DNA from: Maribacter sp.
GTDB taxonomy: Bacteria > Bacteroidota > Bacteroidia > Flavobacteriales > Flavobacteriaceae
Assembly: GCA_020629415.1 (NCBI GenBank)
Contig: JAHDDL010000004.1
Coordinates: 36,466 to 100,465, forward strand
Length of the DNA stretch: 64,000 nt
Direction of reading: 5' to 3'
The notes under the pieces were generated by a model. That model saw only the letters and a list, made by a program, of their open reading frames with translations. It ran no database searches and was not told the DNA's origin. Positions 1-64,000 of the stretch are shown here, in pieces (the stretch's first letter is position 1; every line of letters begins with the position of its first letter). The position numbers were made by a program, and so were the translations under genes.

Positions 1-2430
1 TCTTTATATGTTATGACTCCGGAATATGGAGCTGCCACGCAATTGGAAAAAATTGACATGCTTGATTTTGCTGATTTGATAGCACTTAACAAGTTTGACA
101 AACGCGGAGCCTTAGATGCTTTACGAGATGTAAAAAAACAGTACCAGCGAAACCATCAGTTATGGGATACAGCCTTAGAAGAACTTCCGGCTTACGGCAC
201 CATTGCTTCTCAATTTAATGACCCGGGCATGAACCAATTGTATAGGGCCGTTATAGATACTTTGGTGAACAAAACGGGAGCGGAAGATCTTAGGTCTAGT
301 TTTCAAAGTTCAAGAGAAATGTCCGAGAAAATCTATATCATCCCGCCAAAGCGTACCAGGTATCTTTCTGAAATAACCGATACTATCCGAGATTATAATG
401 AAAGGACCGAAGATCAAAAAGCTATTGCCCAAAAGTTATTTAGCCTTAAAGAATCAGCTGAAATACTAAAAGACAAAGATGATGTATTAATAGCTATTGA
501 AGCTGCGAAGGAAGAACTACGATTAGACCTTGACCCACACAATCAAAAAATTATTGATGAATGGCATGAGAAGAAGGCTAATTATGAAGGAGAATTTTTC
601 ACCTATATAGTAAGAGGTAAAGAGGTGAAGGTAGCAACTACGACAAAATCTTTATCCCAGACACAAATACCAAAAGTAATCTTACCAAAATATGAAGGTT
701 GGGGAGATATCCTAAAATGGTCTTTACAGGAAAATGTACCTGGTGAGTTTCCTTTTACATCAGGCGTTTTTCCTTTTAAAAGACAAGGGGAGGATCCAAC
801 CCGAATGTTTGCAGGGGAAGGCGGACCTGAAAGAACGAATAAGCGTTTTCATTACGTTTCTAAAGGTTTGCCTGCAGCTAGGCTGTCTACGGCATTTGAT
901 TCCGTAACCTTATATGGCGAAGACCCTGGAAATCGTCCTGATATTTATGGTAAAATTGGTAATTCTGGTGTAAGTATTTGCTGTTTGGACGATGCTAAAA
1001 AATTGTATTCAGGTTTTGATCTATGTGCGCCCACAACTTCTGTTTCCATGACCATTAACGGACCTGCAGCTACTATAGCGGCATTTTTCATGAACGCAGC
1101 TATTGATCAGCAATGTGAAAAATATATTAAGGCCAATGGATTAGAAAATGAAGTAAATAGAAAAATTGACGCTATTTATAATAAATTAGGAGCTAAGCGT
1201 CCTACCTATTCTGGAGAACTGCCAGAGGGTAATGATGGTCTTGGTCTATTGCTTTTGGGTGTGACCGGTGATCAAGTATTAAAAGCTGATATCTATGAAG
1301 AATTAAAGTCGGCAGCATTGTCTAAGGTTAGAGGTACGGTACAAGCGGATATTTTAAAAGAAGACCAAGCACAAAATACCTGTATTTTTTCAACTGAATT
1401 TTCATTACGTTTAATGGGTGATGTACAACAGTATTTTATTGATCAAAAAGTGCGTAATTTTTATTCGGTCTCCATTTCTGGATATCATATTGCAGAAGCT
1501 GGTGCAAACCCTATTAGTCAGTTGGCTTTTACGCTTGCAAATGGCTTTACTTTTGTAGAATACTATATTTCTAGAGGTATGCACATTGATGATTTTGCGC
1601 CAAATCTATCTTTTTTCTTTAGTAACGGACTTGATCCTGAATATGCTGTAATCGGTAGAGTGGCACGTAGAATTTGGGCAAAAGCCATTAAGTTGAAATA
1701 TGGGGGTAATGAACGATCACAAAAATTGAAATACCATATTCAAACATCTGGTCGCTCTTTACATGCCCAGGAGATAGATTTTAATGATATTAGAACTACG
1801 TTACAAGCACTTTACGCTATTTATGATAATTGTAATTCTTTGCATACCAATGCTTATGACGAGGCAATTACCACACCTACGGAGCATTCTGTACGAAGAG
1901 CGATGGCAATACAATTAATAATTAATAAAGAGCTTGGGTTGGCTAAAAATGAGAATCCTATGCAGGGTTCTTTTATAACGGAAGAACTGACCGATTTGGT
2001 GGAAGAAGCCGTTATGGTTGAGTTTGATAGAATTACCGACCGTGGTGGAGTTCTTGGGGCAATGGAAAGTATGTACCAACGTAGTAAAATTCAAGAAGAG
2101 AGTCTTTATTACGAAACTAAAAAGCATACGGGTGAATTGCCTATTATTGGGGTAAATACATTTTTGTCTTCAAAAGGTTCACCTACCGTAATACCTGATG
2201 AAGTTATTCGCGCAACAGAAAATGAGAAGAAGGTTCAGATCAGTAATCTTGAAGAATTACAGGAAAGAAACGCTGTAATTGCAGATGCGTCATTAAAAAA
2301 ATTACAAGATGTTGCTCTAAAGAATGAAAATACTTTTGAGCAATTAATGGAAACAGCTAAATACTGTTCTTTAGGGCAAATTACACATGCTATGTTTGAA
2401 GTAGGAGGACAGTATCGTAGAAATATGTAG
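1..2430 (+). CDS. icmF: IcmF-type fused acyl-CoA mutase (3' part; 5' end outside window)
   Basis: Probable adenosylcobalamin-dependent isobutyryl-CoA mutase fused to its G-protein chaperone. The frame is open from base 1 (SLYV precedes the first Met at 13), so the gene begins upstream. What remains is the end of a MeaB/ArgK-like GTPase domain, with an NKFD guanine-specificity motif near residue 27, then a linker and the mutase substrate barrel from about residue 230. The family is usually around 1100 residues with an N-terminal B12-binding domain, which would be the missing part. The segment [12 protein letters not shown] followed by [12 protein letters not shown] is the IcmF form; true methylmalonyl-CoA mutases have a Tyr-containing PWTIRQ-type segment there. 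It may still be annotated generically as methylmalonyl-CoA mutase family. The role would be branched-chain or short-chain acyl-CoA carbon-skeleton rearrangement in the cytoplasm. Confidence 0.88.
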
Positions 2431-2530
2431 CTATTTTAAGGTTTATAAGTTGCTACTGATATGATGTTTTCAAAAATTAAAATCACATTGTTTGTTGTAG
2501 TCTCTTAACTGACACCTACTTTTACATAAA

Positions 2531-3121
2531 ATGAATATCATGCTGCATTTAAAACTTGCTACTGATCCGCGCTGGGTCAATATTGTTGAGAAAAATCTTG
2601 AAGAGATTTTAACTGATCATGCATGGTGTGAACAGAAAGCGGCAACCAATGCCATTACTATAATTACGCTTAATTCTGAATATCCTGATTTGGTGACTGA
2701 TCTGCTTCTTCTAGCTCAAGAAGAATTAGTGCATTTTCAAATGGTTCATAATATAATCAAAGAAAGGGGCTATACATTGGGTAGAGAGCGTAAGGACAGT
2801 TACGTGAACGAGTTGTATAAGTTTATGAATAAAGGAGGAAGCCGATTGCAGTCTATGGTAGATAGGCTGTTATTTTCTGCTATGATAGAGGCAAGAAGTT
2901 GCGAACGCTTTAAATTACTTTCAGAACAAATTAAAGACCCTGAATTAGCTGAATTTTATCGAGATTTAATGATTAGCGAAGCGGGTCATTATACCACATT
3001 TATTGGTTTTGCCCGTAAATATGGTCAAGATGTTGATGTAGATAAACGTTGGCAAGAGTTAGTTGAATTTGAAGCAAAAGTAATTCAGAATTACGGTAAG
3101 GATGAAACCATACATGGTTGA
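2531..3121 (+). CDS. miaE: tRNA-(ms2io6A)-hydroxylase-like diiron protein MiaE
   Basis: 196-residue ferritin-like protein matching MiaE, which hydroxylates the isopentenyl side chain of ms2i6A at position 37 of tRNA. The N-terminal segment LKLATDPRWV is typical of the family. Diiron ligands are visible as E..H pairs in QEELVHFQ (about residues 65-72) and SEAGHY (about residues 150-155), with ARSCERF between them. Length is normal. A second ATG at 2540 (MLHLKL) would give a start closer to that of relatives, so the true start may be three codons downstream. It converges on mnmE, another tRNA-modification gene, with only 17 bases between the stop codons. Confidence 0.88.
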   Translation: MNIMLHLKLATDPRWVNIVEKNLEEILTDHAWCEQKAATNAITIITLNSEYPDLVTDLLLLAQEELVHFQMVHNIIKERGYTLGRERKDSYVNELYKFMNKGGSRLQSMVDRLLFSAMIEARSCERFKLLSEQIKDPELAEFYRDLMISEAGHYTTFIGFARKYGQDVDVDKRWQELVEFEAKVIQNYGKDETIHG

Positions 3122-3138
3122 TCTATAGTATTGATATT

Positions 3139-4536
3139 TTATTTGCCGATACAAAAATTAGCAAATATATTTCCCAACAATTCGTCATTGGTTACTTGCC
3201 CGGTAATTTCCCCTAAATGGTAAAGTGCTTCACGAACATCAATTGCCATTAAGTCGCTAGAAAGTTCTGCATTCATTCCAAATTGCACTTTTTCTATCTC
3301 TTCTAATGCTTTTAACAAAGAGTCGTAGTGGCGTGTGTTGGTAACTATGGTTTCGTTATTTCGTAATGCACCGGTATTTACAAATTCTAGAAGGCTATTT
3401 TGTAAATCTTTTACACCTTCACCTGTTTTTGCAGAAAGGTATTTTACATCATTTAAATAGGTGCCTATTTTATTTTTATCGTCTTCGGAAAGGGTATCGG
3501 CTTTATTAACTAGTAGAACTAAAGGTTTTAAAGGATTCTTGTTCTTTATTTTTTCAAAATCTATAACCGTGTTTTTTAACTTTTGGTCATCCGCCAAAAG
3601 CTTTGATCCATCAACAAGTAATAGAATAACTTGTGCCTGTTCTATTTTTTCAAAGGTTTTTTTAATACCCATACCTTCAACAATATCTTCGGTTTCTCGA
3701 ATTCCGGCGGTATCAATAAATCTAAATCCTATACCTCCTATGGAAATTTCGTCTTCTATAGTATCTCTGGTAGTTCCTGCTATATCTGATACCAAAGCAC
3801 GTTCTTCATTTAAAAAGGCATTTAAAAGAGTAGATTTACCTACGTTTGGTTCACCAACGATGGCAACTGGTATTCCATTTTTAATAACATTTCCTACGGC
3901 AAAGGAATCTATTAAGCTTTGTAGAACTTTTTGAATACGGGTCAGTAGATCCTTAAATGCGGAGCGATCGGCAAACTCTACATCTTCTTCGGAAAAATCG
4001 AGTTCCAATTCAATCAAAGAAGCAAAATTCAACAATTCTGTACGTAGCTGCTTTATCTCGTTACTGAATCCGCCGCGCATTTGTTGAACTGCAATTTGAT
4101 GACTGGCCTCATTATCACTCGAAATTAAATCGGCAACAGCTTCCGCCTGGCTTAAATCCATCTTACCGTTTAAAAAGGCCCTTAATGTAAATTCGCCAGC
4201 ATCTGCCGTTCTACAACCGTTTCTAAGAAACAATTGAATAATTTGTTGTTGAATATAAGGAGAGCCATGACAGGATATTTCTATGACGTTCTCCCCAGTA
4301 TAAGAATGCGGATTTTTAAAAATTGAAACAAGTGCTTGGTCCAAAACATTTTCACCATCCTTAATATAGCCTAAATGTATGGTATGGCTTTTTTGATTTT
4401 TTAAAATCTTACCGGAAACTGATTCAAATTGTTTAGAGGCGATGGTAATTGCATCTGCACCTGAAAGCCTAATAACCGCAATAGCTCCTGCGCCTGCCGG
4501 TGTTGCTAATGCTATAATAGTGTCTGTTTGAATCAT
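3139..4536 (-). CDS. mnmE: tRNA uridine-5-carboxymethylaminomethyl GTPase MnmE
   Basis: MnmE (TrmE) works with MnmG to modify the wobble uridine (cmnm5U/nm5U) of certain tRNAs. The 465-residue length is normal. The N-terminal formyl-THF-binding domain starts with DTIIALATPAGAGAIAVIRLSG. The helical domain is interrupted by a G domain with GEPNVGKST (G1), DIAGTTRDT (G2), DTAGIRETED (G3) and NKAD (G4). The protein ends in FCIGK, the conserved C-terminal motif whose Cys is essential. It is transcribed alone on the minus strand, converging on miaE. Confidence 0.97.
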   Translation of the reverse strand: MIQTDTIIALATPAGAGAIAVIRLSGADAITIASKQFESVSGKILKNQKSHTIHLGYIKDGENVLDQALVSIFKNPHSYTGENVIEISCHGSPYIQQQIIQLFLRNGCRTADAGEFTLRAFLNGKMDLSQAEAVADLISSDNEASHQIAVQQMRGGFSNEIKQLRTELLNFASLIELELDFSEEDVEFADRSAFKDLLTRIQKVLQSLIDSFAVGNVIKNGIPVAIVGEPNVGKSTLLNAFLNEERALVSDIAGTTRDTIEDEISIGGIGFRFIDTAGIRETEDIVEGMGIKKTFEKIEQAQVILLLVDGSKLLADDQKLKNTVIDFEKIKNKNPLKPLVLLVNKADTLSEDDKNKIGTYLNDVKYLSAKTGEGVKDLQNSLLEFVNTGALRNNETIVTNTRHYDSLLKALEEIEKVQFGMNAELSSDLMAIDVREALYHLGEITGQVTNDELLGNIFANFCIGK

Positions 4537-4646
4537 GCTGCAAAAATAATCAATTATTACTGTTGTAGTTTTCTTAATTTATTGCGATTTTATTTTCGGT
4601 ATATAATTATGTATTAATTTCGCATGCAATAAAATGTATATTAAAT

Positions 4647-5075
4647 ATGAAAAAAGTAATTCTATTGTTGGCGTTCATGTTTGTTGGTGCTATAGCCGTT
4701 GCCCAAGATAATGCCCCTGAAACATCTGAGGAAGTTTCGGTAAATTATGATAACGATTTGGAGCAGGTGAAGAAAGATGTTGAGGATGCTAAAGCCGAAG
4801 CTAAAAAAGCAAAAAAGGAAGCTGCTGAACAAAAGAAAAAAGATGCCGCAAAAAAGAAAGAAGAGAAGCTAAAAAAACAAATTAAGGCAAAAGAGAAATC
4901 TATTTCTAGTTCAGAGAAACAAATTGAGAAGTTAAAAGGACAGCTAGAAAAAGGGAGGGTAAAAGGCACATTGTCTCCGGTTGATATTCAGAAAAAAGAA
5001 GATAAGATCGCTAAGAGTCAAATGAAGATTATGAAAGAGCAAGAAAAACTTAAAAAGTTGAACAGAAAACTATAA
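4647..5075 (+). CDS. Exported lysine-rich coiled-coil protein, function unknown
   Basis: 142 residues starting with a clear Sec signal peptide (MKKVILLLAFMFVGAIAVAQ, cleavage after AVAQ or just before it). An acidic stretch follows, then an extended Lys/Ala/Glu-rich region with heptad character that is almost certainly a periplasmic coiled coil. Residues from about 45 to 100 are mostly K, E and A. I recognise no enzymatic motif. Lys-rich exported proteins of this kind are frequent in Flavobacteriaceae, and two others with basic tails occur in this window. The gene stands between mnmE (divergent) and a DUF4870 membrane protein 73 bases downstream. Confidence 0.8.
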   Translation: MKKVILLLAFMFVGAIAVAQDNAPETSEEVSVNYDNDLEQVKKDVEDAKAEAKKAKKEAAEQKKKDAAKKKEEKLKKQIKAKEKSISSSEKQIEKLKGQLEKGRVKGTLSPVDIQKKEDKIAKSQMKIMKEQEKLKKLNRKL

Positions 5076-5148
5076 TTTTCCTAAAATTTGTAACAAATTG
5101 AGCGTTTGTGCGTCATATTTATAGTATTCATCATTAAATCAATCAAAA

Positions 5149-5517
5149 ATGGAACTAGTAAATAAAAACGCAGTAGTTGTTCGTGAAGACCGTAATTTGT
5201 TGGTCATTACACATTTGTCTCAGTATTTAGATTTTATAACAGGTTTTGGCGGACTTATAGTTCCGCTAGTTATTTGGCTAACTACCAAAGATTCAGTTAT
5301 AGGTATGGATGAGCATGGCAAATCTGTTATCAATTTTCAGTTATCTTTAATATTGTACTTGGTAATTGGTATTCCAGGTATATTGTTATTTGGGCTTGGA
5401 ATATTGTTATTGATCTTTGCAGGTATTTTGTCAATTGTTATGCCGGCCGTCAATGCTATAAAAGCTAGTAATGGAGAGTCACCAAGTTATTTTGGCACTA
5501 TAAGATTCATATCTTAA
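5149..5517 (+). CDS. DUF4870 (Tic20-like) small membrane protein
   Basis: 122-residue inner-membrane protein with the DUF4870 pattern: a short cytoplasmic N-terminus, THLSQYLDFITGFGGLIVPLVIW as a first hydrophobic segment, the conserved GKSVINFQLSLILY region, and a long hydrophobic segment before a short C-terminal tail ending YFGTIRFIS. The family is widespread and has no firmly established function. The gene ends just ahead of a strong bidirectional terminator and converges on dnaN. Confidence 0.88.
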   Translation: MELVNKNAVVVREDRNLLVITHLSQYLDFITGFGGLIVPLVIWLTTKDSVIGMDEHGKSVINFQLSLILYLVIGIPGILLFGLGILLLIFAGILSIVMPAVNAIKASNGESPSYFGTIRFIS

Positions 5518-5532
5518 TTAGATTTTAAAATA

Positions 5533-5566
5533 AAAAAAGGGTCAGTTTTTTAGCTGACCCTTTTTT
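5533..5566. terminator. Bidirectional intrinsic terminator between DUF4870 gene and dnaN
   Basis: Stem GGGTCAG (5539-5545) pairs with CTGACCC (5554-5560). It is flanked by an A-run on the left and a T-run on the right, so it works for both converging genes. Confidence 0.9.
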
Positions 5567-5585
5567 AGTATATAAGTATTTGGTA

Positions 5586-6704
5586 TTAACCGTTAAGCAT
5601 TACGGGCATTACCAGCATGGTTACAAATTCACCCTCGTCTAAGCCATCTGTTGGGGTCAAAATACCTGCACGGTTTGGTAAACTCATTTCTAAAGAGACC
5701 TCATCTGAACCTAAATTGTTCAGCATTTCAGTTAAGAATCTAGAGTTAAAACCAATTTGCATGTCATCACCTTGGTAAGAACACGTTAACCTTTCTTCCG
5801 CCTTGTTAGAGTAATCTAGATCTTCTGCAGAAATATTCAATTCTGCCCCGGCTATTTTTAAACGTATCTGGTGTGTCGTCTTATTTGAGAAAATAGAAAC
5901 CCTTTTAACTGAACTTAAAAACTGATTTCTAGCGATCGTAAGTTTGTTAGGGTTCTCTTTTGGTATAACCGCTTCGTAATTTGGGTATTTACCATCAATA
6001 AGTCTACAGATCAGTTCGGTTTCGTCAAAGCTAAACTTCGCATTACTTTCATTATACTCAATAAGAACATCAGACTCGCTACCTGCCAATATACCTTTTA
6101 ACAAAGTCAAAGGTTTTTTAGGCATGATAAATTCCGCTACCTGAGAAGCCCTAACATCTGTACGTTGATATTTAACCAGTTTATGTGCGTCTGTAGCAAC
6201 AAACGTTAAGTTCTCTGGAGAAAATTGAAAGAAAACTCCGCTCATTACAGGTCTTAAATCGTCATTTCCTGCAGCAAAAATTGTTTTGTTGATCGCCGTT
6301 GCCAAGATATCGCCAAGCAAGGTCGTAGAACTTGGACTCGTCAATTCTACAGCTTTAGGAAATTCGGCTCCATCGGCATATGCAAGGGCATATTTACCAT
6401 GGTTAGAGCTAATTTCTACTGTATTGTTATCCTCTACTACAAAAGTAAGAGGTTGTTCTGGAAAAGTTTTTAAAGTTTCTAAAAGCAATCTTGCCGGTAC
6501 AGCTATAGTACCTTCGTTGTCAGAATCTACTTTTATAACTGAACTCATAGTGGTTTCCAAATCGGAAGCTGAGACGGTCAGTTTGTCCTTCTGCAAATCG
6601 AACAGAAAATTATCCAATATGGGTAATGTATTACTGTTGTTGATTACACCTCCTAATATTTGAAGTTGTTTTAGCAAATAGGTACTTGAAACTATAAATT
6701 TCAT
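5586..6704 (-). CDS. dnaN: DNA polymerase III sliding clamp, beta subunit
   Basis: 372 residues, full length for the clamp. It starts MKFIVSSTYLLKQLQ and ends EFVTMLVMPVMLNG, the conserved C-terminal MP(M/I)(R/L) region. The three repeated clamp folds can be followed through NTLPILDNFLF, IAVPARLLLETLKTFP, SGVFFQF, DAHKLVKY, FIMPKKPLTLLKG, IDGKYPNYEAVIP and GFNSRFLTEML. It forms a ring that tethers the replicative polymerase to DNA. dnaA is not adjacent, so there is no sign that this is the replication-origin neighbourhood. About 280 non-coding bases lie upstream. Confidence 0.98.
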   Translation of the reverse strand: MKFIVSSTYLLKQLQILGGVINNSNTLPILDNFLFDLQKDKLTVSASDLETTMSSVIKVDSDNEGTIAVPARLLLETLKTFPEQPLTFVVEDNNTVEISSNHGKYALAYADGAEFPKAVELTSPSSTTLLGDILATAINKTIFAAGNDDLRPVMSGVFFQFSPENLTFVATDAHKLVKYQRTDVRASQVAEFIMPKKPLTLLKGILAGSESDVLIEYNESNAKFSFDETELICRLIDGKYPNYEAVIPKENPNKLTIARNQFLSSVKRVSIFSNKTTHQIRLKIAGAELNISAEDLDYSNKAEERLTCSYQGDDMQIGFNSRFLTEMLNNLGSDEVSLEMSLPNRAGILTPTDGLDEGEFVTMLVMPVMLNG

Positions 6705-6982
6705 TCTTTAATTTTTATTGATATTTCTCCTGAAATTCTCAAGGGAAATAGGTTTAAACTCCTTTTTAGTTGGCAGTTTTCGTTACCAACAAAGATATTT
6801 TAATTGCCCTTTTTAAGGAAACAAACTTATTAACAGTTTGTTATTGCTCAAGGTAGTGTATATTTCTAGTTATTAATAAGTTAACATGATAATAATTGTG
6901 TTTGTCTATTAGTTATTAACTTTTGCCGATCTTAATTAATTTAAAAATAAGCCTAAATTCTCAGGTGATCATATTTGCTTTA

Positions 6983-7813
6983 TTATTCAAAATCTATCAT
7001 TATAGTATCCCTATAATCTAAACCTAATAATGTAGAAGCACCACCTACTGTGGTAAGATTACTTTTGTAAATGGCCAATTCAATATAATTGGATGAATTA
7101 AATATTGCCAAAAGGTCACCTGCACTTTTGCGCTGGTTCTTTTCTAGACTGTAATCTATAAATTCATTATAAGCTCTATGAATCTTTGTTATTTTATGAT
7201 TTCGTGCCAAAACGGTATAGTCCCTGCCTTTTCTGTAGGCATCGAACAAATTTTTACGAATATTGGTAATTACATTTCCATAGTTATCAATATAGATAAC
7301 GCTACCAATAATTTTTTTGCCGTCTTCTACAATTCTAGGAGCAAATTCTCTTAAATCGTTAAGTTCGGTAAAAGGTTTGCCTACTAATTCCAATGTGCCT
7401 CCACGAGCTATATGGCAGGCAACTTGTATAAAAACATTTAAGACGGGAAATGAGTTGGCAATAGAATCAGGTAAATTTATTTCAAATACTTTTTCAGGAG
7501 TCATTTCAGAAGTGATGAGCCCAATGACACCAGTGTTTGCACCAATAAAATAGTGTCCGTTGATTAGAGCGACAATGTGCTTGTTTTCTGGTGTTTCTTC
7601 AGAATCTACACCTACAATATGAATAGTTCCTTTAGGAAAACTGTTGTAAGAGTTAGAAAGAATATATGCACACTCTTGAATGTTAAAAGGCATGATATCA
7701 TGCGATATATCAACAATTTTGGCATCGGGCAATTCTGTGTATATGGAGCCTTTTAAAACAGCTACAAAGTGATCTTTTAATCCGAAATCTGTTGTGAGGG
7801 TGATAATTGCCAT
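6983..7813 (-). CDS. SAM hydroxide adenosyltransferase (DUF62 / S-adenosyl-l-methionine hydrolase)
   Basis: 276-residue member of the SAM hydroxide adenosyltransferase/fluorinase superfamily (SAM_HAT). The N-terminus ITLTTDFGLKDHFVAVLKG holds the conserved TTDFG..D motif, and IDNYGNVITNI near residue 173 is the second hallmark. Family members use an activated water to split SAM into adenosine and methionine. Halogenases of the superfamily need a halide-binding loop that the hydroxide enzymes lack, and nothing here argues for halogenation. The gene is divergent from phoH. Confidence 0.9.
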   Translation of the reverse strand: MAIITLTTDFGLKDHFVAVLKGSIYTELPDAKIVDISHDIMPFNIQECAYILSNSYNSFPKGTIHIVGVDSEETPENKHIVALINGHYFIGANTGVIGLITSEMTPEKVFEINLPDSIANSFPVLNVFIQVACHIARGGTLELVGKPFTELNDLREFAPRIVEDGKKIIGSVIYIDNYGNVITNIRKNLFDAYRKGRDYTVLARNHKITKIHRAYNEFIDYSLEKNQRKSAGDLLAIFNSSNYIELAIYKSNLTTVGGASTLLGLDYRDTIMIDFE

Positions 7814-7942
7814 ACAGCAATGTTGATATGTTTTTGGTTAGTCGAATTTAAAATTTGCTTAAATTTGATATACAAAATTAAACAAAAAACAGCGATTAGA
7901 AACTAATCTTCGCTAACTATAAATCATTATAAAACCGACTGT

Positions 7943-8896
7943 TTGAACGAGATAATTCTAGAACTTACCGAAATTAGCCCAAGAGAGTTTTTTGGGCAGC
8001 AAAATGAGCATATTGATTTATTAAAAAAATACTTTCCTAAATTGAAAATTGTTGCCCGTGGCAACAAGATCAAAGCCTTTGGGGATGAAGAACTTTTGGA
8101 AGAGTTTGAAAGGCGGTTCGATTTGCTGACGCAACATTTCATTAAATACAACAAATTAGACGAAAACAGCATAGAAAGAGTGTTGACAAGTTCTGAAGAT
8201 GATGAGCTTAAATCATCTAAGAATAGCGGAGAAACATTGGTTCATGGTGTAAGCGGCAGGTTAATAAAAGCACAGACTGCAAACCAACGTCGTTTGGTAG
8301 ATGCCTCTAAAAAGAACGATATGGTTTTTGCCATTGGTCCGGCCGGTACCGGTAAGACCTACACAGGTGTTGCGCTTGCCGTTAAGGCCTTAAAAGAAAA
8401 ACAGGTTAAAAAAATTATATTGACCAGGCCTGCCGTTGAAGCTGGTGAAAATCTAGGTTTTTTACCGGGTGACCTTAAAGAGAAGCTTGACCCTTATATG
8501 CAACCATTGTATGATGCCCTAAGGGATATGATTCCTGCGGAGAAGTTGGTACATTATATTGAAAATGGTACCATACAGATAGCACCAATGGCATTTATGC
8601 GCGGTAGAACTTTAGATAATGCCTTTGTAATTTTAGATGAGGCACAGAATACTACCCATGCACAGATGAAAATGTTCTTGACAAGAATGGGTAGAAACGC
8701 CAGATTTTTAATTACCGGTGATCCCGGGCAAATAGATTTACCTAGAAGAACAATTTCCGGTTTAAAAGAAGCTTTGCTAATTTTACAAAATGTACCAGGT
8801 ATAGAGATTATTTATCTAGACGATAAAGATGTAATTCGTCATAAACTGGTTAAAAAGGTTATTGAAGCATACAAAACAATAGAACACCACAATTAA
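7943..8896 (+). CDS. phoH: PhoH-like ATPase
   Basis: 317-residue PhoH family protein. A Walker A motif [11 protein letters not shown] sits near residue 132 and a Walker B segment VILDEAQN near residue 230, with [17 protein letters not shown] and [10 protein letters not shown], all diagnostic of PhoH. It begins with TTG at 7943 (read as [18 protein letters not shown]). No ATG is available upstream in frame, and this N-terminus matches flavobacterial relatives, so the TTG start is probably real. The family is linked to RNA metabolism and phosphate or stress responses, but its mechanism is not settled. purC follows after 8 bases, so the two are probably cotranscribed. Confidence 0.93.
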
Positions 8897-8904
8897 GAAT
8901 TAAC

Positions 8905-9861
8905 ATGTCAAAGAAAACTATTTACGAAACCGAATTTAATTTTCCGGGTCAAAAGAACGTCTATAAGGGCAAAGTAAGATCTGTGTATACTTTAGAGAAC
9001 GATATGTTGGTCATGGTGGCAACCGATCGGTTGTCTGCGTTTGATGTGGTAATGCCTAAGGGAATACCTTATAAAGGACAGATTCTAAATCAGATCGCGA
9101 CCCAAATGATGGCTTCTACCGACGATATCGTGCCTAATTGGTTATCGGCAACACCTGATCCCAATGTTGCCGTTGGTGTTGCTTGCGAGCCATTTAAAAT
9201 TGAAATGGTAATACGTGGCTATTTATCTGGTCATGCCGCTAGAGAATATAAACTTGGAAAAAGATCGTTATGTGGTGTTGCTATGCCCGATGGACTGAAA
9301 GAGAACGATAAATTTCCAAAACCAATTATTACTCCTGCCACCAAAGCGGAAATGGGTGATCATGATGAGGATATTTCGAAAGAGGATATTCTTGGTAAAG
9401 GCATAATTTCTGCAGAGGATTATGCGCTGCTAGAAAAGTATACTTATGCGCTTTTTCAAAGAGGAACGGAAATCGCTGCCGAAAGGGGCTTGATACTGGT
9501 GGATACCAAATATGAATTCGGAAAGACAAAAGATGGTGAAATTGTTTTGATAGATGAGATACATACCCCGGATTCTTCTAGATATTTTTATTCAGAAGGA
9601 TATCAGCAAAGACAAGATGCCAATGAACCTCAAAAACAACTTTCTAAGGAGTTTGTAAGGCAATGGCTTATTTCAAATGGTTTTCAAGGTCTAGAAGGAC
9701 AAACCGTTCCTGAAATGTCCGATGAATATATTGAATCCGTATCTGAACGTTACATTGAGCTTTACGAACACATTACCGGCGAAACTTTTGTAAAAGCCGA
9801 TACTACACATATACACGACCGGATCAATAGAAATGTTTTAAATTATTTGGAAAGCCTTTAA
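8905..9861 (+). CDS. purC: SAICAR synthase (phosphoribosylaminoimidazole-succinocarboxamide synthase)
   Basis: 318 residues. PurC ligates aspartate to CAIR with ATP, step 8 of de novo purine synthesis. Recognisable segments are [11 protein letters not shown] (nucleotide-binding loop), [35 protein letters not shown], and [12 protein letters not shown] near the metal/ATP site. The length is that of the long, ADE1-like form rather than the ~237-residue enterobacterial form, as is usual in Bacteroidota. It lies 8 bases after phoH and converges on the exonuclease gene, with a 2-base gap. Confidence 0.97.
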
Positions 9862-9863
9862 GT

Positions 9864-10520
9864 TTATCTAAGCAAATATTTGAGGGAAAAGTTTTTCTTT
9901 TCTTTTAACCGAGAGGTAATTTTTAAAAAGGCGACGGCTGTTATGTAGGCGTCGCCTAGTGCTGTGTGCCTATCTTTTCTGGAAATAGAGAATTTTTCGG
10001 CAAGTTCGTCCAAGGTGTAATTTGGTTTTGGTTGTACCAAGTAAGATTTTATGAGCGTTTTTTTATAAATGACTCCGGTATCAAGTACCGTATTCTTTAA
10101 TTTAGGTAAACCATGTCTCTCTAGAGCGCTATTTAGCATGCCTATATCAAAACCTGCATGGTGTGCTACAATAATGGCGTTGCCAACGTAGGCCAAAAAC
10201 TTTTCAAGAGCCAAAATTTCATTGATACATTCTCGTTGTCCATTTTTTAATAGACCGTGAATGTGCACCGTTTCTTTACTGAATTTTTCTTGTTCTAAAT
10301 AGCTGTCGAAAACTTCTTGAACCGAGATGGTCCCATCTTTGATTTTTACGGCGCCAATTGAGAGTATACGATCGTCTTTAAAACTAAATCCCGTAGTTTC
10401 TGTATCCAAGACAACAAAAATTAATTCCTTGAAATTTTTACTTTGTGTTTCCTTAAAAAGATTCTCATAGTTTTTCCAAAAAGCGGGTAGGTTTTTAGGT
10501 GTTCTTTTAAATAATCCCAT
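9864..10520 (-). CDS. DEDDh 3'-5' exonuclease (DnaQ/PolC epsilon-like)
   Basis: 218 residues. The exonuclease motifs are FVVLDTETTGFS (ExoI, DTE), IIVAHHAGFDIGML (ExoII, D) and RKDRHTALGDAYITA (ExoIII, H and D), giving a complete DEDDh active site. It resembles the DNA polymerase III epsilon subunit but has an N-terminal extension of about 35 residues and no polymerase. The start overlaps the stop of the cNMP/CBS/DUF294 gene by one base, so the two are translationally linked. This exonuclease-DUF294 pairing recurs in Bacteroidota and proteobacteria, which suggests a joint role in nucleotide or DNA-repair metabolism. Confidence 0.92.
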   Translation of the reverse strand: MGLFKRTPKNLPAFWKNYENLFKETQSKNFKELIFVVLDTETTGFSFKDDRILSIGAVKIKDGTISVQEVFDSYLEQEKFSKETVHIHGLLKNGQRECINEILALEKFLAYVGNAIIVAHHAGFDIGMLNSALERHGLPKLKNTVLDTGVIYKKTLIKSYLVQPKPNYTLDELAEKFSISRKDRHTALGDAYITAVAFLKITSRLKEKKNFSLKYLLR

Positions 10521-12439
10521 TAGCCTAAAATATTTGTGATCTTAAAACGAAGAGTAATTAATTCCTGTATCTCTTTAATAGCTTTAAAGGTGCGCTTTAA
10601 TTTCATTTTTTCTTGCTTGCTCAATTGATCCAATTGAATGAACCTGCCCGAATCATGATTGGCCAAGCCCTGTCTTGTTCTAAATTTCAATAAAGCTTTT
10701 GTGGCATAAGAGCAGGCCATGTACAATTCTTTGTTGTTAGGTTCAAGTTCCGCTAATTTTTCATAGCGTTCCCAAGTGTTGCTAATTGCCTTAACCGAAT
10801 GTGATAATATTAAAACACGCGCAGCATCTACCAAGGGTCTTAAAGCTCTACTTTTTAGGTCAAAGGAATCTTTATGTTGCCCATCCTGTTCCACAACAAA
10901 TTGCCTAAAAAAACCTGTGGGAGACGGACTTTGAAGTGCTCCATTTGCCAAATGCACTAAAAATATAGGATAGTTCTTAACGGTTCTGAAAATATGGTCG
11001 GACATGTTGTCTAAAAGGCTTCTTTCTCCGTATGCCAAACTGTAATCAAAAAAAATAGACGACATCAATACTTCGTTTGGTCCGGGGTTGCCGATCCAGT
11101 AGGATAGCTTATTTTTCCATTCTTCTAGACTTAAACACCATTTAGGGTTAGAGGCCATCATATCTGCAGGGCAATACTCATAACCAATAGTGTTCAATCC
11201 TTTGGTAATATGTTTGGAAAGTTCAAGAAAATAGGTGGTTGTTTTTGGTAGGTCTTCTTCCGGTACATTTTCAAACACCAAGGCATTGTCTTGATCGGTA
11301 TGTAAAAGTTGCTCGCTTCTGCCTTGGCTTCCCAGTGCAAGCCATGCAAATTTAACGGGTGGGGGCGAGTCCATTTTGGCAAGAGAAATTTCTACTACCT
11401 GTTTTATACACGTGTCGTTTAGTTCGGATATGATTTTGGCAATTAATCCCAACGGAATGTTTTGCTCCAAATAGCCGGTCAAAAGCACCATAACACTTTT
11501 GCGTATCTGCTTAATTTTTTTAATTCTAGAGGTGCGTTTTATTGCTTTTACCAGTACTGCGGGATTATCACCTAAAGAAACCATTACATCATGCTTGGAC
11601 AGGATGCCCAATGCTGAAGAATTTGGCGTACCGTCTTCGGTGATGACCAAGTGGCTAATGTTACTTTTCATCATAGCCATTTGTGCTTGGGTAATGGTCA
11701 GGTTTTTTGGGTAAGTGATGACCGGTGTGGTCATTATTGATTTCACAGAAGCCGATATGGGCTGTTCTCCAGATATTACTTTGTTTCTAAAATCTTTATC
11801 TGTTATAATACCTACGGGCAACTCATTAGTAGTAATCAATAATGATCCAATATTCTTTTTGGTCATCATATCGGCAGCCTTTTTAATAGTGGTTCTTGTG
11901 GAGCACGTCACTAATTTCTTTGAGTAGCTGGCCAACTGTAAATCTGGCAGTGCTATTTCTTCGGTGAGCTCTTCTTGATCTTCATTATCGTAAAGCTGTC
12001 CTTTTTGACTTTTTGCGTATGGATTACGGGTGTTACTGGCAAAACTTTCCATTAGAAATATAGTTACCTGATCGTTCTGTTTTGCAATCGGTTTAAATAT
12101 ATCTATGGGAATTGCATATAGAATGCACTCTTCATGCGCTCTAGCTTCTAATTTATAATTTTCATTGGCGAAAAGCGGGCGTAGACCGAAAATATCTCCT
12201 TCATCACAGTAATCTACAATATTTGAGGTTGACGGATTGTTTAAGGTAACGGCTCCTTTATGAACCACATAAAAATGGGAATGCTGAGGTTCATCTATAG
12301 TGAAAATAATACTGTTCTTTTCTTTATAGATGATAAGTACCTGTTCTGCCAACTGAAAGAGAGATTTGCTGTCAAGAACATTAAACGGAGGGTAGTTCTT
12401 AACAAAATCGGCTACCCTTTCAGAAATCAGATTTTTCAT
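10520..12439 (-). CDS. cNMP-binding / tandem CBS / DUF294 nucleotidyltransferase-like protein
   Basis: 639-residue four-part protein. A cyclic-nucleotide-binding fold covers about residues 20-130 and a CBS pair about 170-290, with KNIGSLLITTNELPVGIITDKDFRN and SHLVITEDGTPN. A DUF294 putative nucleotidyltransferase follows at about 310-460, where LGSQGRSEQLLHTDQDNAL holds the GSxGR and D.D-type catalytic motif. A helical DUF294 C-terminal domain runs from about 490 to 630. The architecture resembles GlnD-like signal transducers that read adenine nucleotides through CBS domains, but the substrate is unknown. It is the first gene of a pair with the downstream exonuclease. Confidence 0.9.
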   Translation of the reverse strand: MKNLISERVADFVKNYPPFNVLDSKSLFQLAEQVLIIYKEKNSIIFTIDEPQHSHFYVVHKGAVTLNNPSTSNIVDYCDEGDIFGLRPLFANENYKLEARAHEECILYAIPIDIFKPIAKQNDQVTIFLMESFASNTRNPYAKSQKGQLYDNEDQEELTEEIALPDLQLASYSKKLVTCSTRTTIKKAADMMTKKNIGSLLITTNELPVGIITDKDFRNKVISGEQPISASVKSIMTTPVITYPKNLTITQAQMAMMKSNISHLVITEDGTPNSSALGILSKHDVMVSLGDNPAVLVKAIKRTSRIKKIKQIRKSVMVLLTGYLEQNIPLGLIAKIISELNDTCIKQVVEISLAKMDSPPPVKFAWLALGSQGRSEQLLHTDQDNALVFENVPEEDLPKTTTYFLELSKHITKGLNTIGYEYCPADMMASNPKWCLSLEEWKNKLSYWIGNPGPNEVLMSSIFFDYSLAYGERSLLDNMSDHIFRTVKNYPIFLVHLANGALQSPSPTGFFRQFVVEQDGQHKDSFDLKSRALRPLVDAARVLILSHSVKAISNTWERYEKLAELEPNNKELYMACSYATKALLKFRTRQGLANHDSGRFIQLDQLSKQEKMKLKRTFKAIKEIQELITLRFKITNILG

Positions 12440-12528
12440 AAATTAAAGTTAGCTGAATAATTGCGGATATAAAAGATTCAGGTGCATATGTAAATATTAA
12501 ATAAACTGGGGCTTGTTATAGAACATGG

Positions 12529-13989
12529 TTAGCAATCACTCAGAAAAACACCTACCGCTAATCCGCCTTCAGAGGTTTCTTTATATTTTGAGCTCATGTC
12601 TTTTGCTGTTTCCCACATGGTCTGTACAACCTTGTCCAATGGTACCTTGGCGGCTGTAGGATCGGAACCTAGGGCAAGTTCGGCCGCGTTAATAGCTTTT
12701 ATGGCACCCATAGAGTTACGTTCAATACATGGTATTTGCACCAATCCGCCAATTGGGTCGCAGGTAAGCCCTAAATGATGTTCCATGGCAATTTCCGCAG
12801 CCATAAGTACTTGCTCTGGTGAACCGCCCAATAACTCCGTAAGTGCACCTGCGGCCATAGCGGAAGAAACTCCAATTTCAGCTTGGCAGCCACCCATTGC
12901 TGCTGAAATGGTGGCTCCTTTTTTAAAGATGCTCCCAATTTCACCGGCTACCAGTAAAAATTGTTTTACATGCTCAAAATTACCGGCATGGTTTTCAATG
13001 ACCAAATAGTACATTAGTACTGCAGGTATTACACCGGCGCTTCCATTAGTTGGTGCCGTAACTACACGCCCCAAAGATGCGTTTACTTCATTTACACTTA
13101 GTGCAAAACAACTTACCCATTGTAAGATTTGCCTAAATTTAACTTCTGTCTGTCTAATACTTTGTAACCATTCTTCGGGGGTAGAATAGGGCAGGTTACT
13201 CTTTAACTTATTGTGCATTTCAAAAGCCCTGCGTTTTACGTGCAAGCCGCCAGGTAAAGTTCCTTCCGTATGGCATCCCGTATGCATACATTCTAGCATG
13301 GTAGACCAAATACGGTTTAGTTCATGATCAATTTTCACATCATCCCGTAGAGACCTTTCATTCTCCAGGACAAGTTCTGAAATTTTAAGGTTTTTATTTC
13401 TGCAAAAATCTAGAAGTTCTGTTCCCTTTTGAACAGGAAACGGAAACTTTTCAAACATATCAACCTTTCGCTTGGCATTTTTGCGTTCTTCACTAATGAC
13501 AAATCCGCCTCCAATGGAATAATAAGTCTTTGATATTTTTCTGCCCGATTTCAATTTGGCTTGAAACTTTAATCCGTTCGCATGAAAAGGAAGAAATTTT
13601 TTGTTGAATATAATATGTTTGCTAGGGTCAAAAGAAATACTGTATTTACCATCTAAAAGTAGCACATGTTCCTTTTTTATTTTATCTATCAAGGGATCGA
13701 TAGTGTCAATAGGAATTATTTCAGGGTCCGTACCCAATAAACCTAGCATTACGGCATAGTCAGTGGCATGGCCTTTACCTGTCAAAGATAATGAGCCATA
13801 TAGGTGAACTTCTACTTCTTCTACTTTTTCAAGATTGTCTTTAGAATTTAATCTGGCCAACCACCTTTCGGCAGCGCGCCATGGACCTAATGTATGTGAA
13901 CTAGAAGGACCTACGCCTATTTTTAGCATATCAAAAACACTAATGCTTTCTATCTCCAAATCGTATAAATTTTGTAGGCTAAGGTACAA
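12529..13989 (-). CDS. sdaA: L-serine ammonia-lyase (single-chain, [4Fe-4S])
   Basis: 486 residues, the single-chain iron-sulfur serine dehydratase that converts serine to pyruvate and ammonia. Hallmarks are [21 protein letters not shown] at the start, [50 protein letters not shown] and the C-terminal VFLSDC. The Cys residues in GGCQ, LTCD and IPCIE are the expected cluster ligands, and a C-terminal Cys is also typical. The 5' end has only one usable ATG before the conserved region. It is monocistronic and divergent from dnaK. Confidence 0.96.
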
Positions 13990-14050
13990 TGTTTTGGTAA
14001 TGTTTTACTATTCTGTATTGGCATAATTATACCGTGTAAATTCACTTTAG

Positions 14051-14090
14051 TGACATCATGTCAGTTTTTGTGGCTTGGCATATTGTTTGT
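14051..14090 (+). promoter_or_regulatory. dnaK upstream control region: perfect palindrome plus sigma-54-like -24/-12 element
   Basis: TGACATCATGTCA at 14051-14063 is a perfect inverted repeat (6-bp arms around one C). Twelve bases on, TGGCAT (14076-14081), five bases, and TTGT (14087-14090) match the RpoN consensus TGGCAC-N5-TTGC, with the invariant GG and the G at correct spacing. The only differences are the last base of each block. The start codon follows 49 bases later. The assignment as a sigma-54 promoter is inference; the symmetry and spacing are visible directly. Confidence 0.5.
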
Positions 14091-14139
14091 CATTTACATA
14101 TCGATTGTAAAATAAAGCACTTAATTTAAAACATATAAA

Positions 14140-16038
14140 ATGAGTAAGATTATAGGAATAGATTTGGGTACTACCAACTCCTGTGTTTCCGTAATGGAAG
14201 GTAATGAGCCAGTAGTAATTCCAAATGCAGAAGGAAAAAGAACTACACCATCTGTCATCGCTTTTGTTGATGGAGGTGAAATTAAAGTAGGGGACCCGGC
14301 CAAAAGGCAAGCGGTAACCAACCCACATAAAACCATTTATTCTATTAAAAGGTTTATGGGCAATAAATATTCAGAATCAAGTAAAGAGGCTGAAAGAGTA
14401 CCGTATAAAGTAGTTAAAGGTGATAACGATACACCAAGAGTTGATATAGACGGTCGTTTATATTCTCCACAAGAATTATCGGCTATGATTCTTCAGAAAA
14501 TGAAGAAAACGGCTGAAGATTATTTAGGTCAAGAAGTTTCTCGTGCAGTAATTACCGTACCTGCATATTTTAATGATGCGCAAAGACAAGCTACTAAAGA
14601 AGCTGGTGAAATTGCTGGTTTAACTGTAGAACGTATTATTAACGAGCCAACGTCTGCTTCTTTAGCATACGGTATGGACAAAAAAGATACAGATCAGAAG
14701 ATAGTTGTTTTTGACTTTGGTGGTGGTACACATGATGTATCTATCCTAGAGTTAGGTGACGGTGTATTTGAAGTATTGGCTACTGATGGTGATACTCACT
14801 TAGGTGGTGATGATGTTGATCAAAAAATTATAGATTGGTTAGCTGAGGAGTTCAAATCTGAAGAAGATATGGACCTTAGAAAAGATGCAATGGCGTTACA
14901 ACGTTTACGTGAAGCTGCTGAAAAAGCTAAGATTGAATTGTCATCTTCTGCACAAACAGAAATTAACTTGCCATATGTTACCGCTACGGCTTCAGGACCT
15001 AAGCACTTGGTAAGAACTTTGACAAGATCTAAGTTTGAGCAACTGATCGCTGATTTGGTAAAAAGAACTATTGAGCCATGTGAGACTGCCATGAAATCTG
15101 CAGGACTTTCTAAGAGCGATATTGATGAGATTATCCTAGTTGGTGGTTCAACTAGAATACCTGCGGTACAAGAAGCTGTTGAGAAATTCTTTGGTAAGAA
15201 ACCTTCTAAAGGTGTAAACCCAGATGAGGTTGTTGCAATTGGTGCGGCAATACAAGGTGGTGTTTTAACCGGTGATGTTAAAGATGTATTGTTATTAGAT
15301 GTTACACCTCTTTCATTAGGTATTGAAACTATGGGTAGTGTAATGACTAAATTAATAGAGGCTAACACAACGATACCAACGAAAAAGTCTCAGGTATTCT
15401 CTACTGCTGCTGATAACCAACCATCGGTTGAAATTCATGTATTGCAAGGAGAAAGACCAATGGCAAACGATAACAAGACAATTGGTAGATTCCACTTAGA
15501 TGGTATTCCACCGGCAAAAAGAGGTACTCCACAAATTGAAGTAACTTTCGATATCGATGCTAACGGTATAATTAAAGTATCTGCAACTGATAAGGCTACG
15601 AACAAAACTCAGGATATTCGTATTGAAGCTTCTTCTGGTTTAACTGAAGAAGAAATCAAGAAGATGAAAGCTGAGGCTGAAGCAAATGCAGAATCTGATA
15701 AAAAAGCGAAAGAAACTGCTGATAAGTTGAACGAAGCAGACGGAATGATTTTCCAAACTGAATCTCAACTTACTGAATTTGGCGATAAATTATCTGACGA
15801 TAAGAAAAAACCAATTGAAGATGCTTTAGCAGAATTGAAAGCGGCATATGAAACTAAAGACTTGGCTGTTATTACACCAGCTTTGGATAAAATCAATGAA
15901 GCTTGGAAAGTTGCATCTGAAGAAATGTACAAAGCACAAGCAGATGCTCAAGGTGCTCCACAAGGAGAGCCAACTGCTGACGGTGGTGCTTCTGAAGGTG
16001 ATAATGTTGAAGATGTAGACTTTGAAGAGGTTAAGTAA
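14140..16038 (+). CDS. dnaK: Hsp70 chaperone DnaK
   Basis: 632 residues. The N-terminal ATPase domain starts [19 protein letters not shown], with [17 protein letters not shown] and [14 protein letters not shown] substrate-binding domain ([25 protein letters not shown]) and a helical lid follow, and the acidic tail ends [12 protein letters not shown], close to the EEVD-like C-terminus that interacts with partners. Codon use is strongly biased towards preferred codons, as expected for a highly expressed gene. grpE and dnaJ are not adjacent. Its upstream region is unusual (palindrome and -24/-12-like element), and a strong terminator follows. Confidence 0.99.
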
Positions 16039-16059
16039 TAGAATTATTATTTGATATAA

Positions 16060-16088
16060 AAAAGGGACGGTATTTACCGTCCCTTTTC
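16060..16088 (+). terminator. dnaK intrinsic terminator
   Basis: GGGACGGTA (16064-16072) pairs with TACCGTCCC (16075-16083), followed by TTTT. It lies 22 bases after the dnaK stop. Confidence 0.88.
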
Positions 16089-16128
16089 AATTTTACGGGA
16101 TATTCTTTTATCCCTATCATTAATGAAG

Positions 16129-16136
16129 TAATTTTG
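16129..16136 (+). promoter_or_regulatory. Flavobacterial -7 box TAATTTTG, four bases before a start codon
   Basis: TAATTTTG matches the Bacteroidota -7 consensus TAnnTTTG. Only TAGT separates it from the ATG at 16141, implying a leaderless or nearly leaderless mRNA. No clear TTG -33 element is visible at the usual distance. Confidence 0.4.
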
Positions 16137-16140
16137 TAGT

Positions 16141-17067
16141 ATGGTCAAGAAACGATATTTTCTGTTTTTATTTGTTTTTATTGCGGCTTTTTCTATCGTA
16201 AGAGGACAAGAAATTCAAATCTTTACATTAGAAGATTTTGATTTAAAAGGTGATGTAAAATTCTGTTTGGTAAGTACCGATTATGGTAAAGAGGAATACG
16301 ACTTTAATAAGAACGGTCTATTGACTAAATCCGTAACCAGATATAATGAGGCAGATTATGATGTTGTTTATTATAAGTACAGCAAAGGGGAGCTTTTAGA
16401 GAAAAGAGCTGAATCTTACAGGAACAATACTTTTGATCCAAGTACATCTATAGCCCATTTTTATGAAATAGATTCTACAGATAATTTAACCATACAGGAG
16501 CGTATATTTTCTTATGACAAGCAATTTTTAGATCAATATATATATGTTTATGATGAGTTTGGAGATTTGGCAAGTATTGAGAGAACAAATAATGATGGTA
16601 CAGATAAAACGTTGGTAGAGCACAAGAAGTTTAAAGGAGAAAATACCGTAACTTATTTGTTAAATGACAACCCAGTAAAATCTATTAGAACTTCAACTTT
16701 AAAGCCTGCAAATAAACCGGAACAAAGGGTCGTTTTAACTAAAGAGTATTTAAATGGTGAAGAAAGCGAAGCTTTTGAGGAAGTGTTCAGTATGGATGGG
16801 AGATTAATGGCGCAACAAGAATTTGAATATAATTCTGAACTGAAAAAATTTGAGCCAACGACGCGTACCAGCTATGAATACGATGAAAAAGGAATGTTGA
16901 TAGCCGAAACCGCCAAAAGAGGTGCCGGTATCATAAAAAAGGAGTACATCTATCAATATGATAATTCAGAGCCAGGCAATTGGATCAAACAAATTGTGAC
17001 GCCCGATAATACCTATACTACTAGAAAAATTACGTACTATCTTGCCGAGAAAAAAATTATAGAGTAG
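16141..17067 (+). CDS. Secreted protein with YD/RHS-like strand repeats, function unknown
   Basis: 308 residues with an N-terminal signal peptide (YFLFLFVFIAAFSIVRG, then QEIQIF). The rest is made of short beta-strand repeats of the kind seen in RHS/YD or MORN-like sequences: YDFNKNGLLTKSVTRYN, YVYDEFGDLASIERTNNDG, YEYDEKGMLIAETAKRG and IYQYDNSEPGNWIKQ. Each has Tyr-x-Tyr-Asp followed by Gly-Asn/Asp turns. No enzyme motif is visible. A TAATTTTG box lies four bases before the ATG. It ends six bases from the convergent GNAT gene. Confidence 0.8.
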   Translation: MVKKRYFLFLFVFIAAFSIVRGQEIQIFTLEDFDLKGDVKFCLVSTDYGKEEYDFNKNGLLTKSVTRYNEADYDVVYYKYSKGELLEKRAESYRNNTFDPSTSIAHFYEIDSTDNLTIQERIFSYDKQFLDQYIYVYDEFGDLASIERTNNDGTDKTLVEHKKFKGENTVTYLLNDNPVKSIRTSTLKPANKPEQRVVLTKEYLNGEESEAFEEVFSMDGRLMAQQEFEYNSELKKFEPTTRTSYEYDEKGMLIAETAKRGAGIIKKEYIYQYDNSEPGNWIKQIVTPDNTYTTRKITYYLAEKKIIE

Positions 17068-17073
17068 TCATGC

Positions 17074-17631
17074 TTATTTGTTTCCGTTTTGCCATTCTTC
17101 GCGCAGAAGCCCATAACAGCATGTATTTCTTTTAAAACCATCTAATAGGTACACATCTTTTCTCAGTATGCCTTCTAAGGTGCACCCTAGTTTTTCTACT
17201 GCTTTTCTTGATGCTATATTTCTTTCGTCTACACGAAACTCTACTTTTTCAAAATCCATTGTTTGGAAAGCATAGTCCAGCATTAGTTTTTTCATTTGTG
17301 TATTTAATCCTGTACCGTGAAATTCACGGCCGACCCATGTAAATCCAATATGTAGCACTTTGTTAATTTTATTGATATGCATGAAACGGGTAGAACCTGC
17401 ATAGACTTTGTGTTTTTTGTCATAAATAATAAAGGGTATACTTGTGCCTGCCGCTAATTGCTGTAATGCCGTTTCAACATATTTTTTTAAAACGCCGGGA
17501 GTTTCAATATTGGAAGGGGAGTATTGAACCAAATTTTCCTGTGAAGCTATAGGTATAAGCTTTTCATAATTATCTATGTTCAACGGACTCAGTATAACCC
17601 GCTCATTTTCTAAGGTTGGTGCAGTGTTCAT
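17074..17631 (-). CDS. RimJ/RimL-type GNAT N-acetyltransferase
   Basis: 185 residues of the acetyltransferase_3 (RimJ/RimL) type. It has PTLENERVILSPLN at the start, YAGSTRFMHINKINKVLHIGFTWVGREFHGTGLNTQMKK (core strands and acetyl-CoA loop) and FRVDERNIASRKAVEKLGCTLEG near the C-terminus. Family members acetylate N-terminal amines of proteins or small molecules; the substrate here cannot be inferred. Its start overlaps the stop of the alpha/beta hydrolase gene by four bases, so the two are translationally coupled. Confidence 0.9.
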   Translation of the reverse strand: MNTAPTLENERVILSPLNIDNYEKLIPIASQENLVQYSPSNIETPGVLKKYVETALQQLAAGTSIPFIIYDKKHKVYAGSTRFMHINKINKVLHIGFTWVGREFHGTGLNTQMKKLMLDYAFQTMDFEKVEFRVDERNIASRKAVEKLGCTLEGILRKDVYLLDGFKRNTCCYGLLREEWQNGNK

Positions 17632-18272
17632 TTTGCAAATTGATTTATAACTTCTTTTTTCACTTCGTGTCCACCGTTAAAAGTAGTATATATGATAGTA
17701 TCTCCAAAAAGTGTTTTAAGTTTTGTGTTTTCTTCTTTTAACCTATTTGGTGTTAAAAATTCATCGTTGCTTCCTGTAACCGAAAATATTTCTGTTTTGT
17801 CTCTTAAATGTGTAAAGTCAGATCCTTCTAATTCCTTGGGAATTCCTCCAGCGTAAAGTATCAATTTTGAGCATTCTATTTTGGAATACGCCAAATAACG
17901 AAGTGCTATTGAAATTCCTTGTGAAAATCCAAAGAAAACAATTTTACGATCAGATGGCAGTTTTTCATTTTCTATAACCGCATCTAAATAATGATATAGA
18001 TTCTTGGTTTCAAGTGCCGTATTTTCTTTTGTCAACCAACTTGCGCCTACATGTTTATATTCATTTTTTAAATAGTATTTAGAAGGTGCTTGAGGAGCAA
18101 TGATATAATTTTCACTTTTGGGAAGCTCATTAAAGTACTTTAGAAAAAATCGACTTAAGAAACCTATGCCATGAAAAACAATCCAAATTTGCTTGGTGTT
18201 GCTATTCAATTCGTTTAACGTTTCATACGTATTCGTAGTTCTGTAGCTTACATTTTTTATTTGGTTTTTCAT
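17628..18272 (-). CDS. Alpha/beta hydrolase, phospholipase/carboxylesterase-like
   Basis: 214 residues. WIVFHGIGFLSRFF is the oxyanion-hole region, FFGFSQGISIALRYLA the nucleophile elbow (GFSQG, Ser near residue 113), SVTGSNDEFLTPN supplies the acid (Asp), and FNGGHEVKKEVI the catalytic His. The triad is therefore complete. It resembles YpfH/carboxylesterase-type small esterases. It sits divergently from the menaquinone genes, but I see no MenH-specific motif, so I do not assign a menaquinone role. Confidence 0.86.
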   Translation of the reverse strand: MKNQIKNVSYRTTNTYETLNELNSNTKQIWIVFHGIGFLSRFFLKYFNELPKSENYIIAPQAPSKYYLKNEYKHVGASWLTKENTALETKNLYHYLDAVIENEKLPSDRKIVFFGFSQGISIALRYLAYSKIECSKLILYAGGIPKELEGSDFTHLRDKTEIFSVTGSNDEFLTPNRLKEENTKLKTLFGDTIIYTTFNGGHEVKKEVINQFAK

Positions 18273-18336
18273 AAAACGATCATTACTGTTATCCTTTTCT
18301 TTTGGTAATGTAATGCTTAATTTTACAAAAAAAAGA

Positions 18337-18759
18337 ATGAACGACTACAAAGAGAAAATTCTTAAAATTTGTAACGAATCTTCTAAAAATACCTTGATGG
18401 AGACTCTGGAGATCGAATACATTGATGTAGGAGAAGATTTTTTGTTGGCTAAAATGCCCGTAACCCCTAAAGTACATCAACCGGACGGGGTTTTGCACGG
18501 TGGGGCTACAGCGGCATTGGCAGAAAGTATTGGTAGCGCTGCATCTTATGTTTTTCTAGACGGTAATAAATTCTTTGTTAGGGGTTTGGAAATTACTGCC
18601 AATCACGTTAAAAGCGTAAAAGATGGTTTTGTCTTTGCTAAAGCTACCATTATGCACAAGGGTAGAACTACGCAATTGTGGGAAATAAGGGTTACCAATG
18701 AAGATGATCAATTGGTCTCTCTTTGTAAATTAACCACTATCGCATTACCCAGAAACTAG
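18337..18759 (+). CDS. Hotdog-fold thioesterase, PaaI/MenI-like (candidate DHNA-CoA thioesterase)
   Basis: About 140 residues, hotdog-fold acyl-CoA thioesterase. VHQPDGVLHGGATAALAESIGSAA is the signature of the PaaI/EntH/YdiI group, with the catalytic Glu/Asp in the ALAES segment, and ITANHVKSVKDGFVFAKA completes the fold. Relatives (MenI) hydrolyse 1,4-dihydroxy-2-naphthoyl-CoA in menaquinone synthesis. Because menF follows after one base, that role is a good inference but not proven. An upstream ATG at 18313 would add eight low-complexity residues (MLNFTKKR); I prefer 18337 (MNDYKEKIL), the usual family start. Confidence 0.85.
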   Translation: MNDYKEKILKICNESSKNTLMETLEIEYIDVGEDFLLAKMPVTPKVHQPDGVLHGGATAALAESIGSAASYVFLDGNKFFVRGLEITANHVKSVKDGFVFAKATIMHKGRTTQLWEIRVTNEDDQLVSLCKLTTIALPRN

Positions 18760-18760
18760 T

Positions 18761-19873
18761 ATGGTGCAACCACTTTTTTATCGTGCCAAAGATTGCTTTA
18801 AAGAGCAGTTGCCTTTTGTATTGTACAGTAAGCCCAATGAAAATGAATTGGTGGGTATTTTTCAAGATGACGATGCCCTTCATAAGGTTGTGGATTTTAC
18901 CGAAACCGGATTCGTTTTTGCTCCGTTCGACTTAAATTCGGATGCTATACTAATGAAAATGGACGCTGTAGAAAAAGTTGGTTTAGATTCTTTTGATGAG
19001 GTTATACAGAGCGGTCATGGAACACCACAGAATGATGCTGCGGAGAAGGGCAGATATCTTAAATTGATATCAAAAGCTATTGAAAGTATCGGTAGAGAAG
19101 ATTTCGATAAGGTTGTACTTTCAAGAAAAATAGAGGTCATTTGTAAGGACGATTATTTTAAAATTTATCAACGCATTCTTTCAGCATATAAAAATGCTTT
19201 TTGTTATTTCTGGTATCATCCAAAAATTGGAGCTTGGATGGGAGCTACACCAGAAATTCTAGTAAAGGGTATTGGCTCTCAATTTACGACAATGTCATTG
19301 GCAGGTACACAAGTTGCGGTAGGTGATAAGGAACCAACTTGGACCAATAAGGAATTACAGGAACAGCAATTGGTTACCGATTATATTTTTGAAACTTTAA
19401 AGGACAAGGTTGTATCTATAAATAGTTCTGAAAGAGAGTCTATTAAAGCTGGTCAGCTTTGGCATCTAAGAACAGAAATGAATGGCACCTTTGCACCCAA
19501 CAAATTTGGTAATGTACTAAAGGCGTTACACCCAACACCCGCGGTTTGCGGAAGTCCGTTAGAAAACGCTAAAAAGTTTATTTTAGAAAACGAATTGTAC
19601 GAACGTAGTTTTTATACCGGATTTTTAGGAGAGCTGAATACGAAAACAGAATTGCCACGGAATAAAAATCGTCGTAACCAAGAGAATAGTGCCTATAGAA
19701 GCGTTATGAAAACTTCTGAACTTTTTGTGAATCTCCGCTGCATGCAATTGTGTGATCAAAAGGTTAAAATATATGTAGGTGGTGGTATTACAAAGGACTC
19801 TGTACCTGAAAAGGAGTGGGAAGAAACTGCTTTAAAAAGTAGTACCATGTTGCGTGTTCTACTTAGTAAATAG
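18761..19873 (+). CDS. menF: Isochorismate synthase
   Basis: 370 residues of the chorismate-binding family. Core segments are DFDKVVLSRKIEV, YFWYHPKIGAWMGATPEILVK, TMSLAGTQ, LHPTPAVCGSPLENAKKFI and ERSFYTGFLGEL, plus the C-terminal VYVGGGI-type strand (IYVGGGITKDSVPEKEWEET). It isomerises chorismate to isochorismate, the first committed step of menaquinone synthesis. Its position one base after the thioesterase and ahead of menD supports menaquinone over siderophore synthesis. It is shorter at the N-terminus than E. coli MenF, as is usual in Bacteroidota. Confidence 0.93.
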   Translation: MVQPLFYRAKDCFKEQLPFVLYSKPNENELVGIFQDDDALHKVVDFTETGFVFAPFDLNSDAILMKMDAVEKVGLDSFDEVIQSGHGTPQNDAAEKGRYLKLISKAIESIGREDFDKVVLSRKIEVICKDDYFKIYQRILSAYKNAFCYFWYHPKIGAWMGATPEILVKGIGSQFTTMSLAGTQVAVGDKEPTWTNKELQEQQLVTDYIFETLKDKVVSINSSERESIKAGQLWHLRTEMNGTFAPNKFGNVLKALHPTPAVCGSPLENAKKFILENELYERSFYTGFLGELNTKTELPRNKNRRNQENSAYRSVMKTSELFVNLRCMQLCDQKVKIYVGGGITKDSVPEKEWEETALKSSTMLRVLLSK

Positions 19874-19908
19874 ATACCCAACTTTTGGGAGATGATCTGC
19901 TTTGGTCG

Positions 19909-19916
19909 TATTTTTG
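19909..19916 (+). promoter_or_regulatory. Flavobacterial -7 box TATTTTTG immediately before menD
   Basis: TATTTTTG fits TAnnTTTG and is six bases ahead of the preferred menD ATG at 19923. It suggests an internal, nearly leaderless promoter downstream of menF. It is also an argument against the longer TTG-initiated reading of menD that begins at 19902. Confidence 0.4.
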
Positions 19917-19922
19917 AACTAC

Positions 19923-21674
19923 ATGAAATACTCCGCTATACCTACCGCACAATCTATTGTTCAACATTGCCGGGCAAAGCATATTACTAATGTAGTAATA
20001 TCACCAGGATCCAGGAATGCACCTTTGACCATAGCATTTGCGGAGAATCCTTATTTTGCCTGTTATAGCATTGTTGACGAACGTTGTGCCGCTTTTTTTG
20101 CCTTGGGCATGGCGCAACAACTGCAGAAGCCTGTTGTAGTTTTATGTACTTCTGGGAGTGCTCTTTTAAACTATTATCCCGCGGTAGCAGAGGCGTATTT
20201 TAGTAATATTCCGCTATTGGTTATTTCTGCGGATAGACCGGTTTATAAATTAGGAATAGGGGATGGGCAAACAATAAATCAACAAAATGTATTTGAAAAT
20301 CATATTAGATATTCTGCCAATCTAAAACAAGATGTAAGTCATGCCACAAATAAGGTGTTGCAATATAGACCAGAGTGGATTTCTGATAAGGAAGTAAGCG
20401 ATGTTCAGCAAGAAGTTCAAAATTACAATGATGCGGAATTAAACCTTGCTTTAGAAATTGCGCTGACTACCAATACTCCAGTACACATAAATGCCCCTTT
20501 TGAAGAACCTTTGTACAATACGCTTTCAGAACCTTCAATAGCTCCTCAAATAAGTGCTATACCGGTAAAGGTGGAAGATGTGATCAGTTTAGAAGACCAT
20601 AAACGCATTTGGAATACTTCTACCCGTAAAATGGTTTTAGTTGGGGTAAATACTCCAAATATTATTACAGATATATTGCTAGAGAAATTAGCTAATGATC
20701 CAAGTGTTCTGGTGTTGACAGAAACTACATCTAACATTCACCATCCTAATTTTTTCAATAGTATTGATTCTTTAGTTGCACCTATAGAAATGCATACTAA
20801 CAGGGAATTGTTGTTTAAAAAGCTAAAACCTGAGGTGCTTATTACTTTTGGCGGACTCATAGTTTCAAAGAAAGTAAAGGCTTTTTTAAGAGATTATGTG
20901 CCAGAACACCATTGGCATGTTGGCGGGCAATTTGCAAACGATACTTTTTTCTGTTTAGAAGAACATATAAAAGTTTCTGTAAGTGATTTTTTTAGTGAAA
21001 TGTATACGGATAATACTATCACAAAAAGTGATTATTTTACGCACTGGAATTTGATTAAAAAGAACTATGAACAAAAAAGAGAGGCATATTTAAAAGAAAT
21101 TCCATTTTCGGATTTCTTGGCTTTTGAACATATTTTAACAGCTATACCAAATGACTATACCCTACAATTGGCGAATAGCTCTACCATTAGATATGCCCAG
21201 TTGTTCAACATAAACCCTACCGTAAAAGTCTTTTGTAATAGAGGTACCAGTGGCATAGATGGCAGTACTTCTACCGCTGTAGGGGCATCTGTGGTTAGTA
21301 GTGCACCTACACTTTTCATTACAGGTGATCTGAGTTTTTTTTACGATAGTAATGCATTGTGGAATAGTTACTTAAGATCTGACTTTAGGATAATTTTGAT
21401 TAATAATGGTGGTGGTGGAATTTTTAGAATACTTCCGGGAAAAGAGAATTCACATGTTTTTGAAACCTATTTTGAGACCAGGCACTCATTAAACGCAGCG
21501 CATCTTTGTGCCATGTATGGCTTTGATTATATAACGGCGAGAACATCGGTAGAGCTACAGCATCAATTGGGTAGTTTTTTCAAAGTATCTAGTCGTCCGC
21601 AATTACTGGAAATTACTACGCCTACATTAATAAACGATAAAATTTTGATTGATTATTTTCGTTTCATATCTTAG
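19923..21674 (+). CDS. menD: SEPHCHC synthase MenD
   Basis: 583 residues from the ATG at 19923 (MKYSAIPTAQSIVQH), the usual N-terminus in this phylum. MenD is a thiamine-diphosphate enzyme that joins isochorismate and 2-oxoglutarate. The N-terminal half has ITNVVISPGSRNAPLTIAF and VDERCAAFFALGMAQ, with the ThDP-activating Glu in DERC. The C-terminal ThDP/Mg motif is GDLSFFYDSNALWN to IILINNGGGGIFRILPG, the GD(L)-(x)n-NN form. An in-frame TTG at 19902 gives seven extra residues that overlap a promoter-like box and is unlikely. Confidence 0.96.
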   Translation: MKYSAIPTAQSIVQHCRAKHITNVVISPGSRNAPLTIAFAENPYFACYSIVDERCAAFFALGMAQQLQKPVVVLCTSGSALLNYYPAVAEAYFSNIPLLVISADRPVYKLGIGDGQTINQQNVFENHIRYSANLKQDVSHATNKVLQYRPEWISDKEVSDVQQEVQNYNDAELNLALEIALTTNTPVHINAPFEEPLYNTLSEPSIAPQISAIPVKVEDVISLEDHKRIWNTSTRKMVLVGVNTPNIITDILLEKLANDPSVLVLTETTSNIHHPNFFNSIDSLVAPIEMHTNRELLFKKLKPEVLITFGGLIVSKKVKAFLRDYVPEHHWHVGGQFANDTFFCLEEHIKVSVSDFFSEMYTDNTITKSDYFTHWNLIKKNYEQKREAYLKEIPFSDFLAFEHILTAIPNDYTLQLANSSTIRYAQLFNINPTVKVFCNRGTSGIDGSTSTAVGASVVSSAPTLFITGDLSFFYDSNALWNSYLRSDFRIILINNGGGGIFRILPGKENSHVFETYFETRHSLNAAHLCAMYGFDYITARTSVELQHQLGSFFKVSSRPQLLEITTPTLINDKILIDYFRFIS

Positions 21675-21708
21675 TGGTGTATTAACCATTAATTATAACA
21701 CATTTAAC

Positions 21709-22053
21709 ATGAGTAAAAGAGACGATTTAATCGAAAAGTATGCTGCAGATATCAAAGATAAATTTGGTGAGAATGCAGATATGGATTTGCTTAAAAAAGT
21801 AACTGTTGGTCTTGGACCATCTATTTACAATATTGATGCTTCTAAAGTATCTGGTAGCGATCAAAAAGAATTGGATACCGTAAAGAACAATTACTTGATC
21901 AAAAAGTTGGGTCTACCTGACAATGCTAAATTAGATGAAGCTATTGCAACTGTTATGGACAAGTACGGTTCATCTAACAGAAACAAGCACAGAGCTGTAA
22001 TTTACTACAAGCTTTGTCAACATTTCAAAAAAGAATCTGTTTACGATAAATAG
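21709..22053 (+). CDS. DUF2853 family protein
   Basis: 114 residues from the ATG at 21709 (MSKRDDLIEKYAADIKDKFG). DUF2853 members are small, charged, alpha-helical cytoplasmic proteins of unknown function, and MDLLKKVTVGLGPSIYN with the C-terminal HRAVIYYKLCQHF is the family pattern. An open frame extends upstream to 21649 into the end of menD, but those 20 residues are not part of the family. Codon use suggests good expression. A strong terminator follows and closes the menF-menD unit. Confidence 0.9.
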   Translation: MSKRDDLIEKYAADIKDKFGENADMDLLKKVTVGLGPSIYNIDASKVSGSDQKELDTVKNNYLIKKLGLPDNAKLDEAIATVMDKYGSSNRNKHRAVIYYKLCQHFKKESVYDK

Positions 22054-22071
22054 TCAGATGACAAACAAAGT

Positions 22072-22109
22072 AAAGACCGTTACCCTTTTGGTAACGGTCT
22101 TTTTTTTTA
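22072..22109 (+). terminator. Intrinsic terminator after the DUF2853 gene
   Basis: AGACCGTTACC (22074-22084) pairs perfectly with GGTAACGGTCT (22090-22100), followed by nine T. Confidence 0.93.
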
Positions 22110-22134
22110 GCTTAAATTTTAAATATTTAAAATG

Positions 22135-22142
22135 TAATTTTG
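22135..22142 (+). promoter_or_regulatory. Flavobacterial -7 box TAATTTTG, four bases before cvfB
   Basis: TAATTTTG, then CAAC, then the cvfB ATG at 22147. The layout is identical to that at 16129. It implies a leaderless transcript starting after the strong terminator just upstream. Confidence 0.42.
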
Positions 22143-22146
22143 CAAC

Positions 22147-22983
22147 ATGATAGAATTAGGACGTATAAACAACCTTGAAATTTTAAGAGACACTAGTGTG
22201 GGGCTTTTTTTGGGAGATGAAGATGGAAATGATGTATTGTTGCCAAATAAATATGTGCCAACAGCATATGAAATAGGTGAGAAAATTAAAGTTTTCTGTT
22301 ATTTGGATTATGATGAAAGACCAGTTGCAACTACCTTGGAACCGGACATAATGTTAGGGGAATTTAGATTATTACAAGTAGCGGAGGTAAACGAATTTGG
22401 CGCATTTATGCAATGGGGCCTTGAAAAACATCTTTTGGTTCCATTTCGTGAACAAAGGGTAAAGATGAAAGAAGGGCAGTGGTATGTTGTCCACTGTTAT
22501 TTAGATGATCGTTCCGGTAGATTAGTGGCTTCTAACAAGCTCGATAAATTTTTGAATAATGATACCATTGACCTTAAGGAATGGGAAAAGGTAGATTTGG
22601 TGGTTACCAGACAAACAGATTTAGGTTGGGAGGTCATTGTAAACGAAAAACACAAAGGTCTGGTTTACTTTAATGAAGTATTTAAACCAATTAATATTGG
22701 TGATGTAATACCTGGTTGTATTAAGACCATTAGGAAAGATAATAAATTAGATATTTCATTACAGCCATTAGGTGCAAAAGTACTGGAGCCTGCAGCTAAA
22801 AAAATATATGAAGTTCTGGTAGATAGCGGTGGGTTTTTAGGTTTGCATGACAAATCTGCACCCGAAGAAATTAGAGACGTTTTTCAGATGAGCAAAAAGA
22901 CCTTTAAAAAAGGTCTGGGTACATTATATAGAGAACGTAAAATCAAAATAGAATCTGATGGTATTACTCTTTTGGACGATTAA
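22147..22983 (+). CDS. cvfB: CvfB-type S1 RNA-binding protein
   Basis: 278 residues. The N-terminus IELGRINNLEILRDTSVGLFLGDEDGNDVLLPNKYVP is typical of CvfB (YitL-like) proteins. Three S1-like OB folds follow, with FRLLQVAEVNEFGAFMQWGLEKHLLVPFREQ as the clearest, and a C-terminal winged-helix segment (FQMSKKTFKKGLGTLYRERKIKIE). CvfB is an RNA-binding regulator linked to virulence in staphylococci; its role in Bacteroidota is not known. In some flavobacteria menB occupies this interval, but this protein has no crotonase motif. Confidence 0.92.
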   Translation: MIELGRINNLEILRDTSVGLFLGDEDGNDVLLPNKYVPTAYEIGEKIKVFCYLDYDERPVATTLEPDIMLGEFRLLQVAEVNEFGAFMQWGLEKHLLVPFREQRVKMKEGQWYVVHCYLDDRSGRLVASNKLDKFLNNDTIDLKEWEKVDLVVTRQTDLGWEVIVNEKHKGLVYFNEVFKPINIGDVIPGCIKTIRKDNKLDISLQPLGAKVLEPAAKKIYEVLVDSGGFLGLHDKSAPEEIRDVFQMSKKTFKKGLGTLYRERKIKIESDGITLLDD

Positions 22984-23155
22984 ACTAAAATTGTAAGAAT
23001 ATTCAATTCTTATTGATTTTCAACAGAATATTTCAAATAATCGTCTAGTTTTTTGTAATACCTTACATTTAATTTTATTTTTGTTGTAAATAAAAAGTTA
23101 TTAACAATTTTTGGCTTACATTTAAGTTTTAAGCTTAAAAATTACCCCTGTAATT

Positions 23156-23764
23156 ATGCCTTTTATAGAAGAAAGTGATTTATTGGAATTACATAAAGAT
23201 GTCGATAAGGCCCAGATTATTAATGAGCGCTTATTGGATCAAATAAAGTTCAAGAATAAAGAATTAAAGAAGAGTAAGATTCAGCGAAATATATTGGCTG
23301 GTATAACTGCCTTTTTTATTATTGGCGGTTTGGCTTTTACCTCTTACACGGCAGGTATCTCAAGTTCAGGAGGGTTTAGTAGAAACTCATCGAACGATTT
23401 AGTTTTAACTTCTATCGATAGTGTAGATGCCATTAGAACCCGACTTGAAAATTTAAAAGAACAAAACGAAGAATTAAGTCTTGTAAAAGAGTTTTACCTG
23501 GCTAAGGAATTTTTGCAAAAAGAAAAGATATATTCTGTTCAGGTTAAGTCTTTTGTAGATAATAACGTGACCTTGGCTTCAGAAGCTTTGACCAATACGC
23601 TCTTTGTAAAAACAAACCCTTTTTATTCTTATTCATTAGGTAATTTTGAGACTTTAGAAGAAGCTCAATCTTTTAGAAAACAATTAGTGGATATTGGTTT
23701 TGGAGATGCTTTTGTTGCTTCTTACCAAGATGGTAAAAGAATTCAAATAGAAGATCCGTTTTAG
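23156..23764 (+). CDS. Single-pass membrane protein with C-terminal SPOR-like domain
   Basis: 202 residues. A charged cytoplasmic coiled coil (to about residue 43) is followed by one membrane segment (NILAGITAFFIIGGLAFTSYTAG, about 45-68), a second coiled coil, and a C-terminal SPOR-like fold (IYSVQVKSFVDNN to YSLGNFETLEEAQSFRKQLVDIGF). SPOR domains bind glycan strands stripped of peptide side chains at division sites, so a cell-envelope role is likely. Its stop overlaps the GTG start of menA by one base (TAGTG), so menA translation is coupled to it. Confidence 0.82.
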   Translation: MPFIEESDLLELHKDVDKAQIINERLLDQIKFKNKELKKSKIQRNILAGITAFFIIGGLAFTSYTAGISSSGGFSRNSSNDLVLTSIDSVDAIRTRLENLKEQNEELSLVKEFYLAKEFLQKEKIYSVQVKSFVDNNVTLASEALTNTLFVKTNPFYSYSLGNFETLEEAQSFRKQLVDIGFGDAFVASYQDGKRIQIEDPF

Positions 23765-24672
23765 TGACTAAAGTTAGAGCTTGGCTAAACGCAGCAAGAC
23801 TTAGAACGCTCCCTTTATCCATTTCTGGAATACTTGTAGGCAGTGCTTTGGCCGCTTATCATGGGATTACCAACAGCACTATTTTTATATTGGCGATATT
23901 AACTACTATTGGGTTACAAGTTACCTCTAATTTTGCCAACGATTATGGAGATGGCGTAAAAGGTACGGATGGTGATGATAGATTAGGACCCAAACGTGCT
24001 TTGCAGAGCGGTCTTCTCACAGCTGCTCAATTAAAGACAGGTATTTATATTAGTATCGTTGTAAATGCAATTCTCATTGTATCGCTAATTATTACGTCTT
24101 TTGGTTTAGATAACATGCTATATCCCTTGTTGTTCTTATTATTGGGAGCTTTTGCAATTTGGGCCGCAATAACATACACGGTAGGTAAATCTGCCTATGG
24201 TTATAATGGACTTGGCGATATTTTTGTATTCATATTTTTTGGGTTGGTAAGTGTTTTAGGTTCTATGTTCTTATACTTAAAAGCTATTTCCTTTATGACC
24301 TTTTTACCGGCAATTTCTATAGGTCTTTTGAGTGTTGGTGTCCTAAACCTTAATAATATGCGGGACTATAGATCTGATGCTGCTGTAGGTAAGAACACCA
24401 TGGTCGTAAAAATGGGTTTACCAAGTGCAAAAAAATATCACTACACATTGTCAATTATCTCGTTTTTATGTCTGTTTTGTTTTTTGATTACAACAAATGG
24501 ATCGCAATTGCGTTATGTATGTCTTGTAGGCTACCTTTTCATATTTGTACATTTAAGAAAAGTAGCACGTACTAATAATGAGGCAGAACTAGATCCAGAG
24601 CTTAAAAAATTGGCTTTAAGTACCTTTTTTATCGCCCTGTTGTTTTTTATTAGTTATTATTATTTTTTGTAA
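23764..24672 (+). CDS. menA: 1,4-dihydroxy-2-naphthoate polyprenyltransferase
   Basis: 302-residue integral membrane prenyltransferase of the UbiA family. The first Asp-rich motif NFANDYGDGVKGTDGDDR and the second NLNNMRDYRSDAAVGKNT bind Mg-pyrophosphate. At least seven further hydrophobic segments are visible. It attaches the polyprenyl chain to DHNA to make demethylmenaquinone. It begins with GTG at 23764 (VTKVRAWLNAARLRTLPLS), overlapping the preceding gene, and the RLRTLPLS segment is the usual family start. Confidence 0.95.
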   Translation: MTKVRAWLNAARLRTLPLSISGILVGSALAAYHGITNSTIFILAILTTIGLQVTSNFANDYGDGVKGTDGDDRLGPKRALQSGLLTAAQLKTGIYISIVVNAILIVSLIITSFGLDNMLYPLLFLLLGAFAIWAAITYTVGKSAYGYNGLGDIFVFIFFGLVSVLGSMFLYLKAISFMTFLPAISIGLLSVGVLNLNNMRDYRSDAAVGKNTMVVKMGLPSAKKYHYTLSIISFLCLFCFLITTNGSQLRYVCLVGYLFIFVHLRKVARTNNEAELDPELKKLALSTFFIALLFFISYYYFL

Positions 24673-24677
24673 TTTTG
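24670..24677 (+). promoter_or_regulatory. Flavobacterial -7 box TAATTTTG before the LytTR regulator gene
   Basis: TAATTTTG overlaps the menA stop codon, 27 bases ahead of the TTG start of the response regulator. It would let the regulator be transcribed apart from menA. Confidence 0.4.
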
Positions 24678-24704
24678 AGTATAACCCACAAACCAATTTA
24701 AACC

Positions 24705-25469
24705 TTGGAACAACCCATAAAAATTCTAATTGTTGAGGATAATGTGATCATCGCCGATGATATGCAATCTATGCTAGAGGAAATAGGATATGAAATTGTA
24801 GATAATGTAATTGTCTACGAACAAGCTGTAGAGGTTTTAAAGACCCAACAGGTAGATCTTGTTTTAATTGATATCATTCTTGCATCTGATAAAACGGGTA
24901 TTGATTTAGGGAAACATATTAGGGAGAATTATGATATTCCTTTCATTTTTGTAACTTCTAACTCTGATAGGGCAACAGTTGAAAATGCAAAGACAGTGAA
25001 GCCAAATGGTTACCTGGTTAAACCATTTGAGCAGCAAGATCTATATACTTCTATAGAAATAGCATTATCCAATTTTATTTACGGTAAGCAGACTGCGGCA
25101 AATAATGGTGCGGCAAATACTGCCAACACTGAAGATGTTGCAATGTCCAATTCTATATTAAAAGACTCAATTTTCGTAAAAAAGCAACATCTGTATTATA
25201 GAATACAATTTGGTGATATTCAATTTATAAAAGCAGATAATGTTTATTTGGAGGTAAATACGATCGATAAAAAATTCTTGGTACGTTCTCCTTTAAAAGA
25301 TTATTTAGAGAAATTACCGCAGAATAAATTTTATAGAGCGCACAAATCATATATCGTAAATGTTGATCATATAGATGCAATTAATTCTAAGGATATTATG
25401 ATAAATAATACATTGATTCCGATTTCTAAAGATTTTAAGGAATTTATAATTTCAGCTATGAATTCTTAA
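24705..25469 (+). CDS. LytTR-family response regulator
   Basis: 254 residues. The receiver domain covers about residues 1-122, with ILIVEDNVIIADDM (acidic pocket E11/D12), the phospho-acceptor D56 in LVLIDIILAS, and LVKPFEQ (Lys near 107). A linker rich in Ala, Asn and Thr follows. The LytTR DNA-binding domain spans about residues 155-254 (IFVKKQHLYYRIQFGDIQFIKADNVYLEV, FYRAHKSYIVNVDHIDAI). It starts with TTG (read as MEQPIKILIVEDN); there is no better start. A sensor kinase gene follows 406 bases downstream, and between the two lie four 21-bp-spaced direct repeats that could be its binding sites. Confidence 0.94.
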   Translation: MEQPIKILIVEDNVIIADDMQSMLEEIGYEIVDNVIVYEQAVEVLKTQQVDLVLIDIILASDKTGIDLGKHIRENYDIPFIFVTSNSDRATVENAKTVKPNGYLVKPFEQQDLYTSIEIALSNFIYGKQTAANNGAANTANTEDVAMSNSILKDSIFVKKQHLYYRIQFGDIQFIKADNVYLEVNTIDKKFLVRSPLKDYLEKLPQNKFYRAHKSYIVNVDHIDAINSKDIMINNTLIPISKDFKEFIISAMNS

Positions 25470-25494
25470 TTAGAAAACTAATATTTTTTAAAAG

Positions 25495-25519
25495 ACACCT
25501 TTTTAAGGTGTTTTTTTTT
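25495..25519 (+). terminator. Intrinsic terminator after the LytTR regulator gene
   Basis: ACACCT (25495-25500) pairs with AGGTGT (25506-25511), followed by a T-run to 25519. It separates transcription of the regulator from the downstream kinase. Confidence 0.8.
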
Positions 25520-25531
25520 GAATTTTACTTA

Positions 25532-25603
25532 GATGAAATGTATTTTATCATCGATAAAGTGTATATTTTTATCGATGAAATGCTTATAAAAAGAGATGAA
25601 ATA
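25532..25603 (+). repeat. Four 9-bp direct repeats with exact 21-bp period, overlapping perfect dyads (putative LytTR operator array)
   Basis: GATGAAATG (25532), GATAAAGTG (25553), GATGAAATG (25574) and GATGAAATA (25595) start exactly 21 bases apart; the first two full 21-base units are identical at 16 positions. Two dyads are superimposed: an 11-bp perfect inverted repeat, TCATCGATAAA (25548-25558) with TTTATCGATGA (25568-25578), and TGAAAT-AG-ATTTCA (25597-25610). LytTR proteins are known to bind pairs of ~9-bp direct repeats separated by ~12 bases, that is on the same face of the helix two turns apart, which is the period seen here. Assigning the adjacent regulator as ligand is inference. 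Confidence 0.7.
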
Positions 25604-25875
25604 GATTTCACAACAACTATTGCGGGTTACACAACAATTAATCTTAACACCAATGTGTTCTTTTTAATTTTGAGATATTAGGAATCGCGGCTATTTTTCT
25701 TCAAAACTTAGTTTTAAGTGTAGAATTTGTTTCGGTTTTCTATGAATTTTTAAAAAGTACGTAGAACACGCTTTTTGAGCTGTAGGTTATTTGAAAATCA
25801 TGTAACGAAGGCTCACAACAAAAATTTAGTAGATTCAACAATAAGATTTAAGTTTGATTCTGCTTTTATTGAGAT
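25604..25875 (+). promoter_or_regulatory. Leader/promoter region of the sensor kinase gene
   Basis: No gene here. CACAACAA occurs at 25609-25616 and 25630-25637 (again 21 bases apart) and at 25814-25821. Two TAnnTTTG -7 candidates are present: TAATTTTG at 25665-25672 and TAAGTTTG at 25849-25856. The first sits 27 bases after the second CACAACAA box, a plausible activator-to-promoter distance. The second is 19 bases before the kinase ATG. I could not find a convincing TTG -33 element for either. Confidence 0.4.
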
Positions 25876-27846
25876 ATGAAAAAACAGAATATTTTGAGAT
25901 TATTGTGCACTTTGGTTTTAGGTGTATATACGTGCCTAGTTTTTGCACAAGATAATACTACAACTCAAAATGAAGACTACTACAAACAGTTTCAAGATTT
26001 AGAGAATGGTGAATTACGTTCTTTTTTCTTTTTCAATACGCCAAATCGTTACAATCAGAATTCTCCGTATGATTGGTTAGATACCGTAAAGGTTTACTTG
26101 AACAGTTCTGAAAAAACCAAAGATTCCGTATCTATCCGTAATTATCAACTTATTGAGTCCCAAATTTATTATGATTTAGGTAACTATGAGAAAAGTTTGG
26201 CAATTGCAAGACCTTTATATGACGACTTGTTAAAGTTAGATGTGGAGTCTAAAAAGACTATTCTGGGCATTTTGGACAATAATTATAAAATGCTTGAATT
26301 ATATGACAAGCAAATAGAGATTAGAAGGGTTAAACGTGAATTAGGTTTCACTGATAATGTCGCCTTTTATGACATTTATGCAAGTTTAGGTCAGTATAGA
26401 AAGGCTATGCGAGATTATATGACCGAAGAAAAGAAAGTACTTAAAGACGATGATTATTACGGTCAAGCAATCTACAACAATACTATAGGTGATTATTTAA
26501 GATTAGATAAATCAACGGCTACAGCGTTAAGCTATTATAAAAAAGCCGAAGGACTAATAAAAGTTTTTTTAAGTGATGTCACAAATGAGCGCTCTGATAA
26601 AGAAATTGCTGACGGAAGAATTCTTAACGGGTTGATTATTGGTAATATTGGTAAAAGCCATGTTCAGTTAGGTGAGTATGAAAAAGCTATTCCGTTTTTA
26701 GAAGAAAGTAGGGATATCATCAAGAAATACAATAAAAGTAAATTCTCTTCTGATATTATTGAAAATACCTTGGCTCTAGCAGAATGTTATTTAAAGTTGG
26801 ATGATTATGCCAAAGCTACCGATTATTTGAGCGATGACCTTAATCCTATAAAGTCTGATAATATTTTAAAGCGTAATAGAATTTATGCAGATTATTACTT
26901 TAAAACCGGGGATTACAAAAACTCTACGGTATACCTTAAGAAGAACATAAGAATTAGGGATTCTATTGATGCATTAGCATCGAATATCAAGAATCAGCAA
27001 TTAACTTCTGTTGTTGCCCAAGATTTAGAGAATTCTAGAAAAACTATGGAGCAACAAAAAGCTCAGTTAGAAGAATCTAGAAAAGATATTAAGGCAAGAG
27101 ATGATAAGATTAGTTTGGTGTTTGTATCCTTGATTTTTACACTTATAGGTTTTGCCGGTTTAGTATATGCGTATTTAAAGAGTATTAAAAACCAACGTTT
27201 AATTGCCGAGCAGAAATTTATTATTGAAAATTCATTAGTAGAGAAAGATTCATTACTTAAAGAGATACATCATAGGGTTAAAAATAACCTTCAAATGGTC
27301 TCTAGTTTGTTGAGCTTACAAACTAAAAATACAAGAAGTAAAGCTGCTATTGCTGCATTGGAGGAAGGCAAGAGTAGGGTAAAAGCAATGGCCCTTATAC
27401 ATCAGAAGTTATACCAAAACGATGATTTATCGGTAATTGAGATGCAGGGCTATATTGAAAGTTTAATCAATAGTATTCAATCGGTTTACAAAAAAGGCGG
27501 ACATAATATTAATATTACCATTGATGCGGAAGGAGTAGAATTGGATATTGATAGAGCAATACCATTTGGACTTATATTAAACGAGTTGGTTTCTAATTCA
27601 TTTAAATATGCATTCCCGAACGATGATAGTGACGGAAAGATATATATTCATTTACGAAAAATAGCTGGTCAAGAAGGTTTCTTTGAGTATACCGATAATG
27701 GAATAGGTTTACCTGAAGATTCAGACGAAAGGGCAAGCTCCTCAATGGGTATACGTTTAATGAGCAGATTGGCAAATCAGCTTCAAACTTCATTGAATAC
27801 AGATAAAACCCAAGAAGGTGTGCGTTTCTGGTTTAATTTTAAATAG
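25876..27846 (+). CDS. Membrane sensor histidine kinase: signal peptide, TPR region, TM segment, HisKA_2, HATPase
   Basis: 656 residues. A signal peptide (LRLLCTLVLGVYTCLVFAQ) leads a periplasmic part of about 360 residues built of TPR-like helical pairs (for example YGQAIYNNTIGDYLRL, GNIGKSHVQLGEYEKAIPFLEES, ALAECYLKLDDYAKATDYL). A coiled coil and one membrane segment near residues 414-436 follow. The kinase core has the HisKA_2 box KEIHHRVKNNLQMVSSLLSL (His 465/466) and an HATPase with ILNELVSNSFKYAF, EYTDNGIGLP and MGIRLMSRLANQL. Such kinases differ from the LytS-type partners usual for LytTR regulators. Gene order and the repeat array between them suggest the pair is nonetheless cognate. 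Confidence 0.93.
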   Translation: MKKQNILRLLCTLVLGVYTCLVFAQDNTTTQNEDYYKQFQDLENGELRSFFFFNTPNRYNQNSPYDWLDTVKVYLNSSEKTKDSVSIRNYQLIESQIYYDLGNYEKSLAIARPLYDDLLKLDVESKKTILGILDNNYKMLELYDKQIEIRRVKRELGFTDNVAFYDIYASLGQYRKAMRDYMTEEKKVLKDDDYYGQAIYNNTIGDYLRLDKSTATALSYYKKAEGLIKVFLSDVTNERSDKEIADGRILNGLIIGNIGKSHVQLGEYEKAIPFLEESRDIIKKYNKSKFSSDIIENTLALAECYLKLDDYAKATDYLSDDLNPIKSDNILKRNRIYADYYFKTGDYKNSTVYLKKNIRIRDSIDALASNIKNQQLTSVVAQDLENSRKTMEQQKAQLEESRKDIKARDDKISLVFVSLIFTLIGFAGLVYAYLKSIKNQRLIAEQKFIIENSLVEKDSLLKEIHHRVKNNLQMVSSLLSLQTKNTRSKAAIAALEEGKSRVKAMALIHQKLYQNDDLSVIEMQGYIESLINSIQSVYKKGGHNINITIDAEGVELDIDRAIPFGLILNELVSNSFKYAFPNDDSDGKIYIHLRKIAGQEGFFEYTDNGIGLPEDSDERASSSMGIRLMSRLANQLQTSLNTDKTQEGVRFWFNFK

Positions 27847-27848
27847 GC

Positions 27849-28643
27849 TTAACGAACTTTACTGTTCATAACCACTTTATGTAAAAGTCTAGGGAAGAAT
27901 CTTTTGAGGTAAATACCAAATTTTTCTTTTCCGCCTATGTAAGTTTCAAATCGTTTCTTTTTAATTGCAGAGATTATTTTTTGTGCACATTCGTTAACCG
28001 GCATTCCGTTTTCTGTGGCATTGTCTTCTTTTTGTAATGCAGAACCATCACCCGTTAATGCATTTTTAGCCACATTGGTTTGTATAAAGCCAGGGCAGAT
28101 GATAGAAACATTGATATTGTCTTTTTCATGCTCCATTCGCAATGCGTCAAAGAAGCCATGTAACGCATGTTTGGCACCACAATACCCAGATCGATAAGGA
28201 GATGAAAATTTACCCATTAAACTAGTAACGGTAACAAAATGGCCGCTCTTTTGAGCTATAAAATGGTCAAGTAAGTGTTTGGTCAATTTTATGGTACCCA
28301 GATAATTAACGTCTATCATTTGTTGGTAGACTTCAAATTTTGTGTCAACTATAAGGGAACGCTGGCTTAATCCGCCATTGTTGATTAAAATATCAATATG
28401 CCCATAAATTTTAATAGCTTTTTGAGTAACGATTCCTAAAGAATTGAAGTCCGTTAAGTCTAGAGGCAATATGGTTACATGATCTTGATATTTGCACTTG
28501 TTTTTTACTTTTAATAGCACAGTTTCCCTTCTTGCGGAAAGTATAATTTTAGCGCCAAGTTCGTTTAGCTGGTATGCTAGTTCTTCGCCAATTCCTGAAG
28601 ATGCTCCTGTTATCCAGATTACCTTATTTTCTATACTGTCCAT
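27849..28643 (-). CDS. Short-chain dehydrogenase/reductase (SDR)
   Basis: 264 residues of the classical SDR type. WITGASSGIGEEL is the NAD(P)-binding TGxxxGIG motif (about residues 10-20), ILINNGGLSQ the NNxG strand, VTSLMGK holds the catalytic Ser, and SGYCGAKHAL the YxxxK pair. The C-terminal GKEKFGIYLKRFFPRLLHK is basic and could touch the membrane, as in DHRS7-like reductases of lipid substrates. The substrate is unknown. It converges on the kinase gene with a 2-base gap and is divergent from menC. Confidence 0.92.
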   Translation of the reverse strand: MDSIENKVIWITGASSGIGEELAYQLNELGAKIILSARRETVLLKVKNKCKYQDHVTILPLDLTDFNSLGIVTQKAIKIYGHIDILINNGGLSQRSLIVDTKFEVYQQMIDVNYLGTIKLTKHLLDHFIAQKSGHFVTVTSLMGKFSSPYRSGYCGAKHALHGFFDALRMEHEKDNINVSIICPGFIQTNVAKNALTGDGSALQKEDNATENGMPVNECAQKIISAIKKKRFETYIGGKEKFGIYLKRFFPRLLHKVVMNSKVR

Positions 28644-28688
28644 AACATCATGTTTAAACTCAAAATATAGTTAAATTTGAAGGATAAT

Positions 28689-29741
28689 ATGAAAGCAACA
28701 TTTAAAAAGTATCTTTTAGATTTTAAAAATCCTAGCGGAACTTCTAGGGGAATTCTGCGAACTAAAGAAACGTGGTTTTTGATTTTGGAGGATGAAGGTA
28801 AATGGGGAATAGGTGAATGCGGACTTTTTAGAGGACTTAGTTTTGATGATGTGCCTGAATATGAGCAAAAATGTAATTGGGTTGCGGAGAATATTGAATT
28901 AGGGGAAGCTAAATTAGTAGAACAGTTAAGAGATTTTCCTAGTATTCAATTTGGTTTGGAACAGGCATTTTTGTCCATGCGTTCTAATAATCCTTTTCAT
29001 CTTTTTGATTCCACTTTTTTAGAACACCAACAACCAATTTCAATTAATGGTCTGGTTTGGATGGGCGATAAAGAATTTATGCATCAGCAAATAGAAGATA
29101 AGCTAAAAGATGGTTTTTCATGTATTAAAATGAAGATTGGTGCCATTGATTTTGATACGGAAATTGCATTGCTTAAATCTATTAGAGAGCGTTACTCTAA
29201 AGATGAAATTGAATTGCGAGTAGATGCTAACGGTGCATTTTCTCCAAAAGAAGCCTTGTCCAAGCTAGAAGTATTGTCAAAACTTAATTTACATTCAATT
29301 GAGCAACCTATAAAACAGGGACAATGGGAAGAAATGCAAAGACTTTGTAAAAGTACACCGTTGCCAATTGCTTTAGATGAAGAATTAATTGGTGTAGTAG
29401 ATGTAACGAAAAAGGTAGACTTGCTACAAACTATACAACCACAGTATATTATTTTAAAGCCCAGCTTGGTAGGTGGTTTTGCAGGTAGTAATGAATGGAT
29501 TAAAATTGCCGAAAAGAATAAAATTGGTTGGTGGGTTACCAGTGCATTAGAGAGTAATATTGGTTTAAATGCCATTGCACAGTGGACCGCAACGTTAGGT
29601 AACCAAATGCCACAAGGTTTGGGTACGGGATCTTTATTTACAAATAATATAGATAGTCCGTTAGAAGTAAATAACGGAGGGTTGTTTTACAACAGCTCTA
29701 AAAAATGGAATAAAAATTTAATAGATAGTTTATGTATATAG
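28689..29741 (+). CDS. menC: o-Succinylbenzoate synthase
   Basis: 350 residues from the ATG at 28689 (MKATFKKYLLDFKNPSGTSRG). It belongs to the enolase superfamily: the KxK catalytic lysine lies in FSCIKMKIGAI, metal ligands are in LRVDANGAFS, SIEQPIKQGQ and ALDEEL, and the second catalytic Lys is in YIILKPSLVGGF. It dehydrates SHCHC to o-succinylbenzoate. A TTG 12 bases upstream (28677) gives four extra residues but overlaps a TAAATTTG promoter-like box (28672-28679), so I prefer the ATG; AAGGA six bases before it could aid initiation. The CPBP gene overlaps its 3' end by ten bases. Confidence 0.94.
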   Translation: MKATFKKYLLDFKNPSGTSRGILRTKETWFLILEDEGKWGIGECGLFRGLSFDDVPEYEQKCNWVAENIELGEAKLVEQLRDFPSIQFGLEQAFLSMRSNNPFHLFDSTFLEHQQPISINGLVWMGDKEFMHQQIEDKLKDGFSCIKMKIGAIDFDTEIALLKSIRERYSKDEIELRVDANGAFSPKEALSKLEVLSKLNLHSIEQPIKQGQWEEMQRLCKSTPLPIALDEELIGVVDVTKKVDLLQTIQPQYIILKPSLVGGFAGSNEWIKIAEKNKIGWWVTSALESNIGLNAIAQWTATLGNQMPQGLGTGSLFTNNIDSPLEVNNGGLFYNSSKKWNKNLIDSLCI

Positions 29742-30652
29742 AGCAAGGTTATAAAGGAGATATTGGATTATGGAAATATTTAATAATTCCTGGTTGTTTT
29801 ATTGGTTTTATGATTTTGAACTATATAGCAATCTTGTTATCTCCGGTTAGTGTTGAAGATAGTATGGCACAGATGATTAATAGCTTCGGCTCTAACCTGG
29901 TTTTAATTATAATATTGGCTCCATTGGCAGTTGGTTTACTTGTGGTGCTTGGTTGGACAAAATTAGTACACTCTCAAAGTATAACTTCTTTAACTACATC
30001 TCGAAAGAGAATAAGTTGGAAAAGAATCTTTTTTTCTTTTGTATTATGGGGAGTTTTAACTGTTTTAATGACATTAATAGCAGTTTATTTGTCACCTGAG
30101 GATTATGTTTTTAATTTTAAACTGGTACCATTTTTAACTTTAGCAGTGATAGGTATCTTACTAGTTCCTTTGCAAACAAGTTTTGAAGAATACTTATTTA
30201 GGGCACATATGATGCAGGGTTTAGGTATTGCGGTGAAAAATAGATGGGTACCTTTAATAGTTACCTCGGTGTTTTTTGGGTTAATGCATTTAGGTAATCC
30301 TGAAGTAGAGAAGTTAGGGTATGGGATAATGGTGTATTATATAGGAACTGGTTTTTTTCTTGGTATTATTACGCTTATGGATGAGGGGTTAGAATTGGCT
30401 TTAGGTTTTCATGCAGCCAATAATTTAATTGGAGCTCTATTAATGACTGCAGATTGGACCGCTTTTCAAACAAATTCAATTTATCGAGATATTTCAGACC
30501 CAGTTTTAGGTTGGGATATTTTAGTTCCTGTATTTATTACTTTTCCTATTCTTTTACTCATCTTTTCAAAAAAATATGGATGGACCGATTGGAAAGAAAA
30601 ATTAACCGGTAAGGTTCTATCTAAAGAAGAATTTTTATTGACACAAGAGTAA
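29732..30652 (+). CDS. CPBP-family intramembrane metalloprotease
   Basis: 306-residue polytopic membrane protein. The Abi/CPBP motifs are TSFEEYLFRAHMMQG (motif 1, EExxxR), VFFGLMHLGNP (motif 2, FxxxH) and LGFHAANNLIGAL (motif 3, HxxxN). Family members cleave substrates within the membrane or act in bacteriocin self-protection and prenyl-protein processing. In flavobacteria a CPBP gene often lies between menC and menE. Here it overlaps menC by 10 bases and precedes menE by 18, so it is part of that operon although no menaquinone role is established. Confidence 0.9.
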   Translation: MYIEQGYKGDIGLWKYLIIPGCFIGFMILNYIAILLSPVSVEDSMAQMINSFGSNLVLIIILAPLAVGLLVVLGWTKLVHSQSITSLTTSRKRISWKRIFFSFVLWGVLTVLMTLIAVYLSPEDYVFNFKLVPFLTLAVIGILLVPLQTSFEEYLFRAHMMQGLGIAVKNRWVPLIVTSVFFGLMHLGNPEVEKLGYGIMVYYIGTGFFLGIITLMDEGLELALGFHAANNLIGALLMTADWTAFQTNSIYRDISDPVLGWDILVPVFITFPILLLIFSKKYGWTDWKEKLTGKVLSKEEFLLTQE

Positions 30653-30670
30653 AACTAAAATTTATTCAAA

Positions 30671-31732
30671 ATGAAAATACACCCTAGTTTTTCAATTCAA
30701 GGTAGGACAATTTCTTTTGATGATTTAAAAGAGGTTGGTTATAGTTTAATTAAAGAAGGCGAGGAATTTGAAAAGCATATAGGTGAATTTCTTTTAGATT
30801 GGATAGATGATTTGCCAACACTTTCTGTAAAAACTTCAGGATCTACGGGCGCTCCAAAGACTATACTATTGAAGAAAGAACAGATGGTAAATAGCGCTCT
30901 TGCAACCGGTAATTATTTTAACCTTAAGCCTGGGTCAACTGCTTTACTCTGTCTGCCCGCAACATATATAGCTGGTAAAATGATGCTTATAAGAGCAATG
31001 GTTTTGGGCCTAAATATTTATTTAGTGCCACCAAGTTCATACCCATTGGAAGGTATTACGGATTCTTTTGATTTTGCGGCTATGGTACCTTTACAGGTAA
31101 GTAACTCTTTATCTAAACTACATCAAATACATAAATTAATTATTGGTGGTGCACCTATTTCTAATTCAATAAGAGAAGCTTTAAAGGGTGTTGATAATAG
31201 CATTTATGAAACCTATGGTATGACGGAAACCATTACTCATATCGCTATAAAACCGTTAAACGATAAAGAAGTTGAAGATGCTCCTTTTACGGTGTTGCCA
31301 AATGTAGAACTTGCTACAGATGATAGAGGTTGTTTGGTAATTAATGCTTCAGAAATTTCAGACGAAACGGTGGTAACCAATGATGTGGTCCAAATGCTTT
31401 CAAAAACTAAGTTTAACTGGTTGGGCAGACTTGATAATGTTATTAATTCTGGTGGGGTAAAGTTGCATCCGGAACATATTGAAAAAGTAATATCAAACTA
31501 TATAGATACTCCGTTTTTTGTTGCCGGTGTTACAGATAATGAATTAGGGCAAAAAGTGGTTTTAGTGGTTGAAGATGCAGAAATTAAAGACATTCAGAAA
31601 ATTATTGATGGTATTTCTGAATTCAAAAAATTTGAGAAACCTAAAACGATTTTGATAGCTAAAGAATTTCAAAGAACCGATAGTGGAAAAATACAACGTT
31701 CTAAAACTGTACAACAAATTTTGAAGCCTTAA
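30671..31732 (+). CDS. menE: o-Succinylbenzoate-CoA ligase
   Basis: 353-residue acyl-adenylate-forming enzyme. LSVKTSGSTGAPKTILLKK is the P-loop motif, IYETYGMTETITHIA the A5-type motif, WLGRLDNVINSGGVKLHPEHIE the hinge, and FQRTDSGKIQRSK supplies the C-terminal catalytic Lys. It is about 100 residues shorter at the N-terminus than E. coli MenE, the usual compact form in Bacteroidota. It makes OSB-CoA, the substrate of MenB. Last gene of the menC-CPBP-menE unit. Confidence 0.93.
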   Translation: MKIHPSFSIQGRTISFDDLKEVGYSLIKEGEEFEKHIGEFLLDWIDDLPTLSVKTSGSTGAPKTILLKKEQMVNSALATGNYFNLKPGSTALLCLPATYIAGKMMLIRAMVLGLNIYLVPPSSYPLEGITDSFDFAAMVPLQVSNSLSKLHQIHKLIIGGAPISNSIREALKGVDNSIYETYGMTETITHIAIKPLNDKEVEDAPFTVLPNVELATDDRGCLVINASEISDETVVTNDVVQMLSKTKFNWLGRLDNVINSGGVKLHPEHIEKVISNYIDTPFFVAGVTDNELGQKVVLVVEDAEIKDIQKIIDGISEFKKFEKPKTILIAKEFQRTDSGKIQRSKTVQQILKP

Positions 31733-31772
31733 TATATTCCGCTATTTTCATCATTAGAAAAACCACTATCTA

Positions 31773-33122
31773 ATGATCAAACAACTAATTACCGTATTTA
31801 TTTTTATTCAGGGCTTTTTATTGAACGCCCAACAAATTCTCAATGAAAAAGAAAGGGCCATTGTTATAGATGAAATTCTAGACGATCGTTTTAACAATTT
31901 ACTTCCAAAACTTATGGATGCCGCTGACCTTGATATGTGGGTGGTGATTTCAAGGGAATACAATGAGGATCCAGTTATTAAGACCATGCTGCCTGCTACA
32001 TGGTTAAACGCTCGTAGAAGAACTATTCTTTTGTTTTATAGAGATAAAGCAAAAAACACTATTGAAAAATTAGCCGTTGCTCGTTATAATGTTGGTAAGA
32101 ATATTGTTTCCGCTTGGGATAAGGAAAAGGAGCCTGATCAATGGAAGAGATTAATGCAGTTAATATCAGAAAGAAATCCAAGAAGAATTGGACTTAATTA
32201 TTCTACAGACCATAATATTGCCGATGGATTGGTAAAGACGGATTATGAGGAATTCATGGCAAATTTGCCTAAAAAATATACTTCAAAAGTGACATCTGCT
32301 GAGCAACTTGCCGTACGCTGGATCGAAACTAGAACTGAACGTGAAATGGTTATCTATGATCAATTGGTAGATATTACACATGATATCATAGCCGAAGCAT
32401 TCTCGGAGAAAGTAATAACTCCCGGTGTAACCACTACGTCAGATGTAGTGTGGTGGATGAGACAGAAAGTCACCAATTTAGGTTTGGAAACTTGGTTTCA
32501 TCCAACTGTAGACGTTCAAAGAAGTGAGAAAGGAAAAAAGAGTGAATTTTATTCTTTTGCAAACAAACCCGAGAGTATGGTAATCTTACCTGGGGATCTA
32601 GTACACTGCGATTTTGGAATTACATATCTGCGTTTAAATACCGATTGTCAAGAATTAGCGTATGTATTAAAGCCAGAAGAAACTTCTGCTCCGGAGTTTT
32701 TGGTAAACGGACTAATGGAAGGGAACAAATTACAAGATTTTTTAACAGGCAATATGGTCAAGGGAAAGTCTGGAAACGAAATTCTTAAAAAATCTCTGGA
32801 CGAGGCTAAAACTGCAGGATTACGACCTTCTATTTACACGCATCCGTTAGGTACTTATGGTCATTCTGCCGGTACAACTATAGGAATGTGGGATGCCCAA
32901 GGTGGTGTAATGCGTGACGATGGAGAAAACTATGGTCTTAACCCGAATACTGTTTATGCCATTGAACTAAACACGACCATCAACATACCGGAATGGAATA
33001 GAGATATCAGAATCATGCTTGAAGAAGCCGGGTTCTATGGTGAAGATGGATTTAGATATGTAAATGGAAGACAGACCGAATTGTTGTTGATTCCACGAGT
33101 GAAAGGTCATCAGGGCAATTAA
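31773..33122 (+). CDS. Exported M24-family (Xaa-Pro aminopeptidase-like) metallopeptidase
   Basis: 449 residues with a signal peptide (LITVFIFIQGFLLNAQ). The N-terminal creatinase-like domain runs to about residue 190, and a pita-bread catalytic domain follows. Likely metal ligands lie in VHCDFGITYLRLNTDC (Asp), THPLGTYGHSAGTTIGMWD (His), AIELNTTI (Glu) and MLEEAGFY (Glu). It probably removes N-terminal residues preceding proline in the periplasm. Monocistronic, about 40 bases after menE. Confidence 0.88.
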   Translation: MIKQLITVFIFIQGFLLNAQQILNEKERAIVIDEILDDRFNNLLPKLMDAADLDMWVVISREYNEDPVIKTMLPATWLNARRRTILLFYRDKAKNTIEKLAVARYNVGKNIVSAWDKEKEPDQWKRLMQLISERNPRRIGLNYSTDHNIADGLVKTDYEEFMANLPKKYTSKVTSAEQLAVRWIETRTEREMVIYDQLVDITHDIIAEAFSEKVITPGVTTTSDVVWWMRQKVTNLGLETWFHPTVDVQRSEKGKKSEFYSFANKPESMVILPGDLVHCDFGITYLRLNTDCQELAYVLKPEETSAPEFLVNGLMEGNKLQDFLTGNMVKGKSGNEILKKSLDEAKTAGLRPSIYTHPLGTYGHSAGTTIGMWDAQGGVMRDDGENYGLNPNTVYAIELNTTINIPEWNRDIRIMLEEAGFYGEDGFRYVNGRQTELLLIPRVKGHQGN

Positions 33123-33164
33123 TTTTTATATTCATTATGTGGGTATTAACGAATAGTTCAACAA

Positions 33165-33244
33165 CTATATGTTGAAAAGTCAATAGAATGGAATGCGGTA
33201 AATATTGTTGCCAGTTATCTTGGTAAACTTTTTACAACATATAG
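33165..33244. repeat. Imperfect inverted repeat around a 48-bp core
   Basis: CTATATGTTGAAAAG (33165-33179) and CTTTTTACAACATATAG (33228-33244) are inverted copies differing by one base and a short insertion in the A-run. A smaller palindrome TCAACA...TGTTGA overlaps the left arm. The core shows no open reading frame. It could be a MITE-like remnant or an operator-like element; nothing in the sequence decides. Confidence 0.45.
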
Positions 33245-33262
33245 ACCATTGATTTAGTTATA

Positions 33263-33302
33263 AAAAAACCACAATACATTTAAAATGTATTGTGGTTTTT
33301 TT
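33263..33302. terminator. Bidirectional terminator between M24 peptidase and carboxyltransferase genes
   Basis: AACCACAATACATT (33267-33280) pairs with AATGTATTGTGGTT (33284-33297), with an A-run before and a T-run after. Confidence 0.92.
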
Positions 33303-33346
33303 AATGTAAATAGTTTAAAATGTTGATACTTAATATTTTTAATTAA

Positions 33347-34975
33347 TTACACCTGTAAAACCCCCATGTTAAAAGGCTTTTCAATAGGTGCATGATCAGC
33401 GGCTTCTATACCCATTGAAATCCATTTACGCGTGTCCTTTGGGTCAATGATGGCATCTGTCCATAACCTTGAAGCTGCGTAATAAGGTGAAACTTGGTTG
33501 TCGTAACGCTTCTTGATTTTATCGTATAGTTCCGTTTCTTTTTCCTCAGTGATGGTTTCACCTTTCTTTTTTAATGAAGCCTTCTCAATTTGTAAAAGAA
33601 CTTTTGCAGCAGAGTTTCCGCTCATCACCGCAAGTTCAGCACTTGGCCAAGCAACAATTAACCTAGGGTCATAAGCTTTACCGCACATGGCATAGTTTCC
33701 AGCTCCATAGCTATTGCCTATAACAATGGTAAATTTTGGTACGACGGAGTTACTCACCGCATTTACCATTTTGGCGCCATCTTTTATAATACCACCATGC
33801 TCACTTTTACTACCAACCATAAATCCGGTTACATCTTGCAAGAAAACTAACGGAATTTTCTTTTGGTTGCAATTGGCTATAAATCTGGTTGCCTTATCTG
33901 CAGAATCGGAATAAATGACTCCGCCAAACTGCATTTCTCCCTTTTTTGTCTTTACAACTTTTCTTTGGTTGGCAACAATACCAACTGCCCATCCATCTAT
34001 TCGTGCATATCCGGTAAGTATGGTTTGTCCGTATCCGGCTTTGTATTCTTCAAATTCCGAGTCGTCTACCAATCGCTTAATAATTTCCATCATGTCATAC
34101 TGTTCCGCTCTTGAGCTAGGTAGTATACCATAGATATCATCAGGATTTTCTTTTGGTTTTATACTTTTCTTTCGGTTGTATCCCGCTTTTGGGAAATCAC
34201 CGATCTTATCCATAATATTCTTTATGGTGTCCAAAGCAGCTGCATCATCTTTCGCTTTATAATCGGTTACCCCGCTAATCTCGCAATGCGTAGTAGCGCC
34301 ACCTAAAGTTTCATTATCTATGCTTTCACCTATTGCGGCTTTCACCAAATAGCTTCCTGCCAAGAAAATACTGGCGGTCTTATCTACTATTAAAGCTTCA
34401 TCGCTCATAATAGGTAAGTAAGCGCCACCGGCAACACAACTGCCCATAACCGCAGAAATTTGGGTTATGCCCATACTGCTCATAATCGCATTGTTTCTAA
34501 ATATGCGCCCAAAGTGTTCTTTATCCGGGAAAATCTCATCTTGCAATGGTAAGTACACGCCGGCACTATCTACTAAATAAATAATAGGAAGTCTGTTTTC
34601 AATAGCAATTTCCTGTGCTCTTAAATTCTTTTTGGCGGTAATAGGAAACCATGCGCCAGCCTTTACCGTTGCATCATTGGCAACTACTATACATTGCTTT
34701 CCTTTTACATATCCAATTTTTATAACAACACCGCCAGAAGGGCAGCCGCCATGTTCTTTGTACATGCCTTCGCCAACAAAGGCTCCTACTTCAATCTGTT
34801 CGGTTCTTGGATCAAATAGATAATCAATACGTTCTCTAGCGGTCATTTTACCTTGATCGTGCTGCTTGGCAATTTTTGCTTTTCCTCCACCTAAATAAAC
34901 CTCGTTCAGCTTTCGTCTAAGGTCAGATAATAACAACTTATTCCTATCTTCGTTTTGATTGAATTTTAAATCCAT
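33347..34975 (-). CDS. Acyl-CoA carboxylase beta (carboxyltransferase) subunit, methylcrotonyl-CoA-type
   Basis: 542 residues of the biotin-dependent carboxyltransferase family. Segments GKMTARERIDYLFD, IYLVDSAGVYLPLQDEIFPDKEHFGRIFRNNA and VMGSCVAGGAYLPIMSDEALIV, and the C-terminal GNSYGAGNYAMCGKAYDPR, are closest to methylcrotonyl-CoA carboxylase beta subunits of leucine breakdown. The biotin carboxylase/biotin-carrier (alpha) gene is not in the window. Its presence together with the IcmF gene 31 kb away is compatible with branched-chain amino-acid catabolism. Monocistronic between two divergent or convergent neighbours. Confidence 0.9.
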   Translation of the reverse strand: MDLKFNQNEDRNKLLLSDLRRKLNEVYLGGGKAKIAKQHDQGKMTARERIDYLFDPRTEQIEVGAFVGEGMYKEHGGCPSGGVVIKIGYVKGKQCIVVANDATVKAGAWFPITAKKNLRAQEIAIENRLPIIYLVDSAGVYLPLQDEIFPDKEHFGRIFRNNAIMSSMGITQISAVMGSCVAGGAYLPIMSDEALIVDKTASIFLAGSYLVKAAIGESIDNETLGGATTHCEISGVTDYKAKDDAAALDTIKNIMDKIGDFPKAGYNRKKSIKPKENPDDIYGILPSSRAEQYDMMEIIKRLVDDSEFEEYKAGYGQTILTGYARIDGWAVGIVANQRKVVKTKKGEMQFGGVIYSDSADKATRFIANCNQKKIPLVFLQDVTGFMVGSKSEHGGIIKDGAKMVNAVSNSVVPKFTIVIGNSYGAGNYAMCGKAYDPRLIVAWPSAELAVMSGNSAAKVLLQIEKASLKKKGETITEEKETELYDKIKKRYDNQVSPYYAASRLWTDAIIDPKDTRKWISMGIEAADHAPIEKPFNMGVLQV

Positions 34976-35046
34976 TCTGTATATTTAATTTCTTCGCATA
35001 AAGATAAGAAGTTAATTTTGGTGTACATGCAACAAAAATAAAAAGT

Positions 35047-36018
35047 ATGATAAAGTGGGGTATTGTTGGGGCAGGTAACATAGCACATAGTTTTTCTAAG
35101 GATCTAGCTTTGGTAGATGGCGGTCAATTGGTTTCGGTAGCATCTAGAAGCTTGGAGAAGGCCCGCACATTTGCCAAAGAATATGGAGCTCCAAATGCTT
35201 TTGGTAGTTATGAAGAGTTGTTTCATAGTAATACGGTAGATATAATTTATTTGGCAACACCGCACACTTCCCATGCAGATTTGAGCATTGCCGCCATGAA
35301 AGCCGGTAACGCCGTACTTTGTGAAAAACCATTGGGAGTCAATGCTTCAGAAGTTCGGGCAATGGTAACTGCTGCTAAAGAGAATAATGTATTTCTTATG
35401 GAAGCATTATGGTCACGTTTTAATCCTACCATTAAAAAAGTAAAGGAACTTGTAGATAATGGGACTATAGGAGATATAGGTTATCTACATTCAGATTTTG
35501 CTTTTTATGCTCTGGATAGGGATGAAAACGGTAGGCTGTTAAATCCTGATCTTGCAGGAGGTTCTCTGCTAGATATAGGAATCTATCCTATATTTTTAGC
35601 TTATTTACTGTTGGGGATGCCCAAGGATATTAAGGCAACCGCCAATTTTTATAAAACTGGGGTAGAGGTGCAATGTAGTATGATTTTTAATTATGATAAC
35701 GCACAAGCCATTTTGTATAGCGGACTCAATTCTAACTCTGAAAAGAAATCTGAAATAGCAGGAAGTAAAGGAACAATTTTTATTCATCCAAGATGGCATG
35801 AAACTACTGGTTTTACCTTGGAAAAAGATGGGGATGTAGTAAGTAATGAAGTCGGTAAGAGGGGTAAAGGCTATGTTCATGAAATAGAAGAAGTGCATAA
35901 TTGTTTAAATTCTGGCAAGAAGGAAAGTGCATTTTGGAGTCATCAAAACAGTTTGGATCTCATTACAATTACGGATACGGTTCGTGAAAAAACGGGAATT
36001 GTGTTCCCGTTTGAATAA
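35047..36018 (+). CDS. Gfo/Idh/MocA-family NAD(P)-dependent oxidoreductase
   Basis: 323 residues. The N-terminal Rossmann fold has WGIVGAGNIAHSFSKDL, the conserved CEKPLGVNASEV holds the catalytic Lys of the EKP motif, and GGSLLDIGIYPIFLAYLLLG is the typical start of the C-terminal domain. The sequence resembles dimeric dihydrodiol dehydrogenase/trans-1,2-dihydrobenzene-diol dehydrogenase-like members that act on sugars. A TAATTTTG box at 35012-35019 lies 27 bases before the ATG. No sugar genes adjoin, so the substrate is open. Confidence 0.9.
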   Translation: MIKWGIVGAGNIAHSFSKDLALVDGGQLVSVASRSLEKARTFAKEYGAPNAFGSYEELFHSNTVDIIYLATPHTSHADLSIAAMKAGNAVLCEKPLGVNASEVRAMVTAAKENNVFLMEALWSRFNPTIKKVKELVDNGTIGDIGYLHSDFAFYALDRDENGRLLNPDLAGGSLLDIGIYPIFLAYLLLGMPKDIKATANFYKTGVEVQCSMIFNYDNAQAILYSGLNSNSEKKSEIAGSKGTIFIHPRWHETTGFTLEKDGDVVSNEVGKRGKGYVHEIEEVHNCLNSGKKESAFWSHQNSLDLITITDTVREKTGIVFPFE

Positions 36019-36094
36019 TAGCAGCGGTATTAGTGAGTAAATATTTTAAAATTTACGATATTTGATGCTCGCTTAAATTTTAATTGATTCAAAA

Positions 36095-36271
36095 ATGAAC
36101 AAGAACACTGTGCTCACTTGGGCTACTTTTATAATGATCTTCGTAGGGCTTGCACTTATTGCATTAGGGGCCTTTAGATATGATGATGTCGCTGGTTGGG
36201 GTTTTGCATCTGTTGGAATAGGTTTTTTTGCCATTGCTTGGGTGTTCAATGCCCTTAAAGGTAGAGTATAA
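36095..36271 (+). CDS. Small two-helix membrane protein (CAL67264-like)
   Basis: 58 residues, MNKNTVLTWATFIMIFVGL to AWVFNALKGRV, with two hydrophobic segments (about 8-26 and 36-53) separated by FRYDDVAGWG. The ATG follows ATTCAAAA, and the frame ends in TAA at 36271. From memory, a near-identical short protein is conserved beside ettA in Flavobacteriaceae (annotated as CAL67264 family membrane protein); I cannot check this here. Function unknown. It lies 68 bases upstream of ettA in the same direction. Confidence 0.82.
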   Translation: MNKNTVLTWATFIMIFVGLALIALGAFRYDDVAGWGFASVGIGFFAIAWVFNALKGRV

Positions 36272-36339
36272 TCAATATTTTTAACTAGTAGGGATTTCTT
36301 CTACTGGATGATAATTTTTTCACTAAACACTATAATTTT

Positions 36340-38031
36340 ATGTCAGACGATAAGAAGGTAATCTTCTCCATGTCAGGAGTTACGAAAACCTATAAGAATG
36401 CTAACACCCCAGTTTTAAAGAACATATACTTAAGTTTTTTCTACGGTGCCAAAATTGGTATTTTAGGTCTAAACGGTTCTGGTAAATCTACTTTGTTAAA
36501 AATAATAGCAGGTGTAGATAAAAATTTTCAAGGTGATGTAGTCTTTTCTCCAGGATATAAAGTTGGTTATTTGGAACAAGAGCCAGAACTGGATGAAAAT
36601 AAAACCGTTTTGGAAATTGTAAAAGAAGGCGTTGCCGAAACGGTGGCCATTCTTGATGAATACAATAAGATAAACGATATGTTTGGTCTTCCCGAGGTTT
36701 ATGAAGATGCGGACAAAATGCAGAAGTTGATGGATCAGCAGGCTGTATTGCAAGATAAGATAGATGCAGCTAATGCTTGGGAACTAGATACCAAATTGGA
36801 AATTGCTATGGATGCCTTGCGTACCCCAGATCCTGAAAAGAAAATTTCAGTGCTTTCGGGTGGTGAGAGAAGAAGGGTGGCCTTATGTAGGTTGTTGCTA
36901 CAAGAGCCGGAAATCTTATTGTTAGATGAGCCTACCAACCACTTAGATGCAGAATCTGTACATTGGTTAGAGCATCACCTGGCATCTTATAAGGGAACGG
37001 TAATTGCCGTAACGCACGATAGATATTTCTTGGATAATGTTGCCGGTTGGATTCTTGAATTGGATAGAAGTGAAGGTATACCTTGGAAAGGGAACTACTC
37101 TTCTTGGTTAGATCAAAAGTCTAAACGTATGGCACAAGAAAGTAAAACAGCTTCTAAAAGACAGAAAACATTAGAGCGAGAGCTGGAATGGGTTCGTCAA
37201 GGAGCAAAGGGTAGACAGACCAAACAGAAAGCACGTCTTAAGAACTACGATAAGTTGATGAGTCAAGATCAAAAACAACTTGATGAAAAACTGGAAATCT
37301 ATATTCCTAACGGACCACGTTTGGGTACCAATGTTATTGAAGCTAAAGGCGTAAGTAAGGCATACGATGATAAGTTGCTTTATGAAGACCTTAATTTTAA
37401 ATTGCCACAAGCGGGTATTGTTGGTATTATTGGACCAAACGGTGCAGGTAAGACCACTATTTTTAGAATGATCATGGGGGAGGAGACACCGGATAAAGGT
37501 GAATTTGAAACCGGTGAAACCGCTAAAGTAGCCTATGTAGACCAGAGTCATTCTAACATAGATCCTGAAAAAACCATTTGGCAAAACTTTAGTGATGAGC
37601 AAGAGTTGGTAATGATGGGTGGTAAGCAGGTCAATTCTAGGGCTTACCTAAGTAGATTCAACTTTTCGGGTAGTGAACAGAATAAAAAAGTGAGCATGTT
37701 GTCCGGTGGTGAACGTAACCGTTTGCACTTGGCAATGACCTTGAAAGAAGAAGGTAACGTGCTTTTATTGGATGAGCCTACCAATGACTTGGATGTAAAT
37801 ACATTACGTGCTTTAGAAGAAGGTTTGGAGAATTTTGCAGGTTGTGCCGTAGTCATCTCTCACGATAGATGGTTCTTAGATCGTATCTGTACACACATCT
37901 TGGCATTTGAAGGCGATTCTCAAGTGTATTTCTTTGAAGGGTCGTTCTCCGATTATGAAGAAAACAAGAAGAAGAGGTTAGGCGGAGATCTTATGCCGAA
38001 ACGAATTAAGTACAAGAAATTAATTAGATAG
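36340..38031 (+). CDS. ettA: Energy-dependent translational throttle protein EttA (ABC-F)
   Basis: 563 residues with two ABC ATPase domains on one chain and no membrane segments. Walker A motifs are GLNGSGKST and GPNGAGKTT, the signature motifs LSGGERRRVAL and LSGGERNRLHL, and Walker B with catalytic Glu LLLDEPTNHLD and LLLDEPTNDLD. Between them lies the arm/linker rich in Lys, Arg and Gln that contacts tRNA in the ribosomal E site. EttA restrains entry of ribosomes into elongation according to the ADP/ATP ratio. Length and order of motifs are those of EttA rather than Uup or YheS. Confidence 0.96.
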   Translation: MSDDKKVIFSMSGVTKTYKNANTPVLKNIYLSFFYGAKIGILGLNGSGKSTLLKIIAGVDKNFQGDVVFSPGYKVGYLEQEPELDENKTVLEIVKEGVAETVAILDEYNKINDMFGLPEVYEDADKMQKLMDQQAVLQDKIDAANAWELDTKLEIAMDALRTPDPEKKISVLSGGERRRVALCRLLLQEPEILLLDEPTNHLDAESVHWLEHHLASYKGTVIAVTHDRYFLDNVAGWILELDRSEGIPWKGNYSSWLDQKSKRMAQESKTASKRQKTLERELEWVRQGAKGRQTKQKARLKNYDKLMSQDQKQLDEKLEIYIPNGPRLGTNVIEAKGVSKAYDDKLLYEDLNFKLPQAGIVGIIGPNGAGKTTIFRMIMGEETPDKGEFETGETAKVAYVDQSHSNIDPEKTIWQNFSDEQELVMMGGKQVNSRAYLSRFNFSGSEQNKKVSMLSGGERNRLHLAMTLKEEGNVLLLDEPTNDLDVNTLRALEEGLENFAGCAVVISHDRWFLDRICTHILAFEGDSQVYFFEGSFSDYEENKKKRLGGDLMPKRIKYKKLIR

Positions 38032-38046
38032 TATTTCAACTATAAA

Positions 38047-38077
38047 GAAAAAGCCCGCAATTGCGGGCTTTTTTATT
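38047..38077. terminator. Bidirectional terminator between ettA and the MBL-fold lipoprotein gene
   Basis: AAGCCCGCAA (38051-38060) pairs perfectly with TTGCGGGCTT (38061-38070), with A-run and T-run flanks. Confidence 0.92.
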
Positions 38078-38095
38078 TTCAAAAAACAGCTAACA

Positions 38096-38917
38096 TTAAT
38101 ATTCTTCATTAGGGTACCAATCTAACTGAATCACTTCAATATCTTGATTGCCTGCATCTACTAATTGCTTAAATTTAGCCACATCGCTTACATCTGGCTT
38201 GCCTCTGTAATGATAAGGGTATACTTGCTTAGGTTTAAAGTCCAATACAGCGGCAGCGGCACTTTCTTCTGTCATAGTGTATGGTAAATTCATACATATA
38301 AAAGCTTTGTCAATATTTTTTAAAGAACGCATTTCAGAAATATCTTCGGTATCTCCGGAGAAATAAATACGTTGACCGTCAATATTTAGAATATAGCCGT
38401 TACCACGTCCCTTTTCATGAAATTTTAAAGCTTCCTTTCTTAAGTTGTACATTGGTATGGCCTCTATAGTAATTTCGCTAAGTTCTTTACTGCTACCATT
38501 GGATAAAATGACCAACTGTTCCTTATATTTTTCAGATAATTTATCGGCAACTGCTTGCGGTACTACAATTGTTGCGTTAGTAGTATCTAAGGCATCTAAT
38601 GTTTCTGAACTTAAATGATCACCATGTATATCTGTTATCAATATTAACGTAGGTTTTTTTTGGTCCTTAAAAGCGTCAGCTCCACCAACAGGGTCAATAT
38701 AAACAACAACATCGTTATATTCTATTACTGCTGTAGCATGTTCAATGGGAATGATTTTAATGTCTTCTGATTTTCGTTCGTTTATTATCTCGGTAACCGA
38801 TTTTTTTTCGTCAGTCTCAGTTGTAGCATTGGTTTCGACTTCGGCTTTTTTTACATCTTTACATGAAATAACAAAGGCAAAAGCGAGAGATAAAAAGAGC
38901 AATTTATTTATTTTCAT
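38096..38917 (-). CDS. Metallo-beta-lactamase-fold lipoprotein (UlaG-like)
   Basis: 273 residues. The N-terminus KINKLLFLSLAFAFVISCKD carries a lipobox with Cys19, followed by an acidic, Thr-rich linker, so it is a lipoprotein. The catalytic region has IIPIEHATAVIEYNDVVVYIDPVGG and LILITDIHGDHLS. The metal motif reads D-I-H-G-D-H instead of the standard H-x-H-x-D-H, so the first ligand is changed. YFSGDTEDISEM and YPYHYRGKPD supply the later Asp and His. Probably an exported hydrolase; substrate unknown. Its start codon overlaps the stop of the upstream GNAT gene by one base. Confidence 0.88.
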   Translation of the reverse strand: MKINKLLFLSLAFAFVISCKDVKKAEVETNATTETDEKKSVTEIINERKSEDIKIIPIEHATAVIEYNDVVVYIDPVGGADAFKDQKKPTLILITDIHGDHLSSETLDALDTTNATIVVPQAVADKLSEKYKEQLVILSNGSSKELSEITIEAIPMYNLRKEALKFHEKGRGNGYILNIDGQRIYFSGDTEDISEMRSLKNIDKAFICMNLPYTMTEESAAAAVLDFKPKQVYPYHYRGKPDVSDVAKFKQLVDAGNQDIEVIQLDWYPNEEY

Positions 38918-39387
38918 TAGGTTACGTTTAAAAGAGTTAGTTCCATTTTAACATCAGATCGAAGATACTCTAAATTATCTTCTAAGGGTACCTCTTTAAA
39001 TCCAAATTTCTTATATATATGCAGAGCGGCATCTAATTTTGTGCTAGAATATAACTCTAGGGTTTTCCAATTTTCGGTACGGGCAACATCAATTGCATAA
39101 GCCAGCATAGACTGACCTATTTTTAATCCGTGATGGCTTTTGTTTACTGCCATTTTACCCAATTCATAACGGTCTATTTCCTTTTTGATCAATGCAAAGC
39201 ATCCAACAGGCTTATTATACCATAATCCTATAAAGATATACCCACCTTTAGCTATAATGGAAGATTGCGGATCGTTCAATAGCTCCCTGTCTTTTTTTTC
39301 CACTTTAAAATATTCATTGATCCAAGCAATATTCAAGTCTCTAAAGTTTTGATTATATTTATGCTCGTAAGGTACAATGGTTAGCAT
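38917..39387 (-). CDS. GNAT N-acetyltransferase
   Basis: 156 residues from the ATG at 39387 (MLTIVPYEHKYNQNFRDLNIAWI), a usual N-terminus for this family. YIFIGLWYNKPVGCFALIK and YELGKMAVNKSHHGLKIGQSMLAYAID form the core strands and acetyl-CoA loop (H-x-G-L-K-I-G). The open frame continues upstream to 39522 (201 residues), but the extra residues look like translated promoter DNA. It is followed, with one base shared, by the MBL-fold lipoprotein gene. Confidence 0.87.
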   Translation of the reverse strand: MLTIVPYEHKYNQNFRDLNIAWINEYFKVEKKDRELLNDPQSSIIAKGGYIFIGLWYNKPVGCFALIKKEIDRYELGKMAVNKSHHGLKIGQSMLAYAIDVARTENWKTLELYSSTKLDAALHIYKKFGFKEVPLEDNLEYLRSDVKMELTLLNVT

Positions 39388-39540
39388 GGTTTCTAAATAT
39401 TGTTTTATTAATGCCCAAGTTATATCTTCTTGTATTGGTATAGGCCAAGTATTATAAATTAATTTAACATTAAAAAATCTAAAATTTAAATTGCCACGTA
39501 TATAACTCGAACAAACAGACACTTTATTAAATTTAAAATT

Positions 39541-40428
39541 ATGACTGAAACAAAAAACAACAACGGCTTAAAGGTTTTGACCGCTCTTTTAGGTGTTGTG
39601 CTTTTAGGTACTATCATTTATACAGTAAGTCTTTACCAAGATAAAAAGAAGACCGAAGTAGTACTTACAAAAGAAAAAGAATTAGTAGTTGAAGATTTGA
39701 ATAGCTTAAAATCTGAATACGACAAAGCTATCTTAGAAAGCAATGCAACTAATGAAGAGTTGGTAAGTGCTAGAGACAATATTGCCAAGTATATTGATTC
39801 TGTTAAGACAATGAAAGCTGATATTGGTTCCTTGTCTAGGTATAGAAGACAGGTAAGTGTGCTTAAAGCTGAGAGAGAGCAATTATTAAAGCAAGTTGAT
39901 TCTTTAACTCGTTCAAATACTGCTATTGCCATGCAACGTGATAGTACTTATGTTGAGTTGGAAAAGCAAACTGTTTTTAATGACTCTTTGGTAGTACAAA
40001 ATACAAACTTGGCTCAAGTAGTAGAAAAAGGTTCTGCATTAAACCTGTCTAAATTTAATGTTGATGCAGTAAAAGAACGTAACAGTGGTAAATTGGTCTC
40101 TACACAGAGAGCTAAGGCGACCGATAAATTTAAAATTTGTTTTACTGTTGCCGATAACGTAATTGCACAAGCCGGTGACAGAGAATTTTTCTTGGAAGTT
40201 TTGGATCCCCAAGGTAATGTACTTGGCGGTAGCAATTCTATGACAAATGATAATGGGGCTTCTATAACTTATAGTAAGCAAACAAATTTTTACTACGAGA
40301 ACAAATCTTTAGATGTATGTGATTATATCAGTAAGCCTTCTGGTGATTTCAAAGATGGAAATTACATGGTAAACGTATATGACGACCAACTAAAATTATT
40401 GGGTACTTCTAAGTTTATGTTGAAGTAA
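39541..40428 (+). CDS. Membrane-anchored coiled-coil protein, function unknown
   Basis: 295 residues. A short cytoplasmic N-terminus and one membrane segment (LKVLTALLGVVLLGTIIYTVSLY, residues about 10-32) lead a long coiled coil to about residue 165 (EKELVVEDLNSLKSEYDKA and similar heptads). A beta-rich C-terminal domain of about 110 residues follows (FKICFTVADNVIAQAGDREFFLEVLDPQGNVL to MVNVYDDQLKLLGTSKFMLK). The C-terminal part looks like a small immunoglobulin-like or carbohydrate-binding fold, but I recognise no family. Conserved hypothetical proteins of this layout occur widely in Flavobacteriia. Confidence 0.82.
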   Translation: MTETKNNNGLKVLTALLGVVLLGTIIYTVSLYQDKKKTEVVLTKEKELVVEDLNSLKSEYDKAILESNATNEELVSARDNIAKYIDSVKTMKADIGSLSRYRRQVSVLKAEREQLLKQVDSLTRSNTAIAMQRDSTYVELEKQTVFNDSLVVQNTNLAQVVEKGSALNLSKFNVDAVKERNSGKLVSTQRAKATDKFKICFTVADNVIAQAGDREFFLEVLDPQGNVLGGSNSMTNDNGASITYSKQTNFYYENKSLDVCDYISKPSGDFKDGNYMVNVYDDQLKLLGTSKFMLK

Positions 40429-40449
40429 TAGTTTTAAAATTCATAATAG

Positions 40450-40480
40450 AAAAGGCGACCAGTTTGGTCGCCTTTTTTTA
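40450..40480. terminator. Bidirectional terminator between the coiled-coil protein gene and fumC
   Basis: GGCGACC (40454-40460) pairs with GGTCGCC (40466-40472); A-run before, T-run after. Confidence 0.92.
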
Positions 40481-40498
40481 TTTAAGGTAGGGTTGATT

Positions 40499-41899
40499 TT
40501 AGTCTTTTAAACTACCTACCATATTTTCTGGTTTTACCCATTCATCATAATCTTCGGCGGTTACATATCCTAAGTTGACAGCCTCCTCCTTTAATGTAGT
40601 TCCGTTCTTATGTGCTGTGTTGGCAATCTCTGCAGCTTTGTAATACCCAATTTTTGTATTTAAAGCAGTAACCAACATTAAAGAGTTGTTCAGTAACTCT
40701 TTGATCACACCGTGATTTGGCTCTATACCTGAAGCACAATGCTCTTCAAAACTTACACAGGCGTCACCAATTAGTTGTGCAGACTGAAGAATGTTTGCTG
40801 CCATCAATGGTTTAAAGACATTCAATTCATAATGTCCCTGTGTACCACCAACGCTTACAGCAACGTCATTGCCCATAACTTGTGCGCAAACCATTGTCAT
40901 TGCTTCACATTGAGTAGGGTTCACTTTACCTGGCATTATTGAACTACCTGGTTCGTTGGCAGGAATAATGATTTCACCTATTCCTGAACGTGGACCAGAA
41001 GCCATCATTCTAATATCGTTTGCTATTTTGTTCAATGATACAGCCAATTGTTTTAAAGCTCCGTGGCTTTCCACAATGGCATCATGCGCAGCTAGCGCCT
41101 CAAACTTATTTTCAGCGGTTATAAAAGGCAAGCCTGTGAAGTCTGCAATATATTTTGCAACAAGCACGTCATAACCTTCCGGTGTGTTCAATCCTGTTCC
41201 AACGGCAGTCCCACCAAGAGCCAATTCACTTAAATGAGCTAAGGTATTTTTCAAAGCTTTTAAACCATGGTCCAATTGAGAAACATAACCGGAAAATTCT
41301 TGACCCAAGGTTAGGGGAGTGGCATCCATTAAATGCGTACGACCAATTTTAACTACGTTCTTGAATTCAACCGATTTTTTCTGAAGTGTATCTCTCAATT
41401 GTGTGACGCCCGGTATGGTCACCTCAACTATTTTTTTGTATGCAGCTATATGCATACCTGTAGGGAAGGTGTCATTTGATGATTGTGACTTGTTTACATC
41501 ATCATTTGGCTGAATTGTCTTTTCACCTTCACCAATTACTTTGCCGGCAATTTCATGAGCCCTATTGGCAACCACCTCATTCACGTTCATATTACTTTGC
41601 GTTCCAGAACCTGTCTGCCATATGACCAACGGAAATTGGTCATCATGTTTTCCTTCTAAAATTTCATCACATACCTGAGCGATCAAATCTCTTTTTTCTT
41701 CAGATAAAACCCCTAGTTCGCAATTGGTGTACGCTGCAGATTTTTTTAAATATGCAAATCCGTAAACAATGTCCAAGGGCATAGATGCCGATGGTCCTAT
41801 TTTAAAATTATTACGCGAGCGTTCTGTTTGTGCACCCCAATATTTGTCTTTGGGAACTTCAACATTGCCCATGGTATCTTTTTCGATTCTGAACTCCAT
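40499..41899 (-). CDS. fumC: Class II fumarate hydratase
   Basis: 466 residues. The superfamily signature [15 protein letters not shown] is intact, and [14 protein letters not shown] and [20 protein letters not shown] (catalytic His region) identify fumarase C rather than aspartase or argininosuccinate lyase. It interconverts fumarate and malate in the TCA cycle, in the cytoplasm, without an iron-sulfur cluster. Monocistronic, closed by a shared terminator. Confidence 0.98.
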
Positions 41900-42017
41900 A
41901 ATCTTATAATTTATATGAATCTTTAGTTAACTTATTAAATATCCTCAAAAATAAGGTTTACATTTATTTTTCTTAGGACAACTTTGTGGTGAAAAGTGAA
42001 ATTAATTTTACAGAACG

Positions 42018-42050
42018 TTTGCAAAAAATAATTCGTTTATGGTATCTTTG
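42018..42050 (+). promoter_or_regulatory. Complete flavobacterial promoter TTTG-N21-TATCTTTG
   Basis: TTTG at 42018-42021 and TATCTTTG at 42043-42050 with 21 bases between them match the Bacteroidota consensus (TTTG/TTG, 17-23 bases, TAnnTTTG). The predicted start of transcription is about 15 bases before the ATG of the small membrane protein at 42071. This is the best promoter I can see in the window. Confidence 0.6.
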
Positions 42051-42070
42051 TAATATATAAGTAAGAAGAT

Positions 42071-42244
42071 ATGTTTGATTTTGACCAATATTTAGGATTT
42101 TTAGCTTTTTTAACCATACTGACCATAGGTTTTTGGTTAATGATGTTTTTGTTATTATTTGTTGTCCCTTACTGGTTAGGTGGTAACATTATGGAGTTAT
42201 TGAAAGAAAGACGCGACAAGAAAAAAGCCGCAAGAGAAGCATAG
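42071..42244 (+). CDS. Small single-pass membrane protein, function unknown
   Basis: 57 residues: a short acidic N-terminus MFDFDQYLGF, a hydrophobic stretch of about 27 residues (about 10-36, ending VVPYWLGG), and a strongly basic tail LLKERRDKKKAAREA that would stay in the cytoplasm. Support for coding comes from a full promoter 20 bases upstream, an ATG with no long overlapping frame, and a terminator 14 bases after the stop. I recognise no family. Confidence 0.72.
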   Translation: MFDFDQYLGFLAFLTILTIGFWLMMFLLLFVVPYWLGGNIMELLKERRDKKKAAREA

Positions 42245-42257
42245 ATATAGAATTATA

Positions 42258-42289
42258 TAAAAAAAGGAGCCTTTAGGCTCCTTTTTTTA
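42258..42289. terminator. Bidirectional terminator between small membrane protein and beta-barrel genes
   Basis: GGAGCC (42266-42271) pairs with GGCTCC (42276-42281), extended by matching A-run and T-run arms. Confidence 0.9.
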
Positions 42290-42306
42290 TATCTTGTTAT
42301 TTGTAT

Positions 42307-44799
42307 TTAACCTTCTATTTCATCTCCGTCATCATCATTGTTTCCTCTTCTGTTACCTTTGTTACGCTCTTTTGGTTGATTAAAACGGTATACAAAGCCC
42401 ATAGTTATTTGACGTTGTCTCCATTGAAATTCACTATCTGATGTAAAGAACTCTGTTTCCGTGTAAGAGGTTCTTTTTCTAGAGTTCAATAAGTCGCTTA
42501 CATTAAGTGAAAGTGTTCCATTGTCGTTTAAAATATCTTTGCTAAATGCTAAGTTCAATGAGAAAATACCACCGTTTTCAGTTTGGGCCGTAGAAGATGG
42601 TCCTCTATAGAATGCATTTGTTTGCCAGTCTACTTTTGCCGGTAAGGAAACCTTTGAGCTAAATCTAGCGAACCAGCTGGTATTTGTAGTACCATAATCA
42701 ATACCGTTAAAAGCACCTTCGGTAGAGAACTGGAAGAAATTAAAGCTAGAGTTCAATCGCAACCATTTTGCTGCGTTATATAAAATACCTGCTTCAACCC
42801 CAATTCTGTCATTTGTGGATAGGTTGATTGGAATAGACCTGATAATTTCAATGCCATCTGTAGTGGTTTCACCGGTTTCTTCTTGTATACGTTCAAATGA
42901 ATCTGTTTCTCGTTGGTAATACACAGATGAGGTAAGAGTTAGATTATCCCATCTCTTTAAGTAACCAACGTCAAAAGCATTGGAGAACGCAGGGTCAAGG
43001 TCAGGATTTCCTTGAAAAATATTTGTTCTACTAGATCGTGAAGGAAAAGGGTTAACATACCTGCCCCTAGGTCTATTTATCCTTCTATTATAGCCTAATG
43101 AAATGTTTTCATTTTCACCCAGTTCGTAAATCAAGTTTACAGTTGGGAAAAGCCCTAAATAATTTTTATCGAAATTTGCATCCACATCTACTCCTAATTG
43201 ATCCTCTAGTTCAGAAGAATCATACAAAGAGGTCAATTCTCCTTTTAACTGGGTGTTCTCTAAACGTAAGCCTAAAAGAAAGGAAAATTTACCGTATTTG
43301 TTACCATATTGAGTATATAGCGCATTTACATTTTCAGTATAGGCAAATAAATTGGTTAGGTCTTGGTTGATATCGAACAGACCGGTGGTTTGGTTCAAAG
43401 AGTCCAATCTATAATCTGTTTCTGTTTTTTCAAAAGTACCTCTATACCCAGCTTCAAATTGTGCATCGCCCATAGGTAAAACATAATCTGCTTGTACCAA
43501 ATATTCATTTTGGGTTTCTTTTTCAAAGACATTTTCCAAAACTATTAAATCATCATTAGGCAATGTATTGTTTTCCTGTATGATGTTGGTCTTATCTTCT
43601 ACGCCGTTAGAGTATTGAGCGTCTACGGTTAGTTTTTGTCCGTCATCATCAAGATTATTAATATAATTCAAAGAAAATTGATAGTTCTCGTCATCTTCAC
43701 CTTCATCTTCAGTTCTAAATGTTTCACTATCTAGCGTACTGTTAACAATCCTTTTGTTGGTATTTTCAGTTTTATCTTCACTTTTAGAGGTTCTATAAAA
43801 TATACTTCCTGTAATTGAAGATTCTTCTGTTATAAAATACTCAAGTCCCAAATTAGTGTTGAAACCTTTTCTAAGTCTAAAATAGTCCCTGTCCTCTATA
43901 ATCCTATCATATGACCCAGAGGTGTAAGTGTTATCATAAAATGCATTACCTGGAGCGTCTCTATAGTTATAACCTGTGGTGTTGAACAGGTTAAACTTAT
44001 CTGTTCGTAAGTTGGCATTCACGGAAAGACCACTATTAACAGGATATCCTATAGTTGTATTTACCGAGCCATTAAAACCAAGTGTTTTTTCTTTCTTAAG
44101 TACAATGTTCAAAATACCTGCTGTACCTTCTGCATCATATCTTGCAGATGGGCTGGTAATTACCTCTACTTTTTCAATTGCATCTGCCGGTAGTTGTGTT
44201 AGGGCATCTGTTGAACCAAACCCCGCTAGGGCAGATGGTTTGCCATTAATGAGTATTCTAACGTTCTCATTACCTCTCAAACTTATAGCACCTTCAACAT
44301 CAACATCAACAGATGGTACATTATTAAGGGCGTCGGTAATGGTTGCACCACTATTGGTTAAATCTTTACCGATATTATAGATTTTTTTGTCCAAACGTAC
44401 TTCTACGGTAGTCTTTTCGCCAACAACCTCTACAGCTTCTAATTGGGCTACATCTAAAGCAAGCTTTATTGTTCCCAGGTCTGTAGATGCTCTTAAAATT
44501 TGATCGGGCAGTTTGTACGTTTTATAAGAAATGTATTCAATGGAAATGTTGTATTTACCTGGTGGAGTTTCAACTTTAAAATTTCCGTCAATATCTGTGA
44601 TACCTCCTGTAATTTTATCAGGGTTGTTTACACTTTGTAGTACTAATGTAGCATATTCCAATGGTAGGTTATCATCTTTATCCAGAACCTTACCTGTAAT
44701 AATAATTGGTCCTCTTTCCCGGTCTCCCCCAGGTCTTTGACTATTTGCGTAATTAAATGATAGTACTAGGAGAAGGAGTAACGGGAAAATTGGTTTCAT
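42307..44799 (-). CDS. TonB-receptor-like outer-membrane beta-barrel protein
   Basis: 830 residues. A signal peptide (LLLLLVLSFNYANSQ) leads a CarboxypepD_reg-like domain (about residues 32-115, ITGKVLDKDDNLPLEYATLVL to TDIDGNFKVETPPGKYNI), then a plug-like domain (about 120-240, SLRGNENVRILINGKPSALAG). The long C-terminal barrel (OMP_b-brl_3 type) has repeated aromatic strands. It ends in a Lys/Arg/Asp-rich tail (NKGNRRGNNDDDGDEIEG) rather than a terminal aromatic residue. No substrate can be named, and no SusD partner adjoins. It starts directly after the stop codon of the preceding gene. Confidence 0.92.
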   Translation of the reverse strand: MKPIFPLLLLLVLSFNYANSQRPGGDRERGPIIITGKVLDKDDNLPLEYATLVLQSVNNPDKITGGITDIDGNFKVETPPGKYNISIEYISYKTYKLPDQILRASTDLGTIKLALDVAQLEAVEVVGEKTTVEVRLDKKIYNIGKDLTNSGATITDALNNVPSVDVDVEGAISLRGNENVRILINGKPSALAGFGSTDALTQLPADAIEKVEVITSPSARYDAEGTAGILNIVLKKEKTLGFNGSVNTTIGYPVNSGLSVNANLRTDKFNLFNTTGYNYRDAPGNAFYDNTYTSGSYDRIIEDRDYFRLRKGFNTNLGLEYFITEESSITGSIFYRTSKSEDKTENTNKRIVNSTLDSETFRTEDEGEDDENYQFSLNYINNLDDDGQKLTVDAQYSNGVEDKTNIIQENNTLPNDDLIVLENVFEKETQNEYLVQADYVLPMGDAQFEAGYRGTFEKTETDYRLDSLNQTTGLFDINQDLTNLFAYTENVNALYTQYGNKYGKFSFLLGLRLENTQLKGELTSLYDSSELEDQLGVDVDANFDKNYLGLFPTVNLIYELGENENISLGYNRRINRPRGRYVNPFPSRSSRTNIFQGNPDLDPAFSNAFDVGYLKRWDNLTLTSSVYYQRETDSFERIQEETGETTTDGIEIIRSIPINLSTNDRIGVEAGILYNAAKWLRLNSSFNFFQFSTEGAFNGIDYGTTNTSWFARFSSKVSLPAKVDWQTNAFYRGPSSTAQTENGGIFSLNLAFSKDILNDNGTLSLNVSDLLNSRKRTSYTETEFFTSDSEFQWRQRQITMGFVYRFNQPKERNKGNRRGNNDDDGDEIEG

Positions 44800-45315
44800 T
44801 TATTCGTTTTTAGATTTCTTTCGTTTTTCTTTTTTCTTCTTTTTATTCTTCTTTAAAGTTTTTGATACACCATCTTTCTGAAGTGCAACAAAAGCTTCGT
44901 ACTTTTCTAAGGGCAAACCTGCTTTTAACTCTTCGTCTTGCCTTTTTGTAATGTTTTCATAAACTTCTGCCATTTTCTCCGGCGGTAGTTTAAGAATTTG
45001 AGCCTCTATGCGTTCTTGCACATATTTCTTTAAAACAGAACTTAAAACGGCCTGTTCAAATTCATTTAACGCTAGTGCTTCCGTAATTCTTGGCATTTCA
45101 CCGTCTACCAATTCTTCTGCGGTTTTAGGTTTTGGTTCTTCTGCGGGTGCTTGTGCCTGCGGTATAGAACTTCTTTGTCTACCATAACCGTAACCACCGC
45201 GTGATCCGTAACCGTTATTGCCATAACCGTATTGCGCGTAAATTTCAGAACTTCCCAAAAGAATTAATAGCAACGCTAAAACTTTTAGAGGGCTATATTT
45301 TATTACTTTTTTCAT
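44800..45315 (-). CDS. Exported Gly/Tyr-rich protein with lysine-rich tail, partner of the beta-barrel gene
   Basis: 171 residues. After a signal peptide (LKVLALLLILLGSSEIYA) comes a Gly/Tyr repeat (YGYGNNGYGSRGGYGYG), a Pro-rich linker, and a helical middle part (about 65-150, EALALNEFEQAVLSSVLKKYVQERI and LPPEKMAEVYENITKRQDEEL). The tail is almost pure Lys/Glu/Arg. The helical part recalls small periplasmic sensors of the Spy/CpxP kind, but I see no clear LTxxQ motif. Its TAA is immediately followed by the ATG of the beta-barrel gene, so the two are cotranscribed and probably work together. Confidence 0.8.
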   Translation of the reverse strand: MKKVIKYSPLKVLALLLILLGSSEIYAQYGYGNNGYGSRGGYGYGRQRSSIPQAQAPAEEPKPKTAEELVDGEMPRITEALALNEFEQAVLSSVLKKYVQERIEAQILKLPPEKMAEVYENITKRQDEELKAGLPLEKYEAFVALQKDGVSKTLKKNKKKKKEKRKKSKNE

Positions 45316-45390
45316 GTGTTTAGATTATAAAGTTTTATAATGGTTTAACTGAAAATGGTTAATTGTTTGTTAAGATAATTATGCTGATCC

Positions 45391-45735
45391 TTATTTTAAC
45401 AATTCATCTATATTAGAAGATGGTCTGCCAATTACCGCGCTATTGCCATTTATTACAATAGGTCTTTCTATAAGCTTAGGGTATGCGATCATTGCGTCTA
45501 ATATTTCCTCATCATTTAGCGGTAAATTTCTAAATTTTTCTTTCCAGATTGCTTCTGATTTACGTACTAAATTAATTGGTTTTATACCTAAACAGCTAAT
45601 AATATTTCGCAACTCGTCTTTTGTTGGTATGTCTTCTAAATACTTGACCACTTCAAATTTCTTGCCAGAATTTTCAAGTACTTTAAGTCCTTCTCTAGAT
45701 TTACTGCATCTAGAATTGTGATATATTTTAATCAT
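45391..45735 (-). CDS. arsC: ArsC-family (arsenate reductase/YffB-Spx-like) protein
   Basis: 114 residues with a thioredoxin fold. IYHNSRCSKSREGLKVLEN holds the redox Cys in C-S-K-S-R, and IERPIVINGNSAVIGRP is the conserved RP-I-V...RP segment of glutaredoxin-dependent arsenate reductases. The CSKSR form fits ArsC better than Spx (CxxC). No other arsenic genes adjoin, so a general thiol role is possible. Confidence 0.88.
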   Translation of the reverse strand: MIKIYHNSRCSKSREGLKVLENSGKKFEVVKYLEDIPTKDELRNIISCLGIKPINLVRKSEAIWKEKFRNLPLNDEEILDAMIAYPKLIERPIVINGNSAVIGRPSSNIDELLK

Positions 45736-45798
45736 TATGTGTATTACTTTAAATTATGTATATCTCTGCAGGTTTATAAACAAGCAGAGATATTACTT

Positions 45799-46900
45799 TC
45801 ATTCTTCTTCTTTTTGTCCCATCATCATTAAATAGGCTTTTAGAAATTGGTCTATATCGCCATCCATAACGTTGTCGACATTACCTGTTTCCTGACCTGT
45901 TCTTACATCCTTTACCAATTTGTATGGATGCATAACATAATTTCTGATTTGAGAACCCCATTCGATCTTCATTTTAGAGGATTCAATTTCTTGACGCGCT
46001 TCCATCTTTTTTCGAAGTTCTATTTCGTACAATTGAGATTTTAGCATTTTCATTGCCGTAGCCCTGTTATCATGTTGACTTCTACTGTCCGAACAAGAAA
46101 TTTGAATTCCGGTAGGGTGGTGGGTCAGTTGTACTTTCGTCTCAACTTTGTTTACATTTTGTCCTCCCGCACCGCTTGATCTAGCTGTGGTTATGGTAAT
46201 ATCAGCAGGGTTGACATCTACTTCTATACTATCATCTACCAAAGGGTATACGTATACAGATACAAAAGAAGTGTGTCTTTTTGCGTTACTGTCAAAAGGC
46301 GATATGCGCACTAGACGATGTACACCATTTTCACCCTTTAGCCAGCCAAAAGCAAATTCACCGTCAATTTCCAATGTTACTGTTTTAATACCGGCAACAT
46401 CTCCTTCCTGATAGTTGAGCTCTTTAATTTTATAACCGTTCTTTTCTGCCCACATCATGTACATGCGCATAAGCATAGCTGCCCAATCGCAGCTTTCAGT
46501 ACCACCTGCTCCTGCGGTAATTTGAAGTACAGCCGGTAGTTCATCACCTTCTTCAGAAAGCATATTCTTGAACTCCATCTTTTCTAGCGTATTGACCGCT
46601 TTTTCATATTGGCGTTCAACCTCTTCTTCAGAAACTTCGCCTTCTTGTTGAAATTCGATCAATACCTCCAAATCTGCTACTAGTAATTGTGCGGCTTCAT
46701 AATCATCTACCCATTGCTTTTTTGATTGGATAAATTTCATATGTGCCTGTGCCTCTTGGGGATTGTCCCAAAAATCAGGAGCCAAGGTTTTCTCTTGCTC
46801 GTTCTCTATTTCTATTAATTTGGCATCAATGTCAAAGATACCTCCTTAACGCACCAAGGCGATCTATAAGACCTTTGTAATGGTCTGTACTTATGTTCAT
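45799..46900 (-). CDS. prfB: Peptide chain release factor 2, expressed by programmed +1 frameshift
   Basis: RF2 ends translation at UGA and UAA. The coding sequence is in two frames: 22 codons from the ATG at 46900 to 46835 ([20 protein letters not shown] and YL), an in-frame TGA at 46834-46832, and after a +1 shift the remaining 344 codons from 46833, giving 366 residues, the normal RF2 length. The large frame alone has no good start near 46785. Motifs are [11 protein letters not shown] (SPF stop-codon recognition) and [18 protein letters not shown] (GGQ, catalysis). It is followed by an ArsC-like gene in the same direction. Confidence 0.97.
46829..46847 (-). other. prfB programmed +1 frameshift site
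   Basis: On the minus strand the sequence reads AGGAGG, TAT, CTT, TGA, C. It matches the classical element in which a Shine-Dalgarno-like hexamer three bases ahead of a CTT-TGA-C slip makes the ribosome move +1 when RF2 is scarce. Reading CTT then GAC restores the long frame. Confidence 0.95.
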
Positions 46901-46963
46901 ACAATTCTATTTTGGGTAAAAATAATACTCTTTTAAATAATCATAGCAGATATTTTAGAATAC

Positions 46964-47815
46964 CTATTGTTGGCTTTCTACGGTTACCGAGTGTATTGTC
47001 TTGTTCTTGCCGTGCGAATGTATTATTCCCTTTAACGGGGCGCAGTCATTATAGTCCTTACCGTGACATACTTTAATATGGTTCGTATTGGCCAAAATAT
47101 TATTTGTAGGGTCAAAACCTTTCCATCCAATTTCAGGTATATATGATTCTACCCATGCGTGCATTTGAGAATCTCCTTGGTAATTGTTATTTTGATCAAG
47201 GTAGCCACTTACATATCGGGTAGGTATACCGTTACTACGTGATAATGCACAGAAAAGATGCGCAAAATCTTGACACACACCTTTTTGATTAGAAATAATA
47301 TCTTTTAAGATGGTATTCACTTCTGTGGCACCTGTGGTGAATTTGATGTAATTAAAAGTAAAATTATTTAACGATACAAGATTATCGAAAATGGACAATG
47401 AATTATTAAACCTAAATAATTGCTCTTCCGTATTTTTAATTGTGGTGTAAGTGGTAGCTTTTAAAAAGCGTTCATGGGTAATTTTAAAACCTAAATTTTG
47501 CAGTGTATCGTAAGCTGATGATTTATCTAAGCTTATTCTAAAATTATAAGGATCTATTTCTTCTTTTAAAAACTTAAACTTTGCTTCAAATGAAATTTCT
47601 TTGAATTTTTTTTTAGGGTGAACTCGCAACGTTTTAAAGCCATAACCGTTAATGGAATTCTCGGTAATTGCATATTGCGAATTGCTAAATTCAATTTCTA
47701 CCTCATGCTGGGTCTCATTTTCCACAGGAATTATTAAAAATTGCCAATGTGCATCATAAACCCATTCGTCATAAACATTGGTTGCACTATAGGTAATCTC
47801 AAATTCTCTCGGCAT
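46964..47815 (-). CDS. Transglutaminase-like cysteine peptidase-fold protein
   Basis: 283 residues. The N-terminal beta-sandwich (bacterial transglutaminase N-domain, about residues 1-90) leads a catalytic core with the triad Cys in QKGVCQDFAHLFCALSRSNG, His in SQMHAWVESYIP and Asp in GWKGFDPTNN. Proteins of this type are found with permuted ATP-grasp and Alpha-E proteins, and are predicted to cleave or form isopeptide links of a peptide tag. It is the last gene of that trio here, 28 bases after Alpha-E. Confidence 0.92.
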   Translation of the reverse strand: MPREFEITYSATNVYDEWVYDAHWQFLIIPVENETQHEVEIEFSNSQYAITENSINGYGFKTLRVHPKKKFKEISFEAKFKFLKEEIDPYNFRISLDKSSAYDTLQNLGFKITHERFLKATTYTTIKNTEEQLFRFNNSLSIFDNLVSLNNFTFNYIKFTTGATEVNTILKDIISNQKGVCQDFAHLFCALSRSNGIPTRYVSGYLDQNNNYQGDSQMHAWVESYIPEIGWKGFDPTNNILANTNHIKVCHGKDYNDCAPLKGIIHSHGKNKTIHSVTVESQQ

Positions 47816-47843
47816 AGGAACAAATATACCTTATTTTGCCCTC

Positions 47844-48791
47844 TTAATAGTTAAAAAACTCTTCATCTACCTTGTTGCTTATATCAACAAGACTTTTTAA
47901 AATGTCTTCAATAAATGATTTAATATCTTCATCTATTTCTTCAATATATTTAAATTCATATTCTGATCTGACCCTACCAATTAAAAAAGCTGTTGAGTCC
48001 TTGTTATATCGTTTTTCTGGGTTTAAAATTTTAACATGTTGGTTGACCTGGTTTAACGAATTCATTACCGATCTAGGGCAGTTGGGATTTAGGATCAAAA
48101 ACTCTAATGTAGTAATGCTTGTAGGTGTTTTTTTATAGAACCTGCGCATCATATCATAAGATTCTGCACATTTTAAAAGGGTGGTCCATTCAAAACTTTT
48201 TCTAAATCTCTCGTTCTCCCCACCTTGTGACAGCATTGCATCATTAAACTTGGCATTGATCATTCTGGTTATTTGAGTTGCTCGCTCTATATTTATACCC
48301 ATAGAAATGATTGCATAAGTTGCATCATGTAATAATGTGCCACGAATCTTTCCTCTTAGAATATCTGTCATTTCTGCTACATGGGTAGTAAATTCGTGAA
48401 GGCCGTTTTTTACAAATACTTCTTTAGGGTAGTTGATGACAAAATGGTAGAACTTATTAATTGCCTCATATAGTTCTGTAGAAATTAAATCTCTAGCGCT
48501 ATTGGCATTCTCACGTGCAAATTTAATGTTGTTGATAATAGATGAACTATAGTTGGGGTCTAGCCCAATTTTGTACAGAACATCTTCTTCCTTTAAAAAT
48601 TTCTTGTCATCTTTTTCCGGGTCGCCAACCATAAATAACATAGAGCGCAAAACAAACTGGCGGTCTTGTGATTTTATATTGGGAGCATCTAATGATGAAA
48701 AGTAATTTACATTTAAATATCTTGCTACGTGTTCTGAACGTTCAATATAACGTCCCATCCAAAATAGATTATTGGCAACTCTTGCTAACAT
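47844..48791 (-). CDS. Alpha-E domain protein (DUF403)
   Basis: 315 residues, all helical. It starts LARVANNLFWMGRYIERSEHVARYLNVN, the diagnostic Alpha-E opening, with MINAKFNDAMLSQGG and LEFLILNPNCPRSV later. The domain always occurs with ATP-grasp and transglutaminase-type proteins and has no known activity of its own. It lies 9 bases downstream of the ATP-grasp gene. Confidence 0.93.
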   Translation of the reverse strand: MLARVANNLFWMGRYIERSEHVARYLNVNYFSSLDAPNIKSQDRQFVLRSMLFMVGDPEKDDKKFLKEEDVLYKIGLDPNYSSSIINNIKFARENANSARDLISTELYEAINKFYHFVINYPKEVFVKNGLHEFTTHVAEMTDILRGKIRGTLLHDATYAIISMGINIERATQITRMINAKFNDAMLSQGGENERFRKSFEWTTLLKCAESYDMMRRFYKKTPTSITTLEFLILNPNCPRSVMNSLNQVNQHVKILNPEKRYNKDSTAFLIGRVRSEYEFKYIEEIDEDIKSFIEDILKSLVDISNKVDEEFFNY

Positions 48792-48800
48792 ATAATTTCT

Positions 48801-50264
48801 TTATTTTTTTAGTACCCAGGTGTCTTTTGATCCACCTCCTTGAGATGAATTGACTATTAAGTTTCCTTTCTTTAATGCAACACGTGTCAATCCGCCTTTT
48901 AAAACAAATTCTTTGTCCTTGCCAAGTACTGTAAATGTTCTTAAATCTACGTGTCGTTGTTCAAAAGACTCAGAGTCGTCTATATATGTTGGGTGAACGG
49001 ACAAGGACATTATAGGTTGTGCTACATATTTTCTTGGGCTTGCCTTGACTTCGGCCTTAACCTTTTCTATTTCTGATTTGGTCAGCCTATTTCCTATAGA
49101 AATACCATAACCGCCAGCTTCATCTACAGGTTTGATCACTAATTCATGAATTTGCTCAAGAACATATTTTAATTCATCTGGTCTACTGCAGTGGTAGGTG
49201 TGGACATTGTTTAAAATTGGTTCTTCATTTAGGTAATATTTAATGATCTGTGGCATGTAGGTGTAGACCGCCTTGTCATCTGCTACTCCGGTGCCGGGCG
49301 CGTTAGCAAGAGTCACGTTTCCTTTTTTATATGCAGCGAACAAGCCTGGTACGCCTAAAACAGAATCTGGGTTAAACTCTAATGGGTCTATAAATTGATC
49401 GTCTATTCTTCTATAAATAACATCTACCTTCTCCGGTCCCTTTATGGTCTTCATGTAAACAAAATCATTTTCTACAAAAAGATCTCGGCCCTCTACCAAT
49501 TCAACTCCCATAGTTTTGGCCAAGTATGAGTGTTCATAAAATGCCGAATTGTACATACCTGGTGTTATGACTACTACATTAGGTATATCCACACCTTTGG
49601 GTTTTACAGACTCTAGGAGTTCTAATAAATTTTCGGCATAGTTTGTAACGGTGTGTGTTTGGTAGTGGTTGAATACACCAAATAAGGCCTTTTTAAGTGC
49701 TGTGCGGTTACATATGACATAGCTTACACCAGAGGGACATCTAATATTATCTTCAAGGACATAATATTTACCGTCCTTATGTTTAATGACATCCGTGCCG
49801 GATATGTGGTTGTAAATGCCGCCAGGCGGATTTATTCCGTTCATCTGATCTAAATAGTTGGCAGATGACGTTATCAAATCTATAGGAACAACATTGTCTT
49901 TTAATATTTTTTTATCGTGATATATATCCCATAGAAATAAGTTCAGAGCCTTGCTTCTTTGTATAGACCCGCGTTCTATTATGTCCCAATCCACGGGGTC
50001 AATAATTCTAGGAAATAAATCGAACGGAAAAATCTTTTCTTGAACATTCTTATCGCCATATACTTGAAAAGTAATACCCTGATTGAAAAAGGATGATTTT
50101 GCCTTGTTGTTCAAAGAAACATAATCGTTAATGGAATGTTCGCCATAAAGGTTGAACAGTTTTTGATATACCCCCTTTATTTTTCCGTTCTTATCATAGA
50201 TTTCATCATATAGGTCTGGGTTTCTTTGATAAGAAGAGAAAATTTGATTTTCAATATTGGTCAT
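48801..50264 (-). CDS. Circularly permuted ATP-grasp type 2 protein (DUF404/DUF407)
   Basis: 487 residues from the ATG at 50264 (MTNIENQIFSSYQRNPDLYDEIYD). Typical segments are IFPFDLFPRIIDPVDWDIIERG, YVLEDNIRCPSGVSYV, VVVITPGMYNSAFYEHSYLA, DVIYRRIDDQFIDP, VIKPVDEAGGYGISIG (nucleotide-binding loop) and the C-terminal SSQGGGSKDTWVL. The family is predicted to form peptide bonds using ATP. The frame extends to 50315, but the 17 additional residues (MPFVYCFLSCTFYKRIY) are not family-like. First gene of the Alpha-E/transglutaminase operon. Confidence 0.92.
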   Translation of the reverse strand: MTNIENQIFSSYQRNPDLYDEIYDKNGKIKGVYQKLFNLYGEHSINDYVSLNNKAKSSFFNQGITFQVYGDKNVQEKIFPFDLFPRIIDPVDWDIIERGSIQRSKALNLFLWDIYHDKKILKDNVVPIDLITSSANYLDQMNGINPPGGIYNHISGTDVIKHKDGKYYVLEDNIRCPSGVSYVICNRTALKKALFGVFNHYQTHTVTNYAENLLELLESVKPKGVDIPNVVVITPGMYNSAFYEHSYLAKTMGVELVEGRDLFVENDFVYMKTIKGPEKVDVIYRRIDDQFIDPLEFNPDSVLGVPGLFAAYKKGNVTLANAPGTGVADDKAVYTYMPQIIKYYLNEEPILNNVHTYHCSRPDELKYVLEQIHELVIKPVDEAGGYGISIGNRLTKSEIEKVKAEVKASPRKYVAQPIMSLSVHPTYIDDSESFEQRHVDLRTFTVLGKDKEFVLKGGLTRVALKKGNLIVNSSQGGGSKDTWVLKK

Positions 50265-50457
50265 ATATATTCTTTTGTAAAAGGTACAGGATAAAAAGCA
50301 ATAAACAAATGGCATTTCTGTAATAATCGACAGTATTTTTCTTTATTCTATAATTATTCTGTAGGTTTTTTAACAAGAATGATTTTTATAATTTAGTTAG
50401 TTGCTCTTGGTTTTGGTTCGTTAGTTTTTCAATACTTTTAAGCAAAACTTATAGAAA

Positions 50458-52866
50458 ATGAGAAAAAACTACGCACTTTTTTTAGGGTTGGTACTACTGT
50501 CCTTTAATATGTTGTTTGCACAGTTTAACGACCAAAAGAAAAATTTTGTAAAGTACGAGGGACTTTATGATTTTTATTACGACGCTAACACTGATAAGAT
50601 TTTTTTAGAGGTAGATAATTTAGAAGAAGAATTCTTATATGTGTATGCTTTAAGTAGTGGTATTGGTAGTAATGATATTGGTTTGGATCGTGGTCAGCTT
50701 GGCGATGAGCAGGTGGTATTTTTCAAAAAAGCCGGTAACAAATTACTTTTGGTTCAGCCTAACTTAAAGTATAGGGCAATTACCGAAAATGAATTAGAGC
50801 GTAAATCTGTTGAGCAAGCATTTGCAAAATCAATATTGTTCGGTTTTCCAATAATAGAAGAGAAGGGTGGTAAATATATAATTGATATCACCGATTTTTT
50901 AATGCAAGATGCCCATGGTGTGTCTAACCGATTAAAAAGAACCGAGCAAGGTTCTTATAGTCTGGATAAATCTAAAAGTGCCTTTGCTTTAGAAAGGACG
51001 AAGGCATTTCCTAAAAATGTTGAGTTCGATGTTACTTTGACATTTAAAGGTCAGGCAACAGGTAGTTATATAAGGAGTGTTGCACCCAATGCAGATCTGG
51101 TTACCGTTGCAGAGCATCATTCTTTTATAGCGTTACCTGATAATAAGTATAAAAAAAGAGTGTTTGATCCTAGGTCCGGTTCATCTCCTTTTAGCTATTA
51201 TGATTATGCCACCCCGGTGGAATCTAATATTTTAAAGCAATTTATTAGAAGGCATCGTTTAGAGAAAAAGAACCCTACAGCAGCGGTCAGTGAGGCGGTC
51301 GAGCCTATTATTTATTATTTGGATAACGGCACGCCAGAGCCTGTTAGGTCTGCACTTTTAGAAGGTGGCCGTTGGTGGAACCAAGCTTTTGAAGCAATTG
51401 GCTATAAAGATGCTTTTCAAATTAAAATGCTACCCGATGATGCCGACCCCCTAGATGTTAGGTACAATGTAATACAATGGGTACACCGCTCTACAAGAGG
51501 GTGGAGTTATGGTAGTAGTATAACAGATCCCAGAACTGGTGAAATTATGAAAGGTCATGTTAGTCTAGGTAGCTTGAGAATACGACAAGATTTCTTGATT
51601 GCCCAGGCATTGATGAATAGACCTTTTGCGGAAAGAGATGATAATTACCAACCAATGTTAGAAATGGCCATTGCACGTATTCGTCAATTATCTGCTCATG
51701 AAATTGGTCATACCTTGGGTTTTGCCCACAATTACGCGGCAAGTACAACCGGTAAATCATCGGTTATGGATTATCCGCATCCACAATTTACCTTAAACGA
51801 TGGTAAGGTTGAATTTTCTAAGGCATATGAAGTAGGCATAGGAGATTGGGATAAGGTTACGGTTGCTTATTCCTATCAAGATTTTAACGATGGTGAAAAT
51901 GAGCAGGAAGGTTTGAATAAAATTCTAGATAAAGCAAAAGCGGACGGATTACGATATATAACCGATCAAGATGCACGCCCGCAAGGTAGCGCACATGTGT
52001 TGGCACACCTTTGGGATAATGGTACAGATGTTAGCAAAGAATTAGATGATATGTTAAAACTGCGCAAGGTGGCTATAAACAATTTCTCTGTTGATAATAT
52101 TAAAGAAGGTACACCGTATTCCGTTTTAGAAGACGTATTTGTTCCGCTTTATTTTTTTCATAGATATCAAACGGAAGGTGTAGCAAAGGTTATAGGCGGA
52201 TTAGAATATAATTATGCAATAAAAGGTGATGGGCAAGAAGTTGTAGCTATTGCTGGTAAAGAGATGCAAGAGAAGGCATTAAGAAGTGTTTTAAAAACTT
52301 TAGACGCAAATGAATTGGCCATACCTAAGGATAAGTTAAGCTTGTTTCCTCCAAGATCTTTTGGTACTCCCCGTACAAGAGAGTCTATAAAAGGTAAAAC
52401 AGGAGTTTCTTTTGATGCATTGTCTGCGGTAGAAACTGCTTCGGATATGACCTTGAAGTTTTTATTGCATCCAGAGAAAGCTTCTAGGCTTATTCAGCAA
52501 AAAGCTATTGATCAAGGAAATTTAGGATTAGATGATGTGTTTAATAAATTAATAGCATCGACTATTAATAATAAACAGAAAGACGCTTATTTGAACGAAG
52601 CGCAGACTATTATTAATTTTAGGGTATTGCATCATATTATGAACTTGGCAGGGCACACAAATGTGCATCCACAGGTAAATGCAATTGCATCTCAAAAATT
52701 AACGGAATTAAGTGCTCTGTTGGAAAAAGATTCTGGAACATCTGCTATAAGTGCGGAAATGGTTAGGAGGATTAACTCTTTTAAAGCACGCCCAGAATTG
52801 TTCAAAGTGATACCTTCGCCAAAAATTCCTGATGGGTCGCCAATAGGAACAAATTGTTTTCATTAA
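50458..52866 (+). CDS. Exported zinc-dependent metalloprotease (DUF5117/DUF4953-type)
   Basis: 802 residues with a signal peptide (YALFLGLVLLSFNMLFA). The active site is LSAHEIGHTLGFAHNYA, a full HExxHxxGxxH metzincin motif near residue 420, followed by SSVMDYPHPQF, where the Met gives the expected Met-turn. The N-terminal DUF5117-like part contains YVYALSSGIGSNDIGLDRGQLG and LRYNVIQWVHR-type segments (VRYNVIQWVHRSTRGW). Large secreted proteases of this class are common in Bacteroidota. Monocistronic. Confidence 0.92.
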   Translation: MRKNYALFLGLVLLSFNMLFAQFNDQKKNFVKYEGLYDFYYDANTDKIFLEVDNLEEEFLYVYALSSGIGSNDIGLDRGQLGDEQVVFFKKAGNKLLLVQPNLKYRAITENELERKSVEQAFAKSILFGFPIIEEKGGKYIIDITDFLMQDAHGVSNRLKRTEQGSYSLDKSKSAFALERTKAFPKNVEFDVTLTFKGQATGSYIRSVAPNADLVTVAEHHSFIALPDNKYKKRVFDPRSGSSPFSYYDYATPVESNILKQFIRRHRLEKKNPTAAVSEAVEPIIYYLDNGTPEPVRSALLEGGRWWNQAFEAIGYKDAFQIKMLPDDADPLDVRYNVIQWVHRSTRGWSYGSSITDPRTGEIMKGHVSLGSLRIRQDFLIAQALMNRPFAERDDNYQPMLEMAIARIRQLSAHEIGHTLGFAHNYAASTTGKSSVMDYPHPQFTLNDGKVEFSKAYEVGIGDWDKVTVAYSYQDFNDGENEQEGLNKILDKAKADGLRYITDQDARPQGSAHVLAHLWDNGTDVSKELDDMLKLRKVAINNFSVDNIKEGTPYSVLEDVFVPLYFFHRYQTEGVAKVIGGLEYNYAIKGDGQEVVAIAGKEMQEKALRSVLKTLDANELAIPKDKLSLFPPRSFGTPRTRESIKGKTGVSFDALSAVETASDMTLKFLLHPEKASRLIQQKAIDQGNLGLDDVFNKLIASTINNKQKDAYLNEAQTIINFRVLHHIMNLAGHTNVHPQVNAIASQKLTELSALLEKDSGTSAISAEMVRRINSFKARPELFKVIPSPKIPDGSPIGTNCFH

Positions 52867-52887
52867 TTCAATCTTTACATTTTATTT

Positions 52888-53910
52888 ATGCTTATTAATC
52901 TTATCAGTGATACGGTAACGAAACCTACACCAGGTATGTTAGATGCAATGATGTCGGCAGCTGTTGGTGATGATGTCTTTAAAGAAGATCCAACGGTAAA
53001 TGCGTTAGAGGATAAAGCGGCCAAACTTTTTGGAATGGAGTCTGCATTGTTTTTTCCTAGTGGCACTATGACCAACCAAACGGCCATAAAATTGCATACT
53101 CAACCTGGTGAGCAATTAATTTGTGATAAATACGCGCATATTTATAATTATGAGGGTGGTGGAGTAAGTTTTAATAGTGGGGTCTCATGTCGCTTGGTGG
53201 ATGGGGACAGAGGTACAATGAAAGCGGCACAAGTGGAAGCTTCTATTAACCCGCCAGATTTTTACCATAGTCCGTTATCTACTTTGGTCTGTGTAGAAAA
53301 TACCGCTAATAAAGGTGGTGGTACTTGCTGGGATTTTAAAGAGCTTGAAAAAATAAGAAAGGTTTGTGATGATCATAAATTAGGATTTCATTTAGACGGG
53401 GCCCGTTTGTGGAATGCCATGGTAGAAAAAAATGAAACTACATTACAGTATGGACAGCTATTCGATACTATTAGCGTTTGTTTAAGTAAAGGCTTGGGTT
53501 GCCCAGTTGGCTCTTTATTATTAGGGACCAAAGAGCAAATGGATAAAGCGCTTCGTATTCGTAAAATTTTCGGTGGTGGTATGCGCCAATCCGGATTTCT
53601 GGCGGCAGCGGCAATTTATGCCTTAGATAATCACGTAGAAAGATTAACGGAAGATCATATAAAGGCAAAAGAGATAGGTGTTGCGCTGTCTGCCAAATCT
53701 TTTATAAAAAAAGTGGAACCTATTGAGACTAATATCGTCATTTTTGAGATTGATGAGTCTTTTATGTCCAGTGATCAGTTTGTGAATAGACTAAAAGAAA
53801 AAAATGTTTTAATCATAAGCATGGGTCAGGGTAAGTTAAGAATGGTTACCCATTTAGATTATACTGATGATATGCATAATGAATTATTGATGATATTAAA
53901 ATCTATTTAA
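52888..53910 (+). CDS. ltaE: Low-specificity L-threonine aldolase
   Basis: 340 residues, fold-type I PLP enzyme. INLISDTVTKPTPGMLDAM is the typical start, FFPSGTMTNQTAIK and GFHLDGARLWNA (PLP-ring Asp and Arg) follow, and the Schiff-base Lys is in ISVCLSKGLGCPVGS. It cleaves threonine/allo-threonine to glycine and acetaldehyde. The last eight bases overlap the 3' end of the convergent YegP-like gene. Confidence 0.95.
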   Translation: MLINLISDTVTKPTPGMLDAMMSAAVGDDVFKEDPTVNALEDKAAKLFGMESALFFPSGTMTNQTAIKLHTQPGEQLICDKYAHIYNYEGGGVSFNSGVSCRLVDGDRGTMKAAQVEASINPPDFYHSPLSTLVCVENTANKGGGTCWDFKELEKIRKVCDDHKLGFHLDGARLWNAMVEKNETTLQYGQLFDTISVCLSKGLGCPVGSLLLGTKEQMDKALRIRKIFGGGMRQSGFLAAAAIYALDNHVERLTEDHIKAKEIGVALSAKSFIKKVEPIETNIVIFEIDESFMSSDQFVNRLKEKNVLIISMGQGKLRMVTHLDYTDDMHNELLMILKSI

Positions 53911-54217
53911 TATCAATGTCAATACTGTTAGATATATTTAAAATACCGTTTTCCATACCGGCTTCAGAGGAGTAAAGTCCGCTGGAGCCAATTATTTTTC
54001 CATCGGTATTTTTTAATTCAATTAAAAATTTGCCATCCGTGTTTGTTCTGCGCTCAAACAATTTACCGTTGCTGTTCTTTAAAAATTTCACTTCTTTTAA
54101 AGCGCTATCTATTTCGTTTTCAGTACTAAATGGAACGCTCTTTAATAATGTATTGCCATTTTCAGATTTTAAAATAAACTGATATAGCCCATCTTCTTTT
54201 TTATCTATTTTGATCAT
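53903..54217 (-). CDS. DUF1508 (YegP-like) protein with two tandem repeats
   Basis: 104 residues, two copies of the ~50-residue DUF1508 fold: KEDGLYQFILKSENGNTLLKS and NTDGKFLIELKNTDGKIIGSS, each followed by a helix (SALKEVKFLKN; AGMENGILNISN). YegP-family proteins are small and of unknown function, sometimes linked to stress. It is divergent from the ompA-like gene and overlaps ltaE tail-to-tail. Confidence 0.9.
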   Translation of the reverse strand: MIKIDKKEDGLYQFILKSENGNTLLKSVPFSTENEIDSALKEVKFLKNSNGKLFERRTNTDGKFLIELKNTDGKIIGSSGLYSSEAGMENGILNISNSIDIDIK

Positions 54218-54314
54218 CTCACTAAAGATAATTAATATTTTCTCTGCTTTTTAGTGACTTTTTAAATAATACTGTGTCTTATCTATTGAGAGGTTGATTC
54301 ATTAACTTTTGATT

Positions 54315-54347
54315 AAGAAAAAGCTTTTAAAAAGTAGGGCTTTTCTT
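54315..54347 (+). other. Hairpin in the ompA-like leader region
   Basis: AAGAAAAAGC (54315-54324) can pair with GCTTTTCTT (54339-54347) with one bulged A. It lies about 70 bases before the start codon of a gene with high-expression codon use. It could be an mRNA-stabilising 5' hairpin; no T-run follows, so it is unlikely to be a terminator. Confidence 0.35.
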
Positions 54348-54413
54348 ATTGAAATGTTAAAATATTAACATAAATTGCCAAATATTAATTATTAAAAAAA
54401 AATCCTTATCAAA

Positions 54414-55514
54414 ATGAAAAAAGTATTATTCCTAGCAGTTGCATTTTCAGCGTCGTTTGCAATGGCCCAAGATTTGCCTTCAAATCCAGAGCCAGGTAAA
54501 TGTTACGTGCGTTGTACAACTCCAGATGTTTATGTAAATGAAACTACTACGATTACAACAAATCCGTCGTACAAGATTTTAAAAACGATTCCTGCTACTT
54601 TTAAGACAGTGACAGAACGTGTATTAGTGAGAGAAGAAGAAAAAGTACTTACAGTAGTTCCTGCTAAGTGGGGAACAGAAACGGTAACGTATGTATCTAA
54701 AGGAGGTGGAAATTCTTTACAGGTGATTCCTGCTTCTTTTTCTCCTAGCACACAAACATTAGAAATAAAGCCAGCTTACGCTCAATGGGAGTTAGGTGTT
54801 GCCGCTCCTGATTGTGAATCTGGAAATCCAGATGATTGTAGATACTGGTGTTACAAAGGGTATCCAGCACAATTTGAGACAATTTCAACTCAGGTTCTTG
54901 CAAGTGATGCTTCAACAACAAGTACTCCATTACCTTCTAAGAATGGATCGTACACTAAATCAGTATTGATTTCTCCTGCTACTGTTGTAGAGAAAATTAT
55001 TCCTGCTGAGTACAGAGAAATTACTAAAACCGTATTGGATAAAGATGCTTATACTGTTGAAGAAATAGTTCCTGCAAAAACTACGACTATTACAAAAGAA
55101 GTTTTAAAGGAAAAAGGTGGTTTAACTACATGGAAAGAAGTAGAATGTGCATTAGTTGAGTACCAAGCTTTACCTATCAACTGGGATTCTGGAAGTGCTA
55201 CGTTAACTTCTCAAGCTAAAAGTATCATAGATAACAGATTGTTGCCTGTATTAGCTCAAAACCCAGGTGTTAAAGTTGAATTAGCGTCTCATACAGATTC
55301 TCAAGGTGGTGCGGCTTCTAACCAAGATCTTTCTGAAAGAAGAGCTAAAGCTGTAGCAGATTACTTAATCTCTAAAGGTGTTAACTCTAGTCTTTTAGTT
55401 GCTAACGGTTACGGTGAAACTAAATTATTGAACAGATGTAGCGATGGTGTTTCTTGTACTGCAAGAGAGCACGCTGTAAACAGAAGAACTCAATTTAGAT
55501 TAATTAATAACTAA
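54414..55514 (+). CDS. OmpA-family outer-membrane protein with 23-residue N-terminal repeats
   Basis: 366 residues. A signal peptide (VLFLAVAFSASFAMA) leads a Thr/Val-rich region (about 20-240) and a C-terminal OmpA peptidoglycan-binding domain (about 250-364, with VELASHTDSQGGAASNQDLSERRAKAVADYLISKGV and NGYGETKLLN). The N-terminal region repeats [IV]PA-x-[aromatic/T] at residues 59, 82 and 105 and again at 196 and 219, each step exactly 23 residues; single PA motifs occur at 120, 151 and 188. Seven Cys residues occur between 30 and 146, probably disulfide-linked. Codon use is that of an abundant protein. It is presumably anchored to the cell wall. Confidence 0.9.
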   Translation: MKKVLFLAVAFSASFAMAQDLPSNPEPGKCYVRCTTPDVYVNETTTITTNPSYKILKTIPATFKTVTERVLVREEEKVLTVVPAKWGTETVTYVSKGGGNSLQVIPASFSPSTQTLEIKPAYAQWELGVAAPDCESGNPDDCRYWCYKGYPAQFETISTQVLASDASTTSTPLPSKNGSYTKSVLISPATVVEKIIPAEYREITKTVLDKDAYTVEEIVPAKTTTITKEVLKEKGGLTTWKEVECALVEYQALPINWDSGSATLTSQAKSIIDNRLLPVLAQNPGVKVELASHTDSQGGAASNQDLSERRAKAVADYLISKGVNSSLLVANGYGETKLLNRCSDGVSCTAREHAVNRRTQFRLINN

Positions 55515-55536
55515 TTATTAGGTTATTTAGTGAAGA

Positions 55537-55565
55537 AGGGCTTACAACAAGTAAGCCCTTTTTTT
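55537..55565 (+). terminator. Terminator after the OmpA-like gene
   Basis: AAGGGCTTAC (55537-55546) pairs perfectly with GTAAGCCCTT (55551-55560), followed by T5. The same stem sequence recurs at 55991. Confidence 0.93.
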
Positions 55566-55990
55566 ATGCTTTATAACTACCATTCTATACGTATGATTTT
55601 TACTTTACGATTCATTGTAATCAGTAAAGTTTAATATGTGCTTTAAAGAGTCTTGGTTACTAATATTTAGGTTGTCAGGATAATTTTTATTGCTGAGGTT
55701 CCAAGGGTTGGTTTTAATTATAAGAAATGTAATCAGTAACAATGCTTGTAATCAGAGATATGACAAATAATAGGAGTGATTAACTTTTTAATTTCATGGA
55801 AACGATTGTAGTTTTTTATTGGCACCACCAAAGGGTATAATACCCCTAGGCTTGCCTCGAATTTAATAGTTTAATTTCTTTGAATACCTCAGGGCTTGCC
55901 CTTAGGTGTTTTATCTAGCTATTTAAAAAGAATGTCATGCATTTACCTAAGCGTTATGTTTTATATGGGTTACAGTGGTATTTAAAAATA
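55566..55990. repeat. Non-coding stretch with REP-like hairpins and short direct repeats
   Basis: About 425 bases with no plausible gene on either strand. TGTAATCAG occurs three times (55616, 55728, 55747). GGGTATAATACCC at 55833-55845 is a perfect palindrome. AATACC-N4-GGCTTGCC occurs twice (55839-55856 and 55883-55900). The second copy forms the hairpin ACCTCAGGG-CTTG-CCCTTAGGT (55886-55907) with one mismatch, and the first is a decayed version. This looks like a pair of REP-type intergenic elements, possibly the remains of a small mobile unit. Confidence 0.5.
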
Positions 55991-56025
55991 AAAAGGGCTT
56001 ACATCATGTAAGCCCTTTTTATTTT
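55991..56025. terminator. Terminator before the thioredoxin-like gene (bidirectional)
   Basis: AAAAGGGCTTACA (55991-56003) pairs with TGTAAGCCCTTTT (56007-56019), followed by more T. Arms nearly identical to those at 55537. Confidence 0.92.
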
Positions 56026-56038
56026 TAAATGAATCTTA

Positions 56039-56491
56039 TTACTTGTTCTTCTCTAAAAGTCTAAGGTGCGAATCTACAACACCGTTCATGCTATAACCGG
56101 ATAATTTATCTAATTCATTTCCTTTTGCATCTATAATCTTGAATAACGGAAATACTTTTTTCTTATTTAATTTTGTTAATAAGGCTTTATTGTGCACCAT
56201 TTGTTTTTCTGATATTAAATCTCTGTTTCTGGGTACATCTATATAAAGTAATATGTAATTATTGGATAGTTCTTTAAACTCTTTAGTGTCGAATAAATCT
56301 GTTTTAAGCATTTTACAAGGCGGGCACCAATCACTACCGGTAAAGTAAACCAAAACGTTCTTGTTTTGCTTTTTAGCTTTTGAAATGGCAGTATCATAAT
56401 TAGTTAACCATTTAGAATCGTCTACGCTATTGAAATCTGCTTGAGCCGAAGCAAAAAGCGGAATCATGAATAATAAAATAAAATACTTCAT
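56039..56491 (-). CDS. Exported thioredoxin-fold protein
   Basis: 150 residues. A signal peptide (FILLFMIPLFASAQA) is followed by a thioredoxin-like domain with VLVYFTGSDWCPPCKMLKTDLF; the redox pair is WCPPC near residue 56. The domain most resembles thioredoxin_7/DsbD C-terminal-like folds. The cis-Pro loop is not the standard TxP but KVFPLFKIID. A periplasmic thiol oxidoreductase is likely. Monocistronic, closed by the terminator at 55991-56025. Confidence 0.88.
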   Translation of the reverse strand: MKYFILLFMIPLFASAQADFNSVDDSKWLTNYDTAISKAKKQNKNVLVYFTGSDWCPPCKMLKTDLFDTKEFKELSNNYILLYIDVPRNRDLISEKQMVHNKALLTKLNKKKVFPLFKIIDAKGNELDKLSGYSMNGVVDSHLRLLEKNK

Positions 56492-56532
56492 AATTTATAT
56501 TTTAAAGAATATCTACAAATAACTTGCCAATC

Positions 56533-56859
56533 TTACTTAAATAACGAATCCATCCCAGGAATATTGGGCATTCCGTCTTTGGCAACTGCAGCTAATTCTG
56601 TTTCGTTTACGTTGGTTGCGTTCTTTATAGCTTTGTTCAAGGTAAGTATTAAATAATCTTCTAATTGCTCTTTATCTTGCAAAAGACTGTCATCTATTAC
56701 TATTTTCTTGACTTCTCTATTCGCTGTAATTGTCACAGAAATTAAACCATCGTTAGATTTTTCTTCTAATGAAACTGTATCTAATCTTTTTTTAGTTTCT
56801 TCTACTTTTTTTTGGGTTTCTTTGAGTTTTCCCATCATACCCATCATATCTCCGAACAT
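56533..56859 (-). CDS. YbaB/EbfC nucleoid-associated protein
   Basis: 108 residues, starting [25 protein letters not shown] with [23 protein letters not shown] and a helical C-terminus ([13 protein letters not shown]). It matches YbaB/EbfC, a dimeric tweezer-shaped DNA-binding protein of the nucleoid. The usual recR/dnaX neighbours are absent. Divergent from oligopeptidase B. Confidence 0.93.
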
Positions 56860-56951
56860 AATTTCATTTTTATTTTAGGTTGTAAAAATAATAAAAATAG
56901 AGGCATTCTAGTTTTTAACGGTAATAAAACGGGGGTCTGTTAATTAGTCTT

Positions 56952-56959
56952 ATTTTTGC
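56952..56959 (+). promoter_or_regulatory. Flavobacterial -7 box TATTTTTG before oligopeptidase B
   Basis: TATTTTTG fits TAnnTTTG, 25 bases ahead of the ATG at 56985. No clear TTG element upstream. Confidence 0.38.
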
Positions 56960-56984
56960 CATCTTATTTTATAATGTATTTTGT

Positions 56985-59042
56985 ATGAGTGTTAAGCATC
57001 CGCCAAAGGCGCAAAAACTTCCGAAAGAATTGATCATTCATGATGATGTTCGGGTTGATAATTACTATTGGTTGAACGATAAAGAAAACAAAGATGTTAT
57101 TTCTTATCTGGAAGCTGAGAATAAATATTACGATGCCTTAACTGAGCATACCAAAAAATTTCAGGAAGATTTATTTCAGGAAATGAAAGGTAGGATCAAA
57201 GAAGACGATTCTTCTGTTCCTTATAAATTGAATGATTACTGGTATAGTACCAGATATATTATTGGTGGTGAATACCCTTTATACTCTAGATTTAAAAATA
57301 ATCTAGATACTGAAGAGGAAATCATGTTCAATTGCAATGACATGGCTAAAGGCTATGATTACTTTAGTCTTGGAGGTATAGCCATTAGTCCAAATAATAA
57401 AATGGCTGCTTTTGGTGTGGATACTGTTTCTAGAAGGCAATATACCCTACAGATTAAAAATCTTGAAACAGGTTTGGTTTTAGAGGATAAAATTGAGAAT
57501 ACAACAGGTGGTGGTGTCTGGGCAAATGATAATGAAACCCTGTTTTATACTCGTAAAGATCCGGTTACCCTTAGATCGGATAAAATTTATAAACATAAAT
57601 TAGGTACGCCTACATCTGAAGATGTATTGGTTTTTCAAGAAAAAGATGATACGTTCAGTACGTTTATTTATAAAACCAAATCAAAGAAATTTTTGGTAAT
57701 TGGATCATTTAGTACCTTAACTTCAGAATTTCAAATTCTTTCAACGGATACGCCTGATGGTGATTTTCAAATGTTTTCACCTAGAGAACGCGGATTGGAA
57801 TATACCATTTTTCATTATGACGATAGTTTCTTTATATTAACGAATAAAGATGATGCGGAGAATTTTAAATTAATGCGTACATCTGAAGACAAGACTTTTT
57901 CTGGGTATTGGCAAGAATTCATTCCGCACAGAACAGATGTGCTTTTAGAAGATATAGATATTTTTAAGGAATATTATGTGCTTTCAGAACGTGAGAACGG
58001 TCTTAATAAAATAAGAATTATTCGTTGGGACGGTGCGGATGAATACTATTTACCTTTTGAAAGTGAAACATATACTGCATATGTAGGTAGTAATCCTGAT
58101 TTTGATACAGAGGTTCTTAGATACTCCTATAACTCTATGTCAACACCAAGTTCGGTCATTGATTTTAATATGCGTACCAAAGAAAAGGAAATCAAAAAAG
58201 AACAAGAAGTCCTTGGTGGCCTGTTCCACAAGGAAAATTATAAGGAAGAACGTTTGTGGGCAACCGCCAGGGACGGGGAAAAAATACCGATGTCACTTGT
58301 TTATAGAAAAGATACGGTCATAAATGAGAATACGCCAATTTTACAATATGCATACGGATCTTACGGGTCTACAATAGACCCGTATTTTTCTACCGTAAGA
58401 TTAAGTTTGTTAGACCGCGGATTTGTGTTTGCTATTGCTCATATAAGGGGAGGGGAGTACCTAGGTCGTAAGTGGTACGAGACAGGAAAACTGTTGAAAA
58501 AGAAAAACACGTTTACGGATTTTATTGATTGCTCTAAATATTTAATTGAGCAAAAAATGACCAGCGATAAGCATTTGTATGCAATGGGCGGATCTGCAGG
58601 TGGTCTGTTAATGGGTGCAATTATTAATATGCAACCAGATATTTATAACGGTGTTATTGCTGCGGTACCTTTTGTAGACGTTGTTACTACTATGTTAGAT
58701 GATTCAATACCGTTGACCACTGGGGAGTACGATGAATGGGGCAACCCCAATGACAAAGTATATTACGATTATATGAAGTCATATTCTCCTTATGATAATG
58801 TTACGGCTCAGGCATATCCTCATATGTTGGTAACAACGGGCTTACATGATTCTCAAGTACAGTATTTTGAACCTGCAAAGTGGGTCGCTAAGCTTAGGGA
58901 GTTTAAGAAAGATGACCAATTATTGCTATTAAATACAAATATGGACGCCGGTCATGGCGGTGCTTCGGGTAGGTTTGAGTCTTTGAAAGAGGTTGCAAAA
59001 GAATATGCATTTCTTTTAGATTTGGAAGGTAAAATCGCATAG
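56985..59042 (+). CDS. ptrB: Oligopeptidase B (S9 family serine peptidase)
   Basis: 685 residues, cytoplasmic (no signal peptide). The N-terminal beta-propeller begins HPPKAQKLPKELIIHDDVRVDNYYWL. The C-terminal alpha/beta hydrolase has YAYGSYGSTIDPYFS, AHIRGGEYLGRKWYETGK and YAMGGSAGGLLMGAI, with the nucleophile Ser in GGSAGG, then TTGLHDSQVQYFEPAKW (Asp) and DAGHGGASGRF (His). It cleaves small peptides after basic residues. Length and motifs are typical. Monocistronic. Confidence 0.95.
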   Translation: MSVKHPPKAQKLPKELIIHDDVRVDNYYWLNDKENKDVISYLEAENKYYDALTEHTKKFQEDLFQEMKGRIKEDDSSVPYKLNDYWYSTRYIIGGEYPLYSRFKNNLDTEEEIMFNCNDMAKGYDYFSLGGIAISPNNKMAAFGVDTVSRRQYTLQIKNLETGLVLEDKIENTTGGGVWANDNETLFYTRKDPVTLRSDKIYKHKLGTPTSEDVLVFQEKDDTFSTFIYKTKSKKFLVIGSFSTLTSEFQILSTDTPDGDFQMFSPRERGLEYTIFHYDDSFFILTNKDDAENFKLMRTSEDKTFSGYWQEFIPHRTDVLLEDIDIFKEYYVLSERENGLNKIRIIRWDGADEYYLPFESETYTAYVGSNPDFDTEVLRYSYNSMSTPSSVIDFNMRTKEKEIKKEQEVLGGLFHKENYKEERLWATARDGEKIPMSLVYRKDTVINENTPILQYAYGSYGSTIDPYFSTVRLSLLDRGFVFAIAHIRGGEYLGRKWYETGKLLKKKNTFTDFIDCSKYLIEQKMTSDKHLYAMGGSAGGLLMGAIINMQPDIYNGVIAAVPFVDVVTTMLDDSIPLTTGEYDEWGNPNDKVYYDYMKSYSPYDNVTAQAYPHMLVTTGLHDSQVQYFEPAKWVAKLREFKKDDQLLLLNTNMDAGHGGASGRFESLKEVAKEYAFLLDLEGKIA

Positions 59043-59120
59043 TGGAAAAAAAACTGTAAATTTGCTACGGAAATTTTAACGATTTCCTACAAATATTAAT
59101 TAAACATTGATATCCCCCTT

Positions 59121-60161
59121 ATGAAAAATGAGATCAGGGCTTACAACAATATATTAGAGCTGGTTGGTAATACACCACTAGTTAAGTTGAATAAAATAGC
59201 AGAAAACCTTACCGGTAATTTTTACGCTAAGGTAGAAGCATTTAATCCGGGTCACTCTTCAAAAGACAGAATAGCGATTCATATTATTGAGCAGGCAGAG
59301 AAAGCAGGTTTACTTACGGAAGGCAGCACAGTAATAGAGACAACTTCGGGAAATACCGGCTTTAGTATTGCAATGGCAAGTATTATAAAAGGGTACGATT
59401 GTATTCTAGCGGTAAGTTCAAAGTCATCTCCGGATAAAATAGATATGCTACGCTCAATGGGTGCAAAGGTATATGTATGTCCGGCTCATGTAAGTGCAGA
59501 TGATCCAAGGTCATATTACGAAGTTGCAAAAAGGTTGCATAAAGAAACAAAAGGTTCTATTTATATCAACCAATATTTCAATCAGTTGAATATGGAAGCC
59601 CATTATAGATCTACTGGTCCAGAGATATGGGAGCAGACTGGTGGGCAAATTACACATCTTATTGCCTGTAGTGGTACAGGTGGTACAATTTCTGGAACGG
59701 CACGGTATTTAAAGGAACAAAACCCGAATATAAAAGTTATTGGTGTAGATGCTTATGGCTCTGTCCTAAAAAAATATCATGAAACCGGTAAATTGGATAC
59801 CAATGAGATTTATCCTTATAGAATAGAAGGTTTGGGAAAAAACTTAATTCCCGGTGCTACGGATTTTAGTGCTATAGATGAGTTTATTAAAGTTACCGAT
59901 GCTGAAAGTGCACATACAGCTAGAGAAATTTCTAGAACTGAAGGTATTTTTGTAGGGTATACCAGTGGTGCGGTTATGCAGGCCATTAAACAATTGAATG
60001 AATTGAACACCTTTGATAAAAATAGTAATGTAGTGTGTATATTTCCTGATCATGGTTCTCGTTATATGAGTAAAATATATAGTGACCAGTGGATGGAGGA
60101 TCAAGGTTTCTTGAATACGCAAACGGTGGAAGAAACACAGGAAATTCAATATATTAAGTAA
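59121..60161 (+). CDS. PLP-dependent cysteine synthase-family enzyme (candidate cysteate synthase)
   Basis: 346 residues of the fold-type II cysteine synthase family. [13 protein letters not shown] is the start motif, [14 protein letters not shown] holds the Schiff-base Lys48, [16 protein letters not shown] is the substrate loop and [15 protein letters not shown] the phosphate loop. The segment [17 protein letters not shown] replaces the PETMS-type loop of classical O-acetylserine sulfhydrylases, so the acceptor may differ. It is followed by an alpha-oxoamine synthase, the layout expected if it makes cysteate for sulfonolipid (capnine) synthesis (CapA-like). A conventional cysteine synthase role remains possible. 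It has its own terminator. A TAAATTTG box lies near 59057. Confidence 0.85.
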
Positions 60162-60185
60162 TTTTTTTAAGATATAATTGTAAAT

Positions 60186-60212
60186 AAAGTGGGTTTATAG
60201 CCCACTTTTTTG
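60186..60212 (+). terminator. Terminator after the cysteine synthase-family gene
   Basis: AAAGTGGG (60186-60193) pairs with CCCACTTT (60201-60208), then T-run. It separates this gene from the next, which has its own -7 box (TACTTTTG, 60250-60257). Confidence 0.88.
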
Positions 60213-60278
60213 CGTTATAAATAATTTATGTTCTTTTATCAAAATTATTTACTTTTGCAGACAGATCCAAATTAAACA

Positions 60279-61538
60279 ATGAAAGACTTATTTGATAGAA
60301 TTTTAGCGAATAAAGGCCCTTTAGGTAAATGGGCTTCACAAGCAGAGGGTTACTTCGTGTTCCCTAAATTGGAAGGTCCTATTTCTAATAGAATGAAATT
60401 TCAGGGAAAAGATGTTATCACCTGGAGTATCAATGATTATTTAGGCTTGGCGAATCTTCCTGAGATTAAGAAGGTAGATGGTGAGGCTGCAGCTGAATAT
60501 GGTTCTGCATACCCAATGGGAGCAAGAATGATGAGTGGTCATACAGAGTTTCATGAGCAATTGGAGCAGGAATGTGCTGCTTTTGTACAAAAGGAAGCTT
60601 CTTATTTGCTGAATTTTGGATACCAAGGTTTTATGTCTGTAATAGACGCCCTTGTTACTAAAGATGATATTATAGTGTATGATGTTGATTGTCATGCCTG
60701 TATAATTGACGGTGTGCGTTTGCACATGGGTAAACGTTTTACTTTCGTTCACAATAATGCAGAGAGTCTAGAAAAGAATTTAGAGCGTGCAACCAAATTG
60801 GCAGAACAGACCGGTGGTGGTATTTTGGTAATATCCGAAGGTGTTTTTGGTATGCGTGGCGAGCAAGGTATACTAAAGGAAATTGTTGCTTTAAAGGAAA
60901 AATTCAAATTTAGGTTGTTGGTAGATGATGCACATGGTTTTGGTACCTTGGGTGAGACCGGTGCCGGTGCAGGCCAAGAACAAGGTGTGCAAGATGGTAT
61001 TGATGTTTACCTAGCAACTTTTGCTAAGTCTATGGCAAGTATTGGAGCTTTCGTTGCCGCCGATCAAGAAATTATTGATTATTTAAAATACAATCTTCGT
61101 TCTCAAATGTTCGCTAAATCATTACCTATGGTTTATGTGAAAGGTGCTTTAAAGCGCTTAGAGATGTTACGTACCCAACCAGAGCTTAAAGCTAAATTGT
61201 GGGAAAATGTAAATGCGTTGCAGAACGGATTAAAAGAAAAAGGATTTGACATTGGCACAACTACTAGTTGTGTTACTCCGGTTTATCTAAATGGTAGTAT
61301 ACCAGAGGCTATGGCCTTGGTAAAGGATTTACGTGAAAACCACGGTATTTTCTGTTCTATAGTAGTATATCCGGTAATACCTAAAGGTCTTATACTTTTA
61401 CGTTTAATACCTACCGCTACCCACACGTTACAGGATGTAGAAGAAACATTGCAGGCATTCTCTTCTATTAGAGAGCGTTTGCAGAATGGAACTTATAAAA
61501 GATTATCTGCCGCAGTTGCGGCCGCAATGGGAGAGTAA
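60279..61538 (+). CDS. Alpha-oxoamine synthase family acyltransferase (SPT/CapB-like)
   Basis: 419 residues of the PLP-dependent alpha-oxoamine synthase family (serine palmitoyltransferase, KBL, AONS, cysteate acyltransferase). WSINDYLGLANLPEIK, the glycine-rich AYPMGARMMSGHTEFHEQLE, DCHACIIDGVR and LLVDDAHGFGTLG give the cofactor-binding Asp and His, and ATFAKSMASIGAF has the Schiff-base Lys250. It condenses an amino acid with an acyl thioester. With a cysteine synthase-like gene upstream, condensation of cysteate to 3-keto-capnine is the attractive guess; ceramide-type synthesis with serine is the alternative. The C-terminal Ala-rich tail is unusual. Confidence 0.88.
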   Translation: MKDLFDRILANKGPLGKWASQAEGYFVFPKLEGPISNRMKFQGKDVITWSINDYLGLANLPEIKKVDGEAAAEYGSAYPMGARMMSGHTEFHEQLEQECAAFVQKEASYLLNFGYQGFMSVIDALVTKDDIIVYDVDCHACIIDGVRLHMGKRFTFVHNNAESLEKNLERATKLAEQTGGGILVISEGVFGMRGEQGILKEIVALKEKFKFRLLVDDAHGFGTLGETGAGAGQEQGVQDGIDVYLATFAKSMASIGAFVAADQEIIDYLKYNLRSQMFAKSLPMVYVKGALKRLEMLRTQPELKAKLWENVNALQNGLKEKGFDIGTTTSCVTPVYLNGSIPEAMALVKDLRENHGIFCSIVVYPVIPKGLILLRLIPTATHTLQDVEETLQAFSSIRERLQNGTYKRLSAAVAAAMGE

Positions 61539-61560
61539 ATTCTTATTGCACGAAATTGTA

Positions 61561-61597
61561 AAAGCCCGAAATCATTAGATTTCGGGCTTTTTATTTT
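61561..61597. terminator. Bidirectional terminator between alpha-oxoamine synthase and GNAT-like genes
   Basis: AAAGCCCGAAAT (61561-61572) pairs with ATTTCGGGCTTT (61579-61590), with T-run to 61597. Confidence 0.92.
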
Positions 61598-62715
61598 TAA
61601 AGTGGTTTTCTATATGTTCTTCTACGTTTATAGATGACAGGGTCAAAATGCTTCCACATTTGTTTGATTGCTAGGTTTTCTTCCAATTCCGGTGTTCTAT
61701 AGCACATATCTATTCCTTTTGCTTTGAACGTTTTGTAATACTCGTTGAAAATGACGGCCGTAACTCCCTTATTTTGATAATCTGGATGAATACCTATTAA
61801 ATAGAAAATAACATCTTTACTGTTTTTCTTAGCTTTTAATAAGTGAAAAAGCCCAAATGGGAACAACTTACCTTTTGCCTTCTGTAAAGCTTCTGAAAAG
61901 GAGGGCATTACTATGGCAAAGGCTATTAGTTTGTCTTCTTTATCTTTAATGAATTTAATGTACTCTGGGTTAATAAAACTTATATACTTCTTTTTAAAGT
62001 AAGCTTTTTGTATTTCTGTTATTGGAACAAAAGATGAAAGGTTGGCATAGGTTTCGTTAAAAAGGTCGAACATTTCATCTGCCATTGGCATAACCTGTTT
62101 GGTAGTTGTAAAGTTCACTTCTTTTAATCCGTAGCGTCTTTTTACCAAATCGTTCAATTTTGTAAATAGTGCGGGATCTGCATTTTTTGCCGGAAATTTA
62201 TTTTCCATGTATTCCTTTTCCTTAACAAAGCCCAAATTTTCGTAATGGTCTTTGTAATAAGGGTGGTTGTACCATGTGATCATAGTACCTATATGGTCAA
62301 AACCTTCTACTAGAACACCCACTTTATCTAAATTTGAAAACCCTACTGGGCCTTCCATATATTCTAGGTTGTTCTGTTTACCTATTTCTGCAACTTTCTC
62401 TAAAAGTGTTTTTGATACTTCTGGGTCATCTACAAAATCAAACCATCCAAAGCGCATTTTTTTTACGTTTTGTTGATTGATTTCTAGATGATTGATCACC
62501 GCAGCTACACGACCTACAATTTTATCTCCGTTCTTAGCAAGAAAGAACCATGCTTCGGCATCTTTAAAAACAGGGTTTTTAGACTTGTCAAAGCTTTCTA
62601 GCTCGTCATTTATTATTGGTGGTACCCAATACTTGTTGTTTTTATATAACGAAAAAGGAAAGGTTACAAAGCGTTTTAGGTCTTGCTTTGTTTTTGCTTC
62701 ATGTAGTGTGATCAT
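61597..62715 (-). CDS. Large GNAT-like acyltransferase, function unknown
   Basis: 372 residues. The N-terminal part (TKQDLKRFVTFPFSLYKNNKYWVPPIINDE, AWFFLAKNGDKIVGRVAAVIN) is a GNAT half-fold. The C-terminal half has a second acetyl-CoA-type loop, IGIHPDYQNKGVTAVIFNEYYKTF, so this is a double-GNAT protein. Relatives are often mislabelled GTP cyclohydrolase. In Bacteroidota this family is frequently beside SPT-like genes, as here, so N-acylation of a sphingoid-like or capnine base is a reasonable but unproven role. Convergent with the alpha-oxoamine synthase. Confidence 0.82.
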   Translation of the reverse strand: MITLHEAKTKQDLKRFVTFPFSLYKNNKYWVPPIINDELESFDKSKNPVFKDAEAWFFLAKNGDKIVGRVAAVINHLEINQQNVKKMRFGWFDFVDDPEVSKTLLEKVAEIGKQNNLEYMEGPVGFSNLDKVGVLVEGFDHIGTMITWYNHPYYKDHYENLGFVKEKEYMENKFPAKNADPALFTKLNDLVKRRYGLKEVNFTTTKQVMPMADEMFDLFNETYANLSSFVPITEIQKAYFKKKYISFINPEYIKFIKDKEDKLIAFAIVMPSFSEALQKAKGKLFPFGLFHLLKAKKNSKDVIFYLIGIHPDYQNKGVTAVIFNEYYKTFKAKGIDMCYRTPELEENLAIKQMWKHFDPVIYKRRRTYRKPL

Positions 62716-62803
62716 TGAACTTCTTTAGAAGTGTCAATATTAGTAATATTAATCAACAAATTAAAGTGGTTGAGAATGAAAATTGGGTTGTGGCGCCAGT
62801 GCT

Positions 62804-63895
62804 TTAAAAGTCAATTTCGCTACTCTCTTTCTTTTTCTTTTTTTCCGCTTTCTTTAATTTTTTAAGTTGTTTTTTTGAAGGACCAAGGTCAATGTCTTCG
62901 GCACCGCTACCTTTTTTGTTCTTTTCTTTCTTTTTTTTCTTCATTGCCCTTTTGTCTATTGCCCCGCCATTCTGATCTGCTTCTTGGTCTTCAATAGGTT
63001 TAAGTTTGTCTTTATGAAAATCCATTCTATAAGAGCCGCCTATACCAAAGAAAATGCGGGTAGGGGTATTTTTTAAACTAGCTCCCATATTAAAATCGAA
63101 TTGAATGTTTTCTTTTAATAAATGGGCAATACCACCACGGATCAACAAATCTGAATAACGATCGCTATTTATTCCTTGATGTTCAACAAACACACTCCAT
63201 TTAGGATTTCTAAACGCGTGGGATAATGAAATGGTATAGCTTAGTTCAGGGTCATCTGTGGTAATTCTATCAAAGGCAGTATTGGTAATTAATACAAATC
63301 TAGGTGTTAATCTACTTTGTGTTGCTATCATTCCGCGGTATGAAATGGTTGGCTCTCCTACATAGAAAGGATTGTCTCCTAATACAAAATTTGCACCACC
63401 ATAAATTGAAACGGCAGGTAAAAGGTTTTTGAATTGAAATTTATGGTTCGCTCTCCAGCTATATAAGTTTGGCTTGTTCGCTTCAGGATTTTTGAATGGG
63501 TCGTAAACTAAAAATTTCAATCCCAATCTGTTTCTGGAAAAATCTCTACGGTTGGTTTCTAAGTCAAAATTTAAATAAGTTAGATTTTGGGCTTGAAACG
63601 TACCTTCATAGTTCAATTCTAGTTTTTCGAACAGTAAACCGTATCGTAAAGAAATATCTGTACCCCAAATATTAGATTCTGTATTTAAAAGTGTATGGTC
63701 CTTTTGCTCATAAAACAGGCCCATTTCTGCTTGTACCACATTTCTGCCTACTGCATACGCACTTACAGATACGCCGGGTCTATTAGAATTTATTACATCT
63801 GTATATTGGGAAATACCCGCAAAAGGCAGAAAAAATAGTAGCGTTAAAACGTATTTATATGATTTAGAGGTGGTAAATATTCTATTTATGAACAC
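62804..63895 (-). CDS. Outer-membrane transporter-like protein (MetA-pathway type) with lysine-rich tail
   Basis: 363 residues. A signal peptide (YKYVLTLLFFLPFAGISQ) precedes DVINSNRPGVSVSAYAVGRNVVQAEMG, the opening of the putative MetA-pathway-of-phenol-degradation (Phenol_MetA_deg) family, and a run of amphipathic beta-strands (LRYGLLFEKLELNYEGTFQ, SYTISLSHAF). The last ~60 residues are a Lys/Glu-rich extension (about 300-363) not needed for a barrel and probably periplasmic. Function unknown; despite the family name there is no phenol-degradation context. Divergent from the gene starting at 63977. Confidence 0.82.
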   Translation of the reverse strand: MFINRIFTTSKSYKYVLTLLFFLPFAGISQYTDVINSNRPGVSVSAYAVGRNVVQAEMGLFYEQKDHTLLNTESNIWGTDISLRYGLLFEKLELNYEGTFQAQNLTYLNFDLETNRRDFSRNRLGLKFLVYDPFKNPEANKPNLYSWRANHKFQFKNLLPAVSIYGGANFVLGDNPFYVGEPTISYRGMIATQSRLTPRFVLITNTAFDRITTDDPELSYTISLSHAFRNPKWSVFVEHQGINSDRYSDLLIRGGIAHLLKENIQFDFNMGASLKNTPTRIFFGIGGSYRMDFHKDKLKPIEDQEADQNGGAIDKRAMKKKKKEKNKKGSGAEDIDLGPSKKQLKKLKKAEKKKKKESSEIDF

Positions 63896-63976
63896 GATTT
63901 TATATTTATTTTAATAGTATGATTCTTTATATACAACGTGATAATTGTATTTTTGATATATCTTAAGTAAGAATAA

Positions 63977-64000
63977 ATGGCTTTTTTAAAAACTATATTA
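63977..64000 (+). CDS. Start of a probable DUF4834 membrane protein gene (cut by window end)
   Basis: ATG at 63977 opens MAFLKTIL, the usual N-terminus of short DUF4834 proteins in Flavobacteriaceae. A TATTTTTG -7 box lies 21 bases upstream (63948-63955). Only eight codons are visible, so the call rests on the N-terminal pattern and the promoter. Confidence 0.5.

What the first reader, a model, noticed from the sequence alone, without database searches (positions are those of the whole stretch)
25532..25637. Array of direct repeats with exact 21-bp period between a LytTR regulator and its kinase gene
Four copies of a GATGAAATG-like 9-mer start at 25532, 25553, 25574 and 25595, three successive steps of exactly 21 bases. 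A second motif, CACAACAA, is repeated 21 bases apart at 25609 and 25630, in the same register of the helix. LytTR domains bind pairs of ~9-bp direct repeats separated by ~12 bases, which gives this period. Two perfect dyads are superimposed (11-bp arms at 25548-25558 and 25568-25578; TGAAAT-AG-ATTTCA at 25597-25610), so the site can be read as direct repeats or as operators. Four or more LytTR sites in a row are unusual and suggest cooperative control of the sensor kinase gene by its regulator.
Basis: partly seen in the sequence, partly recalled or inferred. Interest (0 to 1): 0.75.

Follow-up and report, generated by a model that had tools for sequence, protein, structure and literature searches.

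The report
Switch site of a small-RNA regulon
The repeated DNA between a marine bacterium's response-regulator gene and its sensor-kinase gene is a real, conserved control region, and one of its two repeat motifs also stands in front of apparently undescribed small-RNA genes in related genomes, which suggests that this sensor system works largely through small RNAs.

Summary
The repeats are real: 0 of 2000 dinucleotide shuffles of the gap give four copies at 21 bp. But they are two motifs. Motif A (GATGAAATG; 25532, 25553, 25574) is kept in sister Maribacter; its fourth copy (25595) is not. A-like pairs occur in 127 of 149 family genomes, 102 of them without this regulator, so A is probably another factor's site. 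Motif B (CACAACAA; 25609, 25630) is the best candidate site of the adjacent LytTR regulator: 77 of 78 distinct regulator-kinase gaps carry a B pair 35-36 bp before a TAnnTTTG-like box, and exact B pairs occur in 26 of 26 family genomes with the regulator against 19 of 123 without. Elsewhere B pairs precede terminator-ended RNA genes: sRNA-A (23 invariant nucleotides, covarying terminator stem; B pair in 60 of 60 upstream regions) and sRNA-B, often in tandem. Eleven loci scanned gave no Rfam match. Most likely the regulator activates its kinase gene here and small RNAs in trans, as VirR, RgaR and AgrA do in Firmicutes. Binding and transcription are untested; Arenibacter loci lacking the neighbouring kinase lack the B pair too.

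The parts
24705..25469 (+). REC-LytTR response regulator gene (254 aa)
   Evidence: Pfam Response_reg 74.8 bits and LytTR 63.1 bits, both over cut-off; ORF
25490..25519 (+). intrinsic terminator of the regulator gene (CACC...GGTG + T run), so the region downstream has its own promoter
   Evidence: sequence; hairpin and T run kept in the alignment of 21 Maribacter gaps
25532..25540 (+). motif A copy 1 (GATGAAATG)
   Evidence: within 2 mismatches in 21 of 21 close Maribacter rows
25553..25561 (+). motif A copy 2 (GATAAAGTG)
   Evidence: within 2 mismatches in 12, within 3 in 19 of 21 rows
25574..25582 (+). motif A copy 3 (GATGAAATG)
   Evidence: within 2 mismatches in 16, within 3 in 19 of 21 rows
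25595..25603 (+). motif A-like copy 4 (GATGAAATA), not conserved
   Evidence: within 2 mismatches in 3 of 21 rows
25609..25616 (+). motif B half-site 1 (CACAACAA), about -68 from the predicted P1 start
   Evidence: at most 1 mismatch in 21 of 21 rows; pair kept in 77 of 78 distinct gaps
25630..25637 (+). motif B half-site 2 (CACAACAA), about -47 from the predicted P1 start
   Evidence: at most 1 mismatch in 21 of 21 rows
25665..25672 (+). P1 -7 box TAATTTTG (fits TAHHTTTG), 35 bp after half-site 2
   Evidence: TAAATTTG or TAATTTTG in 21 of 21 rows; consensus from PMC6847099 passages
25752..25777 (+). conserved block AAAAAGTACGTAGAACACGCTTTTTG in the predicted kinase leader; possible pairing site for sRNA-A (UGUUCU-CGUA)
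   Evidence: alignment; 8 variants in 21 rows; duplex test (modest, post hoc)
25814..25821 (+). third CACAACAA, 35 bp before the P2 box
   Evidence: at most 1 mismatch in 20 of 21 rows
25849..25856 (+). possible second promoter box P2 (TAAGTTTG), about 15 nt leader; G at -9 departs from TAHHTTTG
   Evidence: TAnnTTTG in 20 of 21 rows; G at -9/-10 reported as virtually absent in F. johnsoniae
25876..27846 (+). TPR-HisKA_2-HATPase_c sensor histidine kinase gene (656 aa)
   Evidence: Pfam TPR_12, HisKA_2, HATPase_c over cut-off; ORF

Best explanation
The gap is the promoter-regulatory region of the kinase gene, with two stacked direct-repeat elements. The CACAACAA pair (half-sites 21 bp apart, at about -47 and -68 of promoter P1) is the binding site of the neighbouring REC-LytTR regulator, which when phosphorylated activates P1 and so its own kinase gene. 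The same regulator activates a set of unlinked RNA genes with the same pair: in this genome three copies of sRNA-A and two sRNA-B-like genes, and probably some protein genes. In related genera one or two of these RNA genes lie in this very gap; in the window's lineage they do not, and P1 then reads into the kinase gene through a leader of about 200 nt. The upstream GATGAAATG array is a second input, read by a different, more widespread factor. Shown: the repeats, their spacing, conservation, the promoter-box geometry, and the co-occurrence of regulator, B pairs and sRNA-A. Inferred: that this regulator binds B, that it activates, that the RNAs are made and regulate in trans, and who reads A.
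For: B pair plus -7-like box at 35 bp (102 places) or 36 bp (7) in 77 of 78 distinct gaps; mononucleotide shuffles gave 0.07 gaps on average, at most 2, in 200 rounds. Exact B pairs in 26 of 26 family genomes with the regulator (168 places; reversed-pattern control 12, hand-tallied) and in 19 of 123 without (19 places; control about 45, hand-tallied). A mistyped pattern with period 22 hit 13 of 149 genomes, only one of them among the 26: an accidental spacing control. sRNA-A 31-mer in 22 of 149 genomes, reversed control 0; all 22 carry the regulator, and the same 22 hold the 61 strong covariance-model hits. B pair upstream of 59 of 59 distinct sRNA-A copies, 60 of 60 with the third own copy (mononucleotide shuffles mean 1.06, at most 4 of 60). 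Terminator stem of sRNA-A: 11 of 14 pairs with changes on both sides, covariation score 0.416 against 0.243 shuffled, 0 of 500. Geometry matches C. difficile RgaR at spoZ, whose repeats were mutated at G-51 and G-72, 21 bp apart (PMC10602386 passages).
Against: No binding or expression data. Regulator, B pairs and sRNA-A mark one clade, so co-occurrence is phylogenetically confounded. Each genome has many LytTR paralogues (20-37 matches in most Maribacter), so another could read B. L028 keeps both genes without the pair. Of 15 loci dropped because no kinase lay within 1.5 kb, 9 with 4 kb held have neither kinase nor B pair, 3 have a B pair, 3 are cut short: the pair follows the kinase/RNA genes rather than the regulator gene. 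The reversed-sequence control still hit 15 of 78 gaps, because the motif read backwards resembles itself; periods 18 and 24 also scored in 54 and 49 of 60 for the same reason. In 23 of 60 sRNA-A upstream regions no TAnnTTYR box was found. Four regulator genomes (59-75% identity) have no strong sRNA-A.
Confidence: 0.65

Rival explanations
1. One reading: the GATGAAATG array itself is a chain of binding sites of the adjacent regulator, which binds cooperatively to control the kinase gene; the CACAACAA pair is accessory.
For: A copies are 21 bp apart, lie next to the regulator gene, and three are conserved in sister species. On the other strand the core CATTTCAT equals that of the E. coli LytTR regulator YpdB site GGCATTTCAT, whose two copies are also 21 bp apart in the oligonucleotide printed in PMC4847170 (passages).
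Against: A pairs (up to 3 mismatches) occur in 127 of 149 family genomes against 33 of 149 for the reversed control, 102 of them without this regulator. sRNA-A promoters carry B without an obvious A (by eye). A spacing in the gaps is 21 in 24 and 20 in 15 of 78, whereas B is 21. A-like pairs without a nearby B lie in other intergenic regions of this genome (5 of 27 places looked at).
Confidence: 0.12
2. Motif B is read by another factor of the same clade (a LytTR paralogue or an unrelated regulator), and the neighbouring regulator is not its reader.
For: Twenty or more LytTR-like matches per genome; no binding data; 9 loci that lack the neighbouring kinase also lack B although the regulator is there.
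Against: 26 of 26 against 19 of 123 genomes; B lies between this regulator and its kinase in 77 of 78 distinct gaps and survives in orthologues of 71-75% identity (L218, L220).
Confidence: 0.18
3. The short conserved elements are not trans-acting RNAs but leaders, attenuators or bare terminators.
For: Some P1 sites read into the kinase gene through a leader, as in the window; no RNA data. Weak hits of the model are mostly generic terminators.
Against: 23 invariant nucleotides in 56 sequences of many genera next to a covarying terminator; own copies lie in intergenic regions with no ORF reading out of them; sRNA-B cassettes stand in tandem, each with its own B pair and terminator.
Confidence: 0.1

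Closest known systems
VirR/VirS with VR-RNA (C. perfringens) and RgaR/RgaS with SpoZ (C. difficile); passages of PMC2838878 and PMC10602386
   Same: Response regulator on paired direct repeats just upstream of the promoter at a fixed distance; protein genes and small-RNA genes in one regulon; RgaR-spoZ contacts 21 bp apart.
   Different: Firmicutes, AgrC-type membrane kinases tied to peptide signals, other repeat sequences and promoters; here Bacteroidota, a TPR-HisKA_2 kinase, a TAHHTTTG promoter box, and RNA families in several copies.
AgrA-RNAIII (S. aureus); passages of PMC3673130. FasA-FasX is recalled, only FasX is named in the passages seen
   Same: LytTR regulator that drives its own locus and a regulatory RNA encoded beside it.
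   Different: No sequence relation tested; peptide quorum sensing; a single large RNA.
YpdB of E. coli (PMC4847170, passages)
   Same: Its half-site GGCATTTCAT shares CATTTCAT with the reverse strand of motif A, and both repeat at 21 bp.
   Different: Motif A is read here by an unidentified factor; motif B has no such likeness.
Rfp RNAs of Flavobacterium psychrophilum, such as Rfp18 (PMC9723704: abstract, passages and section 15)
   Same: Small RNAs of Flavobacteriaceae found by genome-wide mapping.
   Different: No sequences were compared: supplements could not be opened, so a relation to sRNA-A or sRNA-B is untested.

Membership tests
LytTR-type response regulator (window 24705-25469) | REC domain plus LytTR DNA-binding domain | tested here: met
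   Pfam Response_reg and LytTR over their cut-offs
LytTR-type operator | two direct repeats of 9-11 nt with 11-13 nt between | tested here: met
   motif B pair, period 21 with an 8-nt core and 13 between; period scan of 10-44 gives 67 of 78 gaps at 21, 15 at 18 (self-overlap), at most 1 elsewhere; definition
LytTR-type operator | bound by the regulator | not testable with these tools
   needs footprint or gel shift
LytTR-type operator | fixed position just upstream of the promoter | tested here: met
   35 bp (102) or 36 bp (7) from half-site 2 to the -7-like box
Bacteroidota primary promoter | -7 box TAHHTTTG | tested here: met
   P1: TAATTTTG or TAAATTTG in 21 of 21 rows; consensus
Bacteroidota primary promoter | -7 box TAHHTTTG at P2 (25849) | tested here: not met
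   TAAGTTTG has G at -9; P2 is therefore not filed as a promoter
LytTR-controlled small-RNA regulon (VirR/VR-RNA, RgaR/SpoZ, AgrA/RNAIII kind) | RNA gene with own terminator and own regulator box | tested here: met
LytTR-controlled small-RNA regulon (VirR/VR-RNA, RgaR/SpoZ, AgrA/RNAIII kind) | regulator-dependent transcription and targets of the RNA | not testable with these tools
   no expression data; only a duplex test for one possible target
Known Rfam families | match at the gathering score | tested here: not met
   0 matches in 11 loci that hold sRNA-A and/or sRNA-B or the window gap; window 24600-26000 only chance-level matches

The most novel reading that the evidence does not exclude
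A Bacteroidota two-component system whose main output is a set of redundant small RNAs: the regulator drives its kinase and several sRNA-A and sRNA-B genes from one kind of promoter, sRNA-A pairs through UGUUCUCGUA with the conserved block in the kinase leader and closes a feedback loop, and the GATGAAATG array lets a family-wide factor that also stands before gliding/secretion genes in other genera act on the same switch.
Probability: 0.2. Interest if true: 0.8.

Novelty: new variant of a known kind. Interest (0 to 1): 0.6.

Why it matters
LytTR regulators that work through small RNAs are known from Firmicutes; here the same logic appears in Bacteroidota, where few small RNAs have an assigned regulator. 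It supplies two RNA families, an exact operator-promoter grammar (CACMACA-N14-CACAACA, 35 bp, TAHHTTTG) that can be searched in any genome of this clade, and a testable regulon. It also points to a second, family-wide direct repeat that stands before gldJ in about half of the first set of genera checked (15 of 29) though not in this genome.

Tried and rejected
Four-site cooperative array for the adjacent regulator: set aside, because copy 4 is not conserved and A pairs are family-wide. Same helical register for A and B: rejected by arithmetic (77 bp). sRNA-A inside the window gap: not found; in the close Maribacter the gap after P1 has no CCCCAAA element either. Hairpin around 25752-25777 as an RNA terminator: unlikely, with five T only; not tested by folding. 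Motif A as a T9SS/gliding motif in this species: own gldJ and gldK lack it; in other genera 15 of 29 gldJ loci (30 fetched, one start not found, one cut short) and 3 of 19 in a second set enriched for the regulator clade exceed all their mononucleotide shuffles. The 12 A places were picked for low mismatch or tripled copies and are not a random sample; one was scanned as GldJ and one as GldK, two more resemble that GldJ by eye. Pairing of sRNA-A with the kinase leader: shuffled segments as good as the real one were 1 of 150 (8 close loci) and 0 of 150 (28 others) for the 17-nt core, 3 and 11 of 150 for a 13-nt seed, 2 and 3 of 150 for the free segment; the segments were chosen after seeing the match. 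PDB search of the regulator: the 60 best of 123 matches listed align with its receiver domain or the stretch just after it; none reaches the LytTR domain. Literature: no paper in the held library contains the sRNA-A core in three spellings or the B pattern; searches listed none on this system, from listings only. B pairs in own genome: 38 places with up to 2 mismatches against 22 for the reversed control, so weak sites there are not trusted. The order-wide model search found sRNA-A in 6 of 196 genomes, the only one outside the family weak (E 7.5e-6).

Full report
Observation. The gap 25470-25875 lies between a REC-LytTR regulator gene and a TPR-HisKA_2 kinase gene. The repeats are at the stated places, and four copies at 21 bp are not a chance product (0 of 2000 shuffles). 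A terminator (25490-25519) ends the regulator gene, so the kinase needs its own promoter.

Relatives. Searches (60 genomes; 80 loci) gave 110 loci with the regulator. For 95 a kinase match lay within 1.5 kb; after removal of identical gaps 78 distinct gaps remained, the window among them. The 15 dropped loci are told: 3 are cut within about 210 bp, 3 have a B pair with box (in L057 the kinase is 1.8 kb away), and 9 (most titled Arenibacter) have neither a kinase nor a B pair although 4 kb are held.

Two motifs, not one. In 21 close Maribacter gaps, motif A copies 1, 2, 3 and 4 are within 2 mismatches of GATGAAATG in 21, 12, 16 and 3 rows; both B half-sites are within one mismatch of CACAACAA in 21 of 21, and the box at 25665 is TAATTTTG or TAAATTTG in 21 of 21. 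Over the 78 gaps, a B pair (at least 12 of 16 letters) with a box (at least 5 of 6 fixed letters) 34-36 bp on is found in 77; the distances are 35 (102 places) and 36 (7). Shuffled gaps give 0.07 on average; gaps read backwards give 15, because the motif resembles its own reversal. The miss is L028. The A spacing is looser: 21 in 24 gaps, 20 in 15.

Promoter geometry. With the box at -12 to -5 (PMC6847099 passages), P1 starts near 25677 and the half-sites begin at about -47 and -68. This is the VirR/RgaR layout: boxes upstream of the promoter at a fixed place, and in spoZ contacts at -51 and -72. A third CACAACAA lies 35 bp before TAAGTTTG at 25849; its G at -9 is against the refined consensus, so P2 is uncertain.

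Small RNAs. In many relatives the gap holds short elements after such promoters: 26 of 80 loci have sRNA-A (up to 5 substitutions), and 14 of 80 the CCCCAAAnCTTAYC motif of sRNA-B. The sRNA-A 31-mer is in 22 of 149 family genomes with no reversed-control hit, three times in the window's genome, outside the window. In 56 aligned copies 23 nucleotides are invariant and the terminator stem covaries (the structure was derived from these sequences, but slid controls fall to 0.14 or less from 0.416). The covariance model gives 61 hits with E below 1e-9, in exactly those 22 genomes; at E up to 0.01 it rings in 73 of 149, mostly as a generic terminator. Within Maribacter 35 of 36 genomes have it at E up to 1e-7, 29 of 36 with three copies; the one miss is the least complete genome (64%). 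In an order-wide sample 6 of 196 genomes match, five in this family. A B pair stands upstream of 59 of 59 copies and 60 of 60 with the third own copy; the box at 35 bp was found in 34 of 60, at 56 bp in 2, at 29 bp in 1, and not in 23. sRNA-B-like genes, with CCCCAAAT motifs and a terminator, are in the window's genome at L117 and L122 and as tandem arrays of two or three cassettes in six of eight regions chosen for clustered B pairs; not every cassette keeps the CCCCAAAT motif. Rfam: no match at the gathering score in 11 loci.

Who reads B. Regulator orthologues (E up to 1e-60) are in 26 of 149 family genomes, including all 22 with sRNA-A; the other four are 59-75% identical. Exact B pairs are in 26 of 26 of these genomes, 168 places, 1 to 14 each, and in 19 of the other 123, one each. 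The accidental period-22 pattern hit 13 of 149, one of the 26. This ties B to the regulator, but both mark one clade, so the tie is not independent of descent.

Who reads A. A pairs with up to 3 mismatches are in 127 of 149 genomes (reversed control 33 of 149), 102 of them without the regulator; some of these matches lie in coding sequence. On the other strand the core is CATTTCAT, as in the YpdB site GGCATTTCAT with its 21-bp step: a lead, not a test. Triple A copies stand before gldJ in some genera, and A pairs precede CCCCAA-type RNAs in L316 and L317, outside the regulator clade. Own gldJ and gldK lack A.

Mechanism. Best supported: phosphorylated regulator on the B pair activates P1 and the kinase gene (positive loop), and the RNA genes in trans; A adds a second input. 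A leader-sRNA-A pairing (block 25752-25777; perfect 12-mer TTTACGAGAACA in L068) would add feedback; the duplex statistics are modest and post hoc. Candidate protein targets with B pairs in this genome include an LRR protein (L113) whose homologue in L293 also has one.

Verdict. The finding is real, its interpretation half right, and the wider context is more interesting than the array: a LytTR-type small-RNA regulon in Bacteroidota, new in its parts and known in its kind. Papers were seen as listings, passages or named sections, as stated; none was read whole.

Noticed in passing
window 19902-31732: The regulator-kinase pair sits among genes that look like menaquinone biosynthesis (a UbiA prenyltransferase at 23764-24672 by Pfam; MenD-, MenC- and MenE-like neighbours named from recall of their sequence only).
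   Followed up: no
L151 about 1440-1830 (own genome C11:74307): Motif A copies stand before a 43-residue secreted-looking peptide gene (MKNKRTFLASIALGVFLLAMTAPIVDIDNQELNIEKKKITKRI) with its own terminator, without motif B.
   Followed up: no
L128 and L129 (own genome C12): Two neighbouring genes with PAS-like N-termini carry weaker B pairs (2 mismatches) directly upstream, one with a TAnnTTTG box at 35 bp.
   Followed up: partly
L322, L323, L324, L320: Motif A, in three copies 21 bp apart in the first three, stands before gldJ-like genes and as a pair before gldK: a possible family-wide control element of gliding/type IX secretion.
   Followed up: partly
L220 about 2217-3100: A regulator orthologue (about 67-71% identity) is followed by several tandem CACAACA promoters with CCCCAAAACCCTCATTTGTTATA-type elements and terminators: a longer RNA cassette array.
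   Followed up: partly
L176 (G114:C640): Three tandem sRNA-A-like cassettes downstream of the regulator, the terminator part diverged.
   Followed up: no
L223 about 2080-2340 (own genome C1): Next to an sRNA-A copy lies a tandem repeat of GGAAACT-type units with a stretch of N in the held assembly.
   Followed up: no
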